A program made the position numbers and the translations under genes. Below are positions 1 to 64,000 of a DNA stretch of 64,000 bases, in pieces. The DNA is from Granulicella sp. 5B5 (lineage in GTDB: Bacteria > Acidobacteriota > Terriglobia > Terriglobales > Acidobacteriaceae): NCBI RefSeq assembly GCF_014083945.1, contig NZ_CP046444.1, positions 124,001-188,000 of the forward strand, read 5' to 3'. The stretch's first letter is position 1; every line of letters starts with the position of its first letter. The notes below the pieces were generated by a model. It saw nothing but the letters and a program-made list of their open reading frames with translations. It was not told the origin of the DNA and did no database searches.

Positions 1-2021
1 ACACCCTGGGTTCCACCGAGCGAGAACTGGATACCCGCGACCCCGGTGGTGAGGTCCACTTGGCGAACAGCGCCAGCCCCGTTGAGGCCAACAAAGGCTT
101 GGGTCCCGTCCGTGGACAGCGCCAGACGAGTGGGCTCGCTACCAACGAAGATCGTGCGCCGGATGGAGCCGGTGACGGGGTCGATGCCTACGAGACTGTT
201 GCCGAGTCCCTGGCCGCCGGTTCCAGCGATGGTGGCATAGAGCAGGCCATCTGTCGTGTTGTAGGCGAGATCGTTGATCGGCAGTGCGAGGTAGGTATTG
301 AATCCCGCTGTTGCCGAAGCCTGCCCCATGTTTTCGGGCGTCGCGATGCTGATGGTAGCGTCGCCGGGTACGGACAGATCCGAAGATGGAATCACAGCGG
401 TCATGCTGCTGCTTGAGGTATAGGTGGTCACCAGCGGCGTGCCGTTCCATAGGACCACGCTGTCTGGGAAGAAGCCAGAGCCATAAAGGGTGATCGTCGT
501 ATCGGGACTGCCCAGCGCAGCGGAGCCTGGGTTGGTGGTGAAGGTGGCTGATGGATTGATGACGTTGATGGATGCGGGCTGGGAACGGACCGCCGCACCG
601 CCGGTGACGGTCGCCGGGTTGGTGACGTAGATCTGCTCGACGCCGGTTTGATAAAGAATTTGCGAGCTGATCGTGGTGACGATCTGCGTGCCGGTCTGCG
701 AAACGACAGGCAGAGTGTAGCCGTTGAAGGCCACGGTCGCAGTCGCGGCAAAGTTCGAACCCGTGATCGTGATGTTGGTGGAGGTGGTGGTTCCCGATGG
801 GGGAATCTGAATGTAGTTCGGGCTGACGCCGGTGATCGCTGGAGGAGCGACAACCGGTAGTGCGAGCGCAGCGCTGCTGCCTGCGTTGGGGGCTGGATTG
901 CCGACCGTAATCTGAGCTGTGCCGGCTGTTGCCAAGTCAGTCGCCGGTACAGAAGCCCTGAGCGAGGTCGAGCTGACGTAGGTGGTAGGAAGAGCCGTGC
1001 CGTTCCAGGAGACAGTGGAGTTTGCGATGAAGCCGGTTCCCGTCAGCGTGATGCCCGTGGCGGAGGTGCCCTGCACCAGGCTTGCGGGCGTGACGGCGGT
1101 CAGTACAGGCGCCGGACTGTTCACGGGGAAAGAGACGCTCGGAGAGGCAATAGGGAATGGAGTTGGGTTTTGTACGCTCACTGACGCGGTTCGCGCGTTG
1201 GCAACGGAGGAGGCTGGAACCTGGGCCGTAAGAGATGTCGCGCTCACGAACGTCGTTGTCAGCGCGTTGCCGTCTAACTGCACCACGGAGTTTGAAGAGA
1301 AGTTGGTTCCCGTCACGGTCAAGGTCGTGAGGCCCGAGCCGGCCTGCACTGAGGCGGGAGAGAGCGAAGAGATCGCTGGTACTGCGTAGACGGTCTCGGC
1401 CGCGGGCTGAGTATCGGAGCCTCCGGGGCCGGGATTGCTGACCGTCACTTGCGCGGTGCTGGCGGTCGCGACATCAGCAGCGGTGAGCGTGACGGCCAAT
1501 GTGCCTGTGCTGAAGAACGCCGTGGGCCGGGCCGAACCGTTCCATTTGACGACAGAGTTCGACTCAAAGCCGCTGCCGCTTATGGTGAGCGTCGCAGCAG
1601 ATCCAGCGGGAATGGAGGTGGGCGAGACGGAACTTACCGCTGGGGTAGGGCTCGTCACCGAAAAGCTGATCGCCGTGGACGACCCGCCGCCAGGGCTGGG
1701 ATTGTTGACGGTTATGGAGACGCTTTCACCCGCGGAGAGGGCCGATGCGGGCACCTGCGCCTGGACCGAGGTCGCGCTGACATAGGTGGTCGAAAGGACC
1801 GTGCCGTTGAAGGTGATCGAGGAAGAGGCAACGAAACCGGAGCCGGTCACGGTGAGCGTCTGCGAGGCAGCACCCGCGGTGACGCTGGCAGGTGACACAG
1901 CAGTTACGGCAGGAACGGGATTATCTTGAGTCGGTTGAACCACGGTGTTCCCGGACCCGGCGCAACCAGTTTGAAGCAGAAGAATAGAAACAAGGGAGAA
2001 AGCAAGAGTGATTCGACGCAC
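1..2021 (-). CDS. IPT/TIG-repeat surface lipoprotein with beta-propeller (3' end outside window)
   Basis: The minus frame is open from a GTG at 2021 to the window edge (about 673 codons), so the C-terminus is missing. The GTG follows a GGAG 5 nt upstream, which decides this start. Residues 1-20 form a signal peptide ending in a lipobox (LLLQTGC), predicting an outer-membrane lipoprotein. Six repeats of roughly 85 residues follow. Each has an SP-S--G hinge, an LT-TGSGF strand, a NG turn and a V--P---L end, as in IPT/TIG immunoglobulin-like domains. The last part seen (LAYNTTDGLLYATIAG, then VTGSIRRTIFVG) resembles YVTN-type beta-propeller blades. IPT/TIG proteins usually act in adhesion or glycan binding; the ligand here is unknown. 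Plus-strand readings here are shadows of this repeat-rich gene. Confidence 0.85.
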   Translation of the reverse strand, partial: MRRITLAFSLVSILLLQTGCAGSGNTVVQPTQDNPVPAVTAVSPASVTAGAASQTLTVTGSGFVASSSITFNGTVLSTTYVSATSVQAQVPASALSAGESVSITVNNPSPGGGSSTAISFSVTSPTPAVSSVSPTSIPAGSAATLTISGSGFESNSVVKWNGSARPTAFFSTGTLAVTLTAADVATASTAQVTVSNPGPGGSDTQPAAETVYAVPAISSLSPASVQAGSGLTTLTVTGTNFSSNSVVQLDGNALTTTFVSATSLTAQVPASSVANARTASVSVQNPTPFPIASPSVSFPVNSPAPVLTAVTPASLVQGTSATGITLTGTGFIANSTVSWNGTALPTTYVSSTSLRASVPATDLATAGTAQITVGNPAPNAGSSAALALPVVAPPAITGVSPNYIQIPPSGTTTSTNITITGSNFAATATVAFNGYTLPVVSQTGTQIVTTISSQILYQTGVEQIYVTNPATVTGGAAVRSQPASINVINPSATFTTNPGSAALGSPDTTITLYGSGFFPDSVVLWNGTPLVTTYTSSSSMTAVIPSSDLSVPGDATISIATPENMGQASATAGFNTYLALPINDLAYNTTDGLLYATIAGTGGQGLGNSLVGIDPVTGSIRRTIFVGSEPTRLALSTDGTQAFVGLNGAGAVRQVDLTTGVAGIQFSLGGTQG

Positions 2022-2218
2022 GAAGGCTCCATGAATCGTCCCCTGCTTTGTGAGACATGGGTAGGCGATTGCGTTGGGATTATGTTGAAGACTTCGCGAA
2101 TGTAACAAACTATTTGAAGGAGATGCACTGATTAGGGGAGTTGATCAAGGAATTTCATACAGTGGGCCGAGGCCGAGGATAAATAAATCCATGATCTAGC
2201 TGAATACAGCGTGGCCGC

Positions 2219-2881
2219 TTATGAGGTGGCGAGGGCTTTGATGTCTTTGTTCTCGAGGATGGGTTTGGGCGCGCCGGTGAGAGCGGTGTGGATCATGGCG
2301 CGGGCGAGGTCCTGCAGGGTGCAGCCCTGGTTGGGGAAGAGCTTGATCAGAACAGGGAAGAGTGCCGCAAAGATGCGGTAGTAGGAGCGGACGTTTCGCT
2401 GGCCGGGCATGGGCTTCATGAAGCCGGGGCGGAGGTTGACCTCGTGGGCGAAGCCGAGGGTGGCGAGGGCGTTTTCGGTGCGGCCTTTGACTCGCGCCCA
2501 CATGATGCGGCCTTTTTCGGTGCTGTCGGTCTGCGCGCCGGAGATGAAGCAGAAGGTCATCTGCGGATTGAGCGCGAGGAGCGTTGCGGCAAAGTGGAGA
2601 GTGATGTCGTAGGTGATGTGGGTGTAGTCGGGCTCGGACATGCCGGCGGAGCTGATGCCGGCGCAGTAGAAGCAGGCGTCGTAGCCGGAGAGTTGGTCCG
2701 TGACGGCTTCGAGGTGCATGAAGTCCGGGACGAGGAGCTCGCGGAGTTTGGGGTGGGCGAGGTCGAAGTGCTTGCGGTTGACGATGAGTACCTGCTCGAT
2801 GGCTGGGTTCTGGAGACATTCGAGGAGGACGCCTTCGCCGACGAGGCCGGTGGCTCCGGTGAGGATGATTTTGAGGGGCAT
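2219..2881 (-). CDS. NAD(P)-binding Rossmann-fold protein (atypical short-chain / HTATIP2-like)
   Basis: This 220-aa cytosolic protein begins with a dinucleotide-binding Rossmann motif (TGATGLVGEGVL, residues 9-20) followed by a hydrophobic strand ending in NRK. Later segments (FYCAGISSAG, CFISGAQTDS, WARVKGRTE) match the YbjT/HTATIP2-like group of atypical short-chain dehydrogenases. The classical YxxxK pair is not evident; K/R-x-K near WARVKGR occupies the usual region. Length is normal for the group. It is divergently placed from the GH3 gene. A role as oxidoreductase or NADPH sensor is inference; substrate unknown. Confidence 0.75.
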   Translation of the reverse strand: MPLKIILTGATGLVGEGVLLECLQNPAIEQVLIVNRKHFDLAHPKLRELLVPDFMHLEAVTDQLSGYDACFYCAGISSAGMSEPDYTHITYDITLHFAATLLALNPQMTFCFISGAQTDSTEKGRIMWARVKGRTENALATLGFAHEVNLRPGFMKPMPGQRNVRSYYRIFAALFPVLIKLFPNQGCTLQDLARAMIHTALTGAPKPILENKDIKALATS

Positions 2882-3058
2882 GTGGGCCTTTGTGGTGGGT
2901 CAATTTGTTGAGGTTCGACCCGTTATCAAAACTGTACGCTAATGGACCTGCTCCGCAGGCGCGCCATGCAGGCTGTGGAGAAGTTATAGCGGAATGCGAT
3001 AGGCTTCTGTCGACGCACTGCAGACCTATCTCGTGTGCTGAACGGAGAGATGCGACTT

Positions 3059-5266
3059 ATGACGACCCGCCGGACCGAATGGCTGCGTGTCTGCCTTGGC
3101 ATCGTAGTGTTGGTGTTGATGGGCGGAGCGCGCATTCTGATTGCGCAGGCGACAGTGCCCACCTATGCGAATCCCAATGCCGATCCCGAGGCGCGGATCA
3201 CCGATCTGCTCGCGCATATGACGATTGACGAGAAGATCCATGCGCTTAGTACCGATCCGTCTGTACCACGGCTTGGTATCGTCGGGACGGGGCATGTTGA
3301 GGGGTTGCACGGTCTCGCCCTCGGTGGGCCGGGCCATTGGGAGGGCAGGCTCAATCAAGCGGTGGTTTTGACCACGCAGTTTCCGCAGTCCCGTGGTCTG
3401 GGACAAACATGGGACCCTGCGTTGATCCAGCAAGCTGCCGCGCAAGAGGCGCTGGAGACCCGGTTTGCATGGCAGAAGTATCGGCGGGGTGGGTTGGTTG
3501 TGCGTGCGCCTAATGCCGATCTCAGCCGCGATCCGCGCTGGGGGCGCAGCGAGGAGAGCTATGGCGAAGACCCCTTTCTGGTGGGCACGCTTGCTACAGC
3601 TTTCACGCGAGGTTTGCAAGGCAACGATCCTCATGTGTGGGAGACGGCCTCGCTGCTGAAGCACTTTCTTGCGAACAGCAATGAAGACAATCGCGATGGC
3701 TCGTCCTCCAACTTCGATACGCGGCTGTTTCATGAGTACTATGCGGTGCCGTTTCGGATGGCGATTGAAGACGGCCATGCGAATGCGATGATGACTTCAT
3801 ACAACGCCTGGAACGGCGTGCCGATGGCGGCAAATCCGGTACTGCGCAGTGTGGTGATGGCGGACTGGCACTTTGACGGCATCCTTTGCACCGATGCAGG
3901 CGCGCTGACCAACATGGTGACGCATCACCACACGTACGCAGATCTTCCAACGGCCGCCGCAGCGGCGATCCATGCGGGGATCAACCAGTTTCTGGATAAG
4001 TATGACGCGCCGGTCCACGAGGCACTTGCACAGGGCCTTATCACCGAAGCCGATATCGACCGGAACCTTCGCGGCGTGTATCGCGTGATGCTGCGGCTCG
4101 GTGTCTTCGATTCCGATGACCACTCGCCATACGCGAGTATCGGTGTCGGTAGCGGGATTGAAGGCGACCCTTGGAATGCTGCTTCGGCGCGGGCGCTGGT
4201 CCGCAAGGTGACGGACGAGTCCATCGTTCTGCTGAAGAACGATCACAACACGCTGCCGCTGGACGCGGCAAAGACGCAGTCGATTGCCGTGATTGGGCCA
4301 TGGGCGGATACGGTGGCGCTGGACTGGTACAGCGGGACGCCGCCGCGCGTGGTGACACCGCTTGAGGGGATTCGTCTGCGGGTCCCGAACGCCAAGGTGA
4401 GCTTCAGCGATGGCAAGGATGCTGCCGCGGCTGCGGCGCTTGCGGCGAAGTCGCAGATGGCGATTGTGATTGTGGGCAATCATCCTACGTGCAATGCGGG
4501 GTGGAACGTGTGCGCTTCTCCCAGCGAAGGCAAGGAGGCCATCGACCGTAAGAGTCTTACGCTGGAGGATGAGGCGCTCGTTGAGCGTGTGCTTGCGGCG
4601 AACCCGAACACGATTGTGGTTTTGCAAACCAGCTTTCCTTACACGACGAACTGGACGCAGGAGCATGCGCCCGCGATTGTGCAGATAACGCACAACAGTG
4701 AGGAGCAGGGCAATGCGCTGGCGGATGTCCTGTTCGGAAGCTATGACCCTGCCGGTCGACTTACGCAGACGTGGCCTGCGAGCCTGGACCAGTTGCCGCC
4801 GATGATGGACTACGATCTGCGCCATGGCCGCACGTATCTGTACTCAAAGCAGAAGCCTCTGTATCCGTTTGGATTTGGCCTCAGTTATACCCGTTTCAGC
4901 TACAGCGACCTTCGCGTGGAGCAGCACGGCGACATGGTCCATATTCATGTTTCAGTGGCAAATACTGGTGGCAAAGACGGAGACGAAGTGGTGCAGATCT
5001 ATGCTGCGCATCAAGGCTCGGCGGTGTCGCGGCCACTGGAAGAGCTGGTGGCGTTCAAACGTGTGCCAATTGAACGTGGTCAGACTCAAAGCGTTGAGTT
5101 CGATGTGCCGTTGTCGCGGCTCGCTTACTGGGACGAGGCGTCGAAACGATTCGTGGTCGAGCGGGACCGGGTGGAGTTTCGCGCGGCGGCTTCGTCCGCT
5201 GACATTCGTCTGCGGAAGGTCATCGCCATCGAGCCAGAGGCGAACGCGCTGATTACTGGACGGTGA
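3059..5266 (+). CDS. Secreted glycoside hydrolase family 3 (beta-glucosidase/beta-xylosidase)
   Basis: The protein is 735 aa from ATG 3059, chosen because GGAGAG lies 9 nt upstream; GTG 3035 and ATG 3050 are alternatives. A signal peptide covers about residues 1-28. The GH3 N-terminal barrel contains the classic DPRWGRSEESYGEDP segment and the nucleophile region GILCTDAGAL (Asp279). A GH3 C-terminal sandwich (SIVLLKN, AVIGPWAD) and a C-terminal fibronectin-III-like domain (VANTGGKDGDEVVQIY) follow. GH3 enzymes release terminal beta-linked glucose or xylose from oligosaccharides. The domain set resembles plant-xylan-type GH3 enzymes, so beta-xylosidase or beta-glucosidase activity are both possible. 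It lies near pectin enzymes and its 3' end overlaps the convergent gene by 14 nt. Confidence 0.93.
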   Translation: MTTRRTEWLRVCLGIVVLVLMGGARILIAQATVPTYANPNADPEARITDLLAHMTIDEKIHALSTDPSVPRLGIVGTGHVEGLHGLALGGPGHWEGRLNQAVVLTTQFPQSRGLGQTWDPALIQQAAAQEALETRFAWQKYRRGGLVVRAPNADLSRDPRWGRSEESYGEDPFLVGTLATAFTRGLQGNDPHVWETASLLKHFLANSNEDNRDGSSSNFDTRLFHEYYAVPFRMAIEDGHANAMMTSYNAWNGVPMAANPVLRSVVMADWHFDGILCTDAGALTNMVTHHHTYADLPTAAAAAIHAGINQFLDKYDAPVHEALAQGLITEADIDRNLRGVYRVMLRLGVFDSDDHSPYASIGVGSGIEGDPWNAASARALVRKVTDESIVLLKNDHNTLPLDAAKTQSIAVIGPWADTVALDWYSGTPPRVVTPLEGIRLRVPNAKVSFSDGKDAAAAAALAAKSQMAIVIVGNHPTCNAGWNVCASPSEGKEAIDRKSLTLEDEALVERVLAANPNTIVVLQTSFPYTTNWTQEHAPAIVQITHNSEEQGNALADVLFGSYDPAGRLTQTWPASLDQLPPMMDYDLRHGRTYLYSKQKPLYPFGFGLSYTRFSYSDLRVEQHGDMVHIHVSVANTGGKDGDEVVQIYAAHQGSAVSRPLEELVAFKRVPIERGQTQSVEFDVPLSRLAYWDEASKRFVVERDRVEFRAAASSADIRLRKVIAIEPEANALITGR

Positions 5267-5849
5267 GGTTGGCGTCGAAGTCGACGACGAGGGCGTCGCC
5301 GTCGACCTGCATGGAGAGGACTTTGAGGTTGGTGAGCTGGATGTTGTAGCCGGTGCTTTGCGTGGAGGTCTGGACGAGCTTGCGGACCATGTCGGCTACG
5401 TTGACGCGCATCTTTTGCGGAAGCTTGCCGCTGAGGAAGGGGACGAGGAAGAAGTCGAGTTCCTTGTTGTTGGAGAGCTTTTCGATGCGGGCGTCGCGGA
5501 AGCCGAGGAACTCGCCCTGGGCGTCGGGGACGACGGAGACGTCGGCTTCGGTACGGAAGTCGAGGCCGAGGCAGGCGTGGCCCATGCGGGCGCCGAGCTT
5601 GGCCTGGGATTTGACGTGGATGATGATGCGGTCGTCCTTGAAGCTGACCTTGGGGTCGGAGGCGTAGGCGTAGCAGCCGTCGCCGGGCTTGCCGCGGAAG
5701 TAGTAGCGGCCGTCGGGTGAGTTGAAGAGCTGCTGGTTCAGCGTGCGTTCGAGGGCGCTGGAGGAGATGCGGATCTCGATGGCGTGGGCGGAGGCGGTTG
5801 CGAGGGAGAGTAGAAGCAGCAGAAGAGCCAGGGCCGGGCGGCGTATCAT
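5253..5849 (-). CDS. Hypothetical secreted protein
   Basis: This 198-aa protein starts at ATG 5849; a longer reading to 5909 adds residues upstream of a clear signal peptide (MIRRPALALLLLLLSLATAS, cleaved near AHA). The mature part contains paired cysteines (GDGCYAY and GHACLGLD) and alternating beta-strand-like hydrophobics (IIIHVKSQ, ADVSVVPD, ALVVDFDANLTV). This suggests a beta-rich periplasmic or surface domain. I do not recognise a characterised family. It converges with the GH3 gene and shares 14 nt with its end. Function unknown. Confidence 0.75.
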   Translation of the reverse strand: MIRRPALALLLLLLSLATASAHAIEIRISSSALERTLNQQLFNSPDGRYYFRGKPGDGCYAYASDPKVSFKDDRIIIHVKSQAKLGARMGHACLGLDFRTEADVSVVPDAQGEFLGFRDARIEKLSNNKELDFFLVPFLSGKLPQKMRVNVADMVRKLVQTSTQSTGYNIQLTNLKVLSMQVDGDALVVDFDANLTVQ

Positions 5850-5986
5850 GCAAAAAGGATACCCGTCAGTCCATTTTCCTGTTGCGTATATCCGAGCGAC
5901 AAGATCCATCCTCCTTGCATCCTTTCCATGCCTGTCCTGTGATTAGAGGCTGCCATCGCATTTTTCTCTAGGGTGTAGTTCGCATC

Positions 5987-6075
5987 TATATGTCGCGCCT
6001 TCAGCGCTCAGGACTGCGATTGGCCGATTCCCTAGGCCTTCGGCCTAGGCTGATATATGTCGCGCCTTTGGCGCT
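5987..6075. repeat. Intergenic repeat cluster: two 22-bp direct repeats flanking a palindrome
   Basis: Two 22-bp copies beginning TATATGTCGCGCCT lie at 5987-6008 and 6054-6075 and match at 20 of 22 positions. Each contains a GC-rich inverted repeat (GCGCC-TTT-GGCGC in the second). Between them at 6031-6049 is a perfect palindrome, CCTAGGCC-TTC-GGCCTAGG (8-bp stem). The cluster occupies the 389-bp space between a hypothetical gene and the pectinesterase; no coding sequence was seen in this space. It may be part of a dispersed family, a transcription regulator site, or a terminator/processing hairpin. Confidence 0.7.
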
Positions 6076-6238
6076 GAAAAGCGAGCGGCTATCCTTTGAG
6101 AGAAATGCTCTAACTGATGAGTAACGAAGAGGTTACTGGTTGGCTAGAGGACTTCTGCGCTGGACGATGGTTGCCAGATTCCTGTATACAGTTTGGGTAA
6201 TCAGTCTGACTTATTCTGGTTTTGGACAGGGCCCGGTG

Positions 6239-7264
6239 ATGCGATTTAGGGAATGTGTGGTTCGGCGGATGGCCGTGATGGCTGGGGTGGCGGTGGTGTG
6301 TACGGTCGCGTATGCGGAGCGGCCAGTGGTGAGCGTGCCGAGAGACTTTAAGACGGTGCAGGCGGCGGTGGATGCGGCTCCGGCGGGGGGCAGCATTATT
6401 TTGATTGCGCCGGGTGTGTATCGCGAGAAGCTGCATATTACGACCAACGGGATTGAGCTGAAGGGGACGGGCAAGAGCCCGGAGAAGGTGGTGCTGACGT
6501 GGGACGATGGCGCTCGCTATGTGGGCGGGACGAAGAACTCGGGCAGCGTGAATGTGACCGCGGATGACTTTACGGCGGAGAACCTGACGATCCAGAACGA
6601 CTTTGAGCGGACCCATGACAGGAGCGAGGAGGGGTCGCAGGCGGTGGCGCTGATGATGACGGGCGACCGCGAGGTGCTGCGGCATGTGCGGCTGCTGGGG
6701 TATCAGGACACGCTGTATGCGAACAGCAAGACGTGCCACAACAGCAGCGATGCGACGGACAAGCCATGCCATGCTTCGCGGCAGCTGTTTGAGGACTGCT
6801 ATATCGAGGGGCACATCGACTTTATCTTCGGCGATGCGAAGGCGGTGTTCGACCACTGCGAGATCCATGCGGTGGCACACCAGATTGTGACGATCACGGC
6901 GCAGAGCCGGCTGTATCCGGAGGAGGACTCGGGTTACCTGTTTCTGCATACGACGATCACAGAGGCCAAGGGCGTAGGGCAGATGTACTTCGGGCGGCCG
7001 TGGCGGCCGTACTCGCGCGTGTATTTTGTGGACACGGTGCTGAAGGATGCGGCGATCACTCCGGTCGGGTGGCTGGAGTGGGGCGGGCGGTTGAAGACGA
7101 GCGACTATGCCGAGTATGGGACAGTCGATGCCGAGGGCAAGCCTGTCGATGTGGGTGAGAGAGTTTCGACCTCGCGGCAGCTGACGAGCGACGAGGCGAA
7201 GGGGCTGAGTGTTGAGACATGGCTGACAGGCACGGACGGCTGGAACCCAGCGTCGGTGCAATAG
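6239..7264 (+). CDS. Secreted pectin methylesterase (CE8)
   Basis: The chosen start ATG 6239 gives 341 aa beginning MRFRECVVRRMAVMAGVAVV, a signal peptide cleaved near AYA-ER. The long reading from 6140 has no signal-like N-terminus. CE8 motifs are all present: GYQDTL (Asp157, acid/base), GHIDFIFGDA (Asp194, nucleophile) and FGRPWRPYSRV (substrate-binding Arg/Trp). The fold is a right-handed parallel beta-helix. The enzyme removes methyl esters from homogalacturonan, exposing it to the polygalacturonase encoded 48 nt downstream, so the two genes probably form one pectin-degrading operon. A 15-residue Cys-containing insertion (around TCHNSSDATDKPCH) lies after the first catalytic motif. Confidence 0.95.
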   Translation: MRFRECVVRRMAVMAGVAVVCTVAYAERPVVSVPRDFKTVQAAVDAAPAGGSIILIAPGVYREKLHITTNGIELKGTGKSPEKVVLTWDDGARYVGGTKNSGSVNVTADDFTAENLTIQNDFERTHDRSEEGSQAVALMMTGDREVLRHVRLLGYQDTLYANSKTCHNSSDATDKPCHASRQLFEDCYIEGHIDFIFGDAKAVFDHCEIHAVAHQIVTITAQSRLYPEEDSGYLFLHTTITEAKGVGQMYFGRPWRPYSRVYFVDTVLKDAAITPVGWLEWGGRLKTSDYAEYGTVDAEGKPVDVGERVSTSRQLTSDEAKGLSVETWLTGTDGWNPASVQ

Positions 7265-7312
7265 TCCATCAGGGGCAGTCGCCTTGTTGACCTGGCTGGA
7301 AGAGAGATAAAA

Positions 7313-8719
7313 ATGAAGCTCCTTGCGACGATTGCAGTGTTTGGGATGGCAGCGGTGACGTTTGCGGCAGAGGGGTTGGCCGCACAGGATATGCGCAGGG
7401 TGACAGAACCGGTGGTTCCGCCGGTGTGCCAGACGCTGAAGGCGGAGCTGATGGCGCCGGGTGGGATTGCCGCTGTCGATGAGCAGAGGCTGGATACGGC
7501 GCGATTGCAGAAGGGTCTCGATGGCTGTGCGCCGGGACATGCTCTGGAACTGGCGAGCGATGGTGAGCACAATGCGTTTTTGTCGGGGCCGATTGAGCTG
7601 CGGACCGGGGTGACGCTGCTGGTGGATAAGGGCGTGACGCTGTACGGCTCGCGCGATCCGAAGGTGTATGAAAAGAGTCCGGGAAGCTGCGGCGTGGTGA
7701 ACGATGAGAAGGCCGGTTGCAGGACGCTGATCGTTGCCGACCATGCGGACGATGCGGGGATCATGGGCGATGGCGTGATCGATGGGCGCGGCGGGGCGAA
7801 GCTGCTGGTGGATGGGAAGGACTCAAGCAAGACGTGGTGGGACCTTGCGGAGGACGCGCGCGGGCACAATGGCCAGAAGGATAGGCGACAGCAGGTGCCT
7901 CGGCTGATTGAGATGAATGCGAGCAACAACTTCACGATCTATCGGATCACGCTGAAGAACTCGGCGAACTTTCATGTGGTGTATCACCATGGGGACGGGT
8001 TTACGGTGTGGGGGCTGAAGATCGATACGCCGAGGAAGGCGCGGAATACGGATGGCGTGGACCCGAGCGCGTCGAAGAACATTACGATTACGCACTCATA
8101 CATTCGCGATGGCGATGACAATATTGCGATCAAGGGCGGCGATGGGCCGGTGACGAACATGACTGTGAGCCACAACCATTTTTACTGGGGGCATGGGATG
8201 TCGATCGGGTCGGAGACGAACGCAGGGGTGAGCGCGATCCGGGTGACGGACCTGTCGCTGGATGGGGACGACGATGCGATCCGGATCAAGTCGAACCCTT
8301 CGCGAGGCGGGCTGGTGCATGACGTGGTGTACGACGATGTGTGCATACGGAACTCGAAGGCGCCGGTGTTTCTGGATACGAACTATAACTATCCCGGCAA
8401 GGCGACGAATTTGTTTCCGGTGTACGAGGAGATCACGCTGCGGAATGTGCGGATCGCTGGCGGTGGGCGGTTTCAGCTGAATGGCTATGACCACACGCAC
8501 CGCATCGGCGTGCGGTTCGACGGCGTGGAGCTTGAGGACCCGCCGGGCGACTACAAGTTTGTGGTAAACCACACGGACGTCACGCTGGGGCCGGGGCCGG
8601 TGAACTTTCCGCTGTCGGGGACGGACTCTACGGTGTCGGGCAAGGCTGGCAAAGGGAAGCTGGCGGGGTGCGCGGCGATGTTTGTGGCGTTTCCTGGAGA
8701 GGCAGGGAATAGGGAGTAG
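7313..8719 (+). CDS. Secreted polygalacturonase (GH28)
   Basis: This 468-aa protein has a signal peptide (MKLLATIAVFGMAAVTFAAE) and an SD-like GGAAGAGAG before ATG 7313. The four GH28 signatures are in order: NTDG (Asp247), DGDDN (Asp268/Asp269), GHGMSIGS (His294) and RIKS (Arg324-Lys326). These build the active site that hydrolyses alpha-1,4-galacturonosyl bonds in de-esterified pectin. It follows the CE8 pectin methylesterase closely and ends 8 nt before a strong hairpin, so it is probably the last gene of a two-gene pectin operon. Exo- or endo-action cannot be told from the sequence. Confidence 0.95.
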   Translation: MKLLATIAVFGMAAVTFAAEGLAAQDMRRVTEPVVPPVCQTLKAELMAPGGIAAVDEQRLDTARLQKGLDGCAPGHALELASDGEHNAFLSGPIELRTGVTLLVDKGVTLYGSRDPKVYEKSPGSCGVVNDEKAGCRTLIVADHADDAGIMGDGVIDGRGGAKLLVDGKDSSKTWWDLAEDARGHNGQKDRRQQVPRLIEMNASNNFTIYRITLKNSANFHVVYHHGDGFTVWGLKIDTPRKARNTDGVDPSASKNITITHSYIRDGDDNIAIKGGDGPVTNMTVSHNHFYWGHGMSIGSETNAGVSAIRVTDLSLDGDDDAIRIKSNPSRGGLVHDVVYDDVCIRNSKAPVFLDTNYNYPGKATNLFPVYEEITLRNVRIAGGGRFQLNGYDHTHRIGVRFDGVELEDPPGDYKFVVNHTDVTLGPGPVNFPLSGTDSTVSGKAGKGKLAGCAAMFVAFPGEAGNRE

Positions 8720-8727
8720 AAAAGCAA

Positions 8728-8753
8728 AAGAGCCTGACATGTGTCAGGCTCTT
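8728..8753. terminator. Bidirectional transcription terminator
   Basis: A perfect 12-bp inverted repeat (AAGAGCCTGACA / TGTCAGGCTCTT, 2-nt centre) sits between convergent genes, the GH28 gene ending at 8719 and the peptidoglycan-binding protein ending at 8782. An A-rich stretch lies on the left and CTTCT on the right, so it could stop transcription from both sides. Confidence 0.85.
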
Positions 8754-8781
8754 CTGCTTGGTGCGGCGATGTTTTGGGGTG

Positions 8782-9180
8782 TTACTTGGAGGCTACGACT
8801 TCATCGGCGGGGGGCTGGGTGGGGCCGAGGCCTAGCTTGATGAGGGCGCGGGAGTCGGGGGTGATCTTAGTCTGCCAGCCGTTGTCGCCCTGGAGCTTTG
8901 CCATCGCGGCGGAGGTTTGCGAATCCCAGACACCGGAAGGCTCGCCGTTGAGGTAGCCCTGCTTGATCAACGCCTGCTGGATCTCAGTGGCGCGTTCGGG
9001 AGCCATGCCGGAGGGCTCATGGAAGTGCGAAGAACGGATGTTCTTGTGATAGCGGGAGCTACTGTGCTTGACGCTGGCGTGGGTGTAGGAGTGCGGGTGC
9101 GTGCTGGCAAAGGCTGGAAGGGTTGCCAGCGCCAGGCCGGCCAGGACGATCTTCGCTATCTTCACTGAGGGAAAACGCAT
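8782..9180 (-). CDS. Secreted peptidoglycan-binding-like protein
   Basis: A 132-aa protein starting at ATG 9180 (GTG 9192 would add four residues). A signal peptide ends near PAFAS. A Ser/His-rich linker (HPHSYTHASVKHSSSRYHK) leads to a C-terminal module with ERATEIQQALIKQGYLNG and GVWDSQTSAAMAKLQ, the pattern of the PG_binding_1 three-helix domain. This domain usually tethers proteins to the cell wall. No catalytic domain is attached, so the role is structural or unknown. Confidence 0.8.
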   Translation of the reverse strand: MRFPSVKIAKIVLAGLALATLPAFASTHPHSYTHASVKHSSSRYHKNIRSSHFHEPSGMAPERATEIQQALIKQGYLNGEPSGVWDSQTSAAMAKLQGDNGWQTKITPDSRALIKLGLGPTQPPADEVVASK

Positions 9181-9294
9181 CTTGCAGGGCACCTCGGGGC
9201 GGGGACTGTGCCAAAGCTGTCAGGCAACTCGTCACAGACTAGTGAATTTGGGAGGATCGCGCAAGTGACTTCTGTTTTCCGGATATAGATATCG

Positions 9295-9885
9295 TTATTG
9301 GCGGTTGGGGTTCGGAGGGGTTGGGGCAAGCAACCTGTGGACGGAGGTGTGTAAACGCTCGGTGATCGCGGCCTCGGAATCGTTGGGAGTGAAGTGAAGT
9401 GGCTCTCCGACAATGACTTGCAGGACTTTGGGGCGGAACCAGCCGAACGGGTTGCGGGTTTTGGGCATTGAGGAGCCGAGGATGGCGAGGGGTAGAACGG
9501 GGACTCCTGACTGCTTGACGAGGAGGCCGATGCCAGGACGAAAGTTACCCAGGGTGCCGTCTGTGGTGCGGGCACCCTCTGGAAATATGAGAACGTGGAG
9601 GCCGCGGTCGAGGGCTTCGCCGGCGTGGGCGAAGCTGCGCTGGAAGGCGTGGCGGCGGGGTAGCGGGAAGACGTTGAAGAGGGCAGTGAGGAGCAGGTAG
9701 ACGAGTGGGCCGGGCGGGTAAAGGCGGTCGGGGTGGGTGAGGCTTTCGGGATTGCGGAGGTGGCGGTAGTCGTAGAGCATCTCGCCGGCCATGGCAACGG
9801 CGAGGTAGCGGCGGATGGAGCCGGGGAGGGCGTAGGTGAGCAGCGGGACATCGTAGGTAGTGACGTGGTTGGCGACGAGGAGCAT
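9295..9885 (-). CDS. PlsC-type acyltransferase domain (3' part of a frameshifted fusion gene)
   Basis: The 196-aa reading from ATG 9885 contains the acyltransferase HX4D motif at its very start (NHVTTYD), then IFPEGARTTDG and the PVLPLAI block of 1-acylglycerol-3-phosphate acyltransferases. A normal PlsC domain has some 40-70 residues before HX4D. Those residues are present upstream in the same frame without a stop (YPHWPWSPPIRWLRTLFTEL, then LILRPLVSLLANP), continuing to about 10149. They join the carrier-protein end of the preceding gene. The start at 9885 is therefore probably artificial, and this is the C-terminal domain of an acyl-AMP ligase-ACP-acyltransferase protein broken at 10150-10153. 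Confidence 0.85.
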   Translation of the reverse strand: MLLVANHVTTYDVPLLTYALPGSIRRYLAVAMAGEMLYDYRHLRNPESLTHPDRLYPPGPLVYLLLTALFNVFPLPRRHAFQRSFAHAGEALDRGLHVLIFPEGARTTDGTLGNFRPGIGLLVKQSGVPVLPLAILGSSMPKTRNPFGWFRPKVLQVIVGEPLHFTPNDSEAAITERLHTSVHRLLAPTPPNPNRQ

Positions 9886-10028
9886 CGGGGTGGTGGGGAA
9901 CGGGTTTGCCGGGCGGCGGACCGTGGGGTTGGCGAGAAGGGAGACGAGCGGGCGGAGGATGAGCTCGGTGAAGAGCGTGCGGAGCCAGCGGATGGGCGGT
10001 GACCAGGGCCAGTGCGGGTAGAGGAAGG

Positions 10029-11882
10029 TTAGGGTGGTTGCTGGCTGGATGGGGAGCTGGTGGATGGTGGAAGGTTGGGTTGGCGAGGCCTCGGTTTCGT
10101 GGGTGAGCCAGTGGCGGAGGTCGCCGAGGGTCTGGAGGGCGTCGAAGGCGGGGTGTCGGTGGGAGTGCCGGTGCGCTCTTCGAGGGCGGCGGCGAGCTGG
10201 ACGCGGGCGAGGCTGTCGAGGTGGAGGTCTTCGGTGAGGCGGAAGGCGTCAGTGGAGTTGGAGATGGGTTCGCCGGTGAGATGGGAGAGGAGTTGGAGGA
10301 GCCAGTCCGTGTTGTGGGTGGGGGCAGTGCTAGGGGTCTGGGATTGGGCGAGCCAGGTGGAGACGGCGCGGCGGCGGACTTTGCCGGTGGAGGTGCGGGG
10401 CAGGTCGGGTTCGGGCCAGAGGACCCAGCGGGTGAGGCGTTGCGGCTCGGCGAGGCGGGTGTTGGCGCTTTGAATGGCGGCTGGGGCTTGATCTGGAGAG
10501 CCGCGCATAGCGAGGACGGCGCAGGGTTCGGGGCCGTTGGGGGTTTGAAGAGGGACGACGGTACAGGCGCGGACTGTAGGCTCCTGCTCGATGGCGGCTT
10601 CGAGGTCTTCTGGGTGGATGTTGACGCCGGAAGCGGTGACGATGACCTCGCTGGCGCGGCCCAGGAAGCGGAGCTCGCCGGTGGGTTGGGCTGTGACGAG
10701 GTCGCCGGTGGGGAGCCAGGCGTTGGGACGCTGGTGGAACTCGCCGTTGGCCCAGGTGGCGGTGGAGATCATGGGGCCGCGCACGAGGAGCTCGCCTTCG
10801 GGGGTGATCTTTGTTTCGCGGCCGGGGAGTGGCTTGCCGATGGTGCCGCGCTTGACGTGGAAGGGGTGATTGAGCGTGATGAGTGCGGTGGTCTCGGTCA
10901 TGCCGTAGCCTTGGACGACAACGAAGCCGAGAGCGGAGAAGAACTGCTCGACGGGTGCGGGGAGCGCGCCGCCGCCGGAGACGAGCGCCCAAAACTTGAG
11001 GCCGAAGGCGCGATGGATGCGGCGAAAGCGCCACCAGCGCTTCCAGGCGGAGAGGCCTTTGGCGGCTTCGATGCTGACGGAGAGTGTGGGGTCAGTGAGT
11101 TCGAGATGGGTTTTGAGGGAGGCGAAGACACGCGGGACAGCGGCGAGGACGGAGATGCGTTCGTGGTGGATGGTGTCGATAAGGCGCGGGGCGGCGAGGC
11201 GGTCTTCGAAGTGGACCTCGGCGGCGAAGATGGGCGGGAGCCAGAGGCCCATCATCTGGCCGAAGACGTGGCTGAGAGGGAGCGTGTGCAGGAAGCGCAG
11301 CGGGTGAATCAGACGCTCGTAGCGGAGGTAAGGCTGGGCACCGGACTCGATGGGGGCGACGCTGGCGAGGATGTTGCCGTGGGTGTGGACGATGCCCTTG
11401 GGGTCGCCGGTGGTGCCGGAGGTGAAGAGGATTTGCAGCGGTGTGCTGTGGGTGAGGCCGGGGATCGCGGAGACTTCTTCGGTGGGGAGAGTGGCGAGTT
11501 GGTCGAAGGTGAGGCGTGGGTAATCGGCGGGGAGCTGCGCGAGGAGTGGCGCGTCGCCGAGGAGGAGCGTGGGGCGGACATCCGCGCAGATGCGCGTGGC
11601 GAAGTCGGCGGTGCCGTAGGCGTCGAGGGGGACGGCGATGGCTCCTCGGAGGATGCAGCCGTAGAACGCGGCGATCCACTCTGCGCTGTTGACGGCCCAG
11701 AGCAGGATGCGGTCGCCGGGCTGGATATTGTTGTGCTGAAGGTATGCGGCGAAGCGACCGGCGAGGTGAGCGAGCTCAGTGTAGGTGGTTGCGGTGCGGC
11801 GGTTGCCATGGTGGCGGACGATGGCGATGTCGCGGCCGTGGTGACGCATGTCGTCGAGGTAGGTGGCTACGCTGGGGCGCAT
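10029..11882 (-). CDS. Acyl-AMP ligase with C-terminal acyl carrier domain (5' part of a frameshifted fusion gene)
   Basis: The 617-aa reading holds an AMP-dependent synthetase domain: the phosphate-binding loop TSGTTGDPKG, GYGMTETTALI, LPTGDL and the C-terminal lysine motif (PRTSTGKVRRR). A carrier-protein domain follows, with the phosphopantetheine site DLHLDSLARVQL. The last 45 residues are Pro/Ser/Thr-rich and unlike any carrier protein. In the -1 frame the expected third carrier helix continues (FDALQTLGDLRHWL) and runs into a PlsC acyltransferase. Family knowledge: such ligases activate fatty acids and load them on an ACP for transfer to lipid acceptors. The intact gene would span 9295-11882 (about 862 aa). 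The start at ATG 11882 fits ligase N-termini. Confidence 0.88.
   Translation of the reverse strand: MRPSVATYLDDMRHHGRDIAIVRHHGNRRTATTYTELAHLAGRFAAYLQHNNIQPGDRILLWAVNSAEWIAAFYGCILRGAIAVPLDAYGTADFATRICADVRPTLLLGDAPLLAQLPADYPRLTFDQLATLPTEEVSAIPGLTHSTPLQILFTSGTTGDPKGIVHTHGNILASVAPIESGAQPYLRYERLIHPLRFLHTLPLSHVFGQMMGLWLPPIFAAEVHFEDRLAAPRLIDTIHHERISVLAAVPRVFASLKTHLELTDPTLSVSIEAAKGLSAWKRWWRFRRIHRAFGLKFWALVSGGGALPAPVEQFFSALGFVVVQGYGMTETTALITLNHPFHVKRGTIGKPLPGRETKITPEGELLVRGPMISTATWANGEFHQRPNAWLPTGDLVTAQPTGELRFLGRASEVIVTASGVNIHPEDLEAAIEQEPTVRACTVVPLQTPNGPEPCAVLAMRGSPDQAPAAIQSANTRLAEPQRLTRWVLWPEPDLPRTSTGKVRRRAVSTWLAQSQTPSTAPTHNTDWLLQLLSHLTGEPISNSTDAFRLTEDLHLDSLARVQLAAALEERTGTPTDTPPSTPSRPSATSATGSPTKPRPRQPNLPPSTSSPSSQQPP
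10150..10153 (-). other. Apparent frameshift site (homopolymer)
   Basis: On the coding strand the run is CCCC. Reading with five C gives D-T-P-A-F-D-A-L-Q, restoring the third helix of the carrier domain and an open frame through the acyltransferase to 9295. With four C the frame runs into a low-complexity tail ending at 10029. A one-base deletion, natural or a homopolymer sequencing error, explains this better than programmed slippage, because no X-XXY-YYZ slippery heptamer is present. Confidence 0.8.
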
Positions 11883-11906
11883 GGAACCTCTGACACAAAG
11901 AATAGA

Positions 11907-11928
11907 GGCGCGGAGGTGAGTCCGCGCC
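11907..11928 (-). terminator. Terminator hairpin downstream of the HtrA gene
   Basis: An 8-bp GC-rich stem (GGCGCGGA / TCCGCGCC, 6-nt loop) lies 26 nt beyond the HtrA stop. On the minus strand it is followed by a pyrimidine-rich CTCTATTCTTTG tract. It separates the protease transcript from the ligase gene starting at 11882. Confidence 0.65.
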
Positions 11929-11954
11929 CCTGGTCGATGCCTTGCGGCTTGAGA

Positions 11955-13637
11955 TTACGGCAGGGTTCCGCCGACGTAGCTGCTACCGGCGGAGGGGTCC
12001 TGTAGGGAGCGGATGACGAAGACTACGTCGTCGCCGGACTTGAGGCCGGAGACGATGGACTGGTAGCTGGCGAGATCGGTGATCGGTTTGCGGTTGATCT
12101 CGGTGATGATCGCGCGCGGGCCGAGGCCGATGTTGTCAGCGAACGAGCCGGGCTTGACGCTGGTGACGGCAACCCCGCCCTTGATGTTGAGCTTGGTGGC
12201 CTGCTGCGGGGAGATGGCCTGGACGGTGATGCCCAGGGTAGTCTCGCCGATGTCGGTCTGGTCAGGCGTGGCGCTCTGGTCGCTGCCGTTGTCGATGTTG
12301 GCGAACAGCTTGGCGCGGTCCGCAATGGAGACATTGACGGTGTCGCGTTTGCCGCCGCGCAGGTAGGTGAGACGGACGGTCGAGCCCGGCTTCCTGGCGG
12401 AGATGATGTTGACCAGCGCATCGCCGTTCTTGACGGGGGTGCCGTCGATGGCGACGATGACGTCCTGCGGCTGCAGGCCGGCCTTGGCCGCTGGGCCGCC
12501 GGGGGTGACGATGCTGATCATGATGCCGCCGGAGGAGAAGCCGTACTCGCGAGCGACTGCGGAGGAGGTGGCAGCCTGGAACTGGATGCCGATGCTGCCG
12601 CGGATGACCTTGTGCTCCGGCCCGATGAGCATGTTGTAGACGTTGATGATGGTGTTGGAGGGCATGGCGAAGCCGATGCCTTCAGAGCCCGCCGACTGGG
12701 TGTAGATGGCGGTATTCATGCCGATAACTTCGCCGGCCATATCGACGAGAGGGCCGCCGGAGTTGCCGGGGTTGATGCTGGCGTCGGTCTGGATGAAGCG
12801 CTGGAACTGGTTGGTGGCGACGTTGCCGGGGCCGGGGCCCTCGTCGATGGTGCGGTCCTTGGCGGAGACGATGCCGGCAGAGACGGTCTGGGAGAGGCCG
12901 AAGGGGCTGCCGATGGCGAGCACCCAGTCGCCGACCTGGGCGCCGTCGGAGTTGCCGAGCTTAACGGTGGGCAGGGTCAGGCCCTTGGGGTCGATCTTGA
13001 TGACGGCGATGTCGGTGTCCTTGTCGACGCCGACGACGGTGGCGGGACGGCCGGGGTCGCCGGGGGTGTCGTCCTGCGGGTCGGAGGCGAGCTTGACGTA
13101 GATCTTGTCGGCCTTGTCGACGACGTGGTTGTTGGTGATGATGTAGCCGCGGGGATCGACGATGTAGCCGGAGCCGAGGGCGCGGCGGACGCCACCGTCA
13201 CCGCCGTCGTCACCCTGGCCGGGCTGGCCGCCGAAGAAGTGGTTGAAGAAGTCCTGCATGGAGTTGTCGCCGCCGTTGTCCTGGTCGTCACCGCCGCTGC
13301 CGTCGCCGCCGTTGGGGTTGGGCATGACCTGGCCGCGGCCACGACGTCGCGAGCTGGACTGCTTGGGCAGCTCTTCCGTGCTGATGTTCACAACGGCAGG
13401 GCTGACCTGCTTGACGATCGACGAGAAGCCGTTGGAGAGAGTGACCGGGTTGGGAATGGTCAGCGGACGGGCGTCGGAGGTGTCCACCTTCTGCTGATGC
13501 GCGCTCACGCTGCCGGTAAACGTGGAGCCAACGACGATGCCGAGGGTGAGAACGGCCAGCAGGCCAAAGGTGGTGGGCATATGGCCGCTGCGGACTCTGT
13601 TCCAGAGGGTGCGGCCAGATTTCGTGATCGATTCCAT
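11955..13637 (-). CDS. degP: Do-like periplasmic serine protease, HtrA/DegP family
   Basis: The 560-aa protein has an N-terminal membrane/signal segment (GLLAVLTLGIVVGSTF, residues 25-40). The trypsin-like domain carries the triad His171 (TNNHVVD), Asp209 (KDTDIAVI) and Ser293 (NPGNSGGPL). Two PDZ domains follow, around residues 335-440 and 455-560 (the second with ITEINRKPITDL). A Gly/Asp-rich low-complexity insert (about residues 104-150) sits before the protease core, where DegP has its flexible LA loop. HtrA proteases degrade or refold damaged envelope proteins. The gene has its own upstream space and a terminator after it, so it is probably monocistronic. The symbol is by family; DegQ- or MucD-like equivalence cannot be separated. 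Confidence 0.93.
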   Translation of the reverse strand: MESITKSGRTLWNRVRSGHMPTTFGLLAVLTLGIVVGSTFTGSVSAHQQKVDTSDARPLTIPNPVTLSNGFSSIVKQVSPAVVNISTEELPKQSSSRRRGRGQVMPNPNGGDGSGGDDQDNGGDNSMQDFFNHFFGGQPGQGDDGGDGGVRRALGSGYIVDPRGYIITNNHVVDKADKIYVKLASDPQDDTPGDPGRPATVVGVDKDTDIAVIKIDPKGLTLPTVKLGNSDGAQVGDWVLAIGSPFGLSQTVSAGIVSAKDRTIDEGPGPGNVATNQFQRFIQTDASINPGNSGGPLVDMAGEVIGMNTAIYTQSAGSEGIGFAMPSNTIINVYNMLIGPEHKVIRGSIGIQFQAATSSAVAREYGFSSGGIMISIVTPGGPAAKAGLQPQDVIVAIDGTPVKNGDALVNIISARKPGSTVRLTYLRGGKRDTVNVSIADRAKLFANIDNGSDQSATPDQTDIGETTLGITVQAISPQQATKLNIKGGVAVTSVKPGSFADNIGLGPRAIITEINRKPITDLASYQSIVSGLKSGDDVVFVIRSLQDPSAGSSYVGGTLP

Positions 13638-14026
13638 GTGGTTTTATCTTCCTCGTCTTCCATGATCTTCGCGGCGCGCCCGGAGGTTGGCTGGAGCGAA
13701 GAGATGTTAAGTGCGGCACGCAGATTTGCGCGGTGACAATTTGTTAAGAGCTCAGCCGAATCGGCGGGGTTGCACCTTGGGCCCGGCGATCAACTAAATA
13801 CTCCATAGTTAGGATAGACGTGATTTCAGCGCAAAGGTCGCAAAGGGGCAAAACCTAATGGTGGGATGGCCGGGATGCGGGATGTTGGGGTGTGGATATC
13901 GGGTGCTGGCGGGCGGTAGTACAGGCAACAGCAAAGGCAAATACAGGTCTCTCCGCTACGCAGGACGATGAAGCTGTCCTGCTTCGGTCGAGATGACACT
14001 GCATGGGTGGGGGATGATGGTGCAGG
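13638..14026. other. Intergenic region with degenerate repeat-like sequence
   Basis: This 389-bp space between the HtrA and M20 genes holds no convincing coding sequence. Its left part is the HtrA upstream region. At about 13828-13858 there is a short iteration (GCAAAGGTCGCAAAGGGGCAAA). At about 13930-14000 a stretch containing an imperfect inverted GAAGCTGTCCTGCTTC resembles the decayed interspersed repeats common in Acidobacteria intergenic DNA. That last statement is an impression, not a match I can verify. Confidence 0.4.
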
Positions 14027-15271
14027 TCATGTTTGCGTGATGAGGGTGCAGGCGTCGAGGAGCAGGAGGAGGATGCGGCGGAGGGCGAGGTCGCGGCCGG
14101 TGGGGTCGTAGGACTCGGCGAGGGTGTGGATGCCGGTGCCGGTGCCGCCGGCTCCGATGGCGAGGGCGGGGATGCCGAGCGAGAGTGGGAGGTTGGCGTC
14201 GGTGGAGCCGATGTGGGGCTCGGTGGTGATGTTAAGATGGCGGTCGACTGCGTGGAGGCTGTGCGCGAGTGGGGTGGTGGCGGCGAGAACTCCGGCGGGG
14301 CGGTCGCCGGTGCGGGCGACGCGGAGAGAGAGCTGGAGCGCGGGCGGCACGTCGCGGTTTTCGATGGCGAGGGTTTCGGTGAGCGTGCGCAGGATGGAGA
14401 GCTCGATGCGGTCGAGCTCGGCGGCGGCGGTGGAGCGGAGATCGAGGTCGGCGGTGGCGGACTCAGGGATGGAGTTGACGGAGGTGCCGCCGGCGATGGT
14501 GCCGATGTTGAGCGTGGTGCGCGGATGAGCGGGGAGGCGGAGGTTGGCGATGGAGAGCAGGCCGGAGGCGAGGGTGAGGATCGGGTTGGGACGGCCGGCG
14601 TCGGCCCAGGAGTGGCCGCCGGGGCCGGAGATGGCGACGCGGAGGCGGCGGCTGCCGAGGGCGCGGTCGACGATGGTGGCGGTGCCTGCGCCTTCGAGTG
14701 CGAGGGCAGTGCGGATACGGCTGGCGTAGGGCGACTGTCCGAAGAGGTGACGCATGCCGCGGAGGTCACCGGGGCCCTCTTCGCCTACGTTCGCGCAGAA
14801 AAGGATGGTGGCGGTGGGGGTGAGCTCGGCGTGTTTGAGGGCTGCGGCGAGGGCGAGCAGGGCGGTGAGGCCGGCGGCGTTGTCGCAGGCTCCGGGGCCG
14901 TGAATGATGCCTTCGCCTTGCTCGCGCGGATCGTCGAGGTGCGGGGTGGTGTTGGTGCCGGGTGGGAAGACGGTGTCGAGGTGCGCGGAGAGAAGGACGA
15001 CGGGAGCGTCGGGTGAGAGGTTGCTAGCGGGGAGTTCGGCGAGGACATTGCCTTCTTTGTCGACGTGGGGTGTGTGAAGGTTGAGCTTGAGGAATTGGTG
15101 CAAAAACCATTGAGCCCGTGCTTTTTCCTGAAACGGAGGTGCGGGGATGGCGAGCATCTCAAGCTGCCATTGAACGAGCTGGCGGGAGTGCAGGTGCAGC
15201 CACTGAAAGGCCCGGTGGACGGCGCGGTCGGCCGCGAGTGCGGTGATGCGCCGGTTGTCGGCGGCGGTCAT
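14027..15271 (-). CDS. M20-family metallopeptidase
   Basis: A 414-aa cytosolic zinc peptidase. Metal and catalytic motifs are visible: LSAHLDTVFP (first His and catalytic Asp), GPGACDNAAG (bridging Asp), NVGEEGPGD (general base Glu and metal Glu), EGAGT (Asp/Glu ligand region) and GIHTLAESYD (last His). A dimerisation lid domain lies between (GGHSWADAG and SVNSIPESATADLDLR). The family includes tripeptidase PepT-like enzymes and carboxypeptidases; substrate unclear. Its start overlaps the truA stop by 4 nt (15268-15271), so the two are translationally coupled. Confidence 0.9.
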   Translation of the reverse strand: MTAADNRRITALAADRAVHRAFQWLHLHSRQLVQWQLEMLAIPAPPFQEKARAQWFLHQFLKLNLHTPHVDKEGNVLAELPASNLSPDAPVVLLSAHLDTVFPPGTNTTPHLDDPREQGEGIIHGPGACDNAAGLTALLALAAALKHAELTPTATILFCANVGEEGPGDLRGMRHLFGQSPYASRIRTALALEGAGTATIVDRALGSRRLRVAISGPGGHSWADAGRPNPILTLASGLLSIANLRLPAHPRTTLNIGTIAGGTSVNSIPESATADLDLRSTAAAELDRIELSILRTLTETLAIENRDVPPALQLSLRVARTGDRPAGVLAATTPLAHSLHAVDRHLNITTEPHIGSTDANLPLSLGIPALAIGAGGTGTGIHTLAESYDPTGRDLALRRILLLLLDACTLITQT

Positions 15272-16116
15272 TGGGGGCCGTCCGCGAGGGGTTCGGTGTG
15301 TGGGGGATAGTCCACTTGAACAAGATACAGGCCTTGTGGCGGGGCGGTAGGACCGGCGGCGGAACGGTTGTGGGCGGCGAGGATGCTGGGTATGGCGGTG
15401 GGGGCGATGGCGTCTCGGCCGACGTCAGTGAGGGTGCCGACGATATTTCGTACCATGTGGTGCAGAAATCCGCTGCCGGTGACGCGGTAGACGAGCAGGT
15501 CGTCGCGGCGGGTGATGGTGGAGGCGTGGATGGTCTTGATGGGGTTGGGGCCGTCGGACTTGGTGCCCGGTTCGGTGGATTGAGTGCGCTGGGTGAGGTC
15601 GGGGTCGCTGGCGGCGAAGGAGGTGAAGTCGTGGATGCCGCAGAGGGTAGCGGCAGCCTGTTCCATGGGAGCCAGAGAGAGCGGCCAGCGGCAGTCCCAG
15701 ACATAGGGCGCGAGGAATGGGGAGCAGATGCGTTCGACCGCAGGTAGGCCGGGCTGGGTGATGCGGCGCTCGAAGATGCGGTACTCGTAGGTTTTTTGGA
15801 GGACGCTGTGGCGGGCGTGGAAGGCCGGTGGCATCGGCTGGGCTGCGAGGACTCGGATGCTGGGCGGCAGGACGCGGTTGAGCGCTCGGAGCAGGTTGGT
15901 GGCGGGGATTGGGACACTGAGGGTAAAGGATGCGACCTGACCGAGGGCGTGGACGCCGGTGTCGGTGCGGCCGGAGCCTTGCGGGAGGACGGCTTCTCCG
16001 GTGACGTAGGCGATGGCCTGTTGCAGGGCGCTCTGAATGGTAGGCAGACCGGGCTGAATCTGCCAGCCGTGGTAGGGGGCGCCATCGTAGCTGAGGGTCA
16101 GCTTCCAGTTAGACAT
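15268..16116 (-). CDS. truA: tRNA pseudouridine(38-40) synthase TruA
   Basis: The 282-aa reading from ATG 16116 is preferred over TTG 16134 because TruA proteins start right at the first beta-strand (WKLTLSYDG). The catalytic aspartate is Asp52 in GRTDTGVHALGQ. RALNRVLPPSIRV, FHARHSVLQKTYEYRI and GSGFLHHMVRNIVGTL are further TruA blocks. It isomerises uridines 38-40 in the anticodon arm of several tRNAs. A short insertion (about DLTQRTQSTEPGTKSDGPNP) separates conserved blocks. It is the first gene of a pair with the M20 peptidase. Confidence 0.95.
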   Translation of the reverse strand: MSNWKLTLSYDGAPYHGWQIQPGLPTIQSALQQAIAYVTGEAVLPQGSGRTDTGVHALGQVASFTLSVPIPATNLLRALNRVLPPSIRVLAAQPMPPAFHARHSVLQKTYEYRIFERRITQPGLPAVERICSPFLAPYVWDCRWPLSLAPMEQAAATLCGIHDFTSFAASDPDLTQRTQSTEPGTKSDGPNPIKTIHASTITRRDDLLVYRVTGSGFLHHMVRNIVGTLTDVGRDAIAPTAIPSILAAHNRSAAGPTAPPQGLYLVQVDYPPHTEPLADGPQ

Positions 16117-16325
16117 CGGTGCAGGACGGTTCAAGGCTTAATCGAAGGTATCACCGCGATGCCGCTAACGCATTGGAGGCATTTGGAGAAAGTATCTTCA
16201 CTCTTATACTGTAGGGGCTTCCCACGGGACATGACAGAGACAATCCGGGGAACCGGAAGAGCTTGTGGATCGTACTGAGCCTTGTCGCATCCATTCGAAA
16301 TAAGAAGCAACTGGAGATGTATACC

Positions 16326-18626
16326 GTGAGATTGAGGCATTGGCAGGCAGCGGCCTGTGTGGCTACCACTTTGTTGTCGACGCTGCCGCCAGGTGTGATG
16401 CAGGCGCAGCAGGGGAGCTCGAAGTCGCAACAACAGATGGAGCAGGAGTTCAATCAGTTGTCGCGTCCGACGACCGTTGCCAAGCCTAAGGCCGCCACAC
16501 AGATAGCCGCCCTGCAAACTCCGGCCATTACGCCGCCTGCCGCTGCGACACAGACAACGTCCCCGGCTCCGGTGGCACCGCAGCCCGCAACGGTGTACGT
16601 TCCACCGCTGCCAACGCCCAAGCCCCGGCAGACGCAGGTGAGCCCGGTGGTCCCGGCTCGACCTGCGACGGTTGTGAATGACACGACCGGCACGAAGGGC
16701 CTGCCCCAGGCACCTGCTCCGAAGCTGACAGAGCCGCTGTACATGCGGCCGAGCCTGAGGGATTACAGCAAGGGCAAGCCGGGATATAAGGACCCGTTCC
16801 TGTGGTATACGGCGACGAACTATCCGCAGACGCGGCTGAGCAACTCGCCGCAATTGGATGACCTGTTGCGGGATGGCAAGATCTATCTGAGCCTCTCGGA
16901 TGCGGTGACGCTGGCGATCGAGAACAACTACGATATTGCGATTGCGCGGATCAACCTGGACATTGCGGACACGGACATCGAGCGTGCGAAAGCTGGACAG
17001 AGTCTGCGCGGTGTTTCGACCGGCATTGTGGCGAACACGCTGGGCGGTACGACCTCGACCATTACCGGCGGCGGCGGGCCGGGCGGCACCAGCAGCGGTA
17101 CAGGCGGTGGCGGCGCGGGTGCTTCAGGACTAGTGTTGAGCACCAACGGTGGTGGACCGACGCCGGAGCCACGCGATCCGTTGATCACCGGCACCTTGGA
17201 GTATGAAGATCTGCTGTCGCCCCAGAGCAACATCCTGCTGGGTGCAAACCTTGCAGCGCAGTACATGAAGACCAGTACCTATAACTTCACGTACCAGCAG
17301 GGATTTGCAACGGGAACACTATTTACTGCGACGTTCAATAACAACCGCATCACAACGAACAACCCTTATAGCGAGTACAACCCGTCGTTGACCTCGAGCG
17401 TTCGATTCCAGGCGACGCAACACCTGTTGCAGGGTTTTGGGCCGGCGATCAACAGCCGCTTTATTCTGCAGGCGAAGAATGACCGCCGCATTACGGACTC
17501 GGCGTTCCGCGAGCAGCTGCTGTACACCATCAACCAGGTGGAGAACATCTATTGGAGCCTGGTGAGCGCGTATGAGGACGAGCAGGCAAAGGAACGCTCC
17601 CTGGCGCAGTCGACGCAGTTGAGCGCGGACAACCGCAAGCAACTGGAGATCGGCACACTGGCGCCGCTGGATGTGGTGAACTCGGATTCGACGGTGGCGG
17701 CAGACCGGCAGGCGCTGATCGCGTCGCAGACAAACCTGGAGTACCAGCAGTTGCTGATGAAGCAGGCGATTGCACGCAACCTGAACGATCCGCAGTTGGC
17801 GACGGCGCCGGTGATTCCGACTGACCGCGTGGCGCTGGACCGGCTGCCGGAAGAAGATATGCCTATCGAAGGCCTGGTGCGTGAAGCCTACGAGAACAAT
17901 CCGCAGATTGAGCAGGCTGTTCTGAATATGAAGAACAACCAGATCACGATCAGAGCGGAGAAGAATGGGCTGTTGCCGACGGTGGATGCGTTCGGATTTT
18001 ATGGCGGGAGCGGAATCGGCGGCACCGGGTTGACGACTGCGGACCCGATTACGGGACAGCCGGTATCGCTGCCCTCTTCGGGGTTGGGAAGCGTATTGCA
18101 GAGCGAGTTCAACAACAGCTCGCCGGACAAGGGTTTTGGTGTGAACGTCACGATCCCGCTGCGGAACCGGACGGCGCAGGCTGACCAGGTGCGGTCTCAG
18201 ATGGAACTGCGGCAGTCGGAGATGCGGCTGCAGCAGCTGTACACGCAGATCCGGATTCAGGTGATCAATGCGCAGTATGCGTTGACGAATGACCGCGCGC
18301 AGGTGGCTGCTGCTCGGGCCTCACGCGACTATGCGATGCAGAGCCTCGATGCCGAGCAGAAGAAGTACAAGCTGGGTGCTTCAACGACAGCCAATGTGCT
18401 GCAGCAGGGAAGGACGCTTGCGATTGCGGAGAACACGCTGATCTCGGCGACGGCGGCGTATGCGCGTGACCGTGCGGCGTTGCTGGAGCTGGTGTCGAAC
18501 ACTCTGGATCGCTACGGCATCAGCGTGAATGACTCGTCGTATGGTCGGGTGGCCTCGCCACCGGTGATTCCTGGATTGACGGCGCCGCAGCCTCTACCGG
18601 CTGTGAAGCCGATCGGTTCGCGATAA
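16326..18626 (+). CDS. TolC-family outer-membrane efflux protein
   Basis: The 766-aa protein starts at GTG 16326, chosen because GGAG lies 9 nt upstream; ATG 16317 abuts that site. A signal peptide ends near VMQAQQ. A Pro/Ala-rich low-complexity segment (about residues 60-130) precedes two repeated OEP halves. The first contains LSLSDAVTLAIENNYDIAIA and the second ALDRLPEEDMPIEGLVREAYENNPQI. Long amphipathic helices end in LLELVSNTLDRYGI. A Gly-rich insert (GGGGPGGTSSGTGGGGAG) interrupts the first half. Such proteins form trimeric channels for tripartite exporters; no adaptor or pump gene is adjacent. It is longer than classical TolC (about 470 aa) because of the N-terminal extension and inserts. 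Confidence 0.88.
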   Translation: MRLRHWQAAACVATTLLSTLPPGVMQAQQGSSKSQQQMEQEFNQLSRPTTVAKPKAATQIAALQTPAITPPAAATQTTSPAPVAPQPATVYVPPLPTPKPRQTQVSPVVPARPATVVNDTTGTKGLPQAPAPKLTEPLYMRPSLRDYSKGKPGYKDPFLWYTATNYPQTRLSNSPQLDDLLRDGKIYLSLSDAVTLAIENNYDIAIARINLDIADTDIERAKAGQSLRGVSTGIVANTLGGTTSTITGGGGPGGTSSGTGGGGAGASGLVLSTNGGGPTPEPRDPLITGTLEYEDLLSPQSNILLGANLAAQYMKTSTYNFTYQQGFATGTLFTATFNNNRITTNNPYSEYNPSLTSSVRFQATQHLLQGFGPAINSRFILQAKNDRRITDSAFREQLLYTINQVENIYWSLVSAYEDEQAKERSLAQSTQLSADNRKQLEIGTLAPLDVVNSDSTVAADRQALIASQTNLEYQQLLMKQAIARNLNDPQLATAPVIPTDRVALDRLPEEDMPIEGLVREAYENNPQIEQAVLNMKNNQITIRAEKNGLLPTVDAFGFYGGSGIGGTGLTTADPITGQPVSLPSSGLGSVLQSEFNNSSPDKGFGVNVTIPLRNRTAQADQVRSQMELRQSEMRLQQLYTQIRIQVINAQYALTNDRAQVAAARASRDYAMQSLDAEQKKYKLGASTTANVLQQGRTLAIAENTLISATAAYARDRAALLELVSNTLDRYGISVNDSSYGRVASPPVIPGLTAPQPLPAVKPIGSR

Positions 18627-18651
18627 CGTAGACAGAATATTGCAGCAGGGT

Positions 18652-18679
18652 GAGGCCGTGGCGAAGGTGCCGCGGCCTC
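18652..18679 (+). terminator. Terminator downstream of the TolC-type gene
   Basis: A hairpin with outer stem GAGGCCG / CGGCCTC and inner stem GGC / GCC closes over a GAAGGT loop and is followed by GCTGTTT. It lies 26 nt after the TolC-type stop and before the next gene. Confidence 0.65.
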
Positions 18680-18737
18680 GCTGTTTAAGCGCATGCGATG
18701 CGGCTGAGGTAGGCTGGAAGAGATTGGAGTTTTGACG

Positions 18738-20873
18738 ATGAGTGAGCAGCACGGGAACGGGCCAGAGAACGCTTTGGGGCAGGCGGCGTCAGCGTATCTG
18801 CGGTCCGCGCGGCACCAGCCGATTGCGTGGAACGAGTGGGGCGAAGAGGCGTTTGCAAAGGCCGCCGCGGAGAACAAGCCGGTGCTGCTGGACATCGGTG
18901 CGGTGTGGTGCCACTGGTGCCATGTGATGGACCGTGAGAGCTATGAAGATCCGCGGACAGCGGCGCTGATCAACGAGCACTTTGTGGCGGTGAAGGTGGA
19001 CCGCGATGAACGGCCCGATGTGGATGCGCGGTATCAGGCCGCGGTGGCGGCGATCAGTGGGCAGGGAGGCTGGCCGCTGACGGCGTTTCTTACGCCGGAG
19101 GGCAAGCCATACTTCGGTGGCACGTACTTTCCGCCGGAAGACCGCTATGGCAGGCCGAGTTTTCAGCGTGTGCTGATGACGATGGCCGATGCGTTTGCTG
19201 CACGGCGGGATGAGGTGGAGGACTCGGCGGGCAGTGTGCTGCGCGCGATTGAGCATAACGAGAGCTTCTCTGGCCGCGCGGGTACGCCGGGGCCGGAGGT
19301 GCTGGCGAAGCTGATTGAAGTTGCGATTGCACAGTTCGATGAGCGCAACGGCGGGTTCGGGTCGCAGCCGAAGTTTCCTCATCCCGGGGCGATTGATCTG
19401 CTGATTGATGCGGCTTCGCGAGGTGGTGAGGATGCCGCGCCGGCGAAGCGTGTGGCGACGGTGACGCTGAAGAAGATGGCGGCGGGTGGAATCTTCGATC
19501 AGCTGGCGGGCGGGTTTCATCGCTACTCGGTGGATGAGCGCTGGATTGTGCCGCACTTCGAGAAGATGGCGTATGACAACAGCGAGCTGTTGAAGAGCTA
19601 CGTGCATGCGTACCAGAGCTTTGTCGATCCGGAGTTTGCCGCCGTGGCGCGAGAGATCCTGCGCTGGATGGATGAGTGGCTGAGCGATCGCGAACTGGGC
19701 GGATTTTATGCGTCGCAGGATGCGGACGACTCGTTGGATGACGATGGCGACTACTTCACGTGGACTCGGGATGAGGCTGCGGCGGTGTTGAGTGCGGATG
19801 AGTTTGCGGTGGCTGCGGCGTTCTATAACCTGCGACCGGTGGGCGATATGCACCACAATCCGCTGAAGAACGTGCTGCACCGGGTGGCGACGGTGGAGCA
19901 GATTGCGGGTGCTCAGAAGCGTGATGTGGATGCGACGCGCGAACTGCTGGCAGCAGTGCAGAAAAAGATGTATGCGGAGCGGCTGGAACGTAAGACTCCG
20001 TATGTGGACAAGACGGTGTACACGGGCTGGAACGGGATGTGCATCAGTGCGTATCTCGCAGCGGGCCGTGCGTTGAACCGGCCGGATGCAGTGGCGTTTG
20101 CGCTGAAGTCTTTGGACCGCGTGCTGGCGAGTGCCTGGGATGCAGAGTTGGGGCTGGCGCACGTGGTGGCGTATGGCGAGGGCGGCAGCGCGAAGCGGAT
20201 CGCAGGTGTGCTGGAGGACTACACGTTTGTGGGGACGGCGGCGCTGGATGCGTGGGAGGCCAGCGGTGAGCTGCGCTACTTTACCGCAGCGCAGCAGATC
20301 GCGGACCGGATGCTGGCGCGGTTCTGCGATACGGAAGAGGGCGATGCGATGAGTCGCGGGTTCTTCGATATGGAGAAGGACGCGGGCGGCATCGGAGCGC
20401 TGAGCACGCAGCGGAAGCCGCTGCAGGACTCGCCGACACCGGCGGGGAATGGTGTGGCGGCGTCGCTGCTGGTGCGGCTGCATGCGCTGACAGGCGAACG
20501 CCTGTACCTGTCGCGGGCGATCGATACGCTGGAGACGTTCTCCGGTGTGGTGGAACATTTTGGGCTGTATGTTGCGAGCTATGCGCAGGCGTTGCGGCGG
20601 GCGCTTGAACCGCCGATACAGGTGTGCGTGGTCGGCAGCGACGATGCGGCGGATGAGCTGATGGTCGCGGCGATGGCGCGGTTCGCGCTGAACAAGAGCG
20701 TAATCCGGCTGCGCTGGGAGCAGCTGAGTACGCTGCCTCCGGCACTGGCTGAGACGCTGCCGTACCTGACGGCTGGGCAGAGCGTGGCCGTGGTGTGCCA
20801 GGGGAATTCGTGTTTGCCGCCGATACACTCGGCCGAGGAGCTGGTGACGGCGCTGGCGGCGGCGACTACCTGA
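18738..20873 (+). CDS. DUF255 thioredoxin-domain protein (YyaL/SPATA20 family)
   Basis: The 711-aa protein begins at ATG 18738, preceded by TTGGAG with 9-nt spacing. The N-terminal thioredoxin-like DUF255 domain contains WCHWCHVMDRESYED (Cys58/Cys61), VDRDERPDVD and GWPLTAFLTP. The remainder forms an alpha/alpha-barrel like that of glycosidases and GlcNAc epimerases (GGIFDQLAGGFHRYSVD, PHFEKMAYDN, DSPTPAGNGVAASLL). No signal peptide is present. The biochemical function of the family is not established. Length is normal. The 3' end overlaps the convergent marC-like gene by 8 nt. Confidence 0.93.
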   Translation: MSEQHGNGPENALGQAASAYLRSARHQPIAWNEWGEEAFAKAAAENKPVLLDIGAVWCHWCHVMDRESYEDPRTAALINEHFVAVKVDRDERPDVDARYQAAVAAISGQGGWPLTAFLTPEGKPYFGGTYFPPEDRYGRPSFQRVLMTMADAFAARRDEVEDSAGSVLRAIEHNESFSGRAGTPGPEVLAKLIEVAIAQFDERNGGFGSQPKFPHPGAIDLLIDAASRGGEDAAPAKRVATVTLKKMAAGGIFDQLAGGFHRYSVDERWIVPHFEKMAYDNSELLKSYVHAYQSFVDPEFAAVAREILRWMDEWLSDRELGGFYASQDADDSLDDDGDYFTWTRDEAAAVLSADEFAVAAAFYNLRPVGDMHHNPLKNVLHRVATVEQIAGAQKRDVDATRELLAAVQKKMYAERLERKTPYVDKTVYTGWNGMCISAYLAAGRALNRPDAVAFALKSLDRVLASAWDAELGLAHVVAYGEGGSAKRIAGVLEDYTFVGTAALDAWEASGELRYFTAAQQIADRMLARFCDTEEGDAMSRGFFDMEKDAGGIGALSTQRKPLQDSPTPAGNGVAASLLVRLHALTGERLYLSRAIDTLETFSGVVEHFGLYVASYAQALRRALEPPIQVCVVGSDDAADELMVAAMARFALNKSVIRLRWEQLSTLPPALAETLPYLTAGQSVAVVCQGNSCLPPIHSAEELVTALAAATT

Positions 20874-21546
20874 CGAGCACTGAGTGCAGCAGGACGGAGG
20901 CGCCGTTCCATGCGATCTGAACGCCGATGCAGAGCAGGATGAAGGCCATCACGCGGAGGATACCGTGCGCGGTGGCCGGTGGGATGGCGTTGGTGATACG
21001 CGGCGCGTTGGCATAGCAGAGGTAAACCAGCGCGCTGAGAACCAGTACCGCGAGGAAGAGCCCGCCGTGCGCCAAGAGGTTGTGCGTGAGGTTCTTGCCC
21101 GCGGTCCTGGCGCTCAGGGTGAGCATGACGACGAGCGTTCCTGGGCCGGAGGTAACGGGGAATGTGAAGGGATAGAAGGCCTTCTGCTCAAGGGTGGACA
21201 AGCGGGTGTCGGAGGCGATCTGGATCTCCTCGCGCTTGCTCTGGCTGCTGGCTTCGGCGTCGGGTTCGTTAAGGACGGACCAGCCAATGGCCGCGATGAC
21301 GAAGCCGCCGGAGACCTGAACGATGGGCAGCGAGATGCCGAAGAAGTGCAGAATGGCCGAGCCAAGCAACTCCGCGACGGCGAGAAAGATGACATTGTTG
21401 ATGGCAATCTTGCGTGCGAGGGTGCGGCAGGCGGAGGCGGGCATGTCTCCAACCAGACCCATGAAGACGAGCGAAGAGCCAAGCGGATTGATCAGCGGCA
21501 GCAGAGCGCTGAATGCGATGAGAAACGTGGTCCAGATCAGCAACAA
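20866..21546 (-). CDS. MarC-family integral membrane protein
   Basis: A 226-aa protein starting at TTG 21546, with GGAG 5 nt upstream. It has six hydrophobic segments (for example FLIAFSALLPLINPLGSSLV, ILHFFGISLPIVQVSGGFVI, VMAFILLCIGVQIAWNGASVL) and the MarC signatures INPLGS and FPFTFPVTSGPGT-like (AFYPFTFPVTSGPGTL). Transport function of the family is unproven. It is tail-to-tail with the DUF255 gene and precedes the MscS gene in map order; both read on the minus strand. Confidence 0.9.
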   Translation of the reverse strand: MLLIWTTFLIAFSALLPLINPLGSSLVFMGLVGDMPASACRTLARKIAINNVIFLAVAELLGSAILHFFGISLPIVQVSGGFVIAAIGWSVLNEPDAEASSQSKREEIQIASDTRLSTLEQKAFYPFTFPVTSGPGTLVVMLTLSARTAGKNLTHNLLAHGGLFLAVLVLSALVYLCYANAPRITNAIPPATAHGILRVMAFILLCIGVQIAWNGASVLLHSVLVR

Positions 21547-21588
21547 TGGAGCTCCAGAGAGAGGCGGCGATAGCGACGATGACAGTTG

Positions 21589-22536
21589 TTAGAGGGTGTC
21601 AGGCGTGGCGGAGGACTGCGGCAGAACGGCAGGAGGCTGAATGAGAACCGTGCTGTTGGTCGCTCCTAGTGGAATGCTTTGCATGGCGAAGGCGGCAAGG
21701 ACGCGTTTGCGCAGCTCGCGCATGACGCCGTCGCGCTGGTTGACGCGGACGCGGACGGTGATGGGGTAGATAGCCTCGTAGCCCTTGAGAGAGTCGACGC
21801 CAGGAACAGTCGGATCGGCGATGACGATGTCTTTGAAGGCAGCGTCGTTGCGGACGTCGTCGGCGAGCTTTTTGAGCAGTGCGATAACTCGGGTGGGGTC
21901 TTCGCGTGCATCGACGGAGATATTGAGGGTGCCTACGGCGAAGTCGCGGGAGAGGTTGGAGACGGTGGTGATCTGGCTGTTGGGGACGATGTAGATAGTG
22001 CCGTCGCTGCCGCGCAAGCGGGTGATGCGAAGGCTGAGGTCTTCGACAATGCCGGTGAGTCCGGCGATCGTGATGGTGTCGCCGACGGAGTACTGGTCTT
22101 CGACGAGGATGAATATGCCGGTGAGCATGTCTTTGAAGATGGACTGGGCGCCAAAGCTGATGCCAAGGCCGATGACACCCGCGGAGGCGATGAAGGGGCC
22201 GAGCGAGACGCCAATGGCGCCGAGGACCTGGGTGAGCAGATAGAAGCCGATGATGGCATATGCTGTAGCACGCAGGATGGCGGCCACGGTGCGGAGCTGC
22301 GAGGCGCGGGAGGAGTTTCCTACGAGGTGGTCGGCGCGCTGGCGCATGCGGCGGACGAAGAAGAGGACGATCTGCTGACAGATGAATGAGGCGAGCAGAG
22401 CGAAAAGGAGCTGCGGGATGCCGACCTGCAGGAAGTGGGCGAGATCAATGTCCCAGCCGTTGAGCACGTGGCGGAAGATGTGCTCATCCTTGGGGAGCGA
22501 CTCGGTGAGTTGTGCGGAGGTTGAAAACAGGTTCAT
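21589..22536 (-). CDS. Small-conductance mechanosensitive channel (MscS family)
   Basis: The 315-aa form from ATG 22536 is chosen; the open frame extends to 22743 but the extra N-terminus is Pro-rich and non-membrane. Hydrophobic helices at about 45-65 and 90-125 lead to the pore helix (LGPFIASAGVIGLGISFGAQ). The beta-domain follows (DQYSVGDTITIAGLTGIVED, then GSDGTIYIVPNSQITTVSNLSR), with an alpha/beta C-terminal domain. MscS channels open under membrane tension to release solutes on osmotic downshock. It lies 42 nt upstream of the marC-like gene and could be cotranscribed with it. Confidence 0.93.
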   Translation of the reverse strand: MNLFSTSAQLTESLPKDEHIFRHVLNGWDIDLAHFLQVGIPQLLFALLASFICQQIVLFFVRRMRQRADHLVGNSSRASQLRTVAAILRATAYAIIGFYLLTQVLGAIGVSLGPFIASAGVIGLGISFGAQSIFKDMLTGIFILVEDQYSVGDTITIAGLTGIVEDLSLRITRLRGSDGTIYIVPNSQITTVSNLSRDFAVGTLNISVDAREDPTRVIALLKKLADDVRNDAAFKDIVIADPTVPGVDSLKGYEAIYPITVRVRVNQRDGVMRELRKRVLAAFAMQSIPLGATNSTVLIQPPAVLPQSSATPDTL

Positions 22537-22678
22537 GATGAAGGTGTCCTGGACTTCAAAGGCGTTGATGGGCCTATACGGTAGAGTACCGGACGGCGGG
22601 GGTATGGCGTTTCGATGCAGGATAGGCCGCAGTTGGGTACCGGGAATACCGAGGAAGACGGATTTCAGGGAGACGACG

Positions 22679-23080
22679 ATGCGCAGAGAGATGAGCAGAT
22701 ATGCGAGGATGCTGATCGTGGTGCTGGGCATGGTAGCAGCCATGGGTCTGGTGTTGGGTGTTGGACGAACCGGTTTGGCGGCGCAGGTGCAGCAGCCGGT
22801 GGCCTCGCCGGGGACAACGCCGCCACCGATAGGAGCTGAACGGCTTCCCGAGCCGGTTGATCCCTACGCAGCGCGGATGAAGCATCAGGAGCAGGTTGCA
22901 CAAGCGGACGACCGCCGCAAGAAGATGGTGGCGGATGCAGACAAGCTGCTGCAACTGGCGACCGACCTGAAGGCGGATGTCGACAAGGAAACACGCAATG
23001 AGACATCGGTGAGCGCGTACATGAAGGCCGACGAGATTGAAAAACTGGCCCATGACGTGAAGCAGCGGCTGAAGAACTAA
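22679..23080 (+). CDS. Hypothetical secreted coiled-coil protein
   Basis: A 133-aa protein from ATG 22679, which has GGAG 6 nt upstream. A signal peptide covers MRREMSRYARMLIVVLGMVA to about LAAQ. A Pro-rich linker (PGTTPPPIGAERLPEPVDPY) leads to a charged helical C-terminus (VAQADDRRKKMVADADKLLQ; LKADVDKETRNETSVSAYMK; DEIEKLAHDVKQRLK) typical of a short coiled coil. I do not recognise a family. Divergent from the MscS gene, so the two may share a promoter region at 22537-22678. Confidence 0.75.
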   Translation: MRREMSRYARMLIVVLGMVAAMGLVLGVGRTGLAAQVQQPVASPGTTPPPIGAERLPEPVDPYAARMKHQEQVAQADDRRKKMVADADKLLQLATDLKADVDKETRNETSVSAYMKADEIEKLAHDVKQRLKN

Positions 23081-23312
23081 GACGCGACGTTGCGATAGAA
23101 GACGACGAAGCTGCCGGATACGATGTTCTCAAGCGGCGTCTGCAGGCCAGTAGGGCGAGGGGCTGCCTGACAGCGGGTGAAGGGCAGCGCAGGCTAAACA
23201 GTACGGAGGCGAGACGAAGGAGCGTGGGTTGGGCTACACTCTGGCGGCGCCGGGTTGCGTTCGATAGACGCCCGAGAGGATTTTGCACCGCTTGAAACTA
23301 GTAGAATCTCCA

Positions 23313-25553
23313 ATGGATACCGGAGAGGAGGGCCAGGACTTGGCACAGAAGGGGATGTCGAACACGAAGGCCAATGGGAGTTCGTCGCTGACGGCCGAGC
23401 GCTCTCCGGAGAGTGAGCTTCGCGACGGACTGAGTAAGGCGCAGCTGATCGAGTTCTACCGGCTGATGTACCTTTCGCGGCGCACGGATGACCGCGAGAT
23501 TCTGTTGAAACGGCAGCAGAAGATATTCTTTCAGATCTCGTGCGCAGGGCATGAGGCATTGCTCGTGGCCGCGGGTATGGCGATGAAGCCTGGGTACGAC
23601 TGGTTCTTCCCGTACTATCGGGACCGTGCGATCTGCCTGGCGCTGGGCAATACAGTTGAGGAGCAGTTGCTGCAGGCGGTAGGTGCGGCGGACGATCCGG
23701 CCAGCGGCGGGCGGCAGATGCCTTCGCACTGGACGAGCAAGCGTTTGAATATTGTGTCGCCGTCATCGGCGACCGCGACGCAGTGCCTGCATGCGGTGGG
23801 TTGCGCGGAGGCTGGGCGCTACTATACGCATCATCCCGAGGCGGCGAAGAAGCCTTCGGGTGTGGTGGACTACCGTCTGTACAAGGACGTGATGTTTCAT
23901 GGCGATGAGGTGACGTATGTCTCCATCGGCGAGGGCTCGACGAGCCAGGGCGAGTTCTGGGAGAGCCTGAATACAGCTTCGAACATGAAGCTGCCGGTGG
24001 TGTATGTGGTCGAGGACAATGGCTATGCGATCTCGACGCCGGTGGAGGTGAATACTCCGGGTGGCAACATCTCAAAGCTGGTGGCGAACTTTCCGAACTT
24101 CCACTTTGCGGAGGTCGATGGGACCGATGCGATTGCCAGCTATGAGGCGATGGTGGAGGCGGTGGCGTACTGCCGCAGCGGCAAAGGGCCCGCGCTGGTG
24201 CATGGGCACGTAATACGGCCGTACTCGCATTCGCTGTCGGATGACGAGACGCACTATCGCAGCGCGGCGGAGATTGAGGCCGATGCATTGCGCGATCCAG
24301 TGCTGAAGATGCAGACGTGGCTGATGCGCGAGGGGATACTCGACGCGCAGGGCATCGACGATCTGGAGCGCAAGGTGGATGACGAGATCCAGCGTGCGAC
24401 CGACCGCGTACTGAATGCTCCGCTGGCGCAGCCGGAGTCGATTCTGAAGCATGTGTACTCGGAGGACCTGCGGCCTACCGATGCGGTGTTTGCAACTGAA
24501 CCGCAGCCGACGGCGGACAAGAGCGAGCATACGATGCTCGACATGATCAACCTTTGCCTGCATGACGAGATGCGCCGGGATGAGCGGATCGTGATCTTCG
24601 GCGAAGATGTGGCCGATGCGTCGCGCGATAAAGAGTTGATGGCCGGTAAGCTGAAGGGCAAGGGCGGCGTCTTCAAGGTCACGCATGGGCTGCAGAAGGA
24701 GTTTGGCAGCGACCGCGTGTTCAACTCGCCACTGGCTGAGGCGAACATTGTGGGCCGTGCGATTGGCATGGCGGTGCGCGGAATGAAGCCGGTGGTCGAG
24801 ATCCAGTTCTTCGACTACATATGGCCAGCGGTGCACCAGATGCGCAATGAGCTGGCGGTGATGCGGTGGCGGTCGAACGGGCAGTTTGCCTGCCCGATGG
24901 TGATCCGTGTGCCCGCAGGTGGGTATCTGACGGGTGGGTCGATCTATCACTCGCAGTCGGGAGAGAGCATCTTTACGCATACGCCGGGCGTGCGGATTGT
25001 AATGCCGTCGAATGCGCTGGATGCGATTGGTTTGCTGCGGACGGCGATCCGCTGCGACGATCCGGTGATCTTCCTGGAACACAAGAACCTGTATCGCTCG
25101 GTGTTTGGGCGCGGGCAATATCCCGGGCCGGAGTACACGATTCCGTTTGGCAAGGCTGCGGTTGTGAAGCCGGGCAAGGACCTGACGGTAATTACATATG
25201 GTGCTGTGGTTCCGCGGGCGCTGGAGGCAGCACGGCGGATGGAGCGCGAGCGTGGAGTCGATGTAGAGTTGATCGACCTGCGCAGCCTGACTCCGTATGA
25301 CTGGGAGGCGATTGCCACCAGCGTGAAGAAGACCAGTAAAGTGATTGTGGCGCATGAAGATATGCGCAGCTGGGGCTTCGGTGCGGAGATTGCGGCGAGG
25401 ATCGGCGATGAGCTGTTCCATGACCTGGATGCCCCGGTGCGGCGCGTGGGTGCGATGGACACGTTCTGCGGATATCAGCCGTTGCTGGAAGACGCGATCC
25501 TGCCGCAGGTGGAGCACTTGTTTGCGGCGATGAGTGAGCTGGCAGTGTTCTAG
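23313..25553 (+). CDS. Branched-chain 2-oxoacid dehydrogenase E1, alpha and beta subunits fused
   Basis: A 746-aa protein from ATG 23313; TTG 23340 has a better SD (GGAGGG) and is an alternative. The N-terminal half is E1-alpha: [26 protein letters not shown], a ThDP-binding segment starting [12 protein letters not shown] and closing EDNGYAIS, and the phosphorylation-loop region YRS. After a short linker (about residue 400) comes E1-beta: [56 protein letters not shown]. It decarboxylates branched-chain 2-oxoacids and passes the acyl group to E2, giving precursors of iso/anteiso fatty acids. No E2 or E3 gene is adjacent. The fusion replaces the usual bkdA1-bkdA2 pair. Confidence 0.92.
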
Positions 25554-25630
25554 CGCAGGCTCGGTAGAATTGCGGTAAACTGGAGTTGTCCCCGCAAGTT
25601 GGCTTGACACACTCCCTGTAGGAGAGCCGC

Positions 25631-26230
25631 ATGTATTGGCAGCGCAAGGCCGGAGTGGCACTGATGGCGGCAGGTGGTCTGCTGCTGGCGGCTTTTGTCG
25701 TGCCGACGGTGTATGGGCGCGCGATGTCGCATCTGGCTGTGGCGGAGTTTCGCGCTGAGAGCGGGAGTCACCGGCTGTGGGACAGTGCGCGCATCCGGGC
25801 GTATCAGCGAACGCTGGCGATGGTGATGCCGACTCCGGAGGGAGTGCTACGGGTGCCTAAGGCGGGGATCGAGGTGCCGGTGTATGAGGGCACGAGCGAT
25901 CTGGTGCTGAACCGTGGTGTGGGCCACGTGACTGGAACGGCGCTGCCGGGTGAGGCGGGCAATGTAGCGATTACGGGGCATCGCGATGGGTTCTTTCGCG
26001 GGCTGAAGGATCTGGCCGTAGGCGACAAAATTGAGGTGCAGCGGAGCGATACTGCGGGTGGCACCGACACATATGTGGTGGACAGGATTCATATTGTCTT
26101 GCCGGGCGATACGTCCGTCCTTAACAACACTGGAAGATCCACGCTGACCTTGATTACGTGCTACCCGTTCTATTACGTTGGCGCGGCGCCACAACGGTAT
26201 ATCGTGCAGGCGATCAAGCAGGGAGCATAG
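25631..26230 (+). CDS. Sortase (class D-like) transpeptidase
   Basis: A 199-aa protein with an N-terminal hydrophobic anchor (VALMAAGGLLLAAFVVPTVY) and the sortase beta-barrel. Catalytic residues are His117 (ITGHRDGFF), Cys177 (LTLITCYPF) and Arg189 (APQRYIV); the order and spacing fit sortases, closest to class D. ATG 25631 is preceded by TAGGAG. Sortases cleave C-terminal sorting signals and join the protein to an amine acceptor. The following gene encodes a protein with such a signal, so the pair is probably dedicated. Sortases are typical of monoderm bacteria; here the rest of the window indicates a diderm envelope, so the acceptor is unknown. Confidence 0.92.
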   Translation: MYWQRKAGVALMAAGGLLLAAFVVPTVYGRAMSHLAVAEFRAESGSHRLWDSARIRAYQRTLAMVMPTPEGVLRVPKAGIEVPVYEGTSDLVLNRGVGHVTGTALPGEAGNVAITGHRDGFFRGLKDLAVGDKIEVQRSDTAGGTDTYVVDRIHIVLPGDTSVLNNTGRSTLTLITCYPFYYVGAAPQRYIVQAIKQGA

Positions 26231-26268
26231 AGCAGGGTTAGGGCCAGCAGTTTGGTTGGAACGAACGC

Positions 26269-26296
26269 AACATCAACGGTTTGATTAACATCAACG
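26269..26296 (+). repeat. Short direct repeat in leader of the sortase substrate gene
   Basis: AACATCAACG occurs at 26269-26278 and again at 26287-26296, an 18-bp period, inside an AT-rich leader between the sortase and its substrate. Repeats spaced by nearly two helical turns are sometimes operator half-sites; no regulator can be named. Confidence 0.4.
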
Positions 26297-26331
26297 TTTT
26301 ACTGAAATATATTTTAGGAGAACAAGAGGTT

Positions 26332-27024
26332 ATGCAGATGTCCTTTCGCCACCTTGCAGTTGCTACTGTTTTCGCGTTTTCGGCTTGTTGCACGACGGGC
26401 GCCATGGCGCAGGTGAAGGCGAGCTCAGGGCCGAGCTCTACCGTGGTGTACGTCAGCGGAAACGACCTAGTGGTGAAGGCGTCCGATGGGAAGCTGCTGA
26501 ACTACAGCGTGGCCAATGGGACGATGTTCTCCGCCGATGGTAAGGAGGTGCCGCTGTCGGCGCTGACGCCGGGTACGAAGCTGACCAAGGCGGTATCGAC
26601 AGGGTTTGACCCGGACATTATTGGCGCTGTGCAGGTGGTGAAGGGCAAGGTGTTTGCCGTGACGCCGCCGGACACTGTGACGCTCTCGCTGGCTGACGGC
26701 ATCAAGGAGCTGAAGGTGCCGGAGAACACGAAGTTTTCGGTCGATGGCAAAGAGGTTGCGATCAGCGACCTGAAGCCCGACATGATGGTGGAGGCGACGG
26801 TGGTGACGACGATCGCTCCGGATGCGAAGCCTGAGGTTGCGAATGCGCCGGCGCCGAGCACACCGGCGTTGAGCGGTGCTCTGCTGGTGTTCAAGACGCC
26901 GGGTTCGGGCGATTCGGCGCTGCCGGAGGCAGGGACGAACCTGCCGCTGTATGGCCTGCTGGGTATGATTCTGCTGGCGATGGGCGCGGCGCTGACGTTC
27001 TGGCGGCGTCCGGTCCGGTCGTAG
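26332..27024 (+). CDS. Predicted sortase substrate with LPEAG sorting signal
   Basis: A 230-aa protein from ATG 26332 (ATG 26338 alternative), with AGGAG 11 nt upstream. A signal peptide ends near GAMAQ. The mature part holds two tandem repeats of about 65 residues, each with an FS-DGKEV core (residues 67-73 and 135-141) followed by a -L-P element. A Pro/Ala linker leads to LPEAGT (197-202), a 20-residue hydrophobic stretch (LPLYGLLGMILLAMGAALTF) and a basic tail (RRPVRS). That tripartite end is the layout of a sortase sorting signal; LPEAG is a variant of LPXTG. It follows the sortase gene, ends at a strong terminator, and its function is otherwise unknown. Confidence 0.85.
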   Translation: MQMSFRHLAVATVFAFSACCTTGAMAQVKASSGPSSTVVYVSGNDLVVKASDGKLLNYSVANGTMFSADGKEVPLSALTPGTKLTKAVSTGFDPDIIGAVQVVKGKVFAVTPPDTVTLSLADGIKELKVPENTKFSVDGKEVAISDLKPDMMVEATVVTTIAPDAKPEVANAPAPSTPALSGALLVFKTPGSGDSALPEAGTNLPLYGLLGMILLAMGAALTFWRRPVRS

Positions 27025-27050
27025 CGAGCGCACCGGGCACTAAGGTGTTG

Positions 27051-27082
27051 AAAGAACGGGCGGCTTCGGCTGCCCGTTCTTT
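27051..27082 (+). terminator. Rho-independent terminator after sortase substrate gene
   Basis: A 14-bp stem (AAAGAACGGGCGGC paired with its complement, one G-U) is capped by a C(UUCG)G tetraloop and ends in TTTTG. It lies 26 nt after the stop codon. This is one of the strongest terminators in the window. Confidence 0.92.
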
Positions 27083-27111
27083 TGTACCCGGGGTGAAACG
27101 GGACGCAGACG

Positions 27112-27468
27112 AACTGGTTTGCGGAGCTGGGTGATGGCTCCGAACCCAATGTGACGATGGACCGACGGCGACCAGGGAGAGGCAGATGGAGGCAGTGTTG
27201 CTGGGACGACCGGCAACGGCGAATACTCGCGATACGGTGCTGGTGCAGTTCACGAACCCGACGGCGCAACAGGATGCGCTGGAGAACTTTACAGCGAAGC
27301 CCGCGAGTGCTGAGATGGATGGGGCTAAGGAGCCTAATTATGATGCGGGTCGGGCTGGGTCGTAAGGCAAAGGTGGTCCCGACTTTGCACAGAATGCGCG
27401 GCCGGAGATTCCGCTGGAGTACGATGGCGGGCCTTCTGCTGGGATCACCGGAGTTTCAGCGACGGTAA
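27112..27468 (+). pseudogene. Decayed 3' remnant of a DUF1800 gene
   Basis: The stretch reads as pieces of one protein tail in two frames. 27112-27185 gives NWFAELGDGSEPNVTM. 27186-27440 gives LGRPATANTRDTVLVQFTN and, after an in-frame TAA at 27363, GKGGPDFAQNARPEIPLEYD. 27424-27468 gives MAGLLLGSPEFQRR and a stop. The last block is the usual C-terminus of DUF1800 proteins (LLLGSPEFQ). DUF1800 genes typically precede DUF1501 genes, and an intact DUF1501 gene follows 106 nt downstream. A frameshift, a stop and a small deletion fusing frames 0 and 1 are needed to explain the sequence. The 5' four-fifths of the gene is absent; the sortase-substrate terminator lies just upstream. Confidence 0.78.
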
Positions 27469-27574
27469 AGCGTAAGCTGTTGGTAGCGGCGAGCAACTTT
27501 CCTGCCCGGTTGGAGTCAGTAATAAGTAGTTGCCCCGTCGAAGCGGGAGCGTTCACGACCAAAGGAGTATTCAC

Positions 27575-28891
27575 ATGGCGAACAGGACGATCTTTACCGA
27601 CTCGAGCGATTGGGGCTGCGATATGCATGGGCGCGATCTTCCGCGGCGCAACGCTGTAACGCGGCGCGGCTTTATGAAGGGCGGCGCATTGGCGCTGGTG
27701 GGCACGAGCGTGGTGCCGGCGTTTTTGACGCGGTCGATCTATGCGGAGATGGACAAGGCTGCGGCAGCGAACAAGAAGCTGGTGGTGATCTTTCAGCGCG
27801 GCGCGTGCGATGGGCTGAACGTGGTGGTGCCGTACAAGGAGAAGAACTACTACACCATGCGGCCGACCATTGCGATCAAGCAGAACGAGGTGATCGACCT
27901 CGATGGGTTCTTCGGGCTGCACCCGCAGATGGCGGCGTTCAAGCCGCTGTATGACCAGGGGCACCTGGCGGTCGTTCATGCGGCCGGGTCGCCTGACCCG
28001 ACGCGCTCGCACTTTGACGCGCAGGACTATATGGAGAGCGGCACGCCCGGGGTGAAGATTACGCAGGATGGCTGGCTGAACAGGGCATTGCAAAACGCCC
28101 CTGATGCCAAACCGACTGCGTTCCGCGCGGTCGCGCTGGGAACACAGTTGCCGCGCACGCTGGAGGGCAGGATTCCAGCGATTGCTGTGGCGAACCTCGC
28201 TGACTTTTCGGTGGCGGGCAAGGGGCCGCAGACCTCGCCGATCTCGAATGCTTTCCAGGCGATGTATGACCAGTCGACGGACTCGGTGCTGCATGGCACA
28301 GGCGAGGAGACGTTTGAGGCGGTAAAGATGTTGAAGGCCGCCGATCCCGCGCATTATCAGCCGGCGGCTGGTGTGGTGTATCCGAATGGCGCGTTTGGCA
28401 ACAGCCTGAAGCAGGTCGCGCAGCTGATGAAGGCGAACCTCGGCGTGGAGGCTGCGTTCAGCGACATCGGCGGCTGGGACACGCACCAGAACCAGGGCGC
28501 GGCGAACGGACAGCTCGCGAACCGGCTGAAGGAGTTCTCGGAGTCGATTGCGGCGTTCTGGAACGATATGGGCGACGAAGCAGAGAACATCACGCTGGTG
28601 ACGATGAGCGAATTCGGGCGCACAGCCCGGCAGAACGGCACCGGCGGGACCGATCACGGCCATGCGAATGTGATGTTCGTGCTCGGCGGGCAGGTGAAGG
28701 GCGGCAAGGTCTACGGCAAATGGCCGGGACTGAATAACGAACAGTTGAACGAGGGGCGGGATCTGAAGGTGACAACGGACTTCCGCAATGTGCTGGCCGA
28801 AGCGGCGTACCGGTCGCTGGGTGCGCGGAACCTAGAGGCTGTTTTCCCGAACGCTCCGGTTGATCCGAAGACATTCCTGAACTTTGTGTAG
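27575..28891 (+). CDS. DUF1501 family protein with Tat signal
   Basis: A 438-aa protein from ATG 27575, with AAAGGAG 7 nt upstream. The N-terminus has a twin-arginine signal (TRRGFMKGGALALVG, Arg30-Arg31) cleaved near SIYA. DUF1501 blocks are present: VVIFQRGACDGLNVVVP, HFDAQDYMESGTPG, IGGWDTHQNQG and SEFGRTARQNGTGGTDHGHA. The family lies in the alkaline-phosphatase/sulfatase-like superfamily; His and Asp residues in GGTDHGHA suggest metal binding, but activity is unproven. Its usual DUF1800 partner survives only as a remnant upstream. Confidence 0.92.
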   Translation: MANRTIFTDSSDWGCDMHGRDLPRRNAVTRRGFMKGGALALVGTSVVPAFLTRSIYAEMDKAAAANKKLVVIFQRGACDGLNVVVPYKEKNYYTMRPTIAIKQNEVIDLDGFFGLHPQMAAFKPLYDQGHLAVVHAAGSPDPTRSHFDAQDYMESGTPGVKITQDGWLNRALQNAPDAKPTAFRAVALGTQLPRTLEGRIPAIAVANLADFSVAGKGPQTSPISNAFQAMYDQSTDSVLHGTGEETFEAVKMLKAADPAHYQPAAGVVYPNGAFGNSLKQVAQLMKANLGVEAAFSDIGGWDTHQNQGAANGQLANRLKEFSESIAAFWNDMGDEAENITLVTMSEFGRTARQNGTGGTDHGHANVMFVLGGQVKGGKVYGKWPGLNNEQLNEGRDLKVTTDFRNVLAEAAYRSLGARNLEAVFPNAPVDPKTFLNFV

Positions 28892-29130
28892 GAACTGGCG
28901 CTTTCAGATTATCGACAACGCTTTCAGTCCTGTCAACAGGGTAGGTCAGCTTTTTGCGTGGCGGAGTTGAACTTGAATTTTCAGCGTAATTCACTTTTTC
29001 TATCGAATTGAACAGAACTTTTTACGGAAACTTCCGTTAAACCCAGATGTACCACCTTACAGCCGACACCAGCACTCCCCACAGGTGACGGTTTCCCCTA
29101 TCCGCAGCACCCTCCCCTGCCTAAATCCTG

Positions 29131-29158
29131 GGGGCTCCCGCGAAAGCGGTTGAGCCCC
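29131..29158. terminator. Terminator hairpin between convergent genes
   Basis: Outer stem GGGGCTC / GAGCCCC and inner stem CCGC / GCGG close a GAAA tetraloop. The hairpin sits between the DUF1501 stop (28891) and the convergent hydrolase stop (29182), followed on the plus side by TACGGCTCTTTCT. The remaining 240 bp of this space show an AT-rich stretch at 28960-29040 and nothing coding. Confidence 0.65.
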
Positions 29159-29181
29159 TACGGCTCTTTCTGCGTGGTCCT

Positions 29182-30108
29182 CTAACGGCTGTACTCGTCC
29201 AGGAAGCGCTGGATGCCGTTTTTCAGAGATGTGTCGTCCCCGGGCTGGACTGCGAGCAGCGTTTTGGGGTCGTGTGCGTTGCGGAGTTCTTCGGGTGGCG
29301 GGTTGTTGCTGTGGAGAACCAGCAGTTTGGGCACGGATGACGCTGCCAGAGGGGCGGCGAGTGGGAACCTCTGGTGGAAGAGCAGCAAAGCTGGAACTGC
29401 GCGGGAGCGGGCGTCCTGCGCGGCGCGCGGCAGCGTGTCTCCATCGGGAGCGTCAAGGATAAGAGACGGGCAGCTAACCGTATCGGTGGCGCAGAGGTTG
29501 AGAGCGAGAGGTGCGCCGAGGTCGTGGCCGTAGACGACGATGGATGATACTGAGAGGCTGCGTTGGTTGAGCAGATAGTCGAGCGCGGAGTGCGCGTCGG
29601 CCTGCATGGTGTCCTGGGTGGGGTGTTGGCTGCCACTGCGGCCGTAGCCTCGGTAGTCGAATAGCAGTACATTGAGGCGGAGACTGTGGAGCGTCGCGGC
29701 CATCGCAAGGGCATCGGCCATGGTGCCGGAGGCTCCGTGAAGCATGAGGACGGTGTGTTCGGGCTGTGAGAAAGCAGTATCGGGTGCGTTGGCGGGAATC
29801 CACCAGCCGTCGAGTTGCGGCTGGCCGGAGGCGTCGACACCGAAGTGGACCTCGGTAAAGGGCAGTCCCTGGGACGCCGGGGTTGTTGTGACGGTGCGCG
29901 AAGGGTGCAGGATGAGTTGCCAGGCGCTGTGCACATAGACGATGCACAGGGTGAGATAGGCGAGAATGAGGGCGGCTGCGAGAGTTGCGGCCAGACCTTT
30001 GAGAATGAAGGCCGGGTCGACGAGTTCGGGCTGGGCGGTGCTGCGTGGCGGTGTTGGCTGGCGGCGGGGTGCGTTCGGCTTGCGGCTTGGCTTGGAGTTG
30101 CTGGGCAT
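29182..30108 (-). CDS. Membrane-anchored alpha/beta hydrolase
   Basis: The 308-aa form from ATG 30108 is chosen because the upstream open frame is antisense to the Rieske gene and Pro-rich. A basic N-terminus precedes one hydrophobic helix (LAATLAAALILAYLTLCIVY, about residues 33-53). The hydrolase core follows: VLMLHGASGTMADALAMA (oxyanion loop), LLFDYRGYGRSG and YGHDLGAPLALNL, where the nucleophile elbow is G-H-D-L-G. The Ser of the common GxSxG is replaced by Asp, as in dehalogenase and epoxide hydrolase subtypes. SLILDAPDGD and a late LHSNNPPPEE region lie in the C-terminal half; the catalytic His is not certain. BEM46/FrsA-like fold; substrate unknown. Confidence 0.82.
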   Translation of the reverse strand: MPSNSKPSRKPNAPRRQPTPPRSTAQPELVDPAFILKGLAATLAAALILAYLTLCIVYVHSAWQLILHPSRTVTTTPASQGLPFTEVHFGVDASGQPQLDGWWIPANAPDTAFSQPEHTVLMLHGASGTMADALAMAATLHSLRLNVLLFDYRGYGRSGSQHPTQDTMQADAHSALDYLLNQRSLSVSSIVVYGHDLGAPLALNLCATDTVSCPSLILDAPDGDTLPRAAQDARSRAVPALLLFHQRFPLAAPLAASSVPKLLVLHSNNPPPEELRNAHDPKTLLAVQPGDDTSLKNGIQRFLDEYSR

Positions 30109-30170
30109 GGTTCGTAGGCTGCACTTCCAGCATCTCATGCCGGAGCGCTGACGGTTGCGAGGAGGAGAAC

Positions 30171-30482
30171 GTGGCGGAGTGGGTACGGTTGTGCACGGCG
30201 GCAGAGGCACCGGCGCCGGGAACTGCGATGGAGGCTGAGGCACAGGGCGTCGCAGTGTGTCTGGCGAACGTGAATGGAGAACTCGCGGCGCTGGGCAACG
30301 AGTGTCCACACCGGCATGGGCCGTTGGGGCAGGGCTGGGTGGAGGGTGAGGCGGTGGTGTGTCCGTGGCACAGCTGGGCATTCGATGTGAAGACCGGCGT
30401 GGCGCTGCCTCCGGAGCGGGCGAAGGTAGAGGTCTTCCAGGTGAAGATCGAGGGCGGAGATGTGCTGGTGCAATTGGGCTGA
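30171..30482 (+). CDS. Rieske [2Fe-2S] ferredoxin-like protein (NirD/BphF type)
   Basis: A 103-aa soluble protein starting at GTG 30171 behind a strong GGAGGAG. The cluster ligands are Cys45-X-His47 (CPHRHGPLGQG) and Cys64-X2-His67 (CPWHSWAFDVKTG). Small Rieske proteins deliver electrons to oxygenases or nitrite reductases. No oxygenase is adjacent, so the partner is unknown. Divergent from the hydrolase gene with 62 bp between starts. Confidence 0.9.
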   Translation: MAEWVRLCTAAEAPAPGTAMEAEAQGVAVCLANVNGELAALGNECPHRHGPLGQGWVEGEAVVCPWHSWAFDVKTGVALPPERAKVEVFQVKIEGGDVLVQLG

Positions 30483-30636
30483 TGCGGTTTAGTTTGCCAG
30501 GCATATTTCTTTGTTTCCACAGGGCTTGGGATAACTCGGTGGAGGCTGTACGCCTCTAATCGTGTGTGTTGGAGTTCGCGCCTGAAGGGGTTTGTGGAGC
30601 GCGAATTGGGCCCGAATGTTCTTAAGGAGGACTTCG

Positions 30637-30774
30637 ATGAAGAAAACATTGCTCTCTCTTTTTGCCGCAGTGATGTTGCTGGGAGTTGCGATGCCCAGCG
30701 CGCAGGCGCAGGCGCACCATCGCCACCGCCACTGCTGGTACAGTCACCACCACCGTCATTGCCGCTGGGAGTAG
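30637..30774 (+). CDS. Tiny secreted His-rich peptide
   Basis: A 45-aa protein with a perfect AAGGAGG 7 nt before ATG 30637. The signal peptide is MKKTLLSLFAAVMLLGVAMP, cleaved after SAQA or AQA. The mature 19-21 residues are HHRHRHCWYSHHHRHCRWE: eight His, two Cys and two Trp. The composition predicts binding of Zn, Ni, Cu or Co in the periplasm, or a metal buffer. No family is recognised. It stands alone between the Rieske gene and carA, with an inverted repeat (TTCGCGC / GCGCGAA) in its leader and a terminator 19 nt downstream, so it is a self-contained unit. Confidence 0.8.
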   Translation: MKKTLLSLFAAVMLLGVAMPSAQAQAHHRHRHCWYSHHHRHCRWE

Positions 30775-30793
30775 TCTGCGGAGTGTTCAAAGA

Positions 30794-30819
30794 CAGCCCG
30801 GTTTCGGCCGGGTTGTTTT
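30794..30819 (+). terminator. Rho-independent terminator after His-rich peptide gene
   Basis: CAGCCCGG pairs with CCGGGTTG (one G-U) over a TTTCGG loop and is followed by TTTTG. It lies 19 nt after the peptide stop codon. Confidence 0.8.
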
Positions 30820-30916
30820 GTGTCTGAAGGCGTTTGTGAACTTCCTGCAAAGGAAGGGTGATTTACTCAGCCAAGACTGCTAAAATCTATAAAATCCACT
30901 CTCCAAGGGAGAGGTA

Positions 30917-32065
30917 ATGCAGGCAATTCTCGCCCTCGAAGACGGGCGGCTCTTTCGCGGTAAGGCCTACGGCGCAATCACAGAACGCGTCGGAGAGGTC
31001 GTTTTCAATACATCCCTCACTGGTTACCAAGAGATCTTTACGGACCCGAGCTATGCGGGGCAGATCGTGGTGCTCACGAACCCGCATATTGGCAACTACG
31101 GCACGTCGCCGTCGGATGCCGAGTCGGCCAAACCCTACATCGAGGGGCTGGTGGTGCGTGAGTTTTCACCGGTGAGCTCGAACTGGCGTTCCACCGAGGT
31201 CGCCGATGAGTACCTCGAGCGCAATGGTGTTCCAGTGATCGCGGAGATCGACACGCGGGCGGTGGTTCGCCATCTTCGCGCGAACGGCTGTCTGCGCGGC
31301 GTGCTCTCGACTGCGGTGGAGGACACCGATGCACTGGTGGCGAAGGCGCGTGCGCACAAGACCATGGCCGGCACCGACCTTGCGAGTGTGGTAACGACGA
31401 AATCGCAGTACACATGGGACGCGAGCGAGCCGAAGAACGAGACCGGCGACGCACTGTTGCCTGCAGACGATGCTGCTGCGGCTTCTCCGGCAGGTGACAC
31501 ACTGCATGTGGTGGCCTATGACTTCGGCATCAAGCAGAACATCCTGCGTATGCTGGCGCGGGAGAACTGCCGCGTGACGGTGGTCCCGGCGAAGACTTCG
31601 GCTGCCGATGTGTTGGCGATGAATCCAGATGGCGTGTTCTTCTCGAACGGACCTGGCGATCCGGAGCCGCTGGAGTATGCAGTGAAGAACGTGCAGGAGC
31701 TGCAGGGTAAGAAGCCGCTGTTCGGCATCTGCCTGGGGCACCAGGTGTTTGGGCTCGCGCTGGGTGGCAAGACCTACAAGCTGAAGTTCGGGCACCACGG
31801 CGGTAATCATCCGATCAAAAATCTGGAGACAGGGAAGGTCGAGATCACCGCGCAGAACCACAACTTCAACGTCGATCCGGCGAGCCTGCCGGGTGATGTC
31901 GAGCAGACGCACATCAATCTGAATGACAACACGCTCGCGGGGCTGAAGCACAAGACAGATCCAATGTTCAGCGTGCAGTATCACCCGGAGGCAAGCCCCG
32001 GGCCGCATGATTCGCACTACCTCTTCCGGCAGTTTCGGACGTTGATGGAAGACTGGAAGAAATAA
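30917..32065 (+). CDS. carA: Carbamoyl-phosphate synthase small subunit (glutaminase)
   Basis: A 382-aa protein from ATG 30917, with GGGAGAGG just upstream. The N-terminal CPSase_sm_chain domain (LALEDGRLFRGKAYG, FNTSLTGYQEIFTDPSYAGQ) is followed by a class I glutamine amidotransferase domain: GPGDPE, nucleophile Cys272 in FGICLGHQ, and the His/Glu pair in YHPEASPGPHDS. It hydrolyses glutamine and channels ammonia to CarB for carbamoyl phosphate used in pyrimidine and arginine synthesis. A Ala/Pro-rich linker (LLPADDAAAASPAGD) joins the domains. carB follows 82 nt downstream. Confidence 0.97.
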   Translation: MQAILALEDGRLFRGKAYGAITERVGEVVFNTSLTGYQEIFTDPSYAGQIVVLTNPHIGNYGTSPSDAESAKPYIEGLVVREFSPVSSNWRSTEVADEYLERNGVPVIAEIDTRAVVRHLRANGCLRGVLSTAVEDTDALVAKARAHKTMAGTDLASVVTTKSQYTWDASEPKNETGDALLPADDAAAASPAGDTLHVVAYDFGIKQNILRMLARENCRVTVVPAKTSAADVLAMNPDGVFFSNGPGDPEPLEYAVKNVQELQGKKPLFGICLGHQVFGLALGGKTYKLKFGHHGGNHPIKNLETGKVEITAQNHNFNVDPASLPGDVEQTHINLNDNTLAGLKHKTDPMFSVQYHPEASPGPHDSHYLFRQFRTLMEDWKK

Positions 32066-32083
32066 GTTTTATTTGGAAGCATG

Positions 32084-32107
32084 AGGGGCGGGCAGTTAGC
32101 CGCCCCT
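32084..32107 (+). terminator. Stem-loop between carA and carB
   Basis: AGGGGCGG pairs perfectly with CCGCCCCT over an 8-nt loop, 18 nt after the carA stop. Only TCAAAG follows, with no T-run, so it may act as a pause, processing site or partial terminator adjusting carB relative to carA. Confidence 0.5.
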
Positions 32108-32147
32108 TCAAAGCGACAGGACGGCTGTGCCGTTGCAGGGATAGAAG

Positions 32148-35100
32148 ATGCCACGCAGGAATGACATTGCGAAGATTCTGGTGATCGGCTCAGGGCCGAT
32201 TGTAATTGGGCAGTCGGCGGAGTTCGACTACTCCGGTACACAGGCGTGTAAGGCGCTGAAGGCTGAAGGGTATGAGGTGGTGCTGGTGAACTCGAACCCG
32301 GCGTCGATCATGACCGACCCGGACGTTGCCGACCGCACGTACATTGAGCCGCTGACGCCCGCGTATGTGGAAGAGATTCTGCGCGTCGAGTTGGAGATGC
32401 TGAAGGCAAGTGGGACGCCGGGCGTGTTTGCTGTGCTGCCGACGGTGGGTGGACAGACGGCGCTGAACATGGCGGTCGATCTTGCGGATGCGGGTGTGCT
32501 GGACCGCATGGGCATTGAGCTGATCGGCGCGAAGCTGGAGGCGATCAAGAAGGCCGAAGACCGGCTGCTGTTCAAGGACGCGATGAACAAGATCGGGCTC
32601 GACATGCCGAAGTCGAAGCTCGTGAACAACATTCGCGATGGCCTGGAGTTTGCAAGCTCGCTGGGGTTCCCGGTGGTGATTCGACCGAGCTTTACGCTGG
32701 GTGGTTCGGGCGGCGGGATCGCGTACAACCGCGAAGAGCTGATGGAGATCCTCTCGCGCGGGCTCGATCTCTCGCCGGTGCATGAGTGCCTGCTGGAAGA
32801 GAGCGTGCTTGGCTGGAAGGAGTACGAGCTGGAGGTGGTGCGCGACCTGAAGGACAACGTCGTGATCATCTGCTCGATTGAGAACTTCGATCCGATGGGC
32901 GTGCATACGGGTGACTCGATTACGGTGGCGCCGGCGCAGACGCTGACCGATCGCGAGTACCAGAAGATGCGCGATGCTGCAATCGCCGTGATCCGCGAGA
33001 TCGGTGTGGAGACCGGCGGAAGCAATGTGCAGTTCTCTGTGAACCCGCAAAACGGGCGCATGACGGTGATCGAAATGAACCCGCGTGTGTCGCGCTCGTC
33101 CGCGCTCGCGTCGAAGGCGACGGGGTTTCCAATTGCGAAGATCGCAGCGCGGCTGGCTGTTGGCTATACGCTCGATGAGTTGCAGAACGACATTACGAAG
33201 GCTACGCCTGCGTGCTTTGAGCCGACGATCGACTATGTCGTCGTGAAGATTCCGAAGTGGCAGTTCGAGAAGTTCCCGGGCTCAGATGAGACGCTGGGGC
33301 CGCAGATGAAGTCTGTTGGCGAGGTGATGGCGATTGGGCGCACCTTCAAGGAAGCGATGATGAAGGCTGTGCGCTCGCTGGAGACAGGCAAGAAGGCTGG
33401 TGCCGATGCGATTGAGCCGCGCAGGCTCCGGCAGCGGTTGGTGACGCCTTCGCCGGAGCGGCTGGCGTATCTGCGTTATGCGTTTGATACGGGTATGTCG
33501 GTTCGCGAGGCCGCGAAGTTTACGGGCATGGACCCGTGGTTTCTGCACCAGATGAAGACGATCTCCGATGAGCTGAAGGAGATTGAGGCAGCGGAGGGCA
33601 AAATCGACGAGTACGCACTGCGCGCGGCGAAGCGGATGGGCATCTCCGATGAACGGCTGGCGCAGGCGCTGAAGACAGACGCTGCGTCGGTGCGTGCGTT
33701 GCGCACGAAGCTTGGCGTGAAGCCGGTGTTCAAGCTGGTGGACACGTGCGCGGCGGAGTTCGAAAGCCTGACGCCGTACATGTACAGCTGCTACGACGAA
33801 GAGGATGAGGCTGCGCCGACGGCGAAGAAGAAAGTCATCATCCTTGGATCGGGGCCGAACCGCATTGGGCAGGGGATTGAGTTCGACTACTGCTGTTGCC
33901 ATGCGGCGTTTGCGCTGCGTGACGATGGCTACGAGACGATCATGGTGAACTGCAACCCTGAGACGGTCTCGACCGATTACGACACGAGCGACCGCTTGTA
34001 CTTCGAGCCGCTGACGCTGGAGGACGTGCTCGCGGTGTATGAGCATGAGGCTTCTGGCGGTGCGGAGATCGGGATGATCGTACAGTTTGGCGGGCAGACA
34101 CCGCTGAACCTCTCGCTGCCGTTGAAGGCCGCGGGTGTGCCGATTATAGGGACCTCGCCGGAGTCGATCGATCTTGCAGAGGATCGCAAGCGGTTCGGCA
34201 AGCTGATTGAAGAGCTTGAAATCCCGCAGCCGCAGGGCGCGATGGCTACGAGTGTTGAAGAGGCGTTGGCAGGGGCGCGGCGTGTGGAGTATCCGGTGCT
34301 GGTACGGCCGAGTTATGTGCTTGGCGGGCGTGCGATGGTCATCGCCTACGACGATGCAGACGTCGTGCGTTACATGAACAGCGCCATCGAGTACTCGCAG
34401 GAGCGGCCGGTGCTGGTGGACCACTTCCTTGAGGACGCGCAGGAGGTCGATGTCGATGCGCTGTGCGATGGCAAGGATGTGATCATCGCGGGCATAATGC
34501 AGCACATCGAGGAGGCAGGTGTGCACTCCGGTGACTCATCGTGCGTGCTGCCTGCTGTTGATCTGAGTGAAGATGTGCTGGAGACCATTCGCATCTATAC
34601 GCGCAAGCTGGTGATGGCGCTGAATGTGATTGGGCTGGCGAACCTGCAGTTTGCGGTGCAGCGTGGCAAGGTGTTTGTGATCGAAGTGAACCCGCGTGCG
34701 TCGCGCACTGTGCCGTATGTCTCGAAGGCGACGGGCGTGCAGTTGGCGAAGGTGGCCTCGCGGCTGATGACTGGGCAGACGCTGAAGGAGCTTCTGCCGG
34801 AGCAGTTGGCGAGCGGCAAAGACCTCTCGACGGGTGAGCATTATTTTGTGAAGTCGCCGGTGTTTCCGTGGGGCAAGTTCCAGGGCGTCGATCCGGTGCT
34901 CGGACCGGAGATGCGCTCGACGGGCGAGGTAATGGGTGTGGCCCGCACGTTTGGAGAGGCTTTTGCCAAGGCGCAGACCGCTGCCGGTCTGCATCTGCCG
35001 ATCAAGGGCACGGTGTTCTTTTCGGTCAACGATCACGACAAGAAGAGCATGGCCCCGCTGGCGCAGAGGTTCGTCGACATGGGCTTCAAGCTGGTCGCTA

Positions 35101-35426
35101 CGCACCGCACTGCCGACGTGCTTGAAGACGCCGGCATGCAGGTGGAGCGCGTGTTCGCGGTGAAGGAAGGCAGGCCGAACGTGGTCGATCTCATCAAGAG
35201 TGAACGCATTCAGCTGATTGTGAATACGCCTTCAGGCCAGACCAGCGTGTTCGATGATGCCGCGATCCGCCGCGCGGCGGTGAGCGCCCGGGTGCCGATG
35301 ATTACAACACTGGCAGCGGCGCGCGCCGCTGCCGACGGCATCGAGTCACTGCAGGGCGGCGAATACCACGTGGAGTCGATCCAATCGCTGCACGCATCGC
35401 GCCGCATGGAAACCGTGGCACAGTAG
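32148..35426 (+). CDS. carB: Carbamoyl-phosphate synthase large subunit
   Basis: A 1092-aa protein with the expected duplicated architecture. The first half (residues 1 to about 405) has the ATP-grasp that makes carboxyphosphate ([56 protein letters not shown]). The oligomerisation domain lies at about 405-560. The second half has the carbamate-phosphorylating ATP-grasp ([55 protein letters not shown]). The C-terminal MGS-like allosteric domain is at about 950-1092 (IVNTPSGQ). Length is normal and no key motif is missing. Confidence 0.98.
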
Positions 35427-35445
35427 ACCGGATAGACTATTTGTA

Positions 35446-36483
35446 ATGCTGATCGATGGAATTCACGTACCGCTAACTTCGCCGTTCTATCGCGATGGCC
35501 GCAGCTATCTGCGCAAGCTGGAGCATAACGTTGCACGCTATTCGTTGACGCCTGTTGCCGGGTTGGTGGCGCTGGCGAGCGAGGGCGTCGAGCTTACCGA
35601 TGAGGAGGCGCGCGAGTCGCTGGTGTCTATTGCAGAGGCTGCCGCGAAAGAGAAGGTGCTGGTTGCCACGATTGAGCGTGAGAGCGTGTATGCTTCGCTG
35701 CGGCTCGCGGAAGAGGCGGATACAGCAGGCTTTGATGTGTTGCTGGTGCGGGTCCCGCGGTTTGCGTGGCCGGGCGATTCCGCCGCTACGCTGCTGCACT
35801 TCAAGACTATCGCCGACAATGCTGCGCTGCCTCTAATGCTGCATAGCCAGACTGGACGTGCGTTGCCTGTGTCTGTGCTGGCGGAGCTTGCTGCGCATCC
35901 GAATGTGCTGGGCGTCTACGACGACGAACTCACTGTGGAGCGTTATCGCGAGATCGCCGCTGCGGCTGCGCACGTGAAACGTGAGGTGACGGTGACGACG
36001 GTGTTTGCGCCGGTGACACGCCGGATGCTCAGGCTGGAGTCGGAGGCGGGCGCTGCCACGTTTGTCTCTGCCGAGTTGTTGACCGGCGGAACTGCGGTTG
36101 CTGTTGCGCCACCCAGGCCGGCGATCAAGACTCGTACGAAGACCGTCGGTTTTCAGGTGATGGGTGCTGGCCGTGCGCAGGGGATGATCGCTCTGCTGGA
36201 AGCTGGCGCGGCAGGTGCGATGCCGGAGCTGGCTGCGGTGATGCCGCAGGGCGTCTATGAGGCACTCGCGGCGTTCAAGGATGGCAACCCTGCGCTGGCG
36301 GCGGAAAAGCAAAGCCGCCTGGAGATGCCGGATTCGCTGATCGCAGAACTGGGCGTTGCGGGTATCAAGTATGGCTGCGATTGGAACGGCTACTACGGCG
36401 GGGTGCCACGGCTGCCGCGCGTGCCGCTCGATGCCGAAGCCAGGAGCCGGGTAGAGCAGGCGCTGGGCAGTCTGCGGAACTAA
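35446..36483 (+). CDS. Dihydrodipicolinate synthase-family protein lacking catalytic residues
   Basis: A 345-aa protein starting 19 nt after carB. The overall DapA/NanA barrel is recognisable (GIHVPLTSPFYRDG, LHFKTIADNAALPLML, HPNVLGVYDD, AGIKYGCDWNGYYGG). The three catalytic positions differ. The Schiff-base lysine of the GIK-x-SG strand is Tyr158 (LGVYDD). The YYN tyrosine region reads VRVPRFAW. The GTTGE loop reads ALASEG. A class I aldolase mechanism is therefore unlikely; the protein may be a pseudoenzyme or bind a ligand. Proximity to carB suggests cotranscription, but no pathway link is evident. Confidence 0.82.
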   Translation: MLIDGIHVPLTSPFYRDGRSYLRKLEHNVARYSLTPVAGLVALASEGVELTDEEARESLVSIAEAAAKEKVLVATIERESVYASLRLAEEADTAGFDVLLVRVPRFAWPGDSAATLLHFKTIADNAALPLMLHSQTGRALPVSVLAELAAHPNVLGVYDDELTVERYREIAAAAAHVKREVTVTTVFAPVTRRMLRLESEAGAATFVSAELLTGGTAVAVAPPRPAIKTRTKTVGFQVMGAGRAQGMIALLEAGAAGAMPELAAVMPQGVYEALAAFKDGNPALAAEKQSRLEMPDSLIAELGVAGIKYGCDWNGYYGGVPRLPRVPLDAEARSRVEQALGSLRN

Positions 36484-36526
36484 AACGATGTGTCGATACA
36501 GCCTGCTCGGACGGCTGGGCCCTCCC

Positions 36527-36679
36527 CCCGTTTTGGGGCTATGATCCGCAGCGGATTGGGGTTAGCGTCGTAACCAGTTCGGTAGTTACCTGGCTGTTGC
36601 TTGAGAAAGAGCGTTAGACGAGAAAACCCGGCCTGGGCCGGGTTTCCTGCTGCACTTTTATTGTATCGGGTGTGTCAAG
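36527..36679. repeat. Dispersed intergenic repeat, copy A
   Basis: This segment is collinear with 48246-48419. Shared parts are a C-run start (CCTCCCCCC), a 28-bp core GATCCGCAGCGGATTGGGG plus TTAGCGTCG (26/28 matches), a terminator-like hairpin beginning AAAACCC, and a distal TTATTGTA-GGG-GTGTCAAG block (19/22). It lies between convergent genes. The conserved order over about 150-175 bp marks a repeat family rather than chance. Confidence 0.75.
36624..36645. terminator. Terminator hairpin within repeat copy A
   Basis: AAACCCGGCC / GGCCGGGTTT forms a perfect 10-bp stem with a 2-nt centre, flanked by A's on the left and TTTCC on the right. It can terminate both the DapA-like gene and the convergent cpoB gene. 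Confidence 0.85.
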
Positions 36680-36694
36680 GGGTGATGGTTGCTT

Positions 36695-37678
36695 TTATCG
36701 TGAGGAGACGTGCAGTGAAGCGAGCTTCTGACGACCCTGCGTGGCCTCCGGCGAGTTGGGGTAACGCTGGATGAGCGAACGCAGCTCGCGTACACCCGCC
36801 TCGGTCTGACGCACGGCGAACATTGCCTCAGCCTTGTGCAACTGGCCTGCGGGAATCTTCGAGTTTGCGGGATAGCGCTCGAGCAACTGGTTGTAGTCCT
36901 TGATGGCTGCGGTGGGCCTTTGGGTGCGCATGTTGATTTCGCCGAGGTAGTAGAAGGCGTTGCCGGAGAGGTTGTCGTCCGGATAGGCCTTGATGAGGTC
37001 GCTGAACTCCGAGGTGGCGAGCGGGTACTTGCCGGCCATGTAATCGCTGTAGGCGGTGCGGTACATGTCCGATGCGGAGGGCCCGCCAGAGTCAGGCTGC
37101 GATGCCGAGGCGTCCGGCTGTGCCGGGCCCGCGGGAAGCGGCTCGCCGGGTGCAGGCCCGAGCGTGCTGCCGTCGTTGGTGGGTGGGGGAGCAGACGCAG
37201 GCGTGGTGGCGGGTTGCACGTTGGCACCGCTGCCGCTGCCCTGGGGCAGGTTGCTCAGGATGGCTGCGGTGGATTGCTGCTGGCTCTGGATGCTGCCGAG
37301 CGCTTTCTCCATGCGGGTGAGGCGGGCCTTGAGCTCGTCGATGGAGTCGTTCATCGCCTGCACCTGGCCGGAGAGCTGGTCACTCTTGGCGCCCATGGCG
37401 TCCTGCTGGTTCTGCATGGCGAGCTTGAGACCGTTGACGTCGACGGACATCTTGTTGACCGAGTCGGCGGTCTGCTGGACGAGATCCTTGAGCACACCCA
37501 TGCGCTCGTCGTTGGACTGCTGGAGGCGGGCGACGGCGTCCTGCAGTTGTTGCACCTGCACCTGTAGCTGGATCATCTCCTTGCTGACGGCGTGGGCGCG
37601 GGGAACGGCAAAGCCGCAGAAGAGCAGGGCAACGGCGGCGAAACGGAACAAGGGAGAGCGAAAGGTCAGTCTGGACAT
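36695..37678 (-). CDS. cpoB: Cell division coordinator CpoB / YbgF (Tol-Pal associated)
   Basis: A 327-aa periplasmic protein from ATG 37678, with GAGGAG 6 nt upstream. The signal peptide ends at AHAVS. A coiled coil at about 30-125 (LQVQVQQLQDAVARLQQSND, then LKARLTRMEKALGSIQS) trimerises in YbgF. A Pro/Gly-rich linker precedes three TPR-like repeats (YRTAYSDYMAGKYPLATSEF, FYYLGEINMRTQRPTAAIKD, KAEAMFAVRQTEAGVRELRS). CpoB links peptidoglycan synthesis with Tol-driven outer-membrane constriction. It is the last gene of the tol cluster. Confidence 0.92.
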   Translation of the reverse strand: MSRLTFRSPLFRFAAVALLFCGFAVPRAHAVSKEMIQLQVQVQQLQDAVARLQQSNDERMGVLKDLVQQTADSVNKMSVDVNGLKLAMQNQQDAMGAKSDQLSGQVQAMNDSIDELKARLTRMEKALGSIQSQQQSTAAILSNLPQGSGSGANVQPATTPASAPPPTNDGSTLGPAPGEPLPAGPAQPDASASQPDSGGPSASDMYRTAYSDYMAGKYPLATSEFSDLIKAYPDDNLSGNAFYYLGEINMRTQRPTAAIKDYNQLLERYPANSKIPAGQLHKAEAMFAVRQTEAGVRELRSLIQRYPNSPEATQGRQKLASLHVSSR

Positions 37679-37729
37679 GCAGGACTCCTCAGACATTAGA
37701 TGGTACTTGAAGGAGAAGAGGAAAGCAGT

Positions 37730-37789
37730 AGAGGAGTAGAAGAGTAGAGCGGGTGACCGGAGGCCTACCCCTCTACTCTCTACTCCTCT
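37730..37789 (-). terminator. Long imperfect hairpin between pal and cpoB
   Basis: AGAGGAGTAGAAGAGTAGAG at 37730-37749 pairs with CTCTACTCTCTACTCCTCT at 37771-37789, about 18 bp with one bulge and a 21-nt GC-rich loop. It lies in the 134-bp space downstream of pal on the minus strand and could lower cpoB transcription or mark an mRNA processing point. Confidence 0.6.
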
Positions 37790-37812
37790 TTTTGCTGTCT
37801 TACTTCACTGCT

Positions 37813-38592
37813 TTACCGGTCGATGGAGAACTGGTCGCGGCGGTTCTGCTGCCAGCAGCTATCGGTCTCCTCGGTGCAGAACTGACGCTCCTTGCCGTAG
37901 CTGACGACGCGGATGCGGTGGCCGTCGACGCCTGCCGCCACAAGGGCCTGCTTGGCAGCGTTGGCACGGTTCTCACCCAGCGTGATGTTGTACTCCACCG
38001 AACCACGGTCATCGCAGTAGCCTCCGATGAGGACCTTGATGTTCGGGTTTGCGTTGAGATAGGACGCAGCGGATGAGATGGAACCCTTGGCATCGGCGCG
38101 GATGTCATAGCTGTCGTAGTCGAAGAAGATGTCCTGCACATGCTGGTGGAAGATGGCGTCCTGTCCCATGTCGCCTTCGCCGGAGGGCGTGGTGGGCATG
38201 GAGGGCACGCGCACGGTCACGCGAACGCTGGCATCGGTGGTGCCGCCGTCACCCTTGGCGACAAGGTGGAAGTTCGTCGAGGCAGAAGGAGAGACTGTCT
38301 GCGTGCCGTTCACGGGCACGTTGCCAATGCCGTCGATGGAGACGCTGGTGGCATTGGTGGTGCGCCAGTTCAGGACGACCGACTGGCCGAGATCAATTGA
38401 CAACGGATCGGCGGAGATGGTTGCCGTTGGCGCTGCTGCGCCTTCGGTCGGAGCCATGGCCGCGGGAGGGGTGTTGTTCTTCTTGTGGCAGCCCGTGACT
38501 GCCAGCATCCCAACGGTAAGGGCAAGCGCTACAGCAGACCAGCCCTGCTTCAGCACTACCTGCTTCATGACCCGCGATCGATCGTTTGTCAT
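37813..38592 (-). CDS. pal: Peptidoglycan-associated lipoprotein Pal (OmpA-like)
   Basis: A 259-aa lipoprotein; ATG 38568 (eight residues shorter) gives a more typical signal and is an alternative. The lipobox is LAVTGC (Cys35). An inserted Ig-like segment follows (ATISADPLSIDLGQSVVLNW through VRVTVRVP), unusual in short Pal proteins. The C-terminal OmpA domain has IFFDYDSYDIRADA, VLIGGYCDDRGSVEYNITLG, ENRANAAKQAL and RIRVVSYGKERQ, binding meso-diaminopimelate peptidoglycan. It tethers the outer membrane and works with TolB. The C-terminus carries a Cys pair (FCTEETDSC). Confidence 0.93.
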   Translation of the reverse strand: MTNDRSRVMKQVVLKQGWSAVALALTVGMLAVTGCHKKNNTPPAAMAPTEGAAAPTATISADPLSIDLGQSVVLNWRTTNATSVSIDGIGNVPVNGTQTVSPSASTNFHLVAKGDGGTTDASVRVTVRVPSMPTTPSGEGDMGQDAIFHQHVQDIFFDYDSYDIRADAKGSISSAASYLNANPNIKVLIGGYCDDRGSVEYNITLGENRANAAKQALVAAGVDGHRIRVVSYGKERQFCTEETDSCWQQNRRDQFSIDR

Positions 38593-38617
38593 ATGCGTTC
38601 TCTTTTCTCTCTCCTAG

Positions 38618-38650
38618 TGATTGTTGAATGATTGTTGAATGGTTGTTGGA
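38618..38650. repeat. 11-bp tandem repeat upstream of pal
   Basis: TGATTGTTGAA occurs twice in tandem (38618-38628, 38629-38639) followed by a diverged third unit TGGTTGTTGGA. It lies in the 161-bp tolB-pal space, just upstream of the pal ribosome-binding site. Confidence 0.6.
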
Positions 38651-38753
38651 ATGTAATGTAGCCGACTTCGTTAGTAAGATAGACGCCAATTGGTAATAGA
38701 TCGTAATCAGACTCAAGAATGATTTTACCCAGAAACGCGCACTTTCTCCTGAA

Positions 38754-40106
38754 TTATTTCCAGCTCCAGTTGGGCATGTCGGTTCCAGCACCGGTCAGGA
38801 CGCGTTTTTGGGTTCCGTCCGCCAGCATGGACATGATGCGAGAGGAGGAGTCGCGGCCGTTGGGCTCGTTGGCAAAGACGATGTGACGGCCATCCGGTGA
38901 CCAGGACGGGAAGTCGCAGCGCCCAATGTCATGAGTGAGTTGTATCCAGCGCTTGGTGGCGATCTCCATTACATAGATGTCCTGGCCGCCGGGTGCGCCG
39001 GGGCCGTACTTGCGGTCCCAGGCAAAGGCGATGAACTGGCCGTTGGGCGACCATGAGGGCGAGGTGGCATAGCCGCCGTCGGTCATCCGAACGACACCCG
39101 AACCGTCGGCATCCATGATGTAGAGCTGGGGAAGGCCACTGCGCCCGCTGATCCAGGCGATCTGCGCGCCAGTCTTGGGGTTCCAGGTGGGTGAGACGTC
39201 CGGCCCGGCGAACGAGGTGACGCGGTGTGCCAGCGAGCCTTGCGGATCGGAGATCCAGATCTCCGGATCGCCTGTACGGGAGCTGGAGAAGGCGATCTGC
39301 TCGCCGCTGGGCGACCACGCGGGCGACAGGTTGGTGCCGCCGACTGAGCTGAAGGCAACCATGCGGCCCAGCAGCAGCGAGTACATCTTGATCTGGAAGC
39401 CGTTCTTACCGAGCGAGCTGAAGGCCACGCGAGAGTTGTCCGGGGAGACGCGCGGGCCGATGGCGACCTCACCGAGGTGCGTCAGCTGATGCTGGTTGGC
39501 GCCGTCGTAGTCCATCATCCAGATCTCTTTGCTGACACCCGCTTTGCGGGTGTAGAAGATCTTGGTCTCGGCGATGCCAGCGGTGCCGCCGAGCCGGAGG
39601 ATGATGTCGTCGGCGAACTCATGTGCGGTCTGGCGGGCGCCTTCGTCGCCGGCGTCGTCGGTGTAGAGCTTGGTGAAGATCTGGGGGTACTGCGTGTTCT
39701 TGGCGTCGTCGAGAAAGCCGTTGACGACGACCTTGCCGTTCTGCACGGAGAAGTTGCCGAAGGCCACATAGGCGGCGCTAGCGGGCGCGACCGACCACTG
39801 GCTGAGGTTCATCTCAGCCTGATTGCCGGGCGTGACCTCGGGGTTCTGGCTCTTGGAGACCACGTCGAAGATGCCTGCGGAGGCGAGATCGGCGTAGAGC
39901 GTCGCGTCGAAGACATGCTTGGCCTCGGCTGCGGAGGGATCGCCGCCCATCGGCTTGAAGTCTGCCGCGGCGAGCCGCGTGCTGGCGGAGGCGTTCTTAC
40001 CCGTCTCCAGGATGTTCCAGTCCTGACTGTAGGCGGTGGCAGAGACGGACAGCGTGAGCAGAGCGCTGAAGGTGGTGAGCAGTAGGCCTTGGCGGGTTGC
40101 GTTCAT
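38754..40106 (-). CDS. tolB: Tol-Pal system beta-propeller protein TolB
   Basis: A 450-aa periplasmic protein from ATG 40106; the open frame upstream lacks signal character. A signal peptide ends near ATAYSQ. The N-terminal domain (VFDATLYADLASAGIFDVVS; FADDIILRLGGTAGIAETKI) precedes a six-bladed WD40-like propeller with repeated SPDNSRVAFSS, SPSGEQIAFSS, WNPKTGAQIAW, SPNGQFIAFAW and SPDGRHIVFAN. TolB relays between Pal and the TolQRA motor. Length and order are typical. Confidence 0.96.
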   Translation of the reverse strand: MNATRQGLLLTTFSALLTLSVSATAYSQDWNILETGKNASASTRLAAADFKPMGGDPSAAEAKHVFDATLYADLASAGIFDVVSKSQNPEVTPGNQAEMNLSQWSVAPASAAYVAFGNFSVQNGKVVVNGFLDDAKNTQYPQIFTKLYTDDAGDEGARQTAHEFADDIILRLGGTAGIAETKIFYTRKAGVSKEIWMMDYDGANQHQLTHLGEVAIGPRVSPDNSRVAFSSLGKNGFQIKMYSLLLGRMVAFSSVGGTNLSPAWSPSGEQIAFSSSRTGDPEIWISDPQGSLAHRVTSFAGPDVSPTWNPKTGAQIAWISGRSGLPQLYIMDADGSGVVRMTDGGYATSPSWSPNGQFIAFAWDRKYGPGAPGGQDIYVMEIATKRWIQLTHDIGRCDFPSWSPDGRHIVFANEPNGRDSSSRIMSMLADGTQKRVLTGAGTDMPNWSWK

Positions 40107-40191
40107 CGTTCTCGGGGCTCCAGTGTTCGTTGCGGGGAGGGTTATGCTTCCATACGTCTGATGCATAAGACTGTGCGGATTTTATTTCGTA

Positions 40192-40986
40192 TCACGACTG
40201 GTGGTAATCAAATTTGAACTCGATAGGGAGCTGGCTGCCAGCTCCAGCTGGGAGTGGCCCAAAGGAATCAACACGTTGGATGGCGCGCATGGCTGCCTGA
40301 TCGAGTGTAGGTGAACCGCTGCGAGTCTCGACGTGCAGGTCGGAGACGGAGCCGTCGGACTGAATGTAGAAACGGAGTACGACGCTGTGGCCCTGTGAGG
40401 CGCGAGGGTCGGCTTCGTTGGGGTTGTAGTTCTGGTTGACCAGTTGACTGACCAGGCGCAGGTAATAGGTATAGCGCTGGCCAAAGGTCTTGTCTTCGAC
40501 CGTGACGGTGGCGGTGCCGTTCTTGAGCTGGGAGATGGACTGCGGGAGCTGTGTCGCGGCGTCTCCGCTGGCAGCTTTGGGCGTGACGGGCGTGGGCTGC
40601 GGATGCTTGGGGGCCGTGACAACCGTTGGCTTGGGGATGGCCTTCTCGGGAGTCTTGCCTTTGATGAGGACGTCGTCGGGGCGGGGTGGCGGCTGCGTGG
40701 TCTCCTTGGGTTGCGGAGCGGGAACGGGCGTTACGTTGTCCGAGGCGAGCACGTTCTTGTCGATGGGCGCGGCCTTGGGCGGAAGCGGGATCGCGGAGAC
40801 CATGCTGGCCTGGATGGAGCCTGACTGCTGCTGGTTCTCGCCCCACTTGGGTCCGTGGATGTGCGCCATGATAGCGAAGCCCGCGATGACTGCAGCGGCT
40901 GCGATGTGGAGCCCGATCGCCCACGTGAGTCCTCGACCGAGATGGTCGAACTCCTGGGCGTGGCTCGTGTTGGCGTAAGTGGCCAT
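40192..40986 (-). CDS. TonB-C-terminal energy transducer in the TolA position
   Basis: A 264-aa protein from ATG 40986. One N-terminal transmembrane helix (AIGLHIAAAAVIAGFAIMAH) is followed by a long Pro/Lys-rich periplasmic linker (PVPAPQPKETTQPPPRPDD, TVVTAPKHPQPTPVTPKAAS). The C-terminal domain has RYTYYLRLVSQLVNQNY, SVVLRFYIQSDGSVSDLHVE and ALDQAAMRAIQRVDSFGPLP-type blocks of the TonB/TolA fold. Between tolR and tolB it must serve as TolA, though the sequence is TonB-like. It could also energise TonB-dependent receptors such as that at 48.7 kb; that is inference. Confidence 0.88.
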   Translation of the reverse strand: MATYANTSHAQEFDHLGRGLTWAIGLHIAAAAVIAGFAIMAHIHGPKWGENQQQSGSIQASMVSAIPLPPKAAPIDKNVLASDNVTPVPAPQPKETTQPPPRPDDVLIKGKTPEKAIPKPTVVTAPKHPQPTPVTPKAASGDAATQLPQSISQLKNGTATVTVEDKTFGQRYTYYLRLVSQLVNQNYNPNEADPRASQGHSVVLRFYIQSDGSVSDLHVETRSGSPTLDQAAMRAIQRVDSFGPLPAGAGSQLPIEFKFDYHQS

Positions 40987-41022
40987 CGTTCTCTTCAAAA
41001 CCGGGTCGTGCGCAAAGGTTTC

Positions 41023-41430
41023 TTACTGCTTCAAAGGTTGCGTCACAATGCTGATGTTGGTGATGCCTGCCTGCTTGACCGCGTCCATTACGGAGGCGAA
41101 GGCGCCGAAGGGGACCTTCTCGTCAGCGCGGACGTAGACCACGCGCTTGTCGCCTTTGGGATTGTCGGCGAGCAGGCTGGAGAGGTCGTGGATGTTGACC
41201 TGCTTGTCCTGCAGGAAGACGTTCTGGTCCTTGTCGATGGTGACGACCATGTGCTCTTCGGTGAGCTGGTTCACGGTGCGCGTGTGGGGCACGGCGACCA
41301 CGATGCCCGACTGCAGCACCGGAGCCGTGAGCATGAAGATCAACAGCAGCACGAGAACCACGTCCACCAGCGGCGTGATGTTGAGGTCGGCCAGCGCCGA
41401 TTGTGTGCGGCCTCGCGAGGAGAAGGCCAT
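41023..41430 (-). CDS. tolR: TolR/ExbD proton-motor subunit
   Basis: A 135-aa protein with one transmembrane helix (NITPLVDVVLVLLLIFMLTA) that contains the essential aspartate (LVDVVLVL, Asp23). A periplasmic domain with VVYVRADEKVPFGAFASVMD follows. With TolQ it converts proton flow into force on the TolA-like protein. It starts 2 nt after the tolQ stop. Confidence 0.94.
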   Translation of the reverse strand: MAFSSRGRTQSALADLNITPLVDVVLVLLLIFMLTAPVLQSGIVVAVPHTRTVNQLTEEHMVVTIDKDQNVFLQDKQVNIHDLSSLLADNPKGDKRVVYVRADEKVPFGAFASVMDAVKQAGITNISIVTQPLKQ

Positions 41431-41432
41431 GG

Positions 41433-42227
41433 CTAGATGGACCTCCGGCGGCCGTCTTCCTGCGGCTGGGACTGCGGTGTCTGCGGCTGGAAGAGCGCGG
41501 CGTTCTCGATGGCGTTCAGCAGCTCACGGCCAAAGTCGTCCATGCGTGAGGCGAACTCACGCAGCCGCGCGGTCAGCTGGTTGTAGCCAACCAGCGCGGG
41601 GATAGCGACGACGAGGCCCGCAGCGGTGGTGATAAGGGCTTCCGAGATGCCTGGCGCGACAGCGCGGAGAGTAGCTGCACCAGCGGTCCCGAGGCCGTGG
41701 AAGGCGTTGACGATGCCCATGACTGTGCCGAAGAGGCCGATGTAGGTGGCCGACTGAGCGATCGTCGCAAGCCATGTCAGGCGGTGCTCCATCTGCGTGA
41801 GCGCCTCGCTGGAGGCGGTGAGCGCGGCGCGCTCCATCGCCGCCGGGTTGGGCGGGATGCCGCGGCCGCCGCTCTGGCGCTGGTACTCGTCGTGGATTTC
41901 GTTGAAGACCGAGACCAGCGGGCTGGGCTTGAACTGGTCGGCGACGTGCGCGATCTCGCTCAGGCGGCCGGATTTGCGGAAGGCGCGCAGGAAGCGGTTG
42001 CTCTGCTTTTCCGCCGAGCCAAAGGCGCGCCACTTGGAGAGCATCACAGCCCACGAAAAGATGCTGGCGATGAGCAGGATTCCCAGCACGGTCAGTGCGA
42101 CGGGGCCGCTGTTGTGCAGCATCTCCACGATGGCGCTGCCGTTGTTGCCGGCAGGCGCCGTAGTGGTGGAGTCGGGAAGGGTCGATGTCGCGTCTTGGAG
42201 GAGGAGGGCAAAAGCGAGCAGAGTCAT
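41433..42227 (-). CDS. tolQ: TolQ/ExbB proton-motor subunit
   Basis: A 264-aa inner-membrane protein from ATG 42227 (TTG 42239 adds four residues). Three membrane helices are seen: ALTVLGILLIASIFSWAVML, TWLATIAQSATYIGLFGTVM and EALITTAAGLVVAIPALVGY. The motif GLFGTVMGIVNAFHGLG and the conserved threonines are those of the MotA/TolQ/ExbB family. It is the first gene of the tol cluster, divergent from recN with 158 bp between starts. Confidence 0.94.
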   Translation of the reverse strand: MTLLAFALLLQDATSTLPDSTTTAPAGNNGSAIVEMLHNSGPVALTVLGILLIASIFSWAVMLSKWRAFGSAEKQSNRFLRAFRKSGRLSEIAHVADQFKPSPLVSVFNEIHDEYQRQSGGRGIPPNPAAMERAALTASSEALTQMEHRLTWLATIAQSATYIGLFGTVMGIVNAFHGLGTAGAATLRAVAPGISEALITTAAGLVVAIPALVGYNQLTARLREFASRMDDFGRELLNAIENAALFQPQTPQSQPQEDGRRRSI

Positions 42228-42385
42228 AGCGTCTATCAAGTAGTGTACCGTTGCCGTTTGTGCGTTGTATCGGAGGGCGAACCTTGTTTGGTACGAAGGC
42301 CCCTGCTTTCATTTGGATGCAACTTTTGACGGCTGCTATCCAGAGCGCCTCCTGCTATGCTCTCGGTGAAAGAGACTCTGACCCG

Positions 42386-44092
42386 ATGCTTCTGGAGCTT
42401 CGCGCCGAAAACTATGCTGTGATCGACCACGCGGTGGCCGTATTTGGCCCGGGGTTGAACCTGCTTACGGGCGAAACCGGTGCGGGTAAATCTATTCTGA
42501 TTGACGCGCTGGTGATCCTGCTGGGCAGCAAGGCCTCCAGCGACATGGTGCGCTTTGGCGCAGAGAAAGCCGTGCTCGGCTGTGTCTTCGAGTCCACGCC
42601 CGGCGCCGAGGAGATCCTGGAACGCAACGGCATCGACGCTGAGGGCGACGAGATTCTTATCCGCCGCGAGATCGGCACCACAGGCAAGGGAAGGGTCTTC
42701 GTCAACAACCAGCCCGCGACCGTGGGTGTGCTGCGGCAGCTGGCGCCGGAGTTGGCGTTGGTACACGCGCAGTCGGAGACGCTGGTTGCCTTTGATGCTG
42801 AACAGCAGCGGCTGCTGCTCGACCGCTTTGGAGATGTTCGCATAGACGACGTTGCCACGCACTTTGCAAAATGGCGTGCGCTGCGCAGTCAGATTGAAGA
42901 GCTGCGCAATGCTGAGCAGGACCGTACGCGGCTGATGGACCTGTGGAGCTTCCAGGCGAAGGAGATCGCTGCCGCTGCGATCGTGGATGCGGAAGAGGAC
43001 ACGCAACTGGAGACGGAGAAGCGCGTGCTCGCCAACGCGGAGCGGCTATTTACTGGCGCGAATGCTGCGCAGGAGCTGCTGTACGAAGCGGAGGTCTCTG
43101 CGGAGTCGCTGTTGGGTGCCGCGCAACGTCACGTAGAGGACCTCGCGAGATTCGATCCTCAGTTTGCGGAGACGGCGCAGCAGATTGCAACAGCCAAGGC
43201 TGCGGTCGAAGATGCGGCATCCACACTACGGGCCTTCGCGGGCCAGGTGACGGCTTCGCCCGAGCGGCTTGCGGAGATCGAAGACCGGCTCGCCACACTG
43301 GACCGGCTGAAGCGCAAGTACGGGTCTGGTTCGCAGAAGACGGGGCTCGCCGAGGTGATCGCCTTTGGTGAGGAGGCCGCGCAGAGGCTCTCCGATATCG
43401 AGAACCGCGATGCGCGCCTGATTGAACTGGAGAAGGACCTGACTATTGCAGCGGCGAAGTATATTGTCGCTGCGCGCAAGCTCAGTGCGGAGCGCACCAA
43501 GGCAGCAGAGCAGCTCTCGAAGGTGGCTGAGAAGCAGATCAACGATCTCGCGATGCAGGCGCGGTTCCAGATCGATGTTGAGCCGAACGAGACGGAAGGC
43601 GCCTGGACCGCACATGGCTGGGACGCGATTGAATGCCGCATTGCTACGAACGCAGGTGAGCCGGTGAAGCCGCTTACAGAGATCGCTTCCGGCGGTGAGA
43701 TGAGCCGTGTGATGCTGGCTCTGAAGGTCTCCGTGGAAGAGGGCGCTGCGGCCCACGCGAAGAAGCGTGGCCTGCCGTTGCCGCGTACACTCGTCTTCGA
43801 CGAGATCGATATTGGTATCGGAGGTCGCGCAGCCGAGGCCGTCGGCCAGAAGCTGAAGTCACTCTCCCGCGCCCAGCAGATCCTCTGCATCACGCACCTG
43901 CCGCAGATCGCCGCCTTTGCCGACCAGCATTTCCTCATCGAAAAGGCGGAGAAGCGCGGACGCATCCAGACCGGCGTGCGATTGATGAAGCCTGAAGAGC
44001 GCACGGTGGAGATCGCACGCATGCTCTCCGGTGCCAGCGTGACGGACACTTCGCTTCGCCATGCCGAGCAGATGCTCAAGCAGAGTATCTAA
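42386..44092 (+). CDS. recN: DNA repair protein RecN
   Basis: A 568-aa SMC-like protein; ATG 42386 is chosen because RecN begins with MLLELRAENYAVID. Walker A is GETGAGKS (residues 29-36). Coiled coils at about 160-360 flank the hinge. The C-terminal ABC signature region is ASGGEMSRVMLALK with Walker B TLVFDEIDIGIGG, followed by ITHLPQIAAFADQHF. RecN is an SOS-linked double-strand-break repair ATPase. No LexA-like site could be confirmed upstream. Length is normal. Confidence 0.97.
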   Translation: MLLELRAENYAVIDHAVAVFGPGLNLLTGETGAGKSILIDALVILLGSKASSDMVRFGAEKAVLGCVFESTPGAEEILERNGIDAEGDEILIRREIGTTGKGRVFVNNQPATVGVLRQLAPELALVHAQSETLVAFDAEQQRLLLDRFGDVRIDDVATHFAKWRALRSQIEELRNAEQDRTRLMDLWSFQAKEIAAAAIVDAEEDTQLETEKRVLANAERLFTGANAAQELLYEAEVSAESLLGAAQRHVEDLARFDPQFAETAQQIATAKAAVEDAASTLRAFAGQVTASPERLAEIEDRLATLDRLKRKYGSGSQKTGLAEVIAFGEEAAQRLSDIENRDARLIELEKDLTIAAAKYIVAARKLSAERTKAAEQLSKVAEKQINDLAMQARFQIDVEPNETEGAWTAHGWDAIECRIATNAGEPVKPLTEIASGGEMSRVMLALKVSVEEGAAAHAKKRGLPLPRTLVFDEIDIGIGGRAAEAVGQKLKSLSRAQQILCITHLPQIAAFADQHFLIEKAEKRGRIQTGVRLMKPEERTVEIARMLSGASVTDTSLRHAEQMLKQSI

Positions 44093-44341
44093 GGTATCTA
44101 AGCACCCTCGAAAACTTCATATTCAAAGGTGAACGGGTGGTCATCCGTCGTAGCGGAGCCTTCCGGATGGAAGAAACGCGACGAAGCAGTTATAGTTTCC
44201 ATGCCTGCGAGATGCGGACGGCAAGAGCCGCCACGGATATCAACGCTATGGTGACGGACCGTTTCCGCTTCGGGCAGAGTATAGGGCCGAGTCTTACTAG
44301 ACTCTGGATGATGGAGAGGCACAGTCGCTTTGATAGCGGAG

Positions 44342-46126
44342 ATGCGCAACGTGAAATCGGCAAATCTACCAAGACCTAAATGTCCAAAGTCAGATCGGTT
44401 CTTGTTTGCATTTTGCGTCGTTGGTTTCTGGCTCTTATCGGGACGACCGCTGTCCGCTCAAACAGCCCCAGCCGCGACCAGCACAAAATCAGAAGTCGCA
44501 GGAAAGTTCGTCGACGTGGCTGCCGCACGAGGAATCTCCTTCAAAGCTGTTGCTTCTCACACAAGCCACAAATACCTGATCGAGACAATGGGGTCGGGTG
44601 TGGCCATGTTCGATGCCGACAACGATGGTCGTGACGACATCTTCTTCGTGAATGGCGCGACGCTCGATGACCCCACGCCGAAGGGAACTGTACCTACCAA
44701 GCGATCAGAGAAAGAATGGGACCGTCTTTACCACCAGAAGAAAGACGGTATGTTCGAAGATGTGACGAAGAAGGCCGGTCTTCAGGGGACTGGGTATGAC
44801 ATGGGCGCCGCTGTCGGTGACTATGACAACGACGGCTATGAAGATCTCTATGTGACCGGTTATGGCGGCAACCATCTTTATCACAACAATGGCGACGGCA
44901 CTTTTACAGATGTGACAGCGAAATCAGGCACGGGCGGAGATCGCTCCGCGGGCAATGCCTGGTATACGAGTGCGGCGTGGGTCGATCTGGACAACGATGG
45001 CCGGCTCGATTTGGTGGTGCTGCGGTACGTGCGGTGGGACTTCGATGATGTGTACTGTGGCGAGCATCGAGAAGGCTATCGCTCCTATTGCCATCCGGAC
45101 CTGTTCCCCGCGATACCGGCGCTTGTGTATCACAACAACGGCGACGGGACCTTTACTGAAATTGGGTCGAAGATTGGCATGGCGGTGCCGGGGAAGGGAC
45201 TGGGCATCGCCATTGCGGACTATGACCGTGATGGGAAGGTCGACGTTGCTGTCGCGAATGACTCCATGCCGGAGTTCCTCTATCACAATAAGGGAGACGG
45301 TACGTTTGAAGAGGTTGGATTGACCTCAGAGATCGCTGTCGACAGTGATGGACGAACGTATGCCGGCATGGGCATTGCCTTTCAGGACTTCAACAACGAC
45401 GGCCTGCCAGACCTGGTGATGACCAATCTCGCGAACCAGAAGTATGCCCTCTATCGCAATAATGGCGATGGGTCGTTCTCATATGACACCTATCTCTCCG
45501 GGCTTGCGCGTGTGACGCAATTGAACTCCGGCTGGGGTGTGCAGTTTTTCGATTACGATAACGACGGCCTCAAGGACTTACTCGTCGCTCAGGGGCATGA
45601 CCTGGATAATGTTGATTTAACCTTTCCCCAGATTCGATACAAGGAACCAATGCTGCTGGCTAGAAACGTGGGCGGCGGGAAGTTCGTCGATGTCTCTGCT
45701 GCCTCGGGTGAAGTTTTTTCCGAGGCTTGGGTGGGACGTGGGATGGCGGTCGGCGACTTCGATAACGATGGCAGGATGGACGCTGTTGTGACTACGAATG
45801 ATGGCCCAGCGCACCTTCTCCATAACGAAACGTCTACGAAAAACCACTGGTTGACGCTGCTGCTGGTCGGTCACGTCAGCAACCGTGACGCCATTGGCGC
45901 GCAGATCAAACTCATCGATTCGAGTGGAGCACAGTATTGGACGGTCTCTACATGCGGAAGCTATCTTTCTTCCAATGACAAGCGTGCACACTTTGGGCTG
46001 GGCGCCGATGCGTCCGCGCGGAGTATCGAAATCCTCTGGCCCAGCGGCATCAAACAGACTCTGACAAATGTTGCAGGAGACCGTGTGCTTACTATCGACG
46101 AACCAGCCGCGCGTCCCAAGAAATGA
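44342..46126 (+). CDS. CRTAC1-type secreted FG-GAP/VCBS protein with UnbV (ASPIC) domain
   Basis: A 594-aa protein; ATG 44342 is used although GGAG abuts it (GTG 44351 has 9-nt spacing). A signal peptide covers about residues 15-40 (FAFCVVGFWLLSGRPLSAQ). Seven calcium-loop motifs of the D-DNDG-D type (e.g. DADNDGRDD, DYDNDGYED, DFDNDGRMD) build a beta-propeller. The C-terminal UnbV/ASPIC domain has RDAIGAQIKLIDSSGAQYW, YLSSNDKRAHFGLG and IEILWPSG. Such proteins are abundant beside TPR and TonB receptor genes in Acidobacteria and Bacteroidota; function is unclear, likely glycan binding. The stop overlaps the GH43 start by 4 nt. The 249 bp before this gene show nothing coding. Confidence 0.9.
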   Translation: MRNVKSANLPRPKCPKSDRFLFAFCVVGFWLLSGRPLSAQTAPAATSTKSEVAGKFVDVAAARGISFKAVASHTSHKYLIETMGSGVAMFDADNDGRDDIFFVNGATLDDPTPKGTVPTKRSEKEWDRLYHQKKDGMFEDVTKKAGLQGTGYDMGAAVGDYDNDGYEDLYVTGYGGNHLYHNNGDGTFTDVTAKSGTGGDRSAGNAWYTSAAWVDLDNDGRLDLVVLRYVRWDFDDVYCGEHREGYRSYCHPDLFPAIPALVYHNNGDGTFTEIGSKIGMAVPGKGLGIAIADYDRDGKVDVAVANDSMPEFLYHNKGDGTFEEVGLTSEIAVDSDGRTYAGMGIAFQDFNNDGLPDLVMTNLANQKYALYRNNGDGSFSYDTYLSGLARVTQLNSGWGVQFFDYDNDGLKDLLVAQGHDLDNVDLTFPQIRYKEPMLLARNVGGGKFVDVSAASGEVFSEAWVGRGMAVGDFDNDGRMDAVVTTNDGPAHLLHNETSTKNHWLTLLLVGHVSNRDAIGAQIKLIDSSGAQYWTVSTCGSYLSSNDKRAHFGLGADASARSIEILWPSGIKQTLTNVAGDRVLTIDEPAARPKK

Positions 46127-47232
46127 GAGAGCGCTTGGATGCGCGCAGAGAGGACATGGTCACAATGCAGAGATGGATTCGAGTTGGTCTACAGGTCGGG
46201 GTGTGCGTGCTTTTGCTGTTCGAGGTCAATGCAGTCCGCGCGCAAGATCCCCATGCGATCACGCTGCAGGGAGACTTCTGGTTCACTCATGATCCGTCGA
46301 TCGCCAAGGATGGTTCCACGTACTATGTCTTCGCGACCGGCAAGTCACCTGATGGTGGACAGATTCCCATCCGCTGTTCGGAGGACCTGGTGCACTGGCG
46401 AATGTGTGGTCATGTATTCGACGGGATGCCTAAGTGGATTCAACAGCGAAGTCCCGGGACAAAAGAACTATGGGCGCCGGATATTTCGCACACGCATGGT
46501 GAGTATCGGTTGTATTACGCGTATTCGCTGTTCGGACGAAATCTTTCCGGCATTGCGCTGGCGACAAATAAGACGCTGAATCCGATGAGCCCGGATTACA
46601 AGTGGGTCGACAAGGGGCTTGTACTCGAATCGAAAGCGACCGACGACTTCAATGCGATCGACCCGAACTATGTGGGCGACACAAAGCATCACGCGTGGCT
46701 GGCCTTCGGAAGTTTCTGGAGTGGCATCAAGATGCGAGCTCTGGATGCGGATACGGGGATGCTCTCAAGCCGAGACCGGAAACTCTACTCGCTGGCCTCT
46801 CGCGCAAAGCCCATTCAGCCGATGTCACAGAAGTTTGATCCTGAGCATCCAACGCTGCCGCCTGACTGGCAAGCCATTGAAGCTCCATTTGTTGTCGCAC
46901 ATGGCGGCTATTACTATCTCTTTGTATCGTTCGATCTGTGCTGCCGCGGAACGAGGAGCACCTATCGAACGATGGTGGGGAGATCGCGCGCAGTCACCGG
47001 GCCGTATCTCGATAAGAACGGTATGCCGATGTTGCAGGGCGGTGGGTCTCTTCTGCTGGGGCCGAATAGGCGCTGGCTTGGGCCGGGCGGAGAGTCGATT
47101 CTGCATCAACACGATGGTCCCGATCTGATTGTGTTTCATGCCTACGATGCGAAGACGGGAAGGCCAGCGCTGCAGATTTCGACGATCGCCTGGCGTGATG
47201 GATGGCCCGAAGCTGCGTTGGGCAATGAGTAG
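46123..47232 (+). CDS. Secreted GH43 arabinanase/arabinosidase
   Basis: A 369-aa protein. ATG 46123 forms an ATGA overlap with the upstream stop; ATG 46156 or 46165 would give a shorter signal n-region. The signal peptide spans about 17-40 (VGLQVGVCVLLLFEVNAVRA). GH43 catalytic carboxylates are Asp57 (WFTHDPSI, base), Asp180 (NAIDPNYV, pKa modulator) and Glu253 (QAIEAPFV, acid), with WAPDISH and LFVSFDLCCRGTRSTYRTMV. This pattern matches arabinan endo-1,5-alpha-L-arabinanases. It would cut the arabinan backbone, complementing the GH54 side-chain enzyme downstream. Confidence 0.93.
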   Translation: MRERLDARREDMVTMQRWIRVGLQVGVCVLLLFEVNAVRAQDPHAITLQGDFWFTHDPSIAKDGSTYYVFATGKSPDGGQIPIRCSEDLVHWRMCGHVFDGMPKWIQQRSPGTKELWAPDISHTHGEYRLYYAYSLFGRNLSGIALATNKTLNPMSPDYKWVDKGLVLESKATDDFNAIDPNYVGDTKHHAWLAFGSFWSGIKMRALDADTGMLSSRDRKLYSLASRAKPIQPMSQKFDPEHPTLPPDWQAIEAPFVVAHGGYYYLFVSFDLCCRGTRSTYRTMVGRSRAVTGPYLDKNGMPMLQGGGSLLLGPNRRWLGPGGESILHQHDGPDLIVFHAYDAKTGRPALQISTIAWRDGWPEAALGNE

Positions 47233-48214
47233 GGAAGAGGGTAGCAGGGAAGTGAAGATCACAGCAGTTGCCAGCGGTGTGTCGAAGCTGATGGTGGTGG
47301 CCATCCTCGCAGTTACGCTGTGCCGCGCGCAACAGCCGGTCTTGTCCGATCCTAAGCCTGCTGCCTCCGCGAAGACGGATGCACTCACGCAGACGCAGGG
47401 GCTGCTTGAAACCGGTCGATACCATGAGGCAGAGAGTGCGCTGCGAACCTATCTTGCGCAGAATGACGGCTCAGCGGCAGGGCATGCGATGTTGGCGTAT
47501 GCGTTGCTGCGTGAGGACAAACCTCGCGAGTCGCTCGAGGAGTACACACGCGCGGCTGCGATCGAGAAACCCTCGGCGCAGATGCTGGAGCGTGTAGGGC
47601 AGGATTATGTGCTGCTTGCCGACTGGCAGGACGCAGAAAAATGGACCCTTCGTGCGGTGCAGATGGACCCGTCCGATGCCGATGCGTGGTACAGCCTGGG
47701 GCGCATCCGGTACACAGACCAGCGGTTTAGTGATGCGCTGTCCTGTTTTCAGCAGGTGCTGAAGCTTCTGCCCAAGAGCGTGAAGGCGGAGAACAATCTT
47801 GGCCTGTCGTATGAGGGTCTGAATCAGGTCGATCAGGCTGTGGCCGCGTATCAGCAGGCGATTGCGTGGCAGAACGAAGGGCCGCCGGAGCAGAGAAGCG
47901 CGGAGCCGCTGCTGAATCTCGGCATTGTGCTGCGGCACCGTTCAGAGCTGGCCGAGGCGGAACCTCTGCTAGTAGAGGCCGCGACGATCTCGCCGAAGAA
48001 TCCTCGCATTCTGGAGCAGCTGGGGCAGCTCCATATGCAGAAGGCGGATTATGTGGCTGCACGCCGAGAGCTGCAGCAGGCCTGTGCGCTCGATCCGAAG
48101 AATTCTGCCCTGCACTTTCTGCTGGGGCAGGCGTACCGGCACCTGGGGCAGATGCAGGAGGCCAAGGCGGAGTTCTATGCGTCGGAACGGCTGGCTGTCG
48201 CTACTACTCAGTAG
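47225..48214 (+). CDS. Secreted TPR protein
   Basis: A 329-aa protein from ATG 47225, overlapping the GH43 end by 8 nt; GTG 47252 is an alternative. A signal peptide (KLMVVAILAVTLCRAQ) is followed by about seven tetratricopeptide units (e.g. LLETGRYHEAESALRTYLAQ, AWYSLGRIRYTDQRFSDALS, NLGLSYEGLNQVDQAVAAYQ, LEQLGQLHMQKADYVAARRE). It is presumably periplasmic. SusD-type glycan-binding proteins also use a TPR scaffold, and no SusD gene is present beside the TonB receptor, so a binding or docking role is plausible but unproven. Confidence 0.88.
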   Translation: MSREEGSREVKITAVASGVSKLMVVAILAVTLCRAQQPVLSDPKPAASAKTDALTQTQGLLETGRYHEAESALRTYLAQNDGSAAGHAMLAYALLREDKPRESLEEYTRAAAIEKPSAQMLERVGQDYVLLADWQDAEKWTLRAVQMDPSDADAWYSLGRIRYTDQRFSDALSCFQQVLKLLPKSVKAENNLGLSYEGLNQVDQAVAAYQQAIAWQNEGPPEQRSAEPLLNLGIVLRHRSELAEAEPLLVEAATISPKNPRILEQLGQLHMQKADYVAARRELQQACALDPKNSALHFLLGQAYRHLGQMQEAKAEFYASERLAVATTQ

Positions 48215-48245
48215 CTGTGATTGACGGGAAGGGAACCAGACACCG

Positions 48246-48419
48246 GGGCCTCTCCCCCCATACTTTTTGACCTAAGATCCGGAGCGGATTGGGGTTAGCT
48301 TCGGACTTGTGGAGGTCACATCCAGCGTTTCCTGGAGTGGTTATGAGGGAGCGCCTGGACAACAAAACCCAGCCTGTGCCGGGCTGTTCTTCCACCGTTA
48401 TTGTAAAGGGCGTGTCAAG
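48246..48419. repeat. Dispersed intergenic repeat, copy B
   Basis: This segment follows the TPR gene and aligns in order with 36527-36679: the CCTCTCCCCCC start, the GATCCGGAGCGGATTGGGG core at 48276, AAAACCCAGCC with a weaker hairpin (CAGCC / GGCTG) at 48370-48386, and TTATTGTAAAGGGCGTGTCAAG at 48398-48419 split here by its middle (two 11-bp halves). It lies in a 446-bp noncoding space upstream of the TonB receptor; the rest of that space is leader and promoter. Confidence 0.75.
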
Positions 48420-48535
48420 ACCCAGAGGGGTAATTGAGCATTCCTGCGTTCTGTCCGACCCTGTATCTCCCCTCTCTGTCGGTGCATCCTTGAGGGCGGT
48501 ATTTTTTGATGTAACCGAAGTTTTTCATTTTTAGG

Positions 48536-48561
48536 TTGACACGTAACGGTACGAATATTTA
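48536..48561 (+). promoter_or_regulatory. Candidate promoter of the TonB receptor gene
   Basis: A consensus TTGACA lies at 48536-48541 in an AT-rich tract. The best downstream -10-like hexamer (TATTTA, 48556-48561) is only 14 nt away, shorter than the usual 16-18, so the assignment is tentative. A leader of about 95 nt would follow. Confidence 0.35.
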
Positions 48562-48660
48562 GTTTTTGTGCGCCAAAGAAAACGATTTCTCGAATCTCGT
48601 GTAATCGCTTCCAAAGAGCCGGATACAGGCATGGCATTGCAGTTTTTGGGAGAGTTCAGT

Positions 48661-51600
48661 ATGTCGACGTCCTTGAAGTGCGCGCGGGTCCGTTTGTTTT
48701 CATTCCTGCTTGTTGTCATTGCCACAGTTCCGGTGATGGCGCAGTCGGTGCGCGGCGCCATCGGCGGAAGCGTCACCGATACAACCGGAGCGCTCATCCC
48801 GAATGCAACCATCACGGCCACGAACCAGGACACGGGGGGCAAGAACACAACGCACAGCACAGGTGCCGGTGTGTATAGCTTCCCCGATCTGCCGATCGGA
48901 CCCTACACGGTCACTGTTTCGGCGAACGGCTTCCAGACCAAGACCAGCACGGGCGTTCTGGTGACGGTCAACAGCACCATCGCTTTGAATGTGTCGCTCG
49001 GCTCCGGCCCGGTAAACGAGGTGGTGACGGTCGATGCCAGCGGTCTGCAACTTCAGACTGAATCCTCCGACATCGGCGGCACGATTTCAAACAAGCAGGT
49101 CGAGGACCTTCCTCTGTCCCTCGCATCCGGTGTTGGCGGTTTGCGCTCGCCTGAGACGTTTGTCTTCCTGATTCCCGGCACGACCGGGCCAGGCAGCGGT
49201 ACTTCAGGAAACACCGGCAACGGCGTCTTCTTCTCAAGGCTGAGCGGCGGGCAGGCCTACGGCGCCGAGGTACTGCTGGATGGCGCCAGCATCCAGCGCA
49301 GCGAGAACGGATCGTCCTTCGATGAGACTTCGCCCTCCATCGAAGCCCTGCAGGAGTTCAAGGTCACCACGTCTGCTCCGTCTGCCGAGTTTGGCCGTAC
49401 AACTTCGGGCATTGAAAGCTTCTCGACCAAATCCGGAACCAACGAGTTCCACGGTATCGCCTATGCCATCGTGAAGAACCGCATCTTCGACGCGAACAAC
49501 TGGTTCAATGACGGCTACAAGGTGCTGGATTGCGCAGGGGTGTCCGAGGTCAACTGCGCGTACAGCAAGCCGCAGGACAGCAAGTACGACTACGGCGGGG
49601 TTTTCAGCGGCCCCGTGTGGATTCCGCACCTCTACAACGGCCACGATAAGACGTTCTTCACGTTTGCCTGGGAAAAGTATCAGTACCGCCCCGGTACCGT
49701 GATCGTGTCGACTGTGCCGACCGCGGCTGAACGCGGTGGTGACTTCAGCGACATCCTGGGCGGATATATTCCAGGCGGAAGCTCGTACAACGGGGTGAAC
49801 AACATCCTGGTGAACCCGTGCAACAACAATATGCCTGTGTTGTACAACCAGATTTATGACCCATCGACCACAATGCAGGCCAGCCCCGGCGTTTTCTGCC
49901 GTACACCGCTCAGCGGCAACCAAATCCCGACCAACTACTTGAGCCCGACGGCGCAAAAACTGGTGAACGGGCTTCCCCTGCCGAACCAGACGCCCCAGAG
50001 CACCGACGTGTTCGGCTACATCGGCAACTACGCTCAGACCGGTGTATCGCCCAACAACAATACGACCTATACGATCCGCATCGACCAGAACCTGGGCCAA
50101 CGGAGCAAGATCTTCGGGTCGTACAACACGCGTCAGAACTTCAAGCTGACCGCAGCCCCGGACTTCCCCGAACCGTTCAATAACAGTGGCTACGTGCAGA
50201 CCTTCACCACCCACTATGGACGCGCCGGATGGGATTACAACATCACACCGACGTTGCTGAACCACCTGAACCTCGGCTACAACCGCACAAACAGCGTGAA
50301 CCTGTCTTCGGAGTTCATGACGAGCGATACGGCGGCGGCGGCTGGTCTTGCCAATGACTATTCGAAGTTCTTTCCGACGATCTCATTCCCAAGCCCGGAT
50401 GCGCCTTCCAACTGGGGCCAGCAGCAGAACGGCATCAATATCGACAACGGCATACGCGTGAACGATGTCGTGACGTGGGTGAAGGGCAGGAATAACATCC
50501 GGATGGGCGTGGACTATCGCAATCAGCGGTACTCCACCAACCTGTACAACGTGGACAACTTCAACTTCTACCGCGACCAGTCAGCGGGCGTTAGCAACAC
50601 CTGCTGCGGTTCCGGCAACCCGTTCGCGAGCTTCCTGATGGGTGAAGTGGGCCAGGCGGGGCAGACGGTGTACAACGTGAACCCGCGCTGGAAGTCGTGG
50701 TACATCGCCGGCTTCATCCAGGACGACATCAAAGTGACCAGCAACCTGACGATCAATGCGGGCTTGCGTTACAGCATCGACAACCCGCGGCATGAGGCGC
50801 TGAACCGCACATCGAACTTCAGCTTCACAGCCCCTGATGCCGCTGCTGGCGGTCTGCCGGGGGCGCTGGTCTTCGGCACCACATGCGGCAACTGCAACAC
50901 GGCGTGGGCGGACACCTGGTACAAGGACATCGCCCCGCGCGTCGGTTTTGCGTACGTGCTGCCAGGTACCCATGGCAAAGCAGCCTTGCGTGGAGGCGCA
51001 GCGATCATCTATGGGCCGCTGCAGTACAACGACTTCGGCGGCAGCATGCTGCAGGGCTACAACATCAGCAAGAGCGTGGCGCTGGGCGGCACCGCTACGC
51101 AGGGCGGTGCGTTTACGCCGGCGTTCCGGCTCGATTCGGCTTCGCCTGCCGATCCACAGAACTCCAACATCGGCTTCCCGAATTACAGCTACGCCCCGAA
51201 CACGGACCCGACACAGTTGACCGCGCAGAATGGGCCTGGCTCGTTCCAGGCCGTTGCCGGCGACCTGATTCTGCCAAGAGATGGCCGGCCCTCGATGACG
51301 AGTAACTGGAGCCTCCAGCTGCAGGACCAGATTGCGCAGGACCTGATCTTCTCTATCGGTTATATCGGTGAGGTGGCGCAGGACCTGCGTTCGGGCTTCC
51401 TTACCAACTTCAACAACATCGACACGAAGTACTTCGGTCTTGGCGATCTGCTGAGCAACTCGCAGTACAACATCCCGCTTGGCGGGACGAGCAATGGCTA
51501 CGCTGCGCCGTACTCGACCTTTACAGGTCCCATCGGTCAATCGCTGCGTCCGTTCCCGCAGTATGACTATATTGCGGACGATTGCTGCCTGGAGAACCTT

Positions 51601-52530
51601 GGGCACTCTTCGTATCATGCGCTGGTGACTTCGCTTGAGCGCCGGTTCCGCAACGGCCTTAACCTGCAGGCGTCGTACACGTGGTCGAAGACGCTCACCG
51701 ATGCGGATTCGCTGATTCCTTTCAGCTATACGTCAAACAACCAGCGCGAGCAGGCGCAGTACTCGACCAACCTGAAGGGCGATAAAGCGGTCAGCGTTCA
51801 GGACCTGACGAACCAGTTCTCACTGAGTTATCTCTACGAGCTGCCATTTGGTGAAGGACGAAGATGGGCCAACCATAGTCGAGGCCTGGACCTGCTCGTG
51901 GGCGGATGGGAGGTGGGCGCGATCCAACGCTACTCCAGCGGACAGCCGATTGGCTTTGGTTGCGCGACCGGCATCCCCTACTACCAGAACTGCATCACGT
52001 TCGATGCCGGGCCTGCGTCACTTGGCGGCAAGACCTTTGCGAGCTCAGCCTACCAGGCGAACAAGAACGGCCCCAGCGTCTTCAATGGAGAGTCCTGGTT
52101 CAAGCCGGCGTATCGAGTTGCGGGAACGAATGGAGCGAATGATCCCGGTGTCCCGATGTCGCAGGCCGCGTTTGTCGATCAGAACCGCGAAGGCGTCGGG
52201 TGGGCGCGGCCGTACTCACCGAACTGTGGAACATCCGCGCAACCGTGCTCCTTCGCGCCGTTTGCTCTCGGCAACCTCGCGCGCGTTACCGAGGCGATTA
52301 CGGGACCGCGTTATCTGGCGGAGGACATCAGCCTGCTGAAGAACTTCCACATTACGAAGACAGTTACCTTCCAGATGAAGGGCGAGGCGTTCGATCTCTT
52401 CAACCGGCATCGGATGGCTCTTCCGGACCTTGCGCCGAATGACTCGTCGCAAAACACTGGATTCGGTATTCCGACTGCCGTCGATTATGGCCCGCGCAAT
52501 ATGCAACTTACGGGGAAGATCATCTTCTAA
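48661..52530 (+). CDS. TonB-dependent receptor with N-terminal carboxypeptidase-regulatory-like domain (Oar-like)
   Basis: A 1289-aa outer-membrane protein from ATG 48661, with GGGAGAG 7 nt upstream. A signal peptide ends at VMAQS. A beta-sandwich CarboxypepD_reg-like domain follows (about 30-115: GGSVTDTTGALIPNATITAT, YSFPDLPIGPYTVTVSANGF). The plug has VLLDGASIQRSENGSSFDET and EFKVTTSAPSAEFGRTTSG. The remaining about 1000 residues form the barrel, ending in LTGKIIF with a C-terminal Phe. Large receptors of this kind are characteristic of Acidobacteria. Position between GH43 and GH54 genes suggests uptake of arabino-oligosaccharides. No SusD gene accompanies it. Confidence 0.95.
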   Translation: MSTSLKCARVRLFSFLLVVIATVPVMAQSVRGAIGGSVTDTTGALIPNATITATNQDTGGKNTTHSTGAGVYSFPDLPIGPYTVTVSANGFQTKTSTGVLVTVNSTIALNVSLGSGPVNEVVTVDASGLQLQTESSDIGGTISNKQVEDLPLSLASGVGGLRSPETFVFLIPGTTGPGSGTSGNTGNGVFFSRLSGGQAYGAEVLLDGASIQRSENGSSFDETSPSIEALQEFKVTTSAPSAEFGRTTSGIESFSTKSGTNEFHGIAYAIVKNRIFDANNWFNDGYKVLDCAGVSEVNCAYSKPQDSKYDYGGVFSGPVWIPHLYNGHDKTFFTFAWEKYQYRPGTVIVSTVPTAAERGGDFSDILGGYIPGGSSYNGVNNILVNPCNNNMPVLYNQIYDPSTTMQASPGVFCRTPLSGNQIPTNYLSPTAQKLVNGLPLPNQTPQSTDVFGYIGNYAQTGVSPNNNTTYTIRIDQNLGQRSKIFGSYNTRQNFKLTAAPDFPEPFNNSGYVQTFTTHYGRAGWDYNITPTLLNHLNLGYNRTNSVNLSSEFMTSDTAAAAGLANDYSKFFPTISFPSPDAPSNWGQQQNGINIDNGIRVNDVVTWVKGRNNIRMGVDYRNQRYSTNLYNVDNFNFYRDQSAGVSNTCCGSGNPFASFLMGEVGQAGQTVYNVNPRWKSWYIAGFIQDDIKVTSNLTINAGLRYSIDNPRHEALNRTSNFSFTAPDAAAGGLPGALVFGTTCGNCNTAWADTWYKDIAPRVGFAYVLPGTHGKAALRGGAAIIYGPLQYNDFGGSMLQGYNISKSVALGGTATQGGAFTPAFRLDSASPADPQNSNIGFPNYSYAPNTDPTQLTAQNGPGSFQAVAGDLILPRDGRPSMTSNWSLQLQDQIAQDLIFSIGYIGEVAQDLRSGFLTNFNNIDTKYFGLGDLLSNSQYNIPLGGTSNGYAAPYSTFTGPIGQSLRPFPQYDYIADDCCLENLGHSSYHALVTSLERRFRNGLNLQASYTWSKTLTDADSLIPFSYTSNNQREQAQYSTNLKGDKAVSVQDLTNQFSLSYLYELPFGEGRRWANHSRGLDLLVGGWEVGAIQRYSSGQPIGFGCATGIPYYQNCITFDAGPASLGGKTFASSAYQANKNGPSVFNGESWFKPAYRVAGTNGANDPGVPMSQAAFVDQNREGVGWARPYSPNCGTSAQPCSFAPFALGNLARVTEAITGPRYLAEDISLLKNFHITKTVTFQMKGEAFDLFNRHRMALPDLAPNDSSQNTGFGIPTAVDYGPRNMQLTGKIIF

Positions 52531-52550
52531 CCCCGAGGGACGAAACACGA

Positions 52551-53561
52551 GTGGTCCGCTCTCTATTGGCGATCCTGTTGTTTGGGGCAGCCTCGTATCA
52601 AGGGGCCGCTCAAGCGACGGCGACTGAGAATGCGCAGGTGTTTCTCCAGGCCAAGGTGCTGCGCGCAAACGATGCACGTGGCAAGTTGCTGCTCGGGGAA
52701 CACCGCGACCCGGAGGCGATGGACGCGTTTGAGGCGGCCTTGGATATTGATCCGCAAGACAAGGAGGCGCGGAGCGGGGAGTTGGCGGCAGTTACAGAGC
52801 TTGCGGTGTCAGCGCGGCGCGCGGACCGTCCGGATGCGGCGCTGCTGGCGCTGGAGCACGCCCGCACCAAACTGCCGGACGATCCGAAGCTGCTGCTTGA
52901 GCTCGGTATTCAGGCAACCGAGATGGGTGCGTTGCCCGAGGCTCAGGAGGCTTTGAAGAGAGCCGAAACCCTTGCGGCGAATGATCCAGATGTGCGTTAT
53001 GCGCTGGCGCGGGTTGAGCTCGAGGAGCAACAGATGCCGGCGGCTGAAGCCGATCTCCGCGCGTATTTGGCCAAGCGCCCCGCCGATGCCTCGGCACACT
53101 ATGGGCTGGGGCATATCTTCGCGATGGAGCAGCGAACCGCTGAGGCCCGTGCGGAGTTTGAGCGCTCGATCCAACTACAGCCGGTGCAGACGGAATCGTA
53201 CTATCAGCTGGGTCAAATCGAGCTTGAAGTGCAGCATGATGCCCAGGCCGAACCTCTGTTTCAAAAGGTGCTCGCACGCGATCCAACGCATGGCGGCGCG
53301 CTGACCGGTATGGGCATCCTTGCATTTCGCAGAAAGGATTACGCACAGGCAGAGCAGTATCTTTTGCGCGCGGAAAAGACGGCTCCCGACTATCAACCGG
53401 CACATTATTATCGGGGGCTCGCGCTGGCGAGGCTCGGTCAGGAAGAAGACTCCTGGCGCGAGTTGCAGGTTGCTGTTGAACTCGATCGCAAGCAGCAGGG
53501 GCCGCCGGGAGCGCTTGCGGGTACTCCCGCGACTGCGGGTGCAGTCACGTCTCCGCAATGA
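52551..53561 (+). CDS. Secreted TPR protein
   Basis: A 336-aa protein from GTG 52551, 20 nt after the receptor stop, with GAGGGA upstream. A signal peptide (VRSLLAILLFGAASYQGAA) precedes about eight TPR units (e.g. LGIQATEMGALPEAQEALKR, YGLGHIFAMEQRTAEARAEF, YYQLGQIELEVQHDAQAEPL, YYRGLALARLGQEEDSWREL). The short spacing indicates cotranslation with the TonB receptor. A role as partner of the receptor is inferred from context only. Confidence 0.88.
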   Translation: MVRSLLAILLFGAASYQGAAQATATENAQVFLQAKVLRANDARGKLLLGEHRDPEAMDAFEAALDIDPQDKEARSGELAAVTELAVSARRADRPDAALLALEHARTKLPDDPKLLLELGIQATEMGALPEAQEALKRAETLAANDPDVRYALARVELEEQQMPAAEADLRAYLAKRPADASAHYGLGHIFAMEQRTAEARAEFERSIQLQPVQTESYYQLGQIELEVQHDAQAEPLFQKVLARDPTHGGALTGMGILAFRRKDYAQAEQYLLRAEKTAPDYQPAHYYRGLALARLGQEEDSWRELQVAVELDRKQQGPPGALAGTPATAGAVTSPQ

Positions 53562-53642
53562 ATGGTCGGCCGTTGCCGGGTAGTCCCCAGCCTCGAGCCA
53601 TTCCGGGAGTATCTTGATATGCGAACCGAAGATGATATTGAG

Positions 53643-53664
53643 TCACCGGCTGTTAAGCCGGTGA
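53643..53664 (+). promoter_or_regulatory. Perfect stem-loop in GH54 leader
   Basis: TCACCGGCT / AGCCGGTGA forms a 9-bp stem with a GTTA loop, 38 nt before the GH54 start. No T-run follows. It could be a terminator remnant of the preceding operon, an RNA-stability element or an operator. Confidence 0.5.
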
Positions 53665-53701
53665 ACGAAACAAATAAACCAAAGGAACTCAGGAACTTCT
53701 C

Positions 53702-54733
53702 ATGCCACTCAAGTCGACCTCACTCAGAAACATCCTGTTGCTCGCGGTTGTTGCTTTCGCCTTTGTGATGAACCCGGTTGGAGCCGCTTCAGCGCAAAAG
53801 GTGACGCCGCGGCCGTGCGATCTTCTTGCGTCCGCCACGCCTTGTGTTGCGGCTATCAGCACCACCCGCGCTTTATATAGGGCGTACACCGGCCCGCTCT
53901 ACCAGGTCACGCGTCAATCGGACAAAACCCACGCCAACATTGGTGTATTACCCGATGGCTATGCGAACGCAGCGGCGCAGGATGCCTTCTGTGCCCATAC
54001 GACCTGCACCATCACCAGGCTCTACGATCAGTCGCCCAACCACAACGACCTCACACCCGCGCCTCCCGGTGGCGCAGCTCATGGACCTGGCCCCAATGGG
54101 TACGACCTGCCGGCCGTTGCCAATTCTCTCCCCGCGACCGTCTCTGGACACAAGGTCTATGGTGTAGCCATCTTACCGGGCATGGGCTACCGCAACGATA
54201 GCCCCAAAGCCACAGCCGTCAATGGTGAGCCCGAGGGCGTCTACATGGTCACTTCTGCACTCAATCTCAACAACAAGTGCTGCTTTGACTTTGGGAATGC
54301 CGAGTCGAACAACCTCGACAACAAAGCGGGCCACATGGACGCTATCAACATCATGTATCAAGACAAGCTTGGCGCTCCCGACGCGGGCCTCGATATGGAG
54401 GACGGCATCTACGGCCACCTCAAGGTACCCGTCGGTACCACCTTCGTCACTGATATGGGCGCCAGCGACGGTCAGCATAGCTACGCCATCTACCAGGGCA
54501 ACGCGCAATCCGGCGGACTGACCAGCACTGGCATCATTCCTCTTCCGAAAGGCTATCAGCCGATGAAACAAGAAGGAGCCATCATCCTGGGGATCGGTGG
54601 TGATAACAGTAATTGGGCCAAAGGCTACTTCTTCGAGGGTGTCATGACCAAGGGGATGCCAACGCACGAGGCATTGGAGAAGGTCCAGAGCAATATCGTA
54701 GCCGCCAGATATGCCGGCCAACTCCAGCCGTAA
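53702..54733 (+). CDS. Secreted GH54 alpha-L-arabinofuranosidase
   Basis: A 343-aa protein with AGGA 8 nt before ATG 53702. The signal peptide ends near AASAQ. The mature protein matches the GH54 catalytic beta-sandwich: PCDLLASATPCVAAISTTRA, LYDQSPNHNDLTPAPPGG, the vicinal disulfide Cys193-Cys194 (NKCCFDFGNAE), nucleophile Glu233 (GLDMEDGIYG) and acid/base Asp301 (ILGIGGDNSNW). The arabinose-binding CBM42 found in fungal AbfB enzymes is absent. GH54 removes alpha-L-arabinofuranosyl side chains from arabinan and arabinoxylan. The family is best known from fungi. Confidence 0.93.
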   Translation: MPLKSTSLRNILLLAVVAFAFVMNPVGAASAQKVTPRPCDLLASATPCVAAISTTRALYRAYTGPLYQVTRQSDKTHANIGVLPDGYANAAAQDAFCAHTTCTITRLYDQSPNHNDLTPAPPGGAAHGPGPNGYDLPAVANSLPATVSGHKVYGVAILPGMGYRNDSPKATAVNGEPEGVYMVTSALNLNNKCCFDFGNAESNNLDNKAGHMDAINIMYQDKLGAPDAGLDMEDGIYGHLKVPVGTTFVTDMGASDGQHSYAIYQGNAQSGGLTSTGIIPLPKGYQPMKQEGAIILGIGGDNSNWAKGYFFEGVMTKGMPTHEALEKVQSNIVAARYAGQLQP

Positions 54734-54916
54734 TACTCCTGCCGACGGTTGGGGCAGGTGAAGCCATCCTCGCGAACCGTTATACTGAGCGAACCGGCGA
54801 AGAGGCGTTGGGTTCGGTCGAGTTGTGCTTCTGTACACCTCGAATCAACTGAACCTTATGCTCAATGCTGCCCAAATCAGCAGTTTATGCTGGTTGCAAA
54901 GCGGTTGCATCCCAGC

Positions 54917-55006
54917 GGAGGGATGTGTGAGTGGTTGAAACAGGCGGTCTTGAAAACCGCTTTGCCCTAACGGGCAACGGGGGTTCGAATCCCTCTCCCT
55001 CCGCCA
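54917..55006 (+). tRNA. tRNA-Ser (anticodon UGA)
   Basis: Acceptor arms GGAGGGA / TCCCTCC, discriminator G and an encoded CCA. The anticodon stem is GCGGT / ACCGC with loop CTTGAAA, giving anticodon TGA at 54951-54953. A long variable arm (GCCC-TAAC-GGGC) marks a class II tRNA, and the T-loop is GGTTCGAATCC. It reads UCA and related serine codons. No integrase or attachment-site duplication is seen beside it. Confidence 0.97.
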
Positions 55007-55248
55007 TATAACGGTCTCGTCTTTTCTTGATGCAAAGGAAGCCCCGGCCGACTGCCCCGCCGGCACAGTGCCAACTTCGGTTATATCGAGCCGGCCTACA
55101 GGTGAGGAACCAAGCAGCGACCCATTGCAAACCAGGCCAACAAGCGAACGCCGAGTGCCACTGGCATTTGCGGTCCTCCGTAATTTCCCGTATCGCCTGC
55201 GGAGAGATCTCATGCTTTACTAAGAAGAATCTCCTTCGAGGTTCCTTC

Positions 55249-56283
55249 ATGCGCCGTGCGTTTCTTGCAGCAGGTTTCGTCATTTGTGTCTCCACATCTA
55301 TTGGAGCCACCGCTCTCCGTGCCCAGGACCACACCGTCCTCGCGACCTCCAGCACCGTGGAGTGGGGCCATTACGCCGCCAATGCAAAGCCCGCCATCAC
55401 CGTACACTCGGGCGACACAGTCACGATGCAGACGCTCTCCACCTGCGGTCCGACCGATCGCCTTATCGAGCGCGGCGTCAAGGCTGAAGATATTCCGGCC
55501 TATAACGAAGAGGTCTACAAAAACTATCCTGGTAAGGACAAAGGGCCCGGCGGCCATATCCTCACCGGCCCGGTCGCCATCGCGGAGGCCGAGCCCGGTG
55601 ACGTGCTCAAGGTCGAAATCCTCAAGATCCACCTCGACACCAACTTCGCCTGCAACGGCTTCGGCCTGCATCGCGGCTTCCTGCCCATGGAGTACCCCTA
55701 CAGCCGCTCGCGCATCATTCCTCTCGACCGCGAAAAGATGATCGCCCACTTCGCCCCCGGCATCGACATCCCGCTGCATCCCTTCTTCGGCAGCATGGGC
55801 GTTGCGCCCGGGCAGGGACGGGTCGACAGCGCTCCACCGTTCGCGCACGCCGGCAATATGGACAATAAAGAACTCGTCGCCGGCACCACGCTCTATATCC
55901 CGGTCGCCGCTAAAGGCGCGCTCTTCCTCGCCGGCGACGGCCACGCAGGGCAGGGCAACGGCGAGGTCGACATCACGGCCATGGAGACCTTTCTCACCGG
56001 CACCTTCCGCTTCACCGTCATCAAGGGCAAGCCTCTGCTCTGGCCCCGCGCGGAGACCCCCACGCACTACATCACCATGGGCTTCAGTCCCGACCTCACC
56101 GAAGCCACGCAGCACGCCCTGCGCGACATGATCGACTTCCTCGTCGAAGAGAAGCACATGAGCCGCGACGACGCATACATGCTCTCCAGTGTTGCCGTCG
56201 ACCTCGATATCACGCAGCTTGTCGATGGCAACGTCGGCGTTCATGCCATGCTGCCCAAGGACATCTTCACCGCGGCAAAATAG
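55249..56283 (+). CDS. Secreted acetamidase/formamidase family protein
   Basis: A 344-aa protein from ATG 55249, with GAGG 8 nt upstream; the open frame extends upstream without signal character. The signal peptide (MRRAFLAAGFVICVSTSIGA) ends near LRAQ. FmdA/AmdA-family blocks: GPVAIAEAEPGDVLKVEIL, HPFFGSMGVAP, PPFAHAGNMDNKELVAGTTL, LFLAGDGHAGQGNGEVDITA. The family hydrolyses short amides to ammonia and acid. The enzyme is usually cytosolic; a secreted form could scavenge amides outside. From this gene onward the plus strand favours C-ending codons. Confidence 0.9.
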   Translation: MRRAFLAAGFVICVSTSIGATALRAQDHTVLATSSTVEWGHYAANAKPAITVHSGDTVTMQTLSTCGPTDRLIERGVKAEDIPAYNEEVYKNYPGKDKGPGGHILTGPVAIAEAEPGDVLKVEILKIHLDTNFACNGFGLHRGFLPMEYPYSRSRIIPLDREKMIAHFAPGIDIPLHPFFGSMGVAPGQGRVDSAPPFAHAGNMDNKELVAGTTLYIPVAAKGALFLAGDGHAGQGNGEVDITAMETFLTGTFRFTVIKGKPLLWPRAETPTHYITMGFSPDLTEATQHALRDMIDFLVEEKHMSRDDAYMLSSVAVDLDITQLVDGNVGVHAMLPKDIFTAAK

Positions 56284-56433
56284 GTCGCGTGCAAGTCCTC
56301 ACTGTAGATGAGAAGGGAACCGATCATGCTGGTTGCGCGTATGTGTTTGATAGAATCAGCGCAACCCTGAGAGCTGAGAAGCAGGGAGCGTCTCTTTGTT
56401 CGGCGCTCCACAGGCTGCACGATCGAGGTTCAC

Positions 56434-57534
56434 GTGATCGATCAGAACTTTCTCTTGAAGCACCCTGTTTTTTCTCCCGGCGATTCGGATGAAGGGCCGT
56501 CCGCCACGTATCTCCGTGCGCTGCTTGAGAACAGTCCCATCGCAATCGTCGTCCTGGACGCTAACCATCGCTTTACGATGTGCAATCCCGCCTTTGAGGC
56601 GCTCTTTCAGTACACTCCCAAACAACTGGCAGCCGAGGACATCGACGCGCTCATCGCCGGTCATGAGATGGCCGAACATGCCAGCCATCTCACACGTTCC
56701 GTCCTGCAGGGCAGCAAGGTGCATACCGTCGCCCAGCGCCGCCGCCGCGACGGCCTCACCATCGACGTCGAGATCTACGGCATCCCGCTCGTCGTCGACG
56801 GCGAACTCGCGGGCGTCTACGGCCTCTATCAGGACGTTACCGAGCGCAACCGTGCGCAGCAGGCCTTCCGCGCCATCTCGCTGCAACTGGAAAAGCTGCA
56901 GCAGGAGGAGCGCCGCCGCCTTGCACGCGACCTCCACGACTCCACCTCGCAGGAGCTCGCCGTCCTTAACTGGAACCTCACCCGCCTCGCCGGCCTGATC
57001 GACGCGCAGCTCGACGTCGCCGGGCAGGAGAGAATACACAACCTCGTTCATGAGACACGCGAGATCGCCTCGCAATGTTCAGCCCGCATCCGCAGCGCAG
57101 CCTACCTGCTGCATCCGCCGCTGCTCGGGCAGGGTGGACTGGCGGCCGCTGTCCCCTGGATCGTCGAAGGCTTTGAGGAGCGCAGCGGCATCCACGTCGC
57201 GCTGGAGATGCCTCCAGACCTTGGCCGCTTCCCGGACGAGGCCGAGATCGCTATCTATCGCGTTCTGCAGGAGGGCCTGGCCAATATCCTGCGCCACTCG
57301 GGGAGCGCCACCGCCGCTGTCATCCTTCGACACAACGGCCCATGGCTTGAGCTCGAAATGAAGGACAATGGAGACAGCCCCACGCGGCACCTGCTGCTTG
57401 AGGCCTATCAAAGCCGCAGCGGCGTCGGCATCGGCGGCATGCGCGAGCGCCTCGAACGGCTCGGCGGATGCCTGACGGTTGACTGCGCTCCATGCGAAAC
57501 TACTGTGCGCGCCGTTGTTCCGGCCGGAGATTGA
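56434..57534 (+). CDS. PAS-domain sensor histidine kinase (NarL/DegS type)
   Basis: A 366-aa soluble kinase from GTG 56434, with GAGG 5 nt upstream. A PAS domain covers about residues 24-138 (LLENSPIAIVVLDANHRF, VYGLYQDVTERN). HisKA_3 has the phosphoacceptor His168 (RRLARDLHDSTSQELAVL). The HATPase_c domain has VLQEGLANILRHSGSATAAV, MKDNGDSP and GVGIGGMRERLERLGG. No transmembrane segment is present, so it senses a cytosolic signal. It directly abuts the response regulator gene. Confidence 0.93.
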   Translation: MIDQNFLLKHPVFSPGDSDEGPSATYLRALLENSPIAIVVLDANHRFTMCNPAFEALFQYTPKQLAAEDIDALIAGHEMAEHASHLTRSVLQGSKVHTVAQRRRRDGLTIDVEIYGIPLVVDGELAGVYGLYQDVTERNRAQQAFRAISLQLEKLQQEERRRLARDLHDSTSQELAVLNWNLTRLAGLIDAQLDVAGQERIHNLVHETREIASQCSARIRSAAYLLHPPLLGQGGLAAAVPWIVEGFEERSGIHVALEMPPDLGRFPDEAEIAIYRVLQEGLANILRHSGSATAAVILRHNGPWLELEMKDNGDSPTRHLLLEAYQSRSGVGIGGMRERLERLGGCLTVDCAPCETTVRAVVPAGD

Positions 57535-58188
57535 ATGATGAATGCTCTGCGTCTACTTATTGCCGACGACCATATGCTTATCCGCAGGGGGGTCCGCGAC
57601 CTGCTTGCCACCCGCCCCGGCCTCGAAATCGTAGGCGAAGCCTGCAGCGGCGCTGAGGCCGTCGAACTGGCCACGTCGCTACAGCCCGACATCGCCATCC
57701 TCGACTACTCCATGCCGCAGATGAACGGGCCCCAGGCGGCGCGGCTCATCCGCAAGGCCTCACCCGCCACCGGCGTCATCGTCCTCACCATGCACGAGTC
57801 CGAGATGGTGATGCAGGACGTCCTTCAATCCGGTGCGCGGGGGCTTGTCCTCAAGAGCGACGCAGACCGCGTCCTCCTCAACGCCGTCGAAACCGTCGCA
57901 GCTAATGGAACCTTCTTTACCCAGCACGTCGTCGAGTCGGCAATCGACGCCTGGCCCACAGGTACGGCCCGCCAACCCGCCCGGGACCCCTTCGAACCCT
58001 CGTTGACCGAGCGCGAGCGCGAGGTGCTTGGCCTGCTTGCCGACGGCCTGAGCAATAAACAAGTCGCAGAACGACTACACATCAGCGTCCGTACCGCAGA
58101 GTCGCATCGTATTAACATCAATCGCAAGCTTGGCTTTCAGTCCGTCGCCGACCTCGTCCGCTACGTTCTGCGCACCACCGCTATCTGA
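57535..58188 (+). CDS. NarL/FixJ-family response regulator
   Basis: A 217-aa protein starting at the base after the kinase stop. The receiver domain has Asp11-Asp12 (LIADDHMLIRRG), phosphoacceptor Asp57 (AILDYSMP), Thr84 (VLTMHE) and Lys107 (VLKSDAD). The C-terminal LuxR-type helix-turn-helix is LTEREREVLGLLADGLSNKQ followed by VAERLHISVRTAESHR. It should be phosphorylated by the upstream kinase and activate transcription; targets unknown, the metallothionein-like gene next door being one candidate. Confidence 0.95.
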   Translation: MMNALRLLIADDHMLIRRGVRDLLATRPGLEIVGEACSGAEAVELATSLQPDIAILDYSMPQMNGPQAARLIRKASPATGVIVLTMHESEMVMQDVLQSGARGLVLKSDADRVLLNAVETVAANGTFFTQHVVESAIDAWPTGTARQPARDPFEPSLTEREREVLGLLADGLSNKQVAERLHISVRTAESHRININRKLGFQSVADLVRYVLRTTAI

Positions 58189-58264
58189 GATTTCCCCGGC
58201 CCGTACAACTCATCATGTGCCGTTGCCCTTCCAAGGGGGCAGGAACCACGGAGGATTCCTACCT

Positions 58265-58408
58265 ATGTCCCAGCCCAAGAAGTGTGCTCACGGCCCCTGT
58301 AGCTGCACCGTTCCGGAAGGGAAGAAGTTCTGTTCGCAGATCTGCGAGGACAGCGTTAAAACCACCTCCATCCGCTGCGATTGCAGGCACGACTGCTGTG
58401 ACAATTAA
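58265..58408 (+). CDS. Small metallothionein-like Cys-rich protein
   Basis: A 47-aa protein from ATG 58265, with GGAGG 10 nt upstream. It has nine cysteines (7, 12, 14, 23, 27, 38, 40, 44, 45) and two His (9, 42) in CAHGPCSCTV, FCSQICEDS and CDCRHDCCDN. The spacing C-x4-C-x-C-x8-C-x3-C recalls bacterial SmtA/BmtA metallothioneins, which bind Zn or Cd and contain a zinc-finger-like fold. No signal peptide, so cytosolic metal buffering is likely. It follows the two-component pair by 76 nt. Confidence 0.82.
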   Translation: MSQPKKCAHGPCSCTVPEGKKFCSQICEDSVKTTSIRCDCRHDCCDN

Positions 58409-58545
58409 GCTACTCGCCTTGCCATTCCACAGGTAACCTGGCAGGTACTTCGCTAGGAAAGTATGCCGTCTTCCGTCCCCTCGGTTTTGCACCGCCTTCG
58501 GTTCAAATAGGGCTCTATCACCTTCAAACGCGGTATACTTGGGGG

Positions 58546-59565
58546 GTGAGCTTTCAGACTTCAGATCCCGTAGCCGCATCCGCCGCCGTTAATCAGAATG
58601 ACAACAAGCGCGTCCTGCTGCTGAAGCCCCGCGGCTTCTGCGCTGGCGTCGTTCGCGCGATTGACATCGTGCAGATTGCGCTGGACACCTTCGGCGCGCC
58701 CATCTACGTCCGTAAGGAGATCGTCCACAACAGCTACGTCGTCAACGATCTGGCCCAGAAGGGCGCCATCTTCGTCAACGAGCTGGACGAGGTTCCCTCC
58801 GGTGCCCGCGTCATCTACTCCGCTCACGGTGTCTCCCCGGCGGTTCGCGATCGCGCCAAGGAGCGTGGCCTCAAGGTCGTCGACGCCACCTGCCCGCTCG
58901 TGACCAAGGTGCACGTCGAAGCCATCAAGTTCGCCAAGCAGGGCTACTCGCTCGTGCTGGTTGGGCACCGCGACCACGAAGAGGTCGAGGGTACGCAGGG
59001 CGAAGCTCCGGATGTGACCCAGGTCGTCTCCACAGTTCAGGAGGTCGAGGCGCTGGTCGTTCCCGATCCCAACAAGGTCGCCTATCTCACTCAAACCACG
59101 CTCTCGCTCGACGAAGCGCGGTACATGATCGAGGCGCTCAAGAAGAAGTTCCCCAACATCGTCGGACCCCACGCGCAGGATATCTGCTACGCCACCGAGA
59201 ACCGCCAGACTGCGGTCAAGAACGTCGCCCACGGTGCCGACCTCGTTCTCGTCGTCGGCTCCCGCAACAGCTCCAACTCCAACCGTCTCGTCGAGGTCTC
59301 CAAGAACCTCGACACCAACTCCTATCTCATCGACAAGGCCGAAGACATCCAGCCCATCTGGCTGGAGGGTGTCTCGACCGTCGCTATTACCGCCGGCGCC
59401 TCGGCCCCCGAGATCCTTGTGCAGGAGGTCGTCGCCTACCTGCAGAGCAAGGGTTACGGTTCGGTCGAAGAGGTTGAGGTGATGCCTGAAAATGTCCGCT
59501 TCGGCCTGCCGCCGGAGATCGTCTCAGCCATTGCAGCCGCACCGCGGCCTGCAGCGAACGCCTGA
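58546..59565 (+). CDS. ispH: 4-hydroxy-3-methylbut-2-enyl diphosphate reductase
   Basis: A 339-aa protein. The three [4Fe-4S] cysteines are Cys32 (RGFCAGVVRAI), Cys116 (DATCPLVTKVH) and Cys214 (DICYATENRQ). Other IspH blocks are EIVHNSYVVNDLAQKGA, YSAHGVSP, GHRDHEEVEGT and SRNSSNSNRLVE. It makes IPP and DMAPP in the MEP pathway, supplying squalene for the hopanoid genes that follow. GTG 58546 is the only plausible start and has no separate SD. A TATACT hexamer ends 6 nt upstream, which would make the transcript leaderless. Confidence 0.96.
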   Translation: MSFQTSDPVAASAAVNQNDNKRVLLLKPRGFCAGVVRAIDIVQIALDTFGAPIYVRKEIVHNSYVVNDLAQKGAIFVNELDEVPSGARVIYSAHGVSPAVRDRAKERGLKVVDATCPLVTKVHVEAIKFAKQGYSLVLVGHRDHEEVEGTQGEAPDVTQVVSTVQEVEALVVPDPNKVAYLTQTTLSLDEARYMIEALKKKFPNIVGPHAQDICYATENRQTAVKNVAHGADLVLVVGSRNSSNSNRLVEVSKNLDTNSYLIDKAEDIQPIWLEGVSTVAITAGASAPEILVQEVVAYLQSKGYGSVEEVEVMPENVRFGLPPEIVSAIAAAPRPAANA

Positions 59566-59658
59566 TCCACGGGCAAGTTTTTTTGATGTTGCTTCGCCTG
59601 TAGCTTCATCCAATCGTCAAGTCTCCAAGCGAACGAAACGGGTACGAACGCTTTCATC

Positions 59659-61692
59659 ATGAGCACACAACCTTACAACTCGCAGGCAGCCACCTCAGAA
59701 GCTGCCAAGCAACCTCGTTTTGGCCGGCTCGATCTCGCGCTCGACAAGGTCATCGACGGTATCCATCGCTCCGCTAGCTGGCTCCTCTCGCAACAGCATG
59801 AGGACGGCTACTGGTGTGGCGAGCTGGAAGCCGACTCGATGCTCGAGGCCGACTACATCTTCGTCCATACTCTGCTCGGAACTGGCGACAAAGGCCGCCT
59901 TGAGCGATGCGCCAACGAGATCCTTCGCCACCAGAACGCCGACGGCGGCTGGAGCCTCCACCCCGGCGGACCGTCCAATGTGAACTACGGCGTCAAGTGC
60001 TACCTCGCCCTCAAGCTGATGGGCTGGAAGGCGGACCACCCGGTCCTCGTCCGCGCCCGCGAGAACGTCCTCTCGCTCGGCGGCGTCGTCGCCTGCAACA
60101 CCTTCACCAAGATCTATCTCTGCACTCTCGGCCAGTATGACTACGACGCCGTCCCGGCCGTCCCGCCGGAGATGCTGCTCTTTCCCAACTGGTTCTACTT
60201 CAACATCTACGAGATCAGCGCCTGGTCGCGCTCCATCCTCGTCCCGCTCTCGGTCATCTACGCGAAGAAGCCCTTCAAGAAGCTGCCTCCGGAGCAGTCC
60301 ATCGACGAGCTCTTCGTCGGCGGCCGCGCCAACTCCGATCTTCATCTGCGCTGGGACCGCAAGCACATCTTCTCGTGGCGCAACTTCTTCCTCTTCACCG
60401 ACCGCGTCGCTCACCTCGCCGAGCGTGTCCACCTCCGCCCGTTGCGCAAGAAGGCCCTCAAGAAGGCCGAGCGCTGGATGCTGGACCACTTCGAGCGCTC
60501 CGACGGTCTCGGGGCCATCTATCCGGCCATGCTCAACGCGCTCGTCGCGCTGGTCTACCTCGGCTACTCCAAGGACGACCCGCAGTTCATCCGCGCGCTC
60601 GATGAGTTCGAGAAGCTCGGCATCGACTGCCCCGAAGGCACGCCGGATTACCCGACGCCCACCTTCCGCATGCAGCCCTGCTTCTCGCCCGTGTGGGACA
60701 CCGCCCAGGTGCTCTCCACCCTCGGCGAGATCGGTCTCTCCCGCAGCGATACGCGCCTCGTCAAAGCCGCTGACTGGCTGCTCTCCAAGGAGATCCGTTA
60801 CAAGGGCGACTGGGCGCACAACGTCAAGAACGTCGACGCCAGCTGCTGGTGCTTCTTCTTCAACAACGATCACCAGCCCGATGTCGATGACACCGGCGAG
60901 GTGTTGCTCGCGCTGAAGTCCGTCGATAACCCCCGCGAGCGCTATCAGCACGAGGTCACACAGCGTGCCGTCGAGTGGGTCTTCGCCATGCAGTGCAGGA
61001 ACGGCGGGTGGGCCTCCTTCGACAAGGACAACACCAAGAAGATGTTCGAGTCGATCCCCTTCGCCGACCACAACGCGATGATCGATCCGCCCACGGTGGA
61101 CATCACCGGCCGCATCCTCGAGATGCTCGCCAGCTACGGCTACACGAGCCGCGATAAGCGCGTCGAGAAGGCCATCCAGTTCATCCTCGACGAGCAGGAG
61201 TCCGATGGCTCATGGTTCGGCCGCTGGGGCGTCAACTACCTCTACGGCACCTTCCTTGTCCTGCGCGGCCTGCAGGCCATGGAGTATAGCCACCTTGAGC
61301 CCGCCGTCCAACAGGCAGCGGAGTGGATTCGCATGGTGCAGAACGCCGACGGCGGCTGGGGCGAAACCTGCGGCACCTACGACGACCCCAACAAGCGCGG
61401 CGAAGGCCCTTCGACCCCCTCGCAGACTGCCTGGGCGTTGCTTGGCCTGCTCGCAGCCAACGACACCCGCTCCGACTCCGTCGCCAAGGGCATCCGCTGG
61501 CTCATCGAGCGCCAGCACGCCGACGGCAGCTGGGATGAGCTGATGCCCGGCCGCAATGGCGAGAGCTACTACACCGGCACCGGCTTCCCACGTGTCTTCT
61601 ATCTCGGGTATCACCTCTACAAGCAGTACTTCCCACTGCTTGCACTGACTACGTATCGCAAGGCAATGGAGCGCGGCGAAGACGCAGTCTAG
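59659..61692 (+). CDS. shc: Squalene-hopene cyclase
   Basis: A 677-aa protein with the catalytic acid motif DVDDTGE (Asp408-Thr412), QW repeats (QQHEDGYWCGELEAD, QNADGGWSLHPGG, QCRNGGWASFDKDN, QNADGGWGETCG, QHADGSWDELMPGR) and the membrane-entry helix region FFLFTDRVAHLAERV. It cyclises squalene to hopene/hopanol. An N-terminal extension of about 25 residues is low in conservation. The following genes hpnH and hpnA extend the hopanoid. Confidence 0.97.
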   Translation: MSTQPYNSQAATSEAAKQPRFGRLDLALDKVIDGIHRSASWLLSQQHEDGYWCGELEADSMLEADYIFVHTLLGTGDKGRLERCANEILRHQNADGGWSLHPGGPSNVNYGVKCYLALKLMGWKADHPVLVRARENVLSLGGVVACNTFTKIYLCTLGQYDYDAVPAVPPEMLLFPNWFYFNIYEISAWSRSILVPLSVIYAKKPFKKLPPEQSIDELFVGGRANSDLHLRWDRKHIFSWRNFFLFTDRVAHLAERVHLRPLRKKALKKAERWMLDHFERSDGLGAIYPAMLNALVALVYLGYSKDDPQFIRALDEFEKLGIDCPEGTPDYPTPTFRMQPCFSPVWDTAQVLSTLGEIGLSRSDTRLVKAADWLLSKEIRYKGDWAHNVKNVDASCWCFFFNNDHQPDVDDTGEVLLALKSVDNPRERYQHEVTQRAVEWVFAMQCRNGGWASFDKDNTKKMFESIPFADHNAMIDPPTVDITGRILEMLASYGYTSRDKRVEKAIQFILDEQESDGSWFGRWGVNYLYGTFLVLRGLQAMEYSHLEPAVQQAAEWIRMVQNADGGWGETCGTYDDPNKRGEGPSTPSQTAWALLGLLAANDTRSDSVAKGIRWLIERQHADGSWDELMPGRNGESYYTGTGFPRVFYLGYHLYKQYFPLLALTTYRKAMERGEDAV

Positions 61693-61727
61693 CGTCCCCC
61701 GCAATCTTATTCAAGGAGTCCACCAGC

Positions 61728-62885
61728 ATGGCTGTACCTGTCTCACAAGCATTCACCGTAGCCACCTACGTCCTGAAGCAGAAGCTTTCAGGCCGCAAGC
61801 GCTATCCCCTGGTGCTCATGTTGGAGCCGCTCTTCCGCTGCAACCTGGCTTGCGCCGGCTGCGGCAAGATCCAGTACCCGGCCCACATCCTGAAGGCGCA
61901 GCTCACGCCGGAGCAGTGCTTCAAGGCGGTCGAAGAGTGCGGCGCCCCGATGGTCTCCATCCCCGGCGGTGAACCCCTGCTGCACCCGCAGATGCCGGAG
62001 ATCGTCGCCGGCCTGGTTGCACGCAAAAAGTATGTGTACATGTGCACCAACGCGCTCCTGCTCAAGGAGAAGCTGCACCTCTACACCCCGTCGAAGTACC
62101 TCAGCTTCTCCGTGCACGTCGATGGCGAGCGCGAGCACCACGACTTCGCCGTCTGCCGCGAGGGAGGCCACGACATCGCGATGGAGGGCATCCGCGCCGC
62201 CGTCGCCGCGGGCTTCCGCGTCACCACCAACACCACGCTCTTCGATGGCGCCGATCCCAACTCCGTCCGTCGCCACTTCGACCAGCTCATGGCTGCTGGC
62301 GTCGAGAGCATGATGGTTTCGCCCGGCTATACCTACGACAAGGCTCCCGATCAGAACCACTTCCTCGGCAAGGCCAAGTCGCGCCGCCTCTTCCGCGCCA
62401 TCCTCTCCAACCGCAAGAAGAGCTGGGAGTTCAACACCCACCCGCTCTTCTCCGAGTACCTGATGGGCAAGCAGAACTTCGAGTGCACCCCCTGGGGTAT
62501 GCCCACTTACTCCATCTTCGGCTGGCAGAAGCCCTGCTACCTCCTGCAGGACGGCTACGCCGACACCTTCGACGAGATGCTCGAGGCCACCAAATGGGAA
62601 GAGTACGGCGCCAAGAGCGGCAACCCGCGCTGTGCCAACTGCATGGTCCACTCCGGCCATGAGGCTTCGGCCGTTGACTACAACTTCGGCTCGCTCAAAG
62701 GCTTTATCGAGACTGCGAAGAAGTATATGTTCCCCTCGCTCTACCCCGACGCCGACGCGCAGAAGATCTTGAACGAGTGGCAGCCTGAGGGCCACTCGCC
62801 GCTCGTGCAGATCGGCAATGCGCCCACGCCGGTCATCGTCACCACCTCTGTAGACACCAACGTCGGAAGCATCGCAGGAGACTAA
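61728..62885 (+). CDS. hpnH: Adenosylhopane synthase (radical SAM)
   Basis: A 385-aa protein with AAGGAG 10 nt before ATG 61728. The radical SAM cluster motif CNLACAGC has Cys38, Cys42 and Cys45; PGGEPLLHPQM is the GGEP SAM-binding motif. HpnH joins a 5'-deoxyadenosyl group to diploptene, the first step of extended bacteriohopanepolyols. A C-terminal region with several Cys (RCANCMVHSGHEAS) is typical of the family. It lies 35 nt after shc. Confidence 0.96.
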   Translation: MAVPVSQAFTVATYVLKQKLSGRKRYPLVLMLEPLFRCNLACAGCGKIQYPAHILKAQLTPEQCFKAVEECGAPMVSIPGGEPLLHPQMPEIVAGLVARKKYVYMCTNALLLKEKLHLYTPSKYLSFSVHVDGEREHHDFAVCREGGHDIAMEGIRAAVAAGFRVTTNTTLFDGADPNSVRRHFDQLMAAGVESMMVSPGYTYDKAPDQNHFLGKAKSRRLFRAILSNRKKSWEFNTHPLFSEYLMGKQNFECTPWGMPTYSIFGWQKPCYLLQDGYADTFDEMLEATKWEEYGAKSGNPRCANCMVHSGHEASAVDYNFGSLKGFIETAKKYMFPSLYPDADAQKILNEWQPEGHSPLVQIGNAPTPVIVTTSVDTNVGSIAGD

Positions 62886-62887
62886 TC

Positions 62888-63346
62888 ATGTCCACAGCAC
62901 AGCAGGAACACCTCAAGATCGAGCAGCTGCAGCAAGTCTCCGCCGACGAACTCGAGCACATCGCCGGCCGCGAACGCGAGAACCTCGAAGGCTGGATTCC
63001 CACCCTTGCCGCTGAAGCCGAGATCCGCGAAGCTCTGGAGAAGGCCTTCGACTATCGCGGCGATGTCACTATCACCCGCAAAGACGGCACTGTCATCGAG
63101 GGCTACCTCTACGACCGCCGCTCCGAGCCCACGCTCGAAGCCTCCGTCGTCCGCATCATGCCCACACCGAAGGACGGCAACGCCTATGAGCGCGTTATGG
63201 TCAGCTACGCCGACATCGCCGCGCTCAACTTCTCCGGCAAGGACACAGCAGCAGGCCGCACCTTCGACGCCTGGGTCAAGAAGTACTGGGAGAAGAAGGC
63301 GGCCGGCGAGACTAACATCCAGATCGAGCCGGAGAAGCTCGACTAG
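62888..63346 (+). CDS. Conserved-context hypothetical protein in hopanoid operon
   Basis: A 152-aa protein whose GGAG ribosome-binding site overlaps the hpnH stop codon, indicating coupling. The N-terminal half is helical and acidic (SADELEHIAGRERENLEGWI). A central beta segment (YRGDVTITRKDGTVIEGYLY, then VVRIMP and RVMVSYADIAALNFSG) could be a small barrel, and the C-terminus is helical (FDAWVKKYWEKKAAGE). No signal peptide or membrane helix. I do not recognise a family. Its position between hpnH and hpnA suggests a role in hopanoid side-chain assembly or its regulation. Confidence 0.8.
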   Translation: MSTAQQEHLKIEQLQQVSADELEHIAGRERENLEGWIPTLAAEAEIREALEKAFDYRGDVTITRKDGTVIEGYLYDRRSEPTLEASVVRIMPTPKDGNAYERVMVSYADIAALNFSGKDTAAGRTFDAWVKKYWEKKAAGETNIQIEPEKLD

Positions 63347-63352
63347 CCGCGC

Positions 63353-64000
63353 ATGAAGCTCTTCATCACCGGCGCCACGGGCTTCGTCGGCGCGCACGTC
63401 GCCCGTCTCGCCGCACAGCAGGGAGCCACGCTCCGTCTGCTCTCGCGCAGCACCTCTAACCGCAACAACCTTCCCACCAACGCCGACGTCGTCACCGGCG
63501 ACCTCCGCAATCCTGCCACCTTCGCCTCATCCCTGCAAGGCTGCGACGCCCTTATCCACGTTGCCGCCGACTACCGCCTCTGGGTCCCGGACCCCGCCGA
63601 GATGTACAAGGCCAACGTCGAAGGCACCCGCCAGTTGCTGCGCCTCGCTCGCGAAGCCGGCTGTCCGCGCGTCGTCTACACCTCGTCGGTCGCGACGATG
63701 GGCTTCAAGTACGACGGCACCATCGTCGACGAGAACACGCCCGTCTCCGAAGCCGACATGATTGGCCACTACAAACGCTCCAAGTGGCTCGCCGAGCAGG
63801 TAGCCATCGACGCCGCACGCAGCGGCCAGCACGTCATCATCCTCAATCCCACTACGCCCATCGGCGCACTCGATACCAAGCCCACGCCTACCGGCCGCAT
63901 CGTCGTCGACTTCCTCAATAAAAACTTCCCCGCCTACGTCGATACCGGCCTCAACCTCGTCGATGTCGAAGAGATCGCACGGATACACCTCGTCGCACTC
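63353..64000 (+). CDS. hpnA: Hopanoid-associated sugar epimerase (3' end outside window)
   Basis: 216 codons are visible from ATG 63353; the gene runs off the window. The Rossmann motif FITGATGFVGAHVARLAAQQ, YTSSVATMGF, the catalytic pair in Y-x3-K (HYKRSKWLAE) and NPTTPIGALDTKPTPTGRIV match the extended-SDR HpnA family. HpnA acts in hopanoid maturation; its exact reaction is debated. It begins 6 nt after the stop of the unknown 152-aa gene. Confidence 0.93.
   Translation, partial: MKLFITGATGFVGAHVARLAAQQGATLRLLSRSTSNRNNLPTNADVVTGDLRNPATFASSLQGCDALIHVAADYRLWVPDPAEMYKANVEGTRQLLRLAREAGCPRVVYTSSVATMGFKYDGTIVDENTPVSEADMIGHYKRSKWLAEQVAIDAARSGQHVIILNPTTPIGALDTKPTPTGRIVVDFLNKNFPAYVDTGLNLVDVEEIARIHLVAL

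Follow-up and report, generated by a model that had tools for sequence, protein, structure and literature searches.

A sortase gene of Granulicella sp. 5B5 and the gene that follows it are best explained as a two-gene unit that would anchor the second gene product to the periplasmic peptidoglycan, a reading that is favoured here with some confidence. That the sortase processes the adjacent substrate is very probable from the sequence comparisons. Both genes are found on the forward strand of the window, which is the whole stretch of 64,000 nucleotides that was analysed.

Textbooks describe sortase anchoring as a trait of bacteria with one membrane. The host is, by its gene content, a diderm. 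Among the Pfam matches in the window are an outer-membrane efflux protein (16263-18626), an OmpA/Pal-like protein (37813-38592), a PD40/TolB-like protein (38754-40166), a TonB C-terminal protein (40192-40998), a MotA/TolQ/ExbB protein (41433-42239) and an outer-membrane beta barrel (48568-52530). The initial annotation had listed Tol-Pal, TonB receptors and a TolC protein as the diderm context; the TolB-like, OmpA/Pal-like, TonB C-terminal and efflux proteins are in keeping with this, but the Pfam scan of selected window ORFs gave one large receptor-like barrel and not several. L,D-transpeptidases (PF03734) were found in all six genomes checked, with and without sortase, and the sortase is therefore no replacement for them.

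The sortase and the substrate gene

The features of the pair are the following:

25631..26230, + strand: sortase gene, 199 aa, PF04203 (E 3.3e-32), N-terminal membrane helix, class D-like
25973..25975, + strand: codon of Thr115, two residues before His117; Ala at this position in most examined sortases
25979..25981, + strand: codon of the catalytic His117, invariant (96/96)
26159..26161, + strand: codon of the catalytic Cys177, invariant (96/96)
26195..26197, + strand: codon of the catalytic Arg189, invariant (96/96)
26316..26321, + strand: AGGAGA, from the sequence the likely ribosome binding site for the gene of the substrate
26332..27024, + strand: putative sortase substrate, 230 aa, with signal peptide, two repeats, linker and sorting signal
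26437..26622, + strand: repeat 1 (residues 36-97), small beta domain by sequence comparison and predicted model
26623..26826, + strand: repeat 2 (residues 98-165), small beta domain with OB-like model, by sequence comparison and predicted model
26920..27021, + strand: C-terminal sorting signal, LPEAGT + helix + WRRPVRS, matched by the signal profile A3

The complete set of catalytic residues is present as annotated, and the three are invariant in the alignment of 96 sortases. The protein scores 111.3 bits with the sortase superfamily model PF04203, far above the gathering cut-off of 26.6. Its two best NCBIfam models are both of class D, but NF058671 (SrtD) is missed by 1.9 bits (138.1 against a cut-off of 140) and NF033746 by 38 bits (127.2 against 165). 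Among the relatives NF058671 is passed by L066 (147.7) and L063 (142.5) and failed by L044 (126.9), which belongs to the window's own branch. The window sortase is on these scores class D-like, below the curated class D cut-offs. By sequence, the closest chain of solved structure is 2ln7 (E 1.1e-17).

The two genes are separated by 101 bases. The substrate most likely starts at the ATG in position 26332, downstream of the AGGAGA, rather than at the TTG in position 26281. A scan for promoters and terminators gave nothing above chance: one promoter-like site lies between the two genes, at 26285-26313, where 0.6 would be expected, and one terminator-like site lies within the sortase gene, where 1.3 would be expected. 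The lipoprotein reading of the signal peptide (FSAC-C) was rejected. The Cys is not conserved in alignment A2, so that cleavage ahead of Gln27 by the ordinary signal peptidase is preferred.

The substrate ends at 27024 in the manner first described, with LPEAGT (residues 197-202), a predicted helix (204-224) and the basic C-terminus WRRPVRS. The rule used for C-terminal signals is satisfied by two of the 277 stop-to-stop ORFs of at least 100 aa in the window, the substrate included, and by 228 of 20,000 shuffles of the substrate tail. With the LPXTG model TIGR01167 the C-terminus is marginally above the cut-off (16.0 against 15.9, E 0.015), the Thr of motif position 4 being replaced by Ala, and with the LPxTATN model NF058670 it is below it (18.0 against 32).

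The two tandem repeats are homologous by sequence comparison, as had been proposed: aligned pairwise they score 70, while shuffles average 24.4 and none of 2000 reaches 70, and the profile-profile probability is 99.5. The description of the domain as uncharacterised agrees with the Pfam search, which gave no convincing family match. A profile search for solved relatives of the substrate gave a best E of only 0.062, and Foldseek with the models of the whole substrate and of repeat 2 gave no match at E <=0.001. The AlphaFold model of the entire protein, with a mean pLDDT of 72, has two small beta domains; repeat 2 modelled alone reaches pLDDT 81 and pTM 0.60. In the structure comparison repeat 2 gave Z of 6.4 with a lexapeptide dehydratase subunit, 6.3 with CusF (56 residues), 6.2 with RuvA and 5.5 with eIF5A, rows that are within 1 Z of each other with the top one tied and, being under 8, not decisive. 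These middling values point to a resemblance of the modelled repeats to OB-like barrels.

The nearest relative of the pair is L142, an Acidobacteriaceae metagenome assembly and the nearest named record, with a substrate that is 80% identical. Relative to L142, dN and dS are 0.125 and 0.765 for the sortase, 0.142 and 0.577 for the substrate and 0.136 and 0.451 for the 34 codons of the substrate tail. With dN low compared to dS, both genes therefore appear to be under purifying selection and to be maintained.

The already described class GN pairs resemble the window pair in that a Gram-negative sortase has a single dedicated target next door (TIGR03784/TIGR03788; PMC3237569, accessible text). 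Acidobacteriota do have such pairs, the targets being VIT/VWA proteins; at L219 the target scores 712.7 bits with TIGR03788 and the sortase 211.5 with TIGR03784. The window sortase scores 82.3 with TIGR03784, far below the cut-off of 158.25, and is placed outside the tree branch with L219 and L209, and the different substrate beside it has no VIT or VWA match. Class GN identity is refuted by these scores, and there is next to no probability that the window pair is this marine proteobacterial type.

Occurrence in the genome, the substrate family and the phylum

The genome (3,928,701 bases, 3.93 Mb; one contig, 99.77% complete) contains one sortase match, which is that of the window. The only significant match of the signal profile A3 in the genome is the substrate (E 1.5e-18; next best 0.11), whose own score is not independent because the 14 rows of A3 include the window tail. 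The proposal of a dedicated substrate is supported: one sortase, one significant signal. Two congeners have no sortase, and A3 gave no significant signal in either, the lowest E values being 1.21 and 0.62. One of the two is L231, where the gene that is found upstream of the pair is directly followed by a DUF1800 gene; in L142 the sortase-substrate pair sits between the same two genes.

The window itself contains a frameshifted 3' remnant of the DUF1800 gene at 27100-27467, corresponding to roughly the final 120 residues of a 775-aa product. The gene is open in L142 (6052-8379) and L231 (3580-6093), and the window DUF1501 gene downstream of the remnant is open.

The family of the window substrate was counted as 41 non-duplicate members, after the duplicates L144, L148, L160, L161 and L224 had been dropped. 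A sortase is adjacent in 31 of the 33 members with the tail and in none of the eight tail-less ones; Fisher's test gives 4.7e-7 when related members are treated as independent. Four of these eight have the helix only and four have no helix; L053 and L163, both tail-less, may be truncated genes, and without them the count is 0/6. The two tail-bearing members with no adjacent sortase, L048 and L192, are from genomes that have sortases elsewhere. For L048 this includes a sortase of the same branch (L059), which is found on another contig with no near signal. Four further matches are outside the count: at G217:C481 the match covers the tail and is found beside a sortase match, and at G427 and G237:C1:1903255 the matches end before the tail with no sortase match nearby, all of which fits the pattern, while at G232:C18 the match covers the tail with no sortase match on the contig, against the pattern.

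The C-terminal layout is accordingly conserved among the homologues beside sortases, and the tail is, by this distribution, a modular suffix. Suffix behaviour on homologous proteins has been described for LPXTG and PEP-CTERM (PMC3237569, accessible text). It has very little probability that the helix merely retains the substrate in the inner membrane, with the LPEAG and the neighbouring sortase as coincidences. Four homologues (L052, L146, L149 and L159) do have a helix with no LPxT and no sortase beside them, but the motif tracks the sortase within the family, and the contrasts of near with far sequence and of one strand with the other hold across the 95 sortase loci described below.

Genome G366 has three copies of the repeat protein, two of them anchorless (L198, L199) and the third with tail and sortase (L197), so that soluble and anchored natural forms occur side by side. 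In L048 a 97-aa ORF at 9473-9766 with a near-identical LPKTA tail is a partial duplicate, 2.7 kb from the full-length substrate at 5901-6794. L143 has an acidobacterial-type substrate-sortase pair in a record titled Betaproteobacteria, which is probably a misassigned metagenome bin. The pair is also found in Edaphobacter modestus, a culturable and non-pathogenic member of the Acidobacteriaceae, where the substrate beside the sortase at L154 has an LPKTG motif.

Sortases were found in 48 of the 120 sampled genomes of the family and in 81 of the 396 sampled genomes of the phylum. The first set comprised 101 regions, of which six, fetched for substrates, are sortase-less, leaving 95 sortase loci. 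At 79 of these a C-terminal sorting signal lies no more than 2.5 kb away on the strand of the sortase, and at 16 none was found. In total there were 84 near signals on the same strand, a few of them spurious (e.g. L182 LPSGN), against five near ones on the opposite strand and seven far ones (4 and 3), with 529 kb of near and 503 kb of far sequence covered. Of the 68 regions in the second set, 51 yielded a motif under the profile rule and 17 did not. Some of the regions with no signal or motif are cut by contig ends. The commonest motif is LPxTA, with 41 against 22 LPxTG among the 79 and 33 against 10 among the 51.

Sortase and signal pairs thus recur across Acidobacteriota, and protein anchoring is probably common here too, as judged from the loci compared. 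The suggestion of a diderm sortase with a dedicated substrate holds, but not as an isolated oddity, an interpretation that was rejected because such pairs are found at 79/95 loci; Gram-negative pairs had also already been described for class GN.

Several other substrate types were found. One consists of very small proteins directly before the sortase with LPxAGS-like motifs. In L063, L071, L073, L077, L078 and relatives these are ORFs of 87-248 aa with Ala, Gly or Ser at motif position 4, a PLLSVIGFGVLVGG-like helix and neighbouring genes in common. Another type is represented by L066 (3456-6090), where the order and family were checked: a small LPxTA substrate, an acidobacterial VWFA protein (TIGR03436) and the sortase. 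VWFA proteins related to that of L066 are found in a cluster of 21 loci (12 among the matches listed). A third type has MPxTG motifs and forms a cluster of seven loci; the MPxTG substrate tested, L180, has a peptidoglycan-binding domain (PF01471).

Position 4 of the motif and residue 115 of the sortase

The LPEAG motif of the initial annotation is present in the window but is an exception, since position 4 is Thr in 112 of the 132 motifs from sortase neighbours. Among the 33 tail-bearing family members Ala is found at this position in the window (LPEAG), L142 (LPEAG) and L222 (LPLAG), and Thr in the other 30, including L143, whose motif is LPRTA in the alignment (the script had chosen a wrong stretch). 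The sortases of the window, L142 and L222 form one branch with support 100/100 in a tree whose bootstrap is not fully settled. This branch nests in a group of 23 sortases (100/94), comprising these three, 18 with a Thr motif and two for which no motif was found. Residue 115 is Thr in the three sortases and Ala in the other 20.

In S. pyogenes SrtA the methyl group of the motif Thr faces A140, two residues before His142, and V206 (PMC9520033, accessible text). Both partners have thus changed at a likely contact, the motif from Thr to Ala and the sortase from Ala115 to Thr. The catalytic residues of S. aureus SrtA are His120 and Cys184, with 118 and 182 each two residues before. A laboratory enzyme, eSrtA(4S-9), evolved from it for LPEXG with X = A, C or S, carries A118T in the table of a review, which is the position and the change of the window Thr115; according to the accessible text of the review the residues 104, 118 and 182 jointly set the position 4 specificity (PMC9126251). 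Unlike the window sortase, it belongs to class A, and eight further changes are listed for it. The parallel is incomplete, since this enzyme also has I182V (PMC9126251), whereas the window has Ile at the corresponding place. Ile is found two residues before the Cys in the window and in 14 of the 20 non-Thr pairs.

In the first 81 pairs, with the doubtful L080 omitted and manually assigned motifs for L178, L182 and L200, Ala115 is found with 65 of 69 Thr motifs and with none of 12 non-Thr motifs. The prediction for the residue two before His was fixed beforehand, and unseen hold-out loci were then fetched. The 51 hold-out pairs, in which L322/L323 and L324/L325 have identical tails, comprise 39 with Ala and Thr, four with neither, four with Thr only in the motif and four with Ala only in the sortase (Fisher 0.015). 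Agreement in 43 of 51 is a partial success, and the four new agreeing non-Thr pairs resemble in their tails the small-substrate type already seen and add no independent origin. In each of the four misses that combine Ala with a non-Thr motif, the motif is LPQGG and the best model of the sortase is class GN, three sortases being over the TIGR03784 cut-off and L292 0.65 bits under it. The four misses with a Thr motif have Val (L266), Ser (L288, class GN; L317) and Leu (L311). When both sets are pooled, Ala occurs with 104 of 112 Thr motifs and another residue with 16 of 20 non-Thr motifs.

A crude parsimony test gave p 0.0004 for coincident change, a value that deserves little weight, since one of the three changes is on a doubtful deep branch that joins two groups kept apart in the better tree, and column 115 was chosen after looking. 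Other columns, e.g. 143, 141 and 153, associate more strongly with position 4 than 115 does, which probably reflects one clade. Non-Thr motifs comply with the rule outside class GN, in two sortase groups alone, and the rule fails within class GN; on these alignments it is a good lead and not a law.

Proposed mechanism and relation to known systems

The proposed protein-anchoring unit of sortase and substrate would work as follows. The substrate would be exported via Sec by its signal peptide and be held in the inner membrane by the C-terminal helix, steps that are proposed because of the anatomy of the substrate. The sortase would be in the inner membrane with the catalytic domain facing the periplasm, where Cys177 would cut LPEA|G and form a thioester. 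The new C-terminus of the substrate would then be transferred to an amine, the likeliest being the meso-diaminopimelate side chain of the thin peptidoglycan or of its lipid II precursor. As a result, two small beta-barrel repeats would be tethered to the periplasmic peptidoglycan.

Peptidoglycan is the reasonably likely acceptor, by analogy with B. subtilis SrtD, for which meso-diaminopimelate is the suggested acceptor (PMC3222306, accessible text), and because of the peptidoglycan-binding domain of the L180 substrate. It is unlikely that the substrate is instead linked to an outer-membrane glycolipid, an extracellular polysaccharide or, as a polymer, to another copy of the protein. Glycolipid anchors do tether the type IX sorted proteins of other diderms (PMC7468200, accessible text), and a glycan acceptor is still compatible with the data, but L180 is one substrate of the phylum that points to peptidoglycan. 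Against a polymer stands the score of 85.4 with the class C model NF033745 (cut-off 160), on which a class C (pilin) sortase and pilus assembly were rejected. A sortase that only cuts, with water as acceptor and release of the repeats into the periplasm, is rather improbable: the anchorless homologues L198 and L199 indicate that the domain can work in soluble form, but indirectly they also argue against release, since soluble homologues need no sortase and the device would seem redundant. Attachment to peptidoglycan remains the preferred reading.

The described class D motifs are LPNTA for Bacillus anthracis SrtD, LPDTS/LPDTA for B. subtilis YhcS and LPQTGS for Clostridium perfringens (PMC4498605, PMC3222306, accessible text). 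Likeness to this class is seen in the best models, in the nearest solved chain and in LPxTA as the commonest motif of the phylum. The C. perfringens SrtD gene is also in an operon with the gene of an LPQTGS protein (PMC4498605; PMC3222306). The window pair differs from class D in its diderm host, the scores below the cut-offs, the Ala at position 4 and a substrate with no Pfam family. The PEP-CTERM/exosortase and GlyGly-CTERM/rhombosortase systems likewise have a tripartite C-terminal signal as a suffix on homologous proteins (PMC1569441, PMC3237569, accessible text), but their enzymes and motifs are unrelated to those of the window pair.

Six sortases have been counted in Solibacter (PMC3174227, accessible text). 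A search of the accessible literature gave no account of class D-like sortase-substrate pairs in Acidobacteriota, of their substrates or of the position 4 exchange. Within the literature covered these three appear to be new, while sortase counts for Acidobacteria and the Gram-negative pairs of class GN are known.

For the phylum as a whole, a tentative picture, put at slightly under even chances, is that Acidobacteriota have a widespread class D-like route that fixes proteins to the thin diderm peptidoglycan, with several unrelated types of dedicated substrate, and that at the cleavage residue the enzyme has co-evolved with its substrate, where Thr shrank to Ala and the facing Ala grew to Thr as in laboratory evolution. 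The genome with one enzyme and one substrate, together with congeners that have neither, is a clean test case, and the exchange of Ala and Thr is a specific prediction on sortase specificity that is testable with peptides. If the picture is true, diderms would have a route to peptidoglycan-bound proteins other than the L,D-transpeptidases, and in a large soil phylum these proteins would be dedicated ones.
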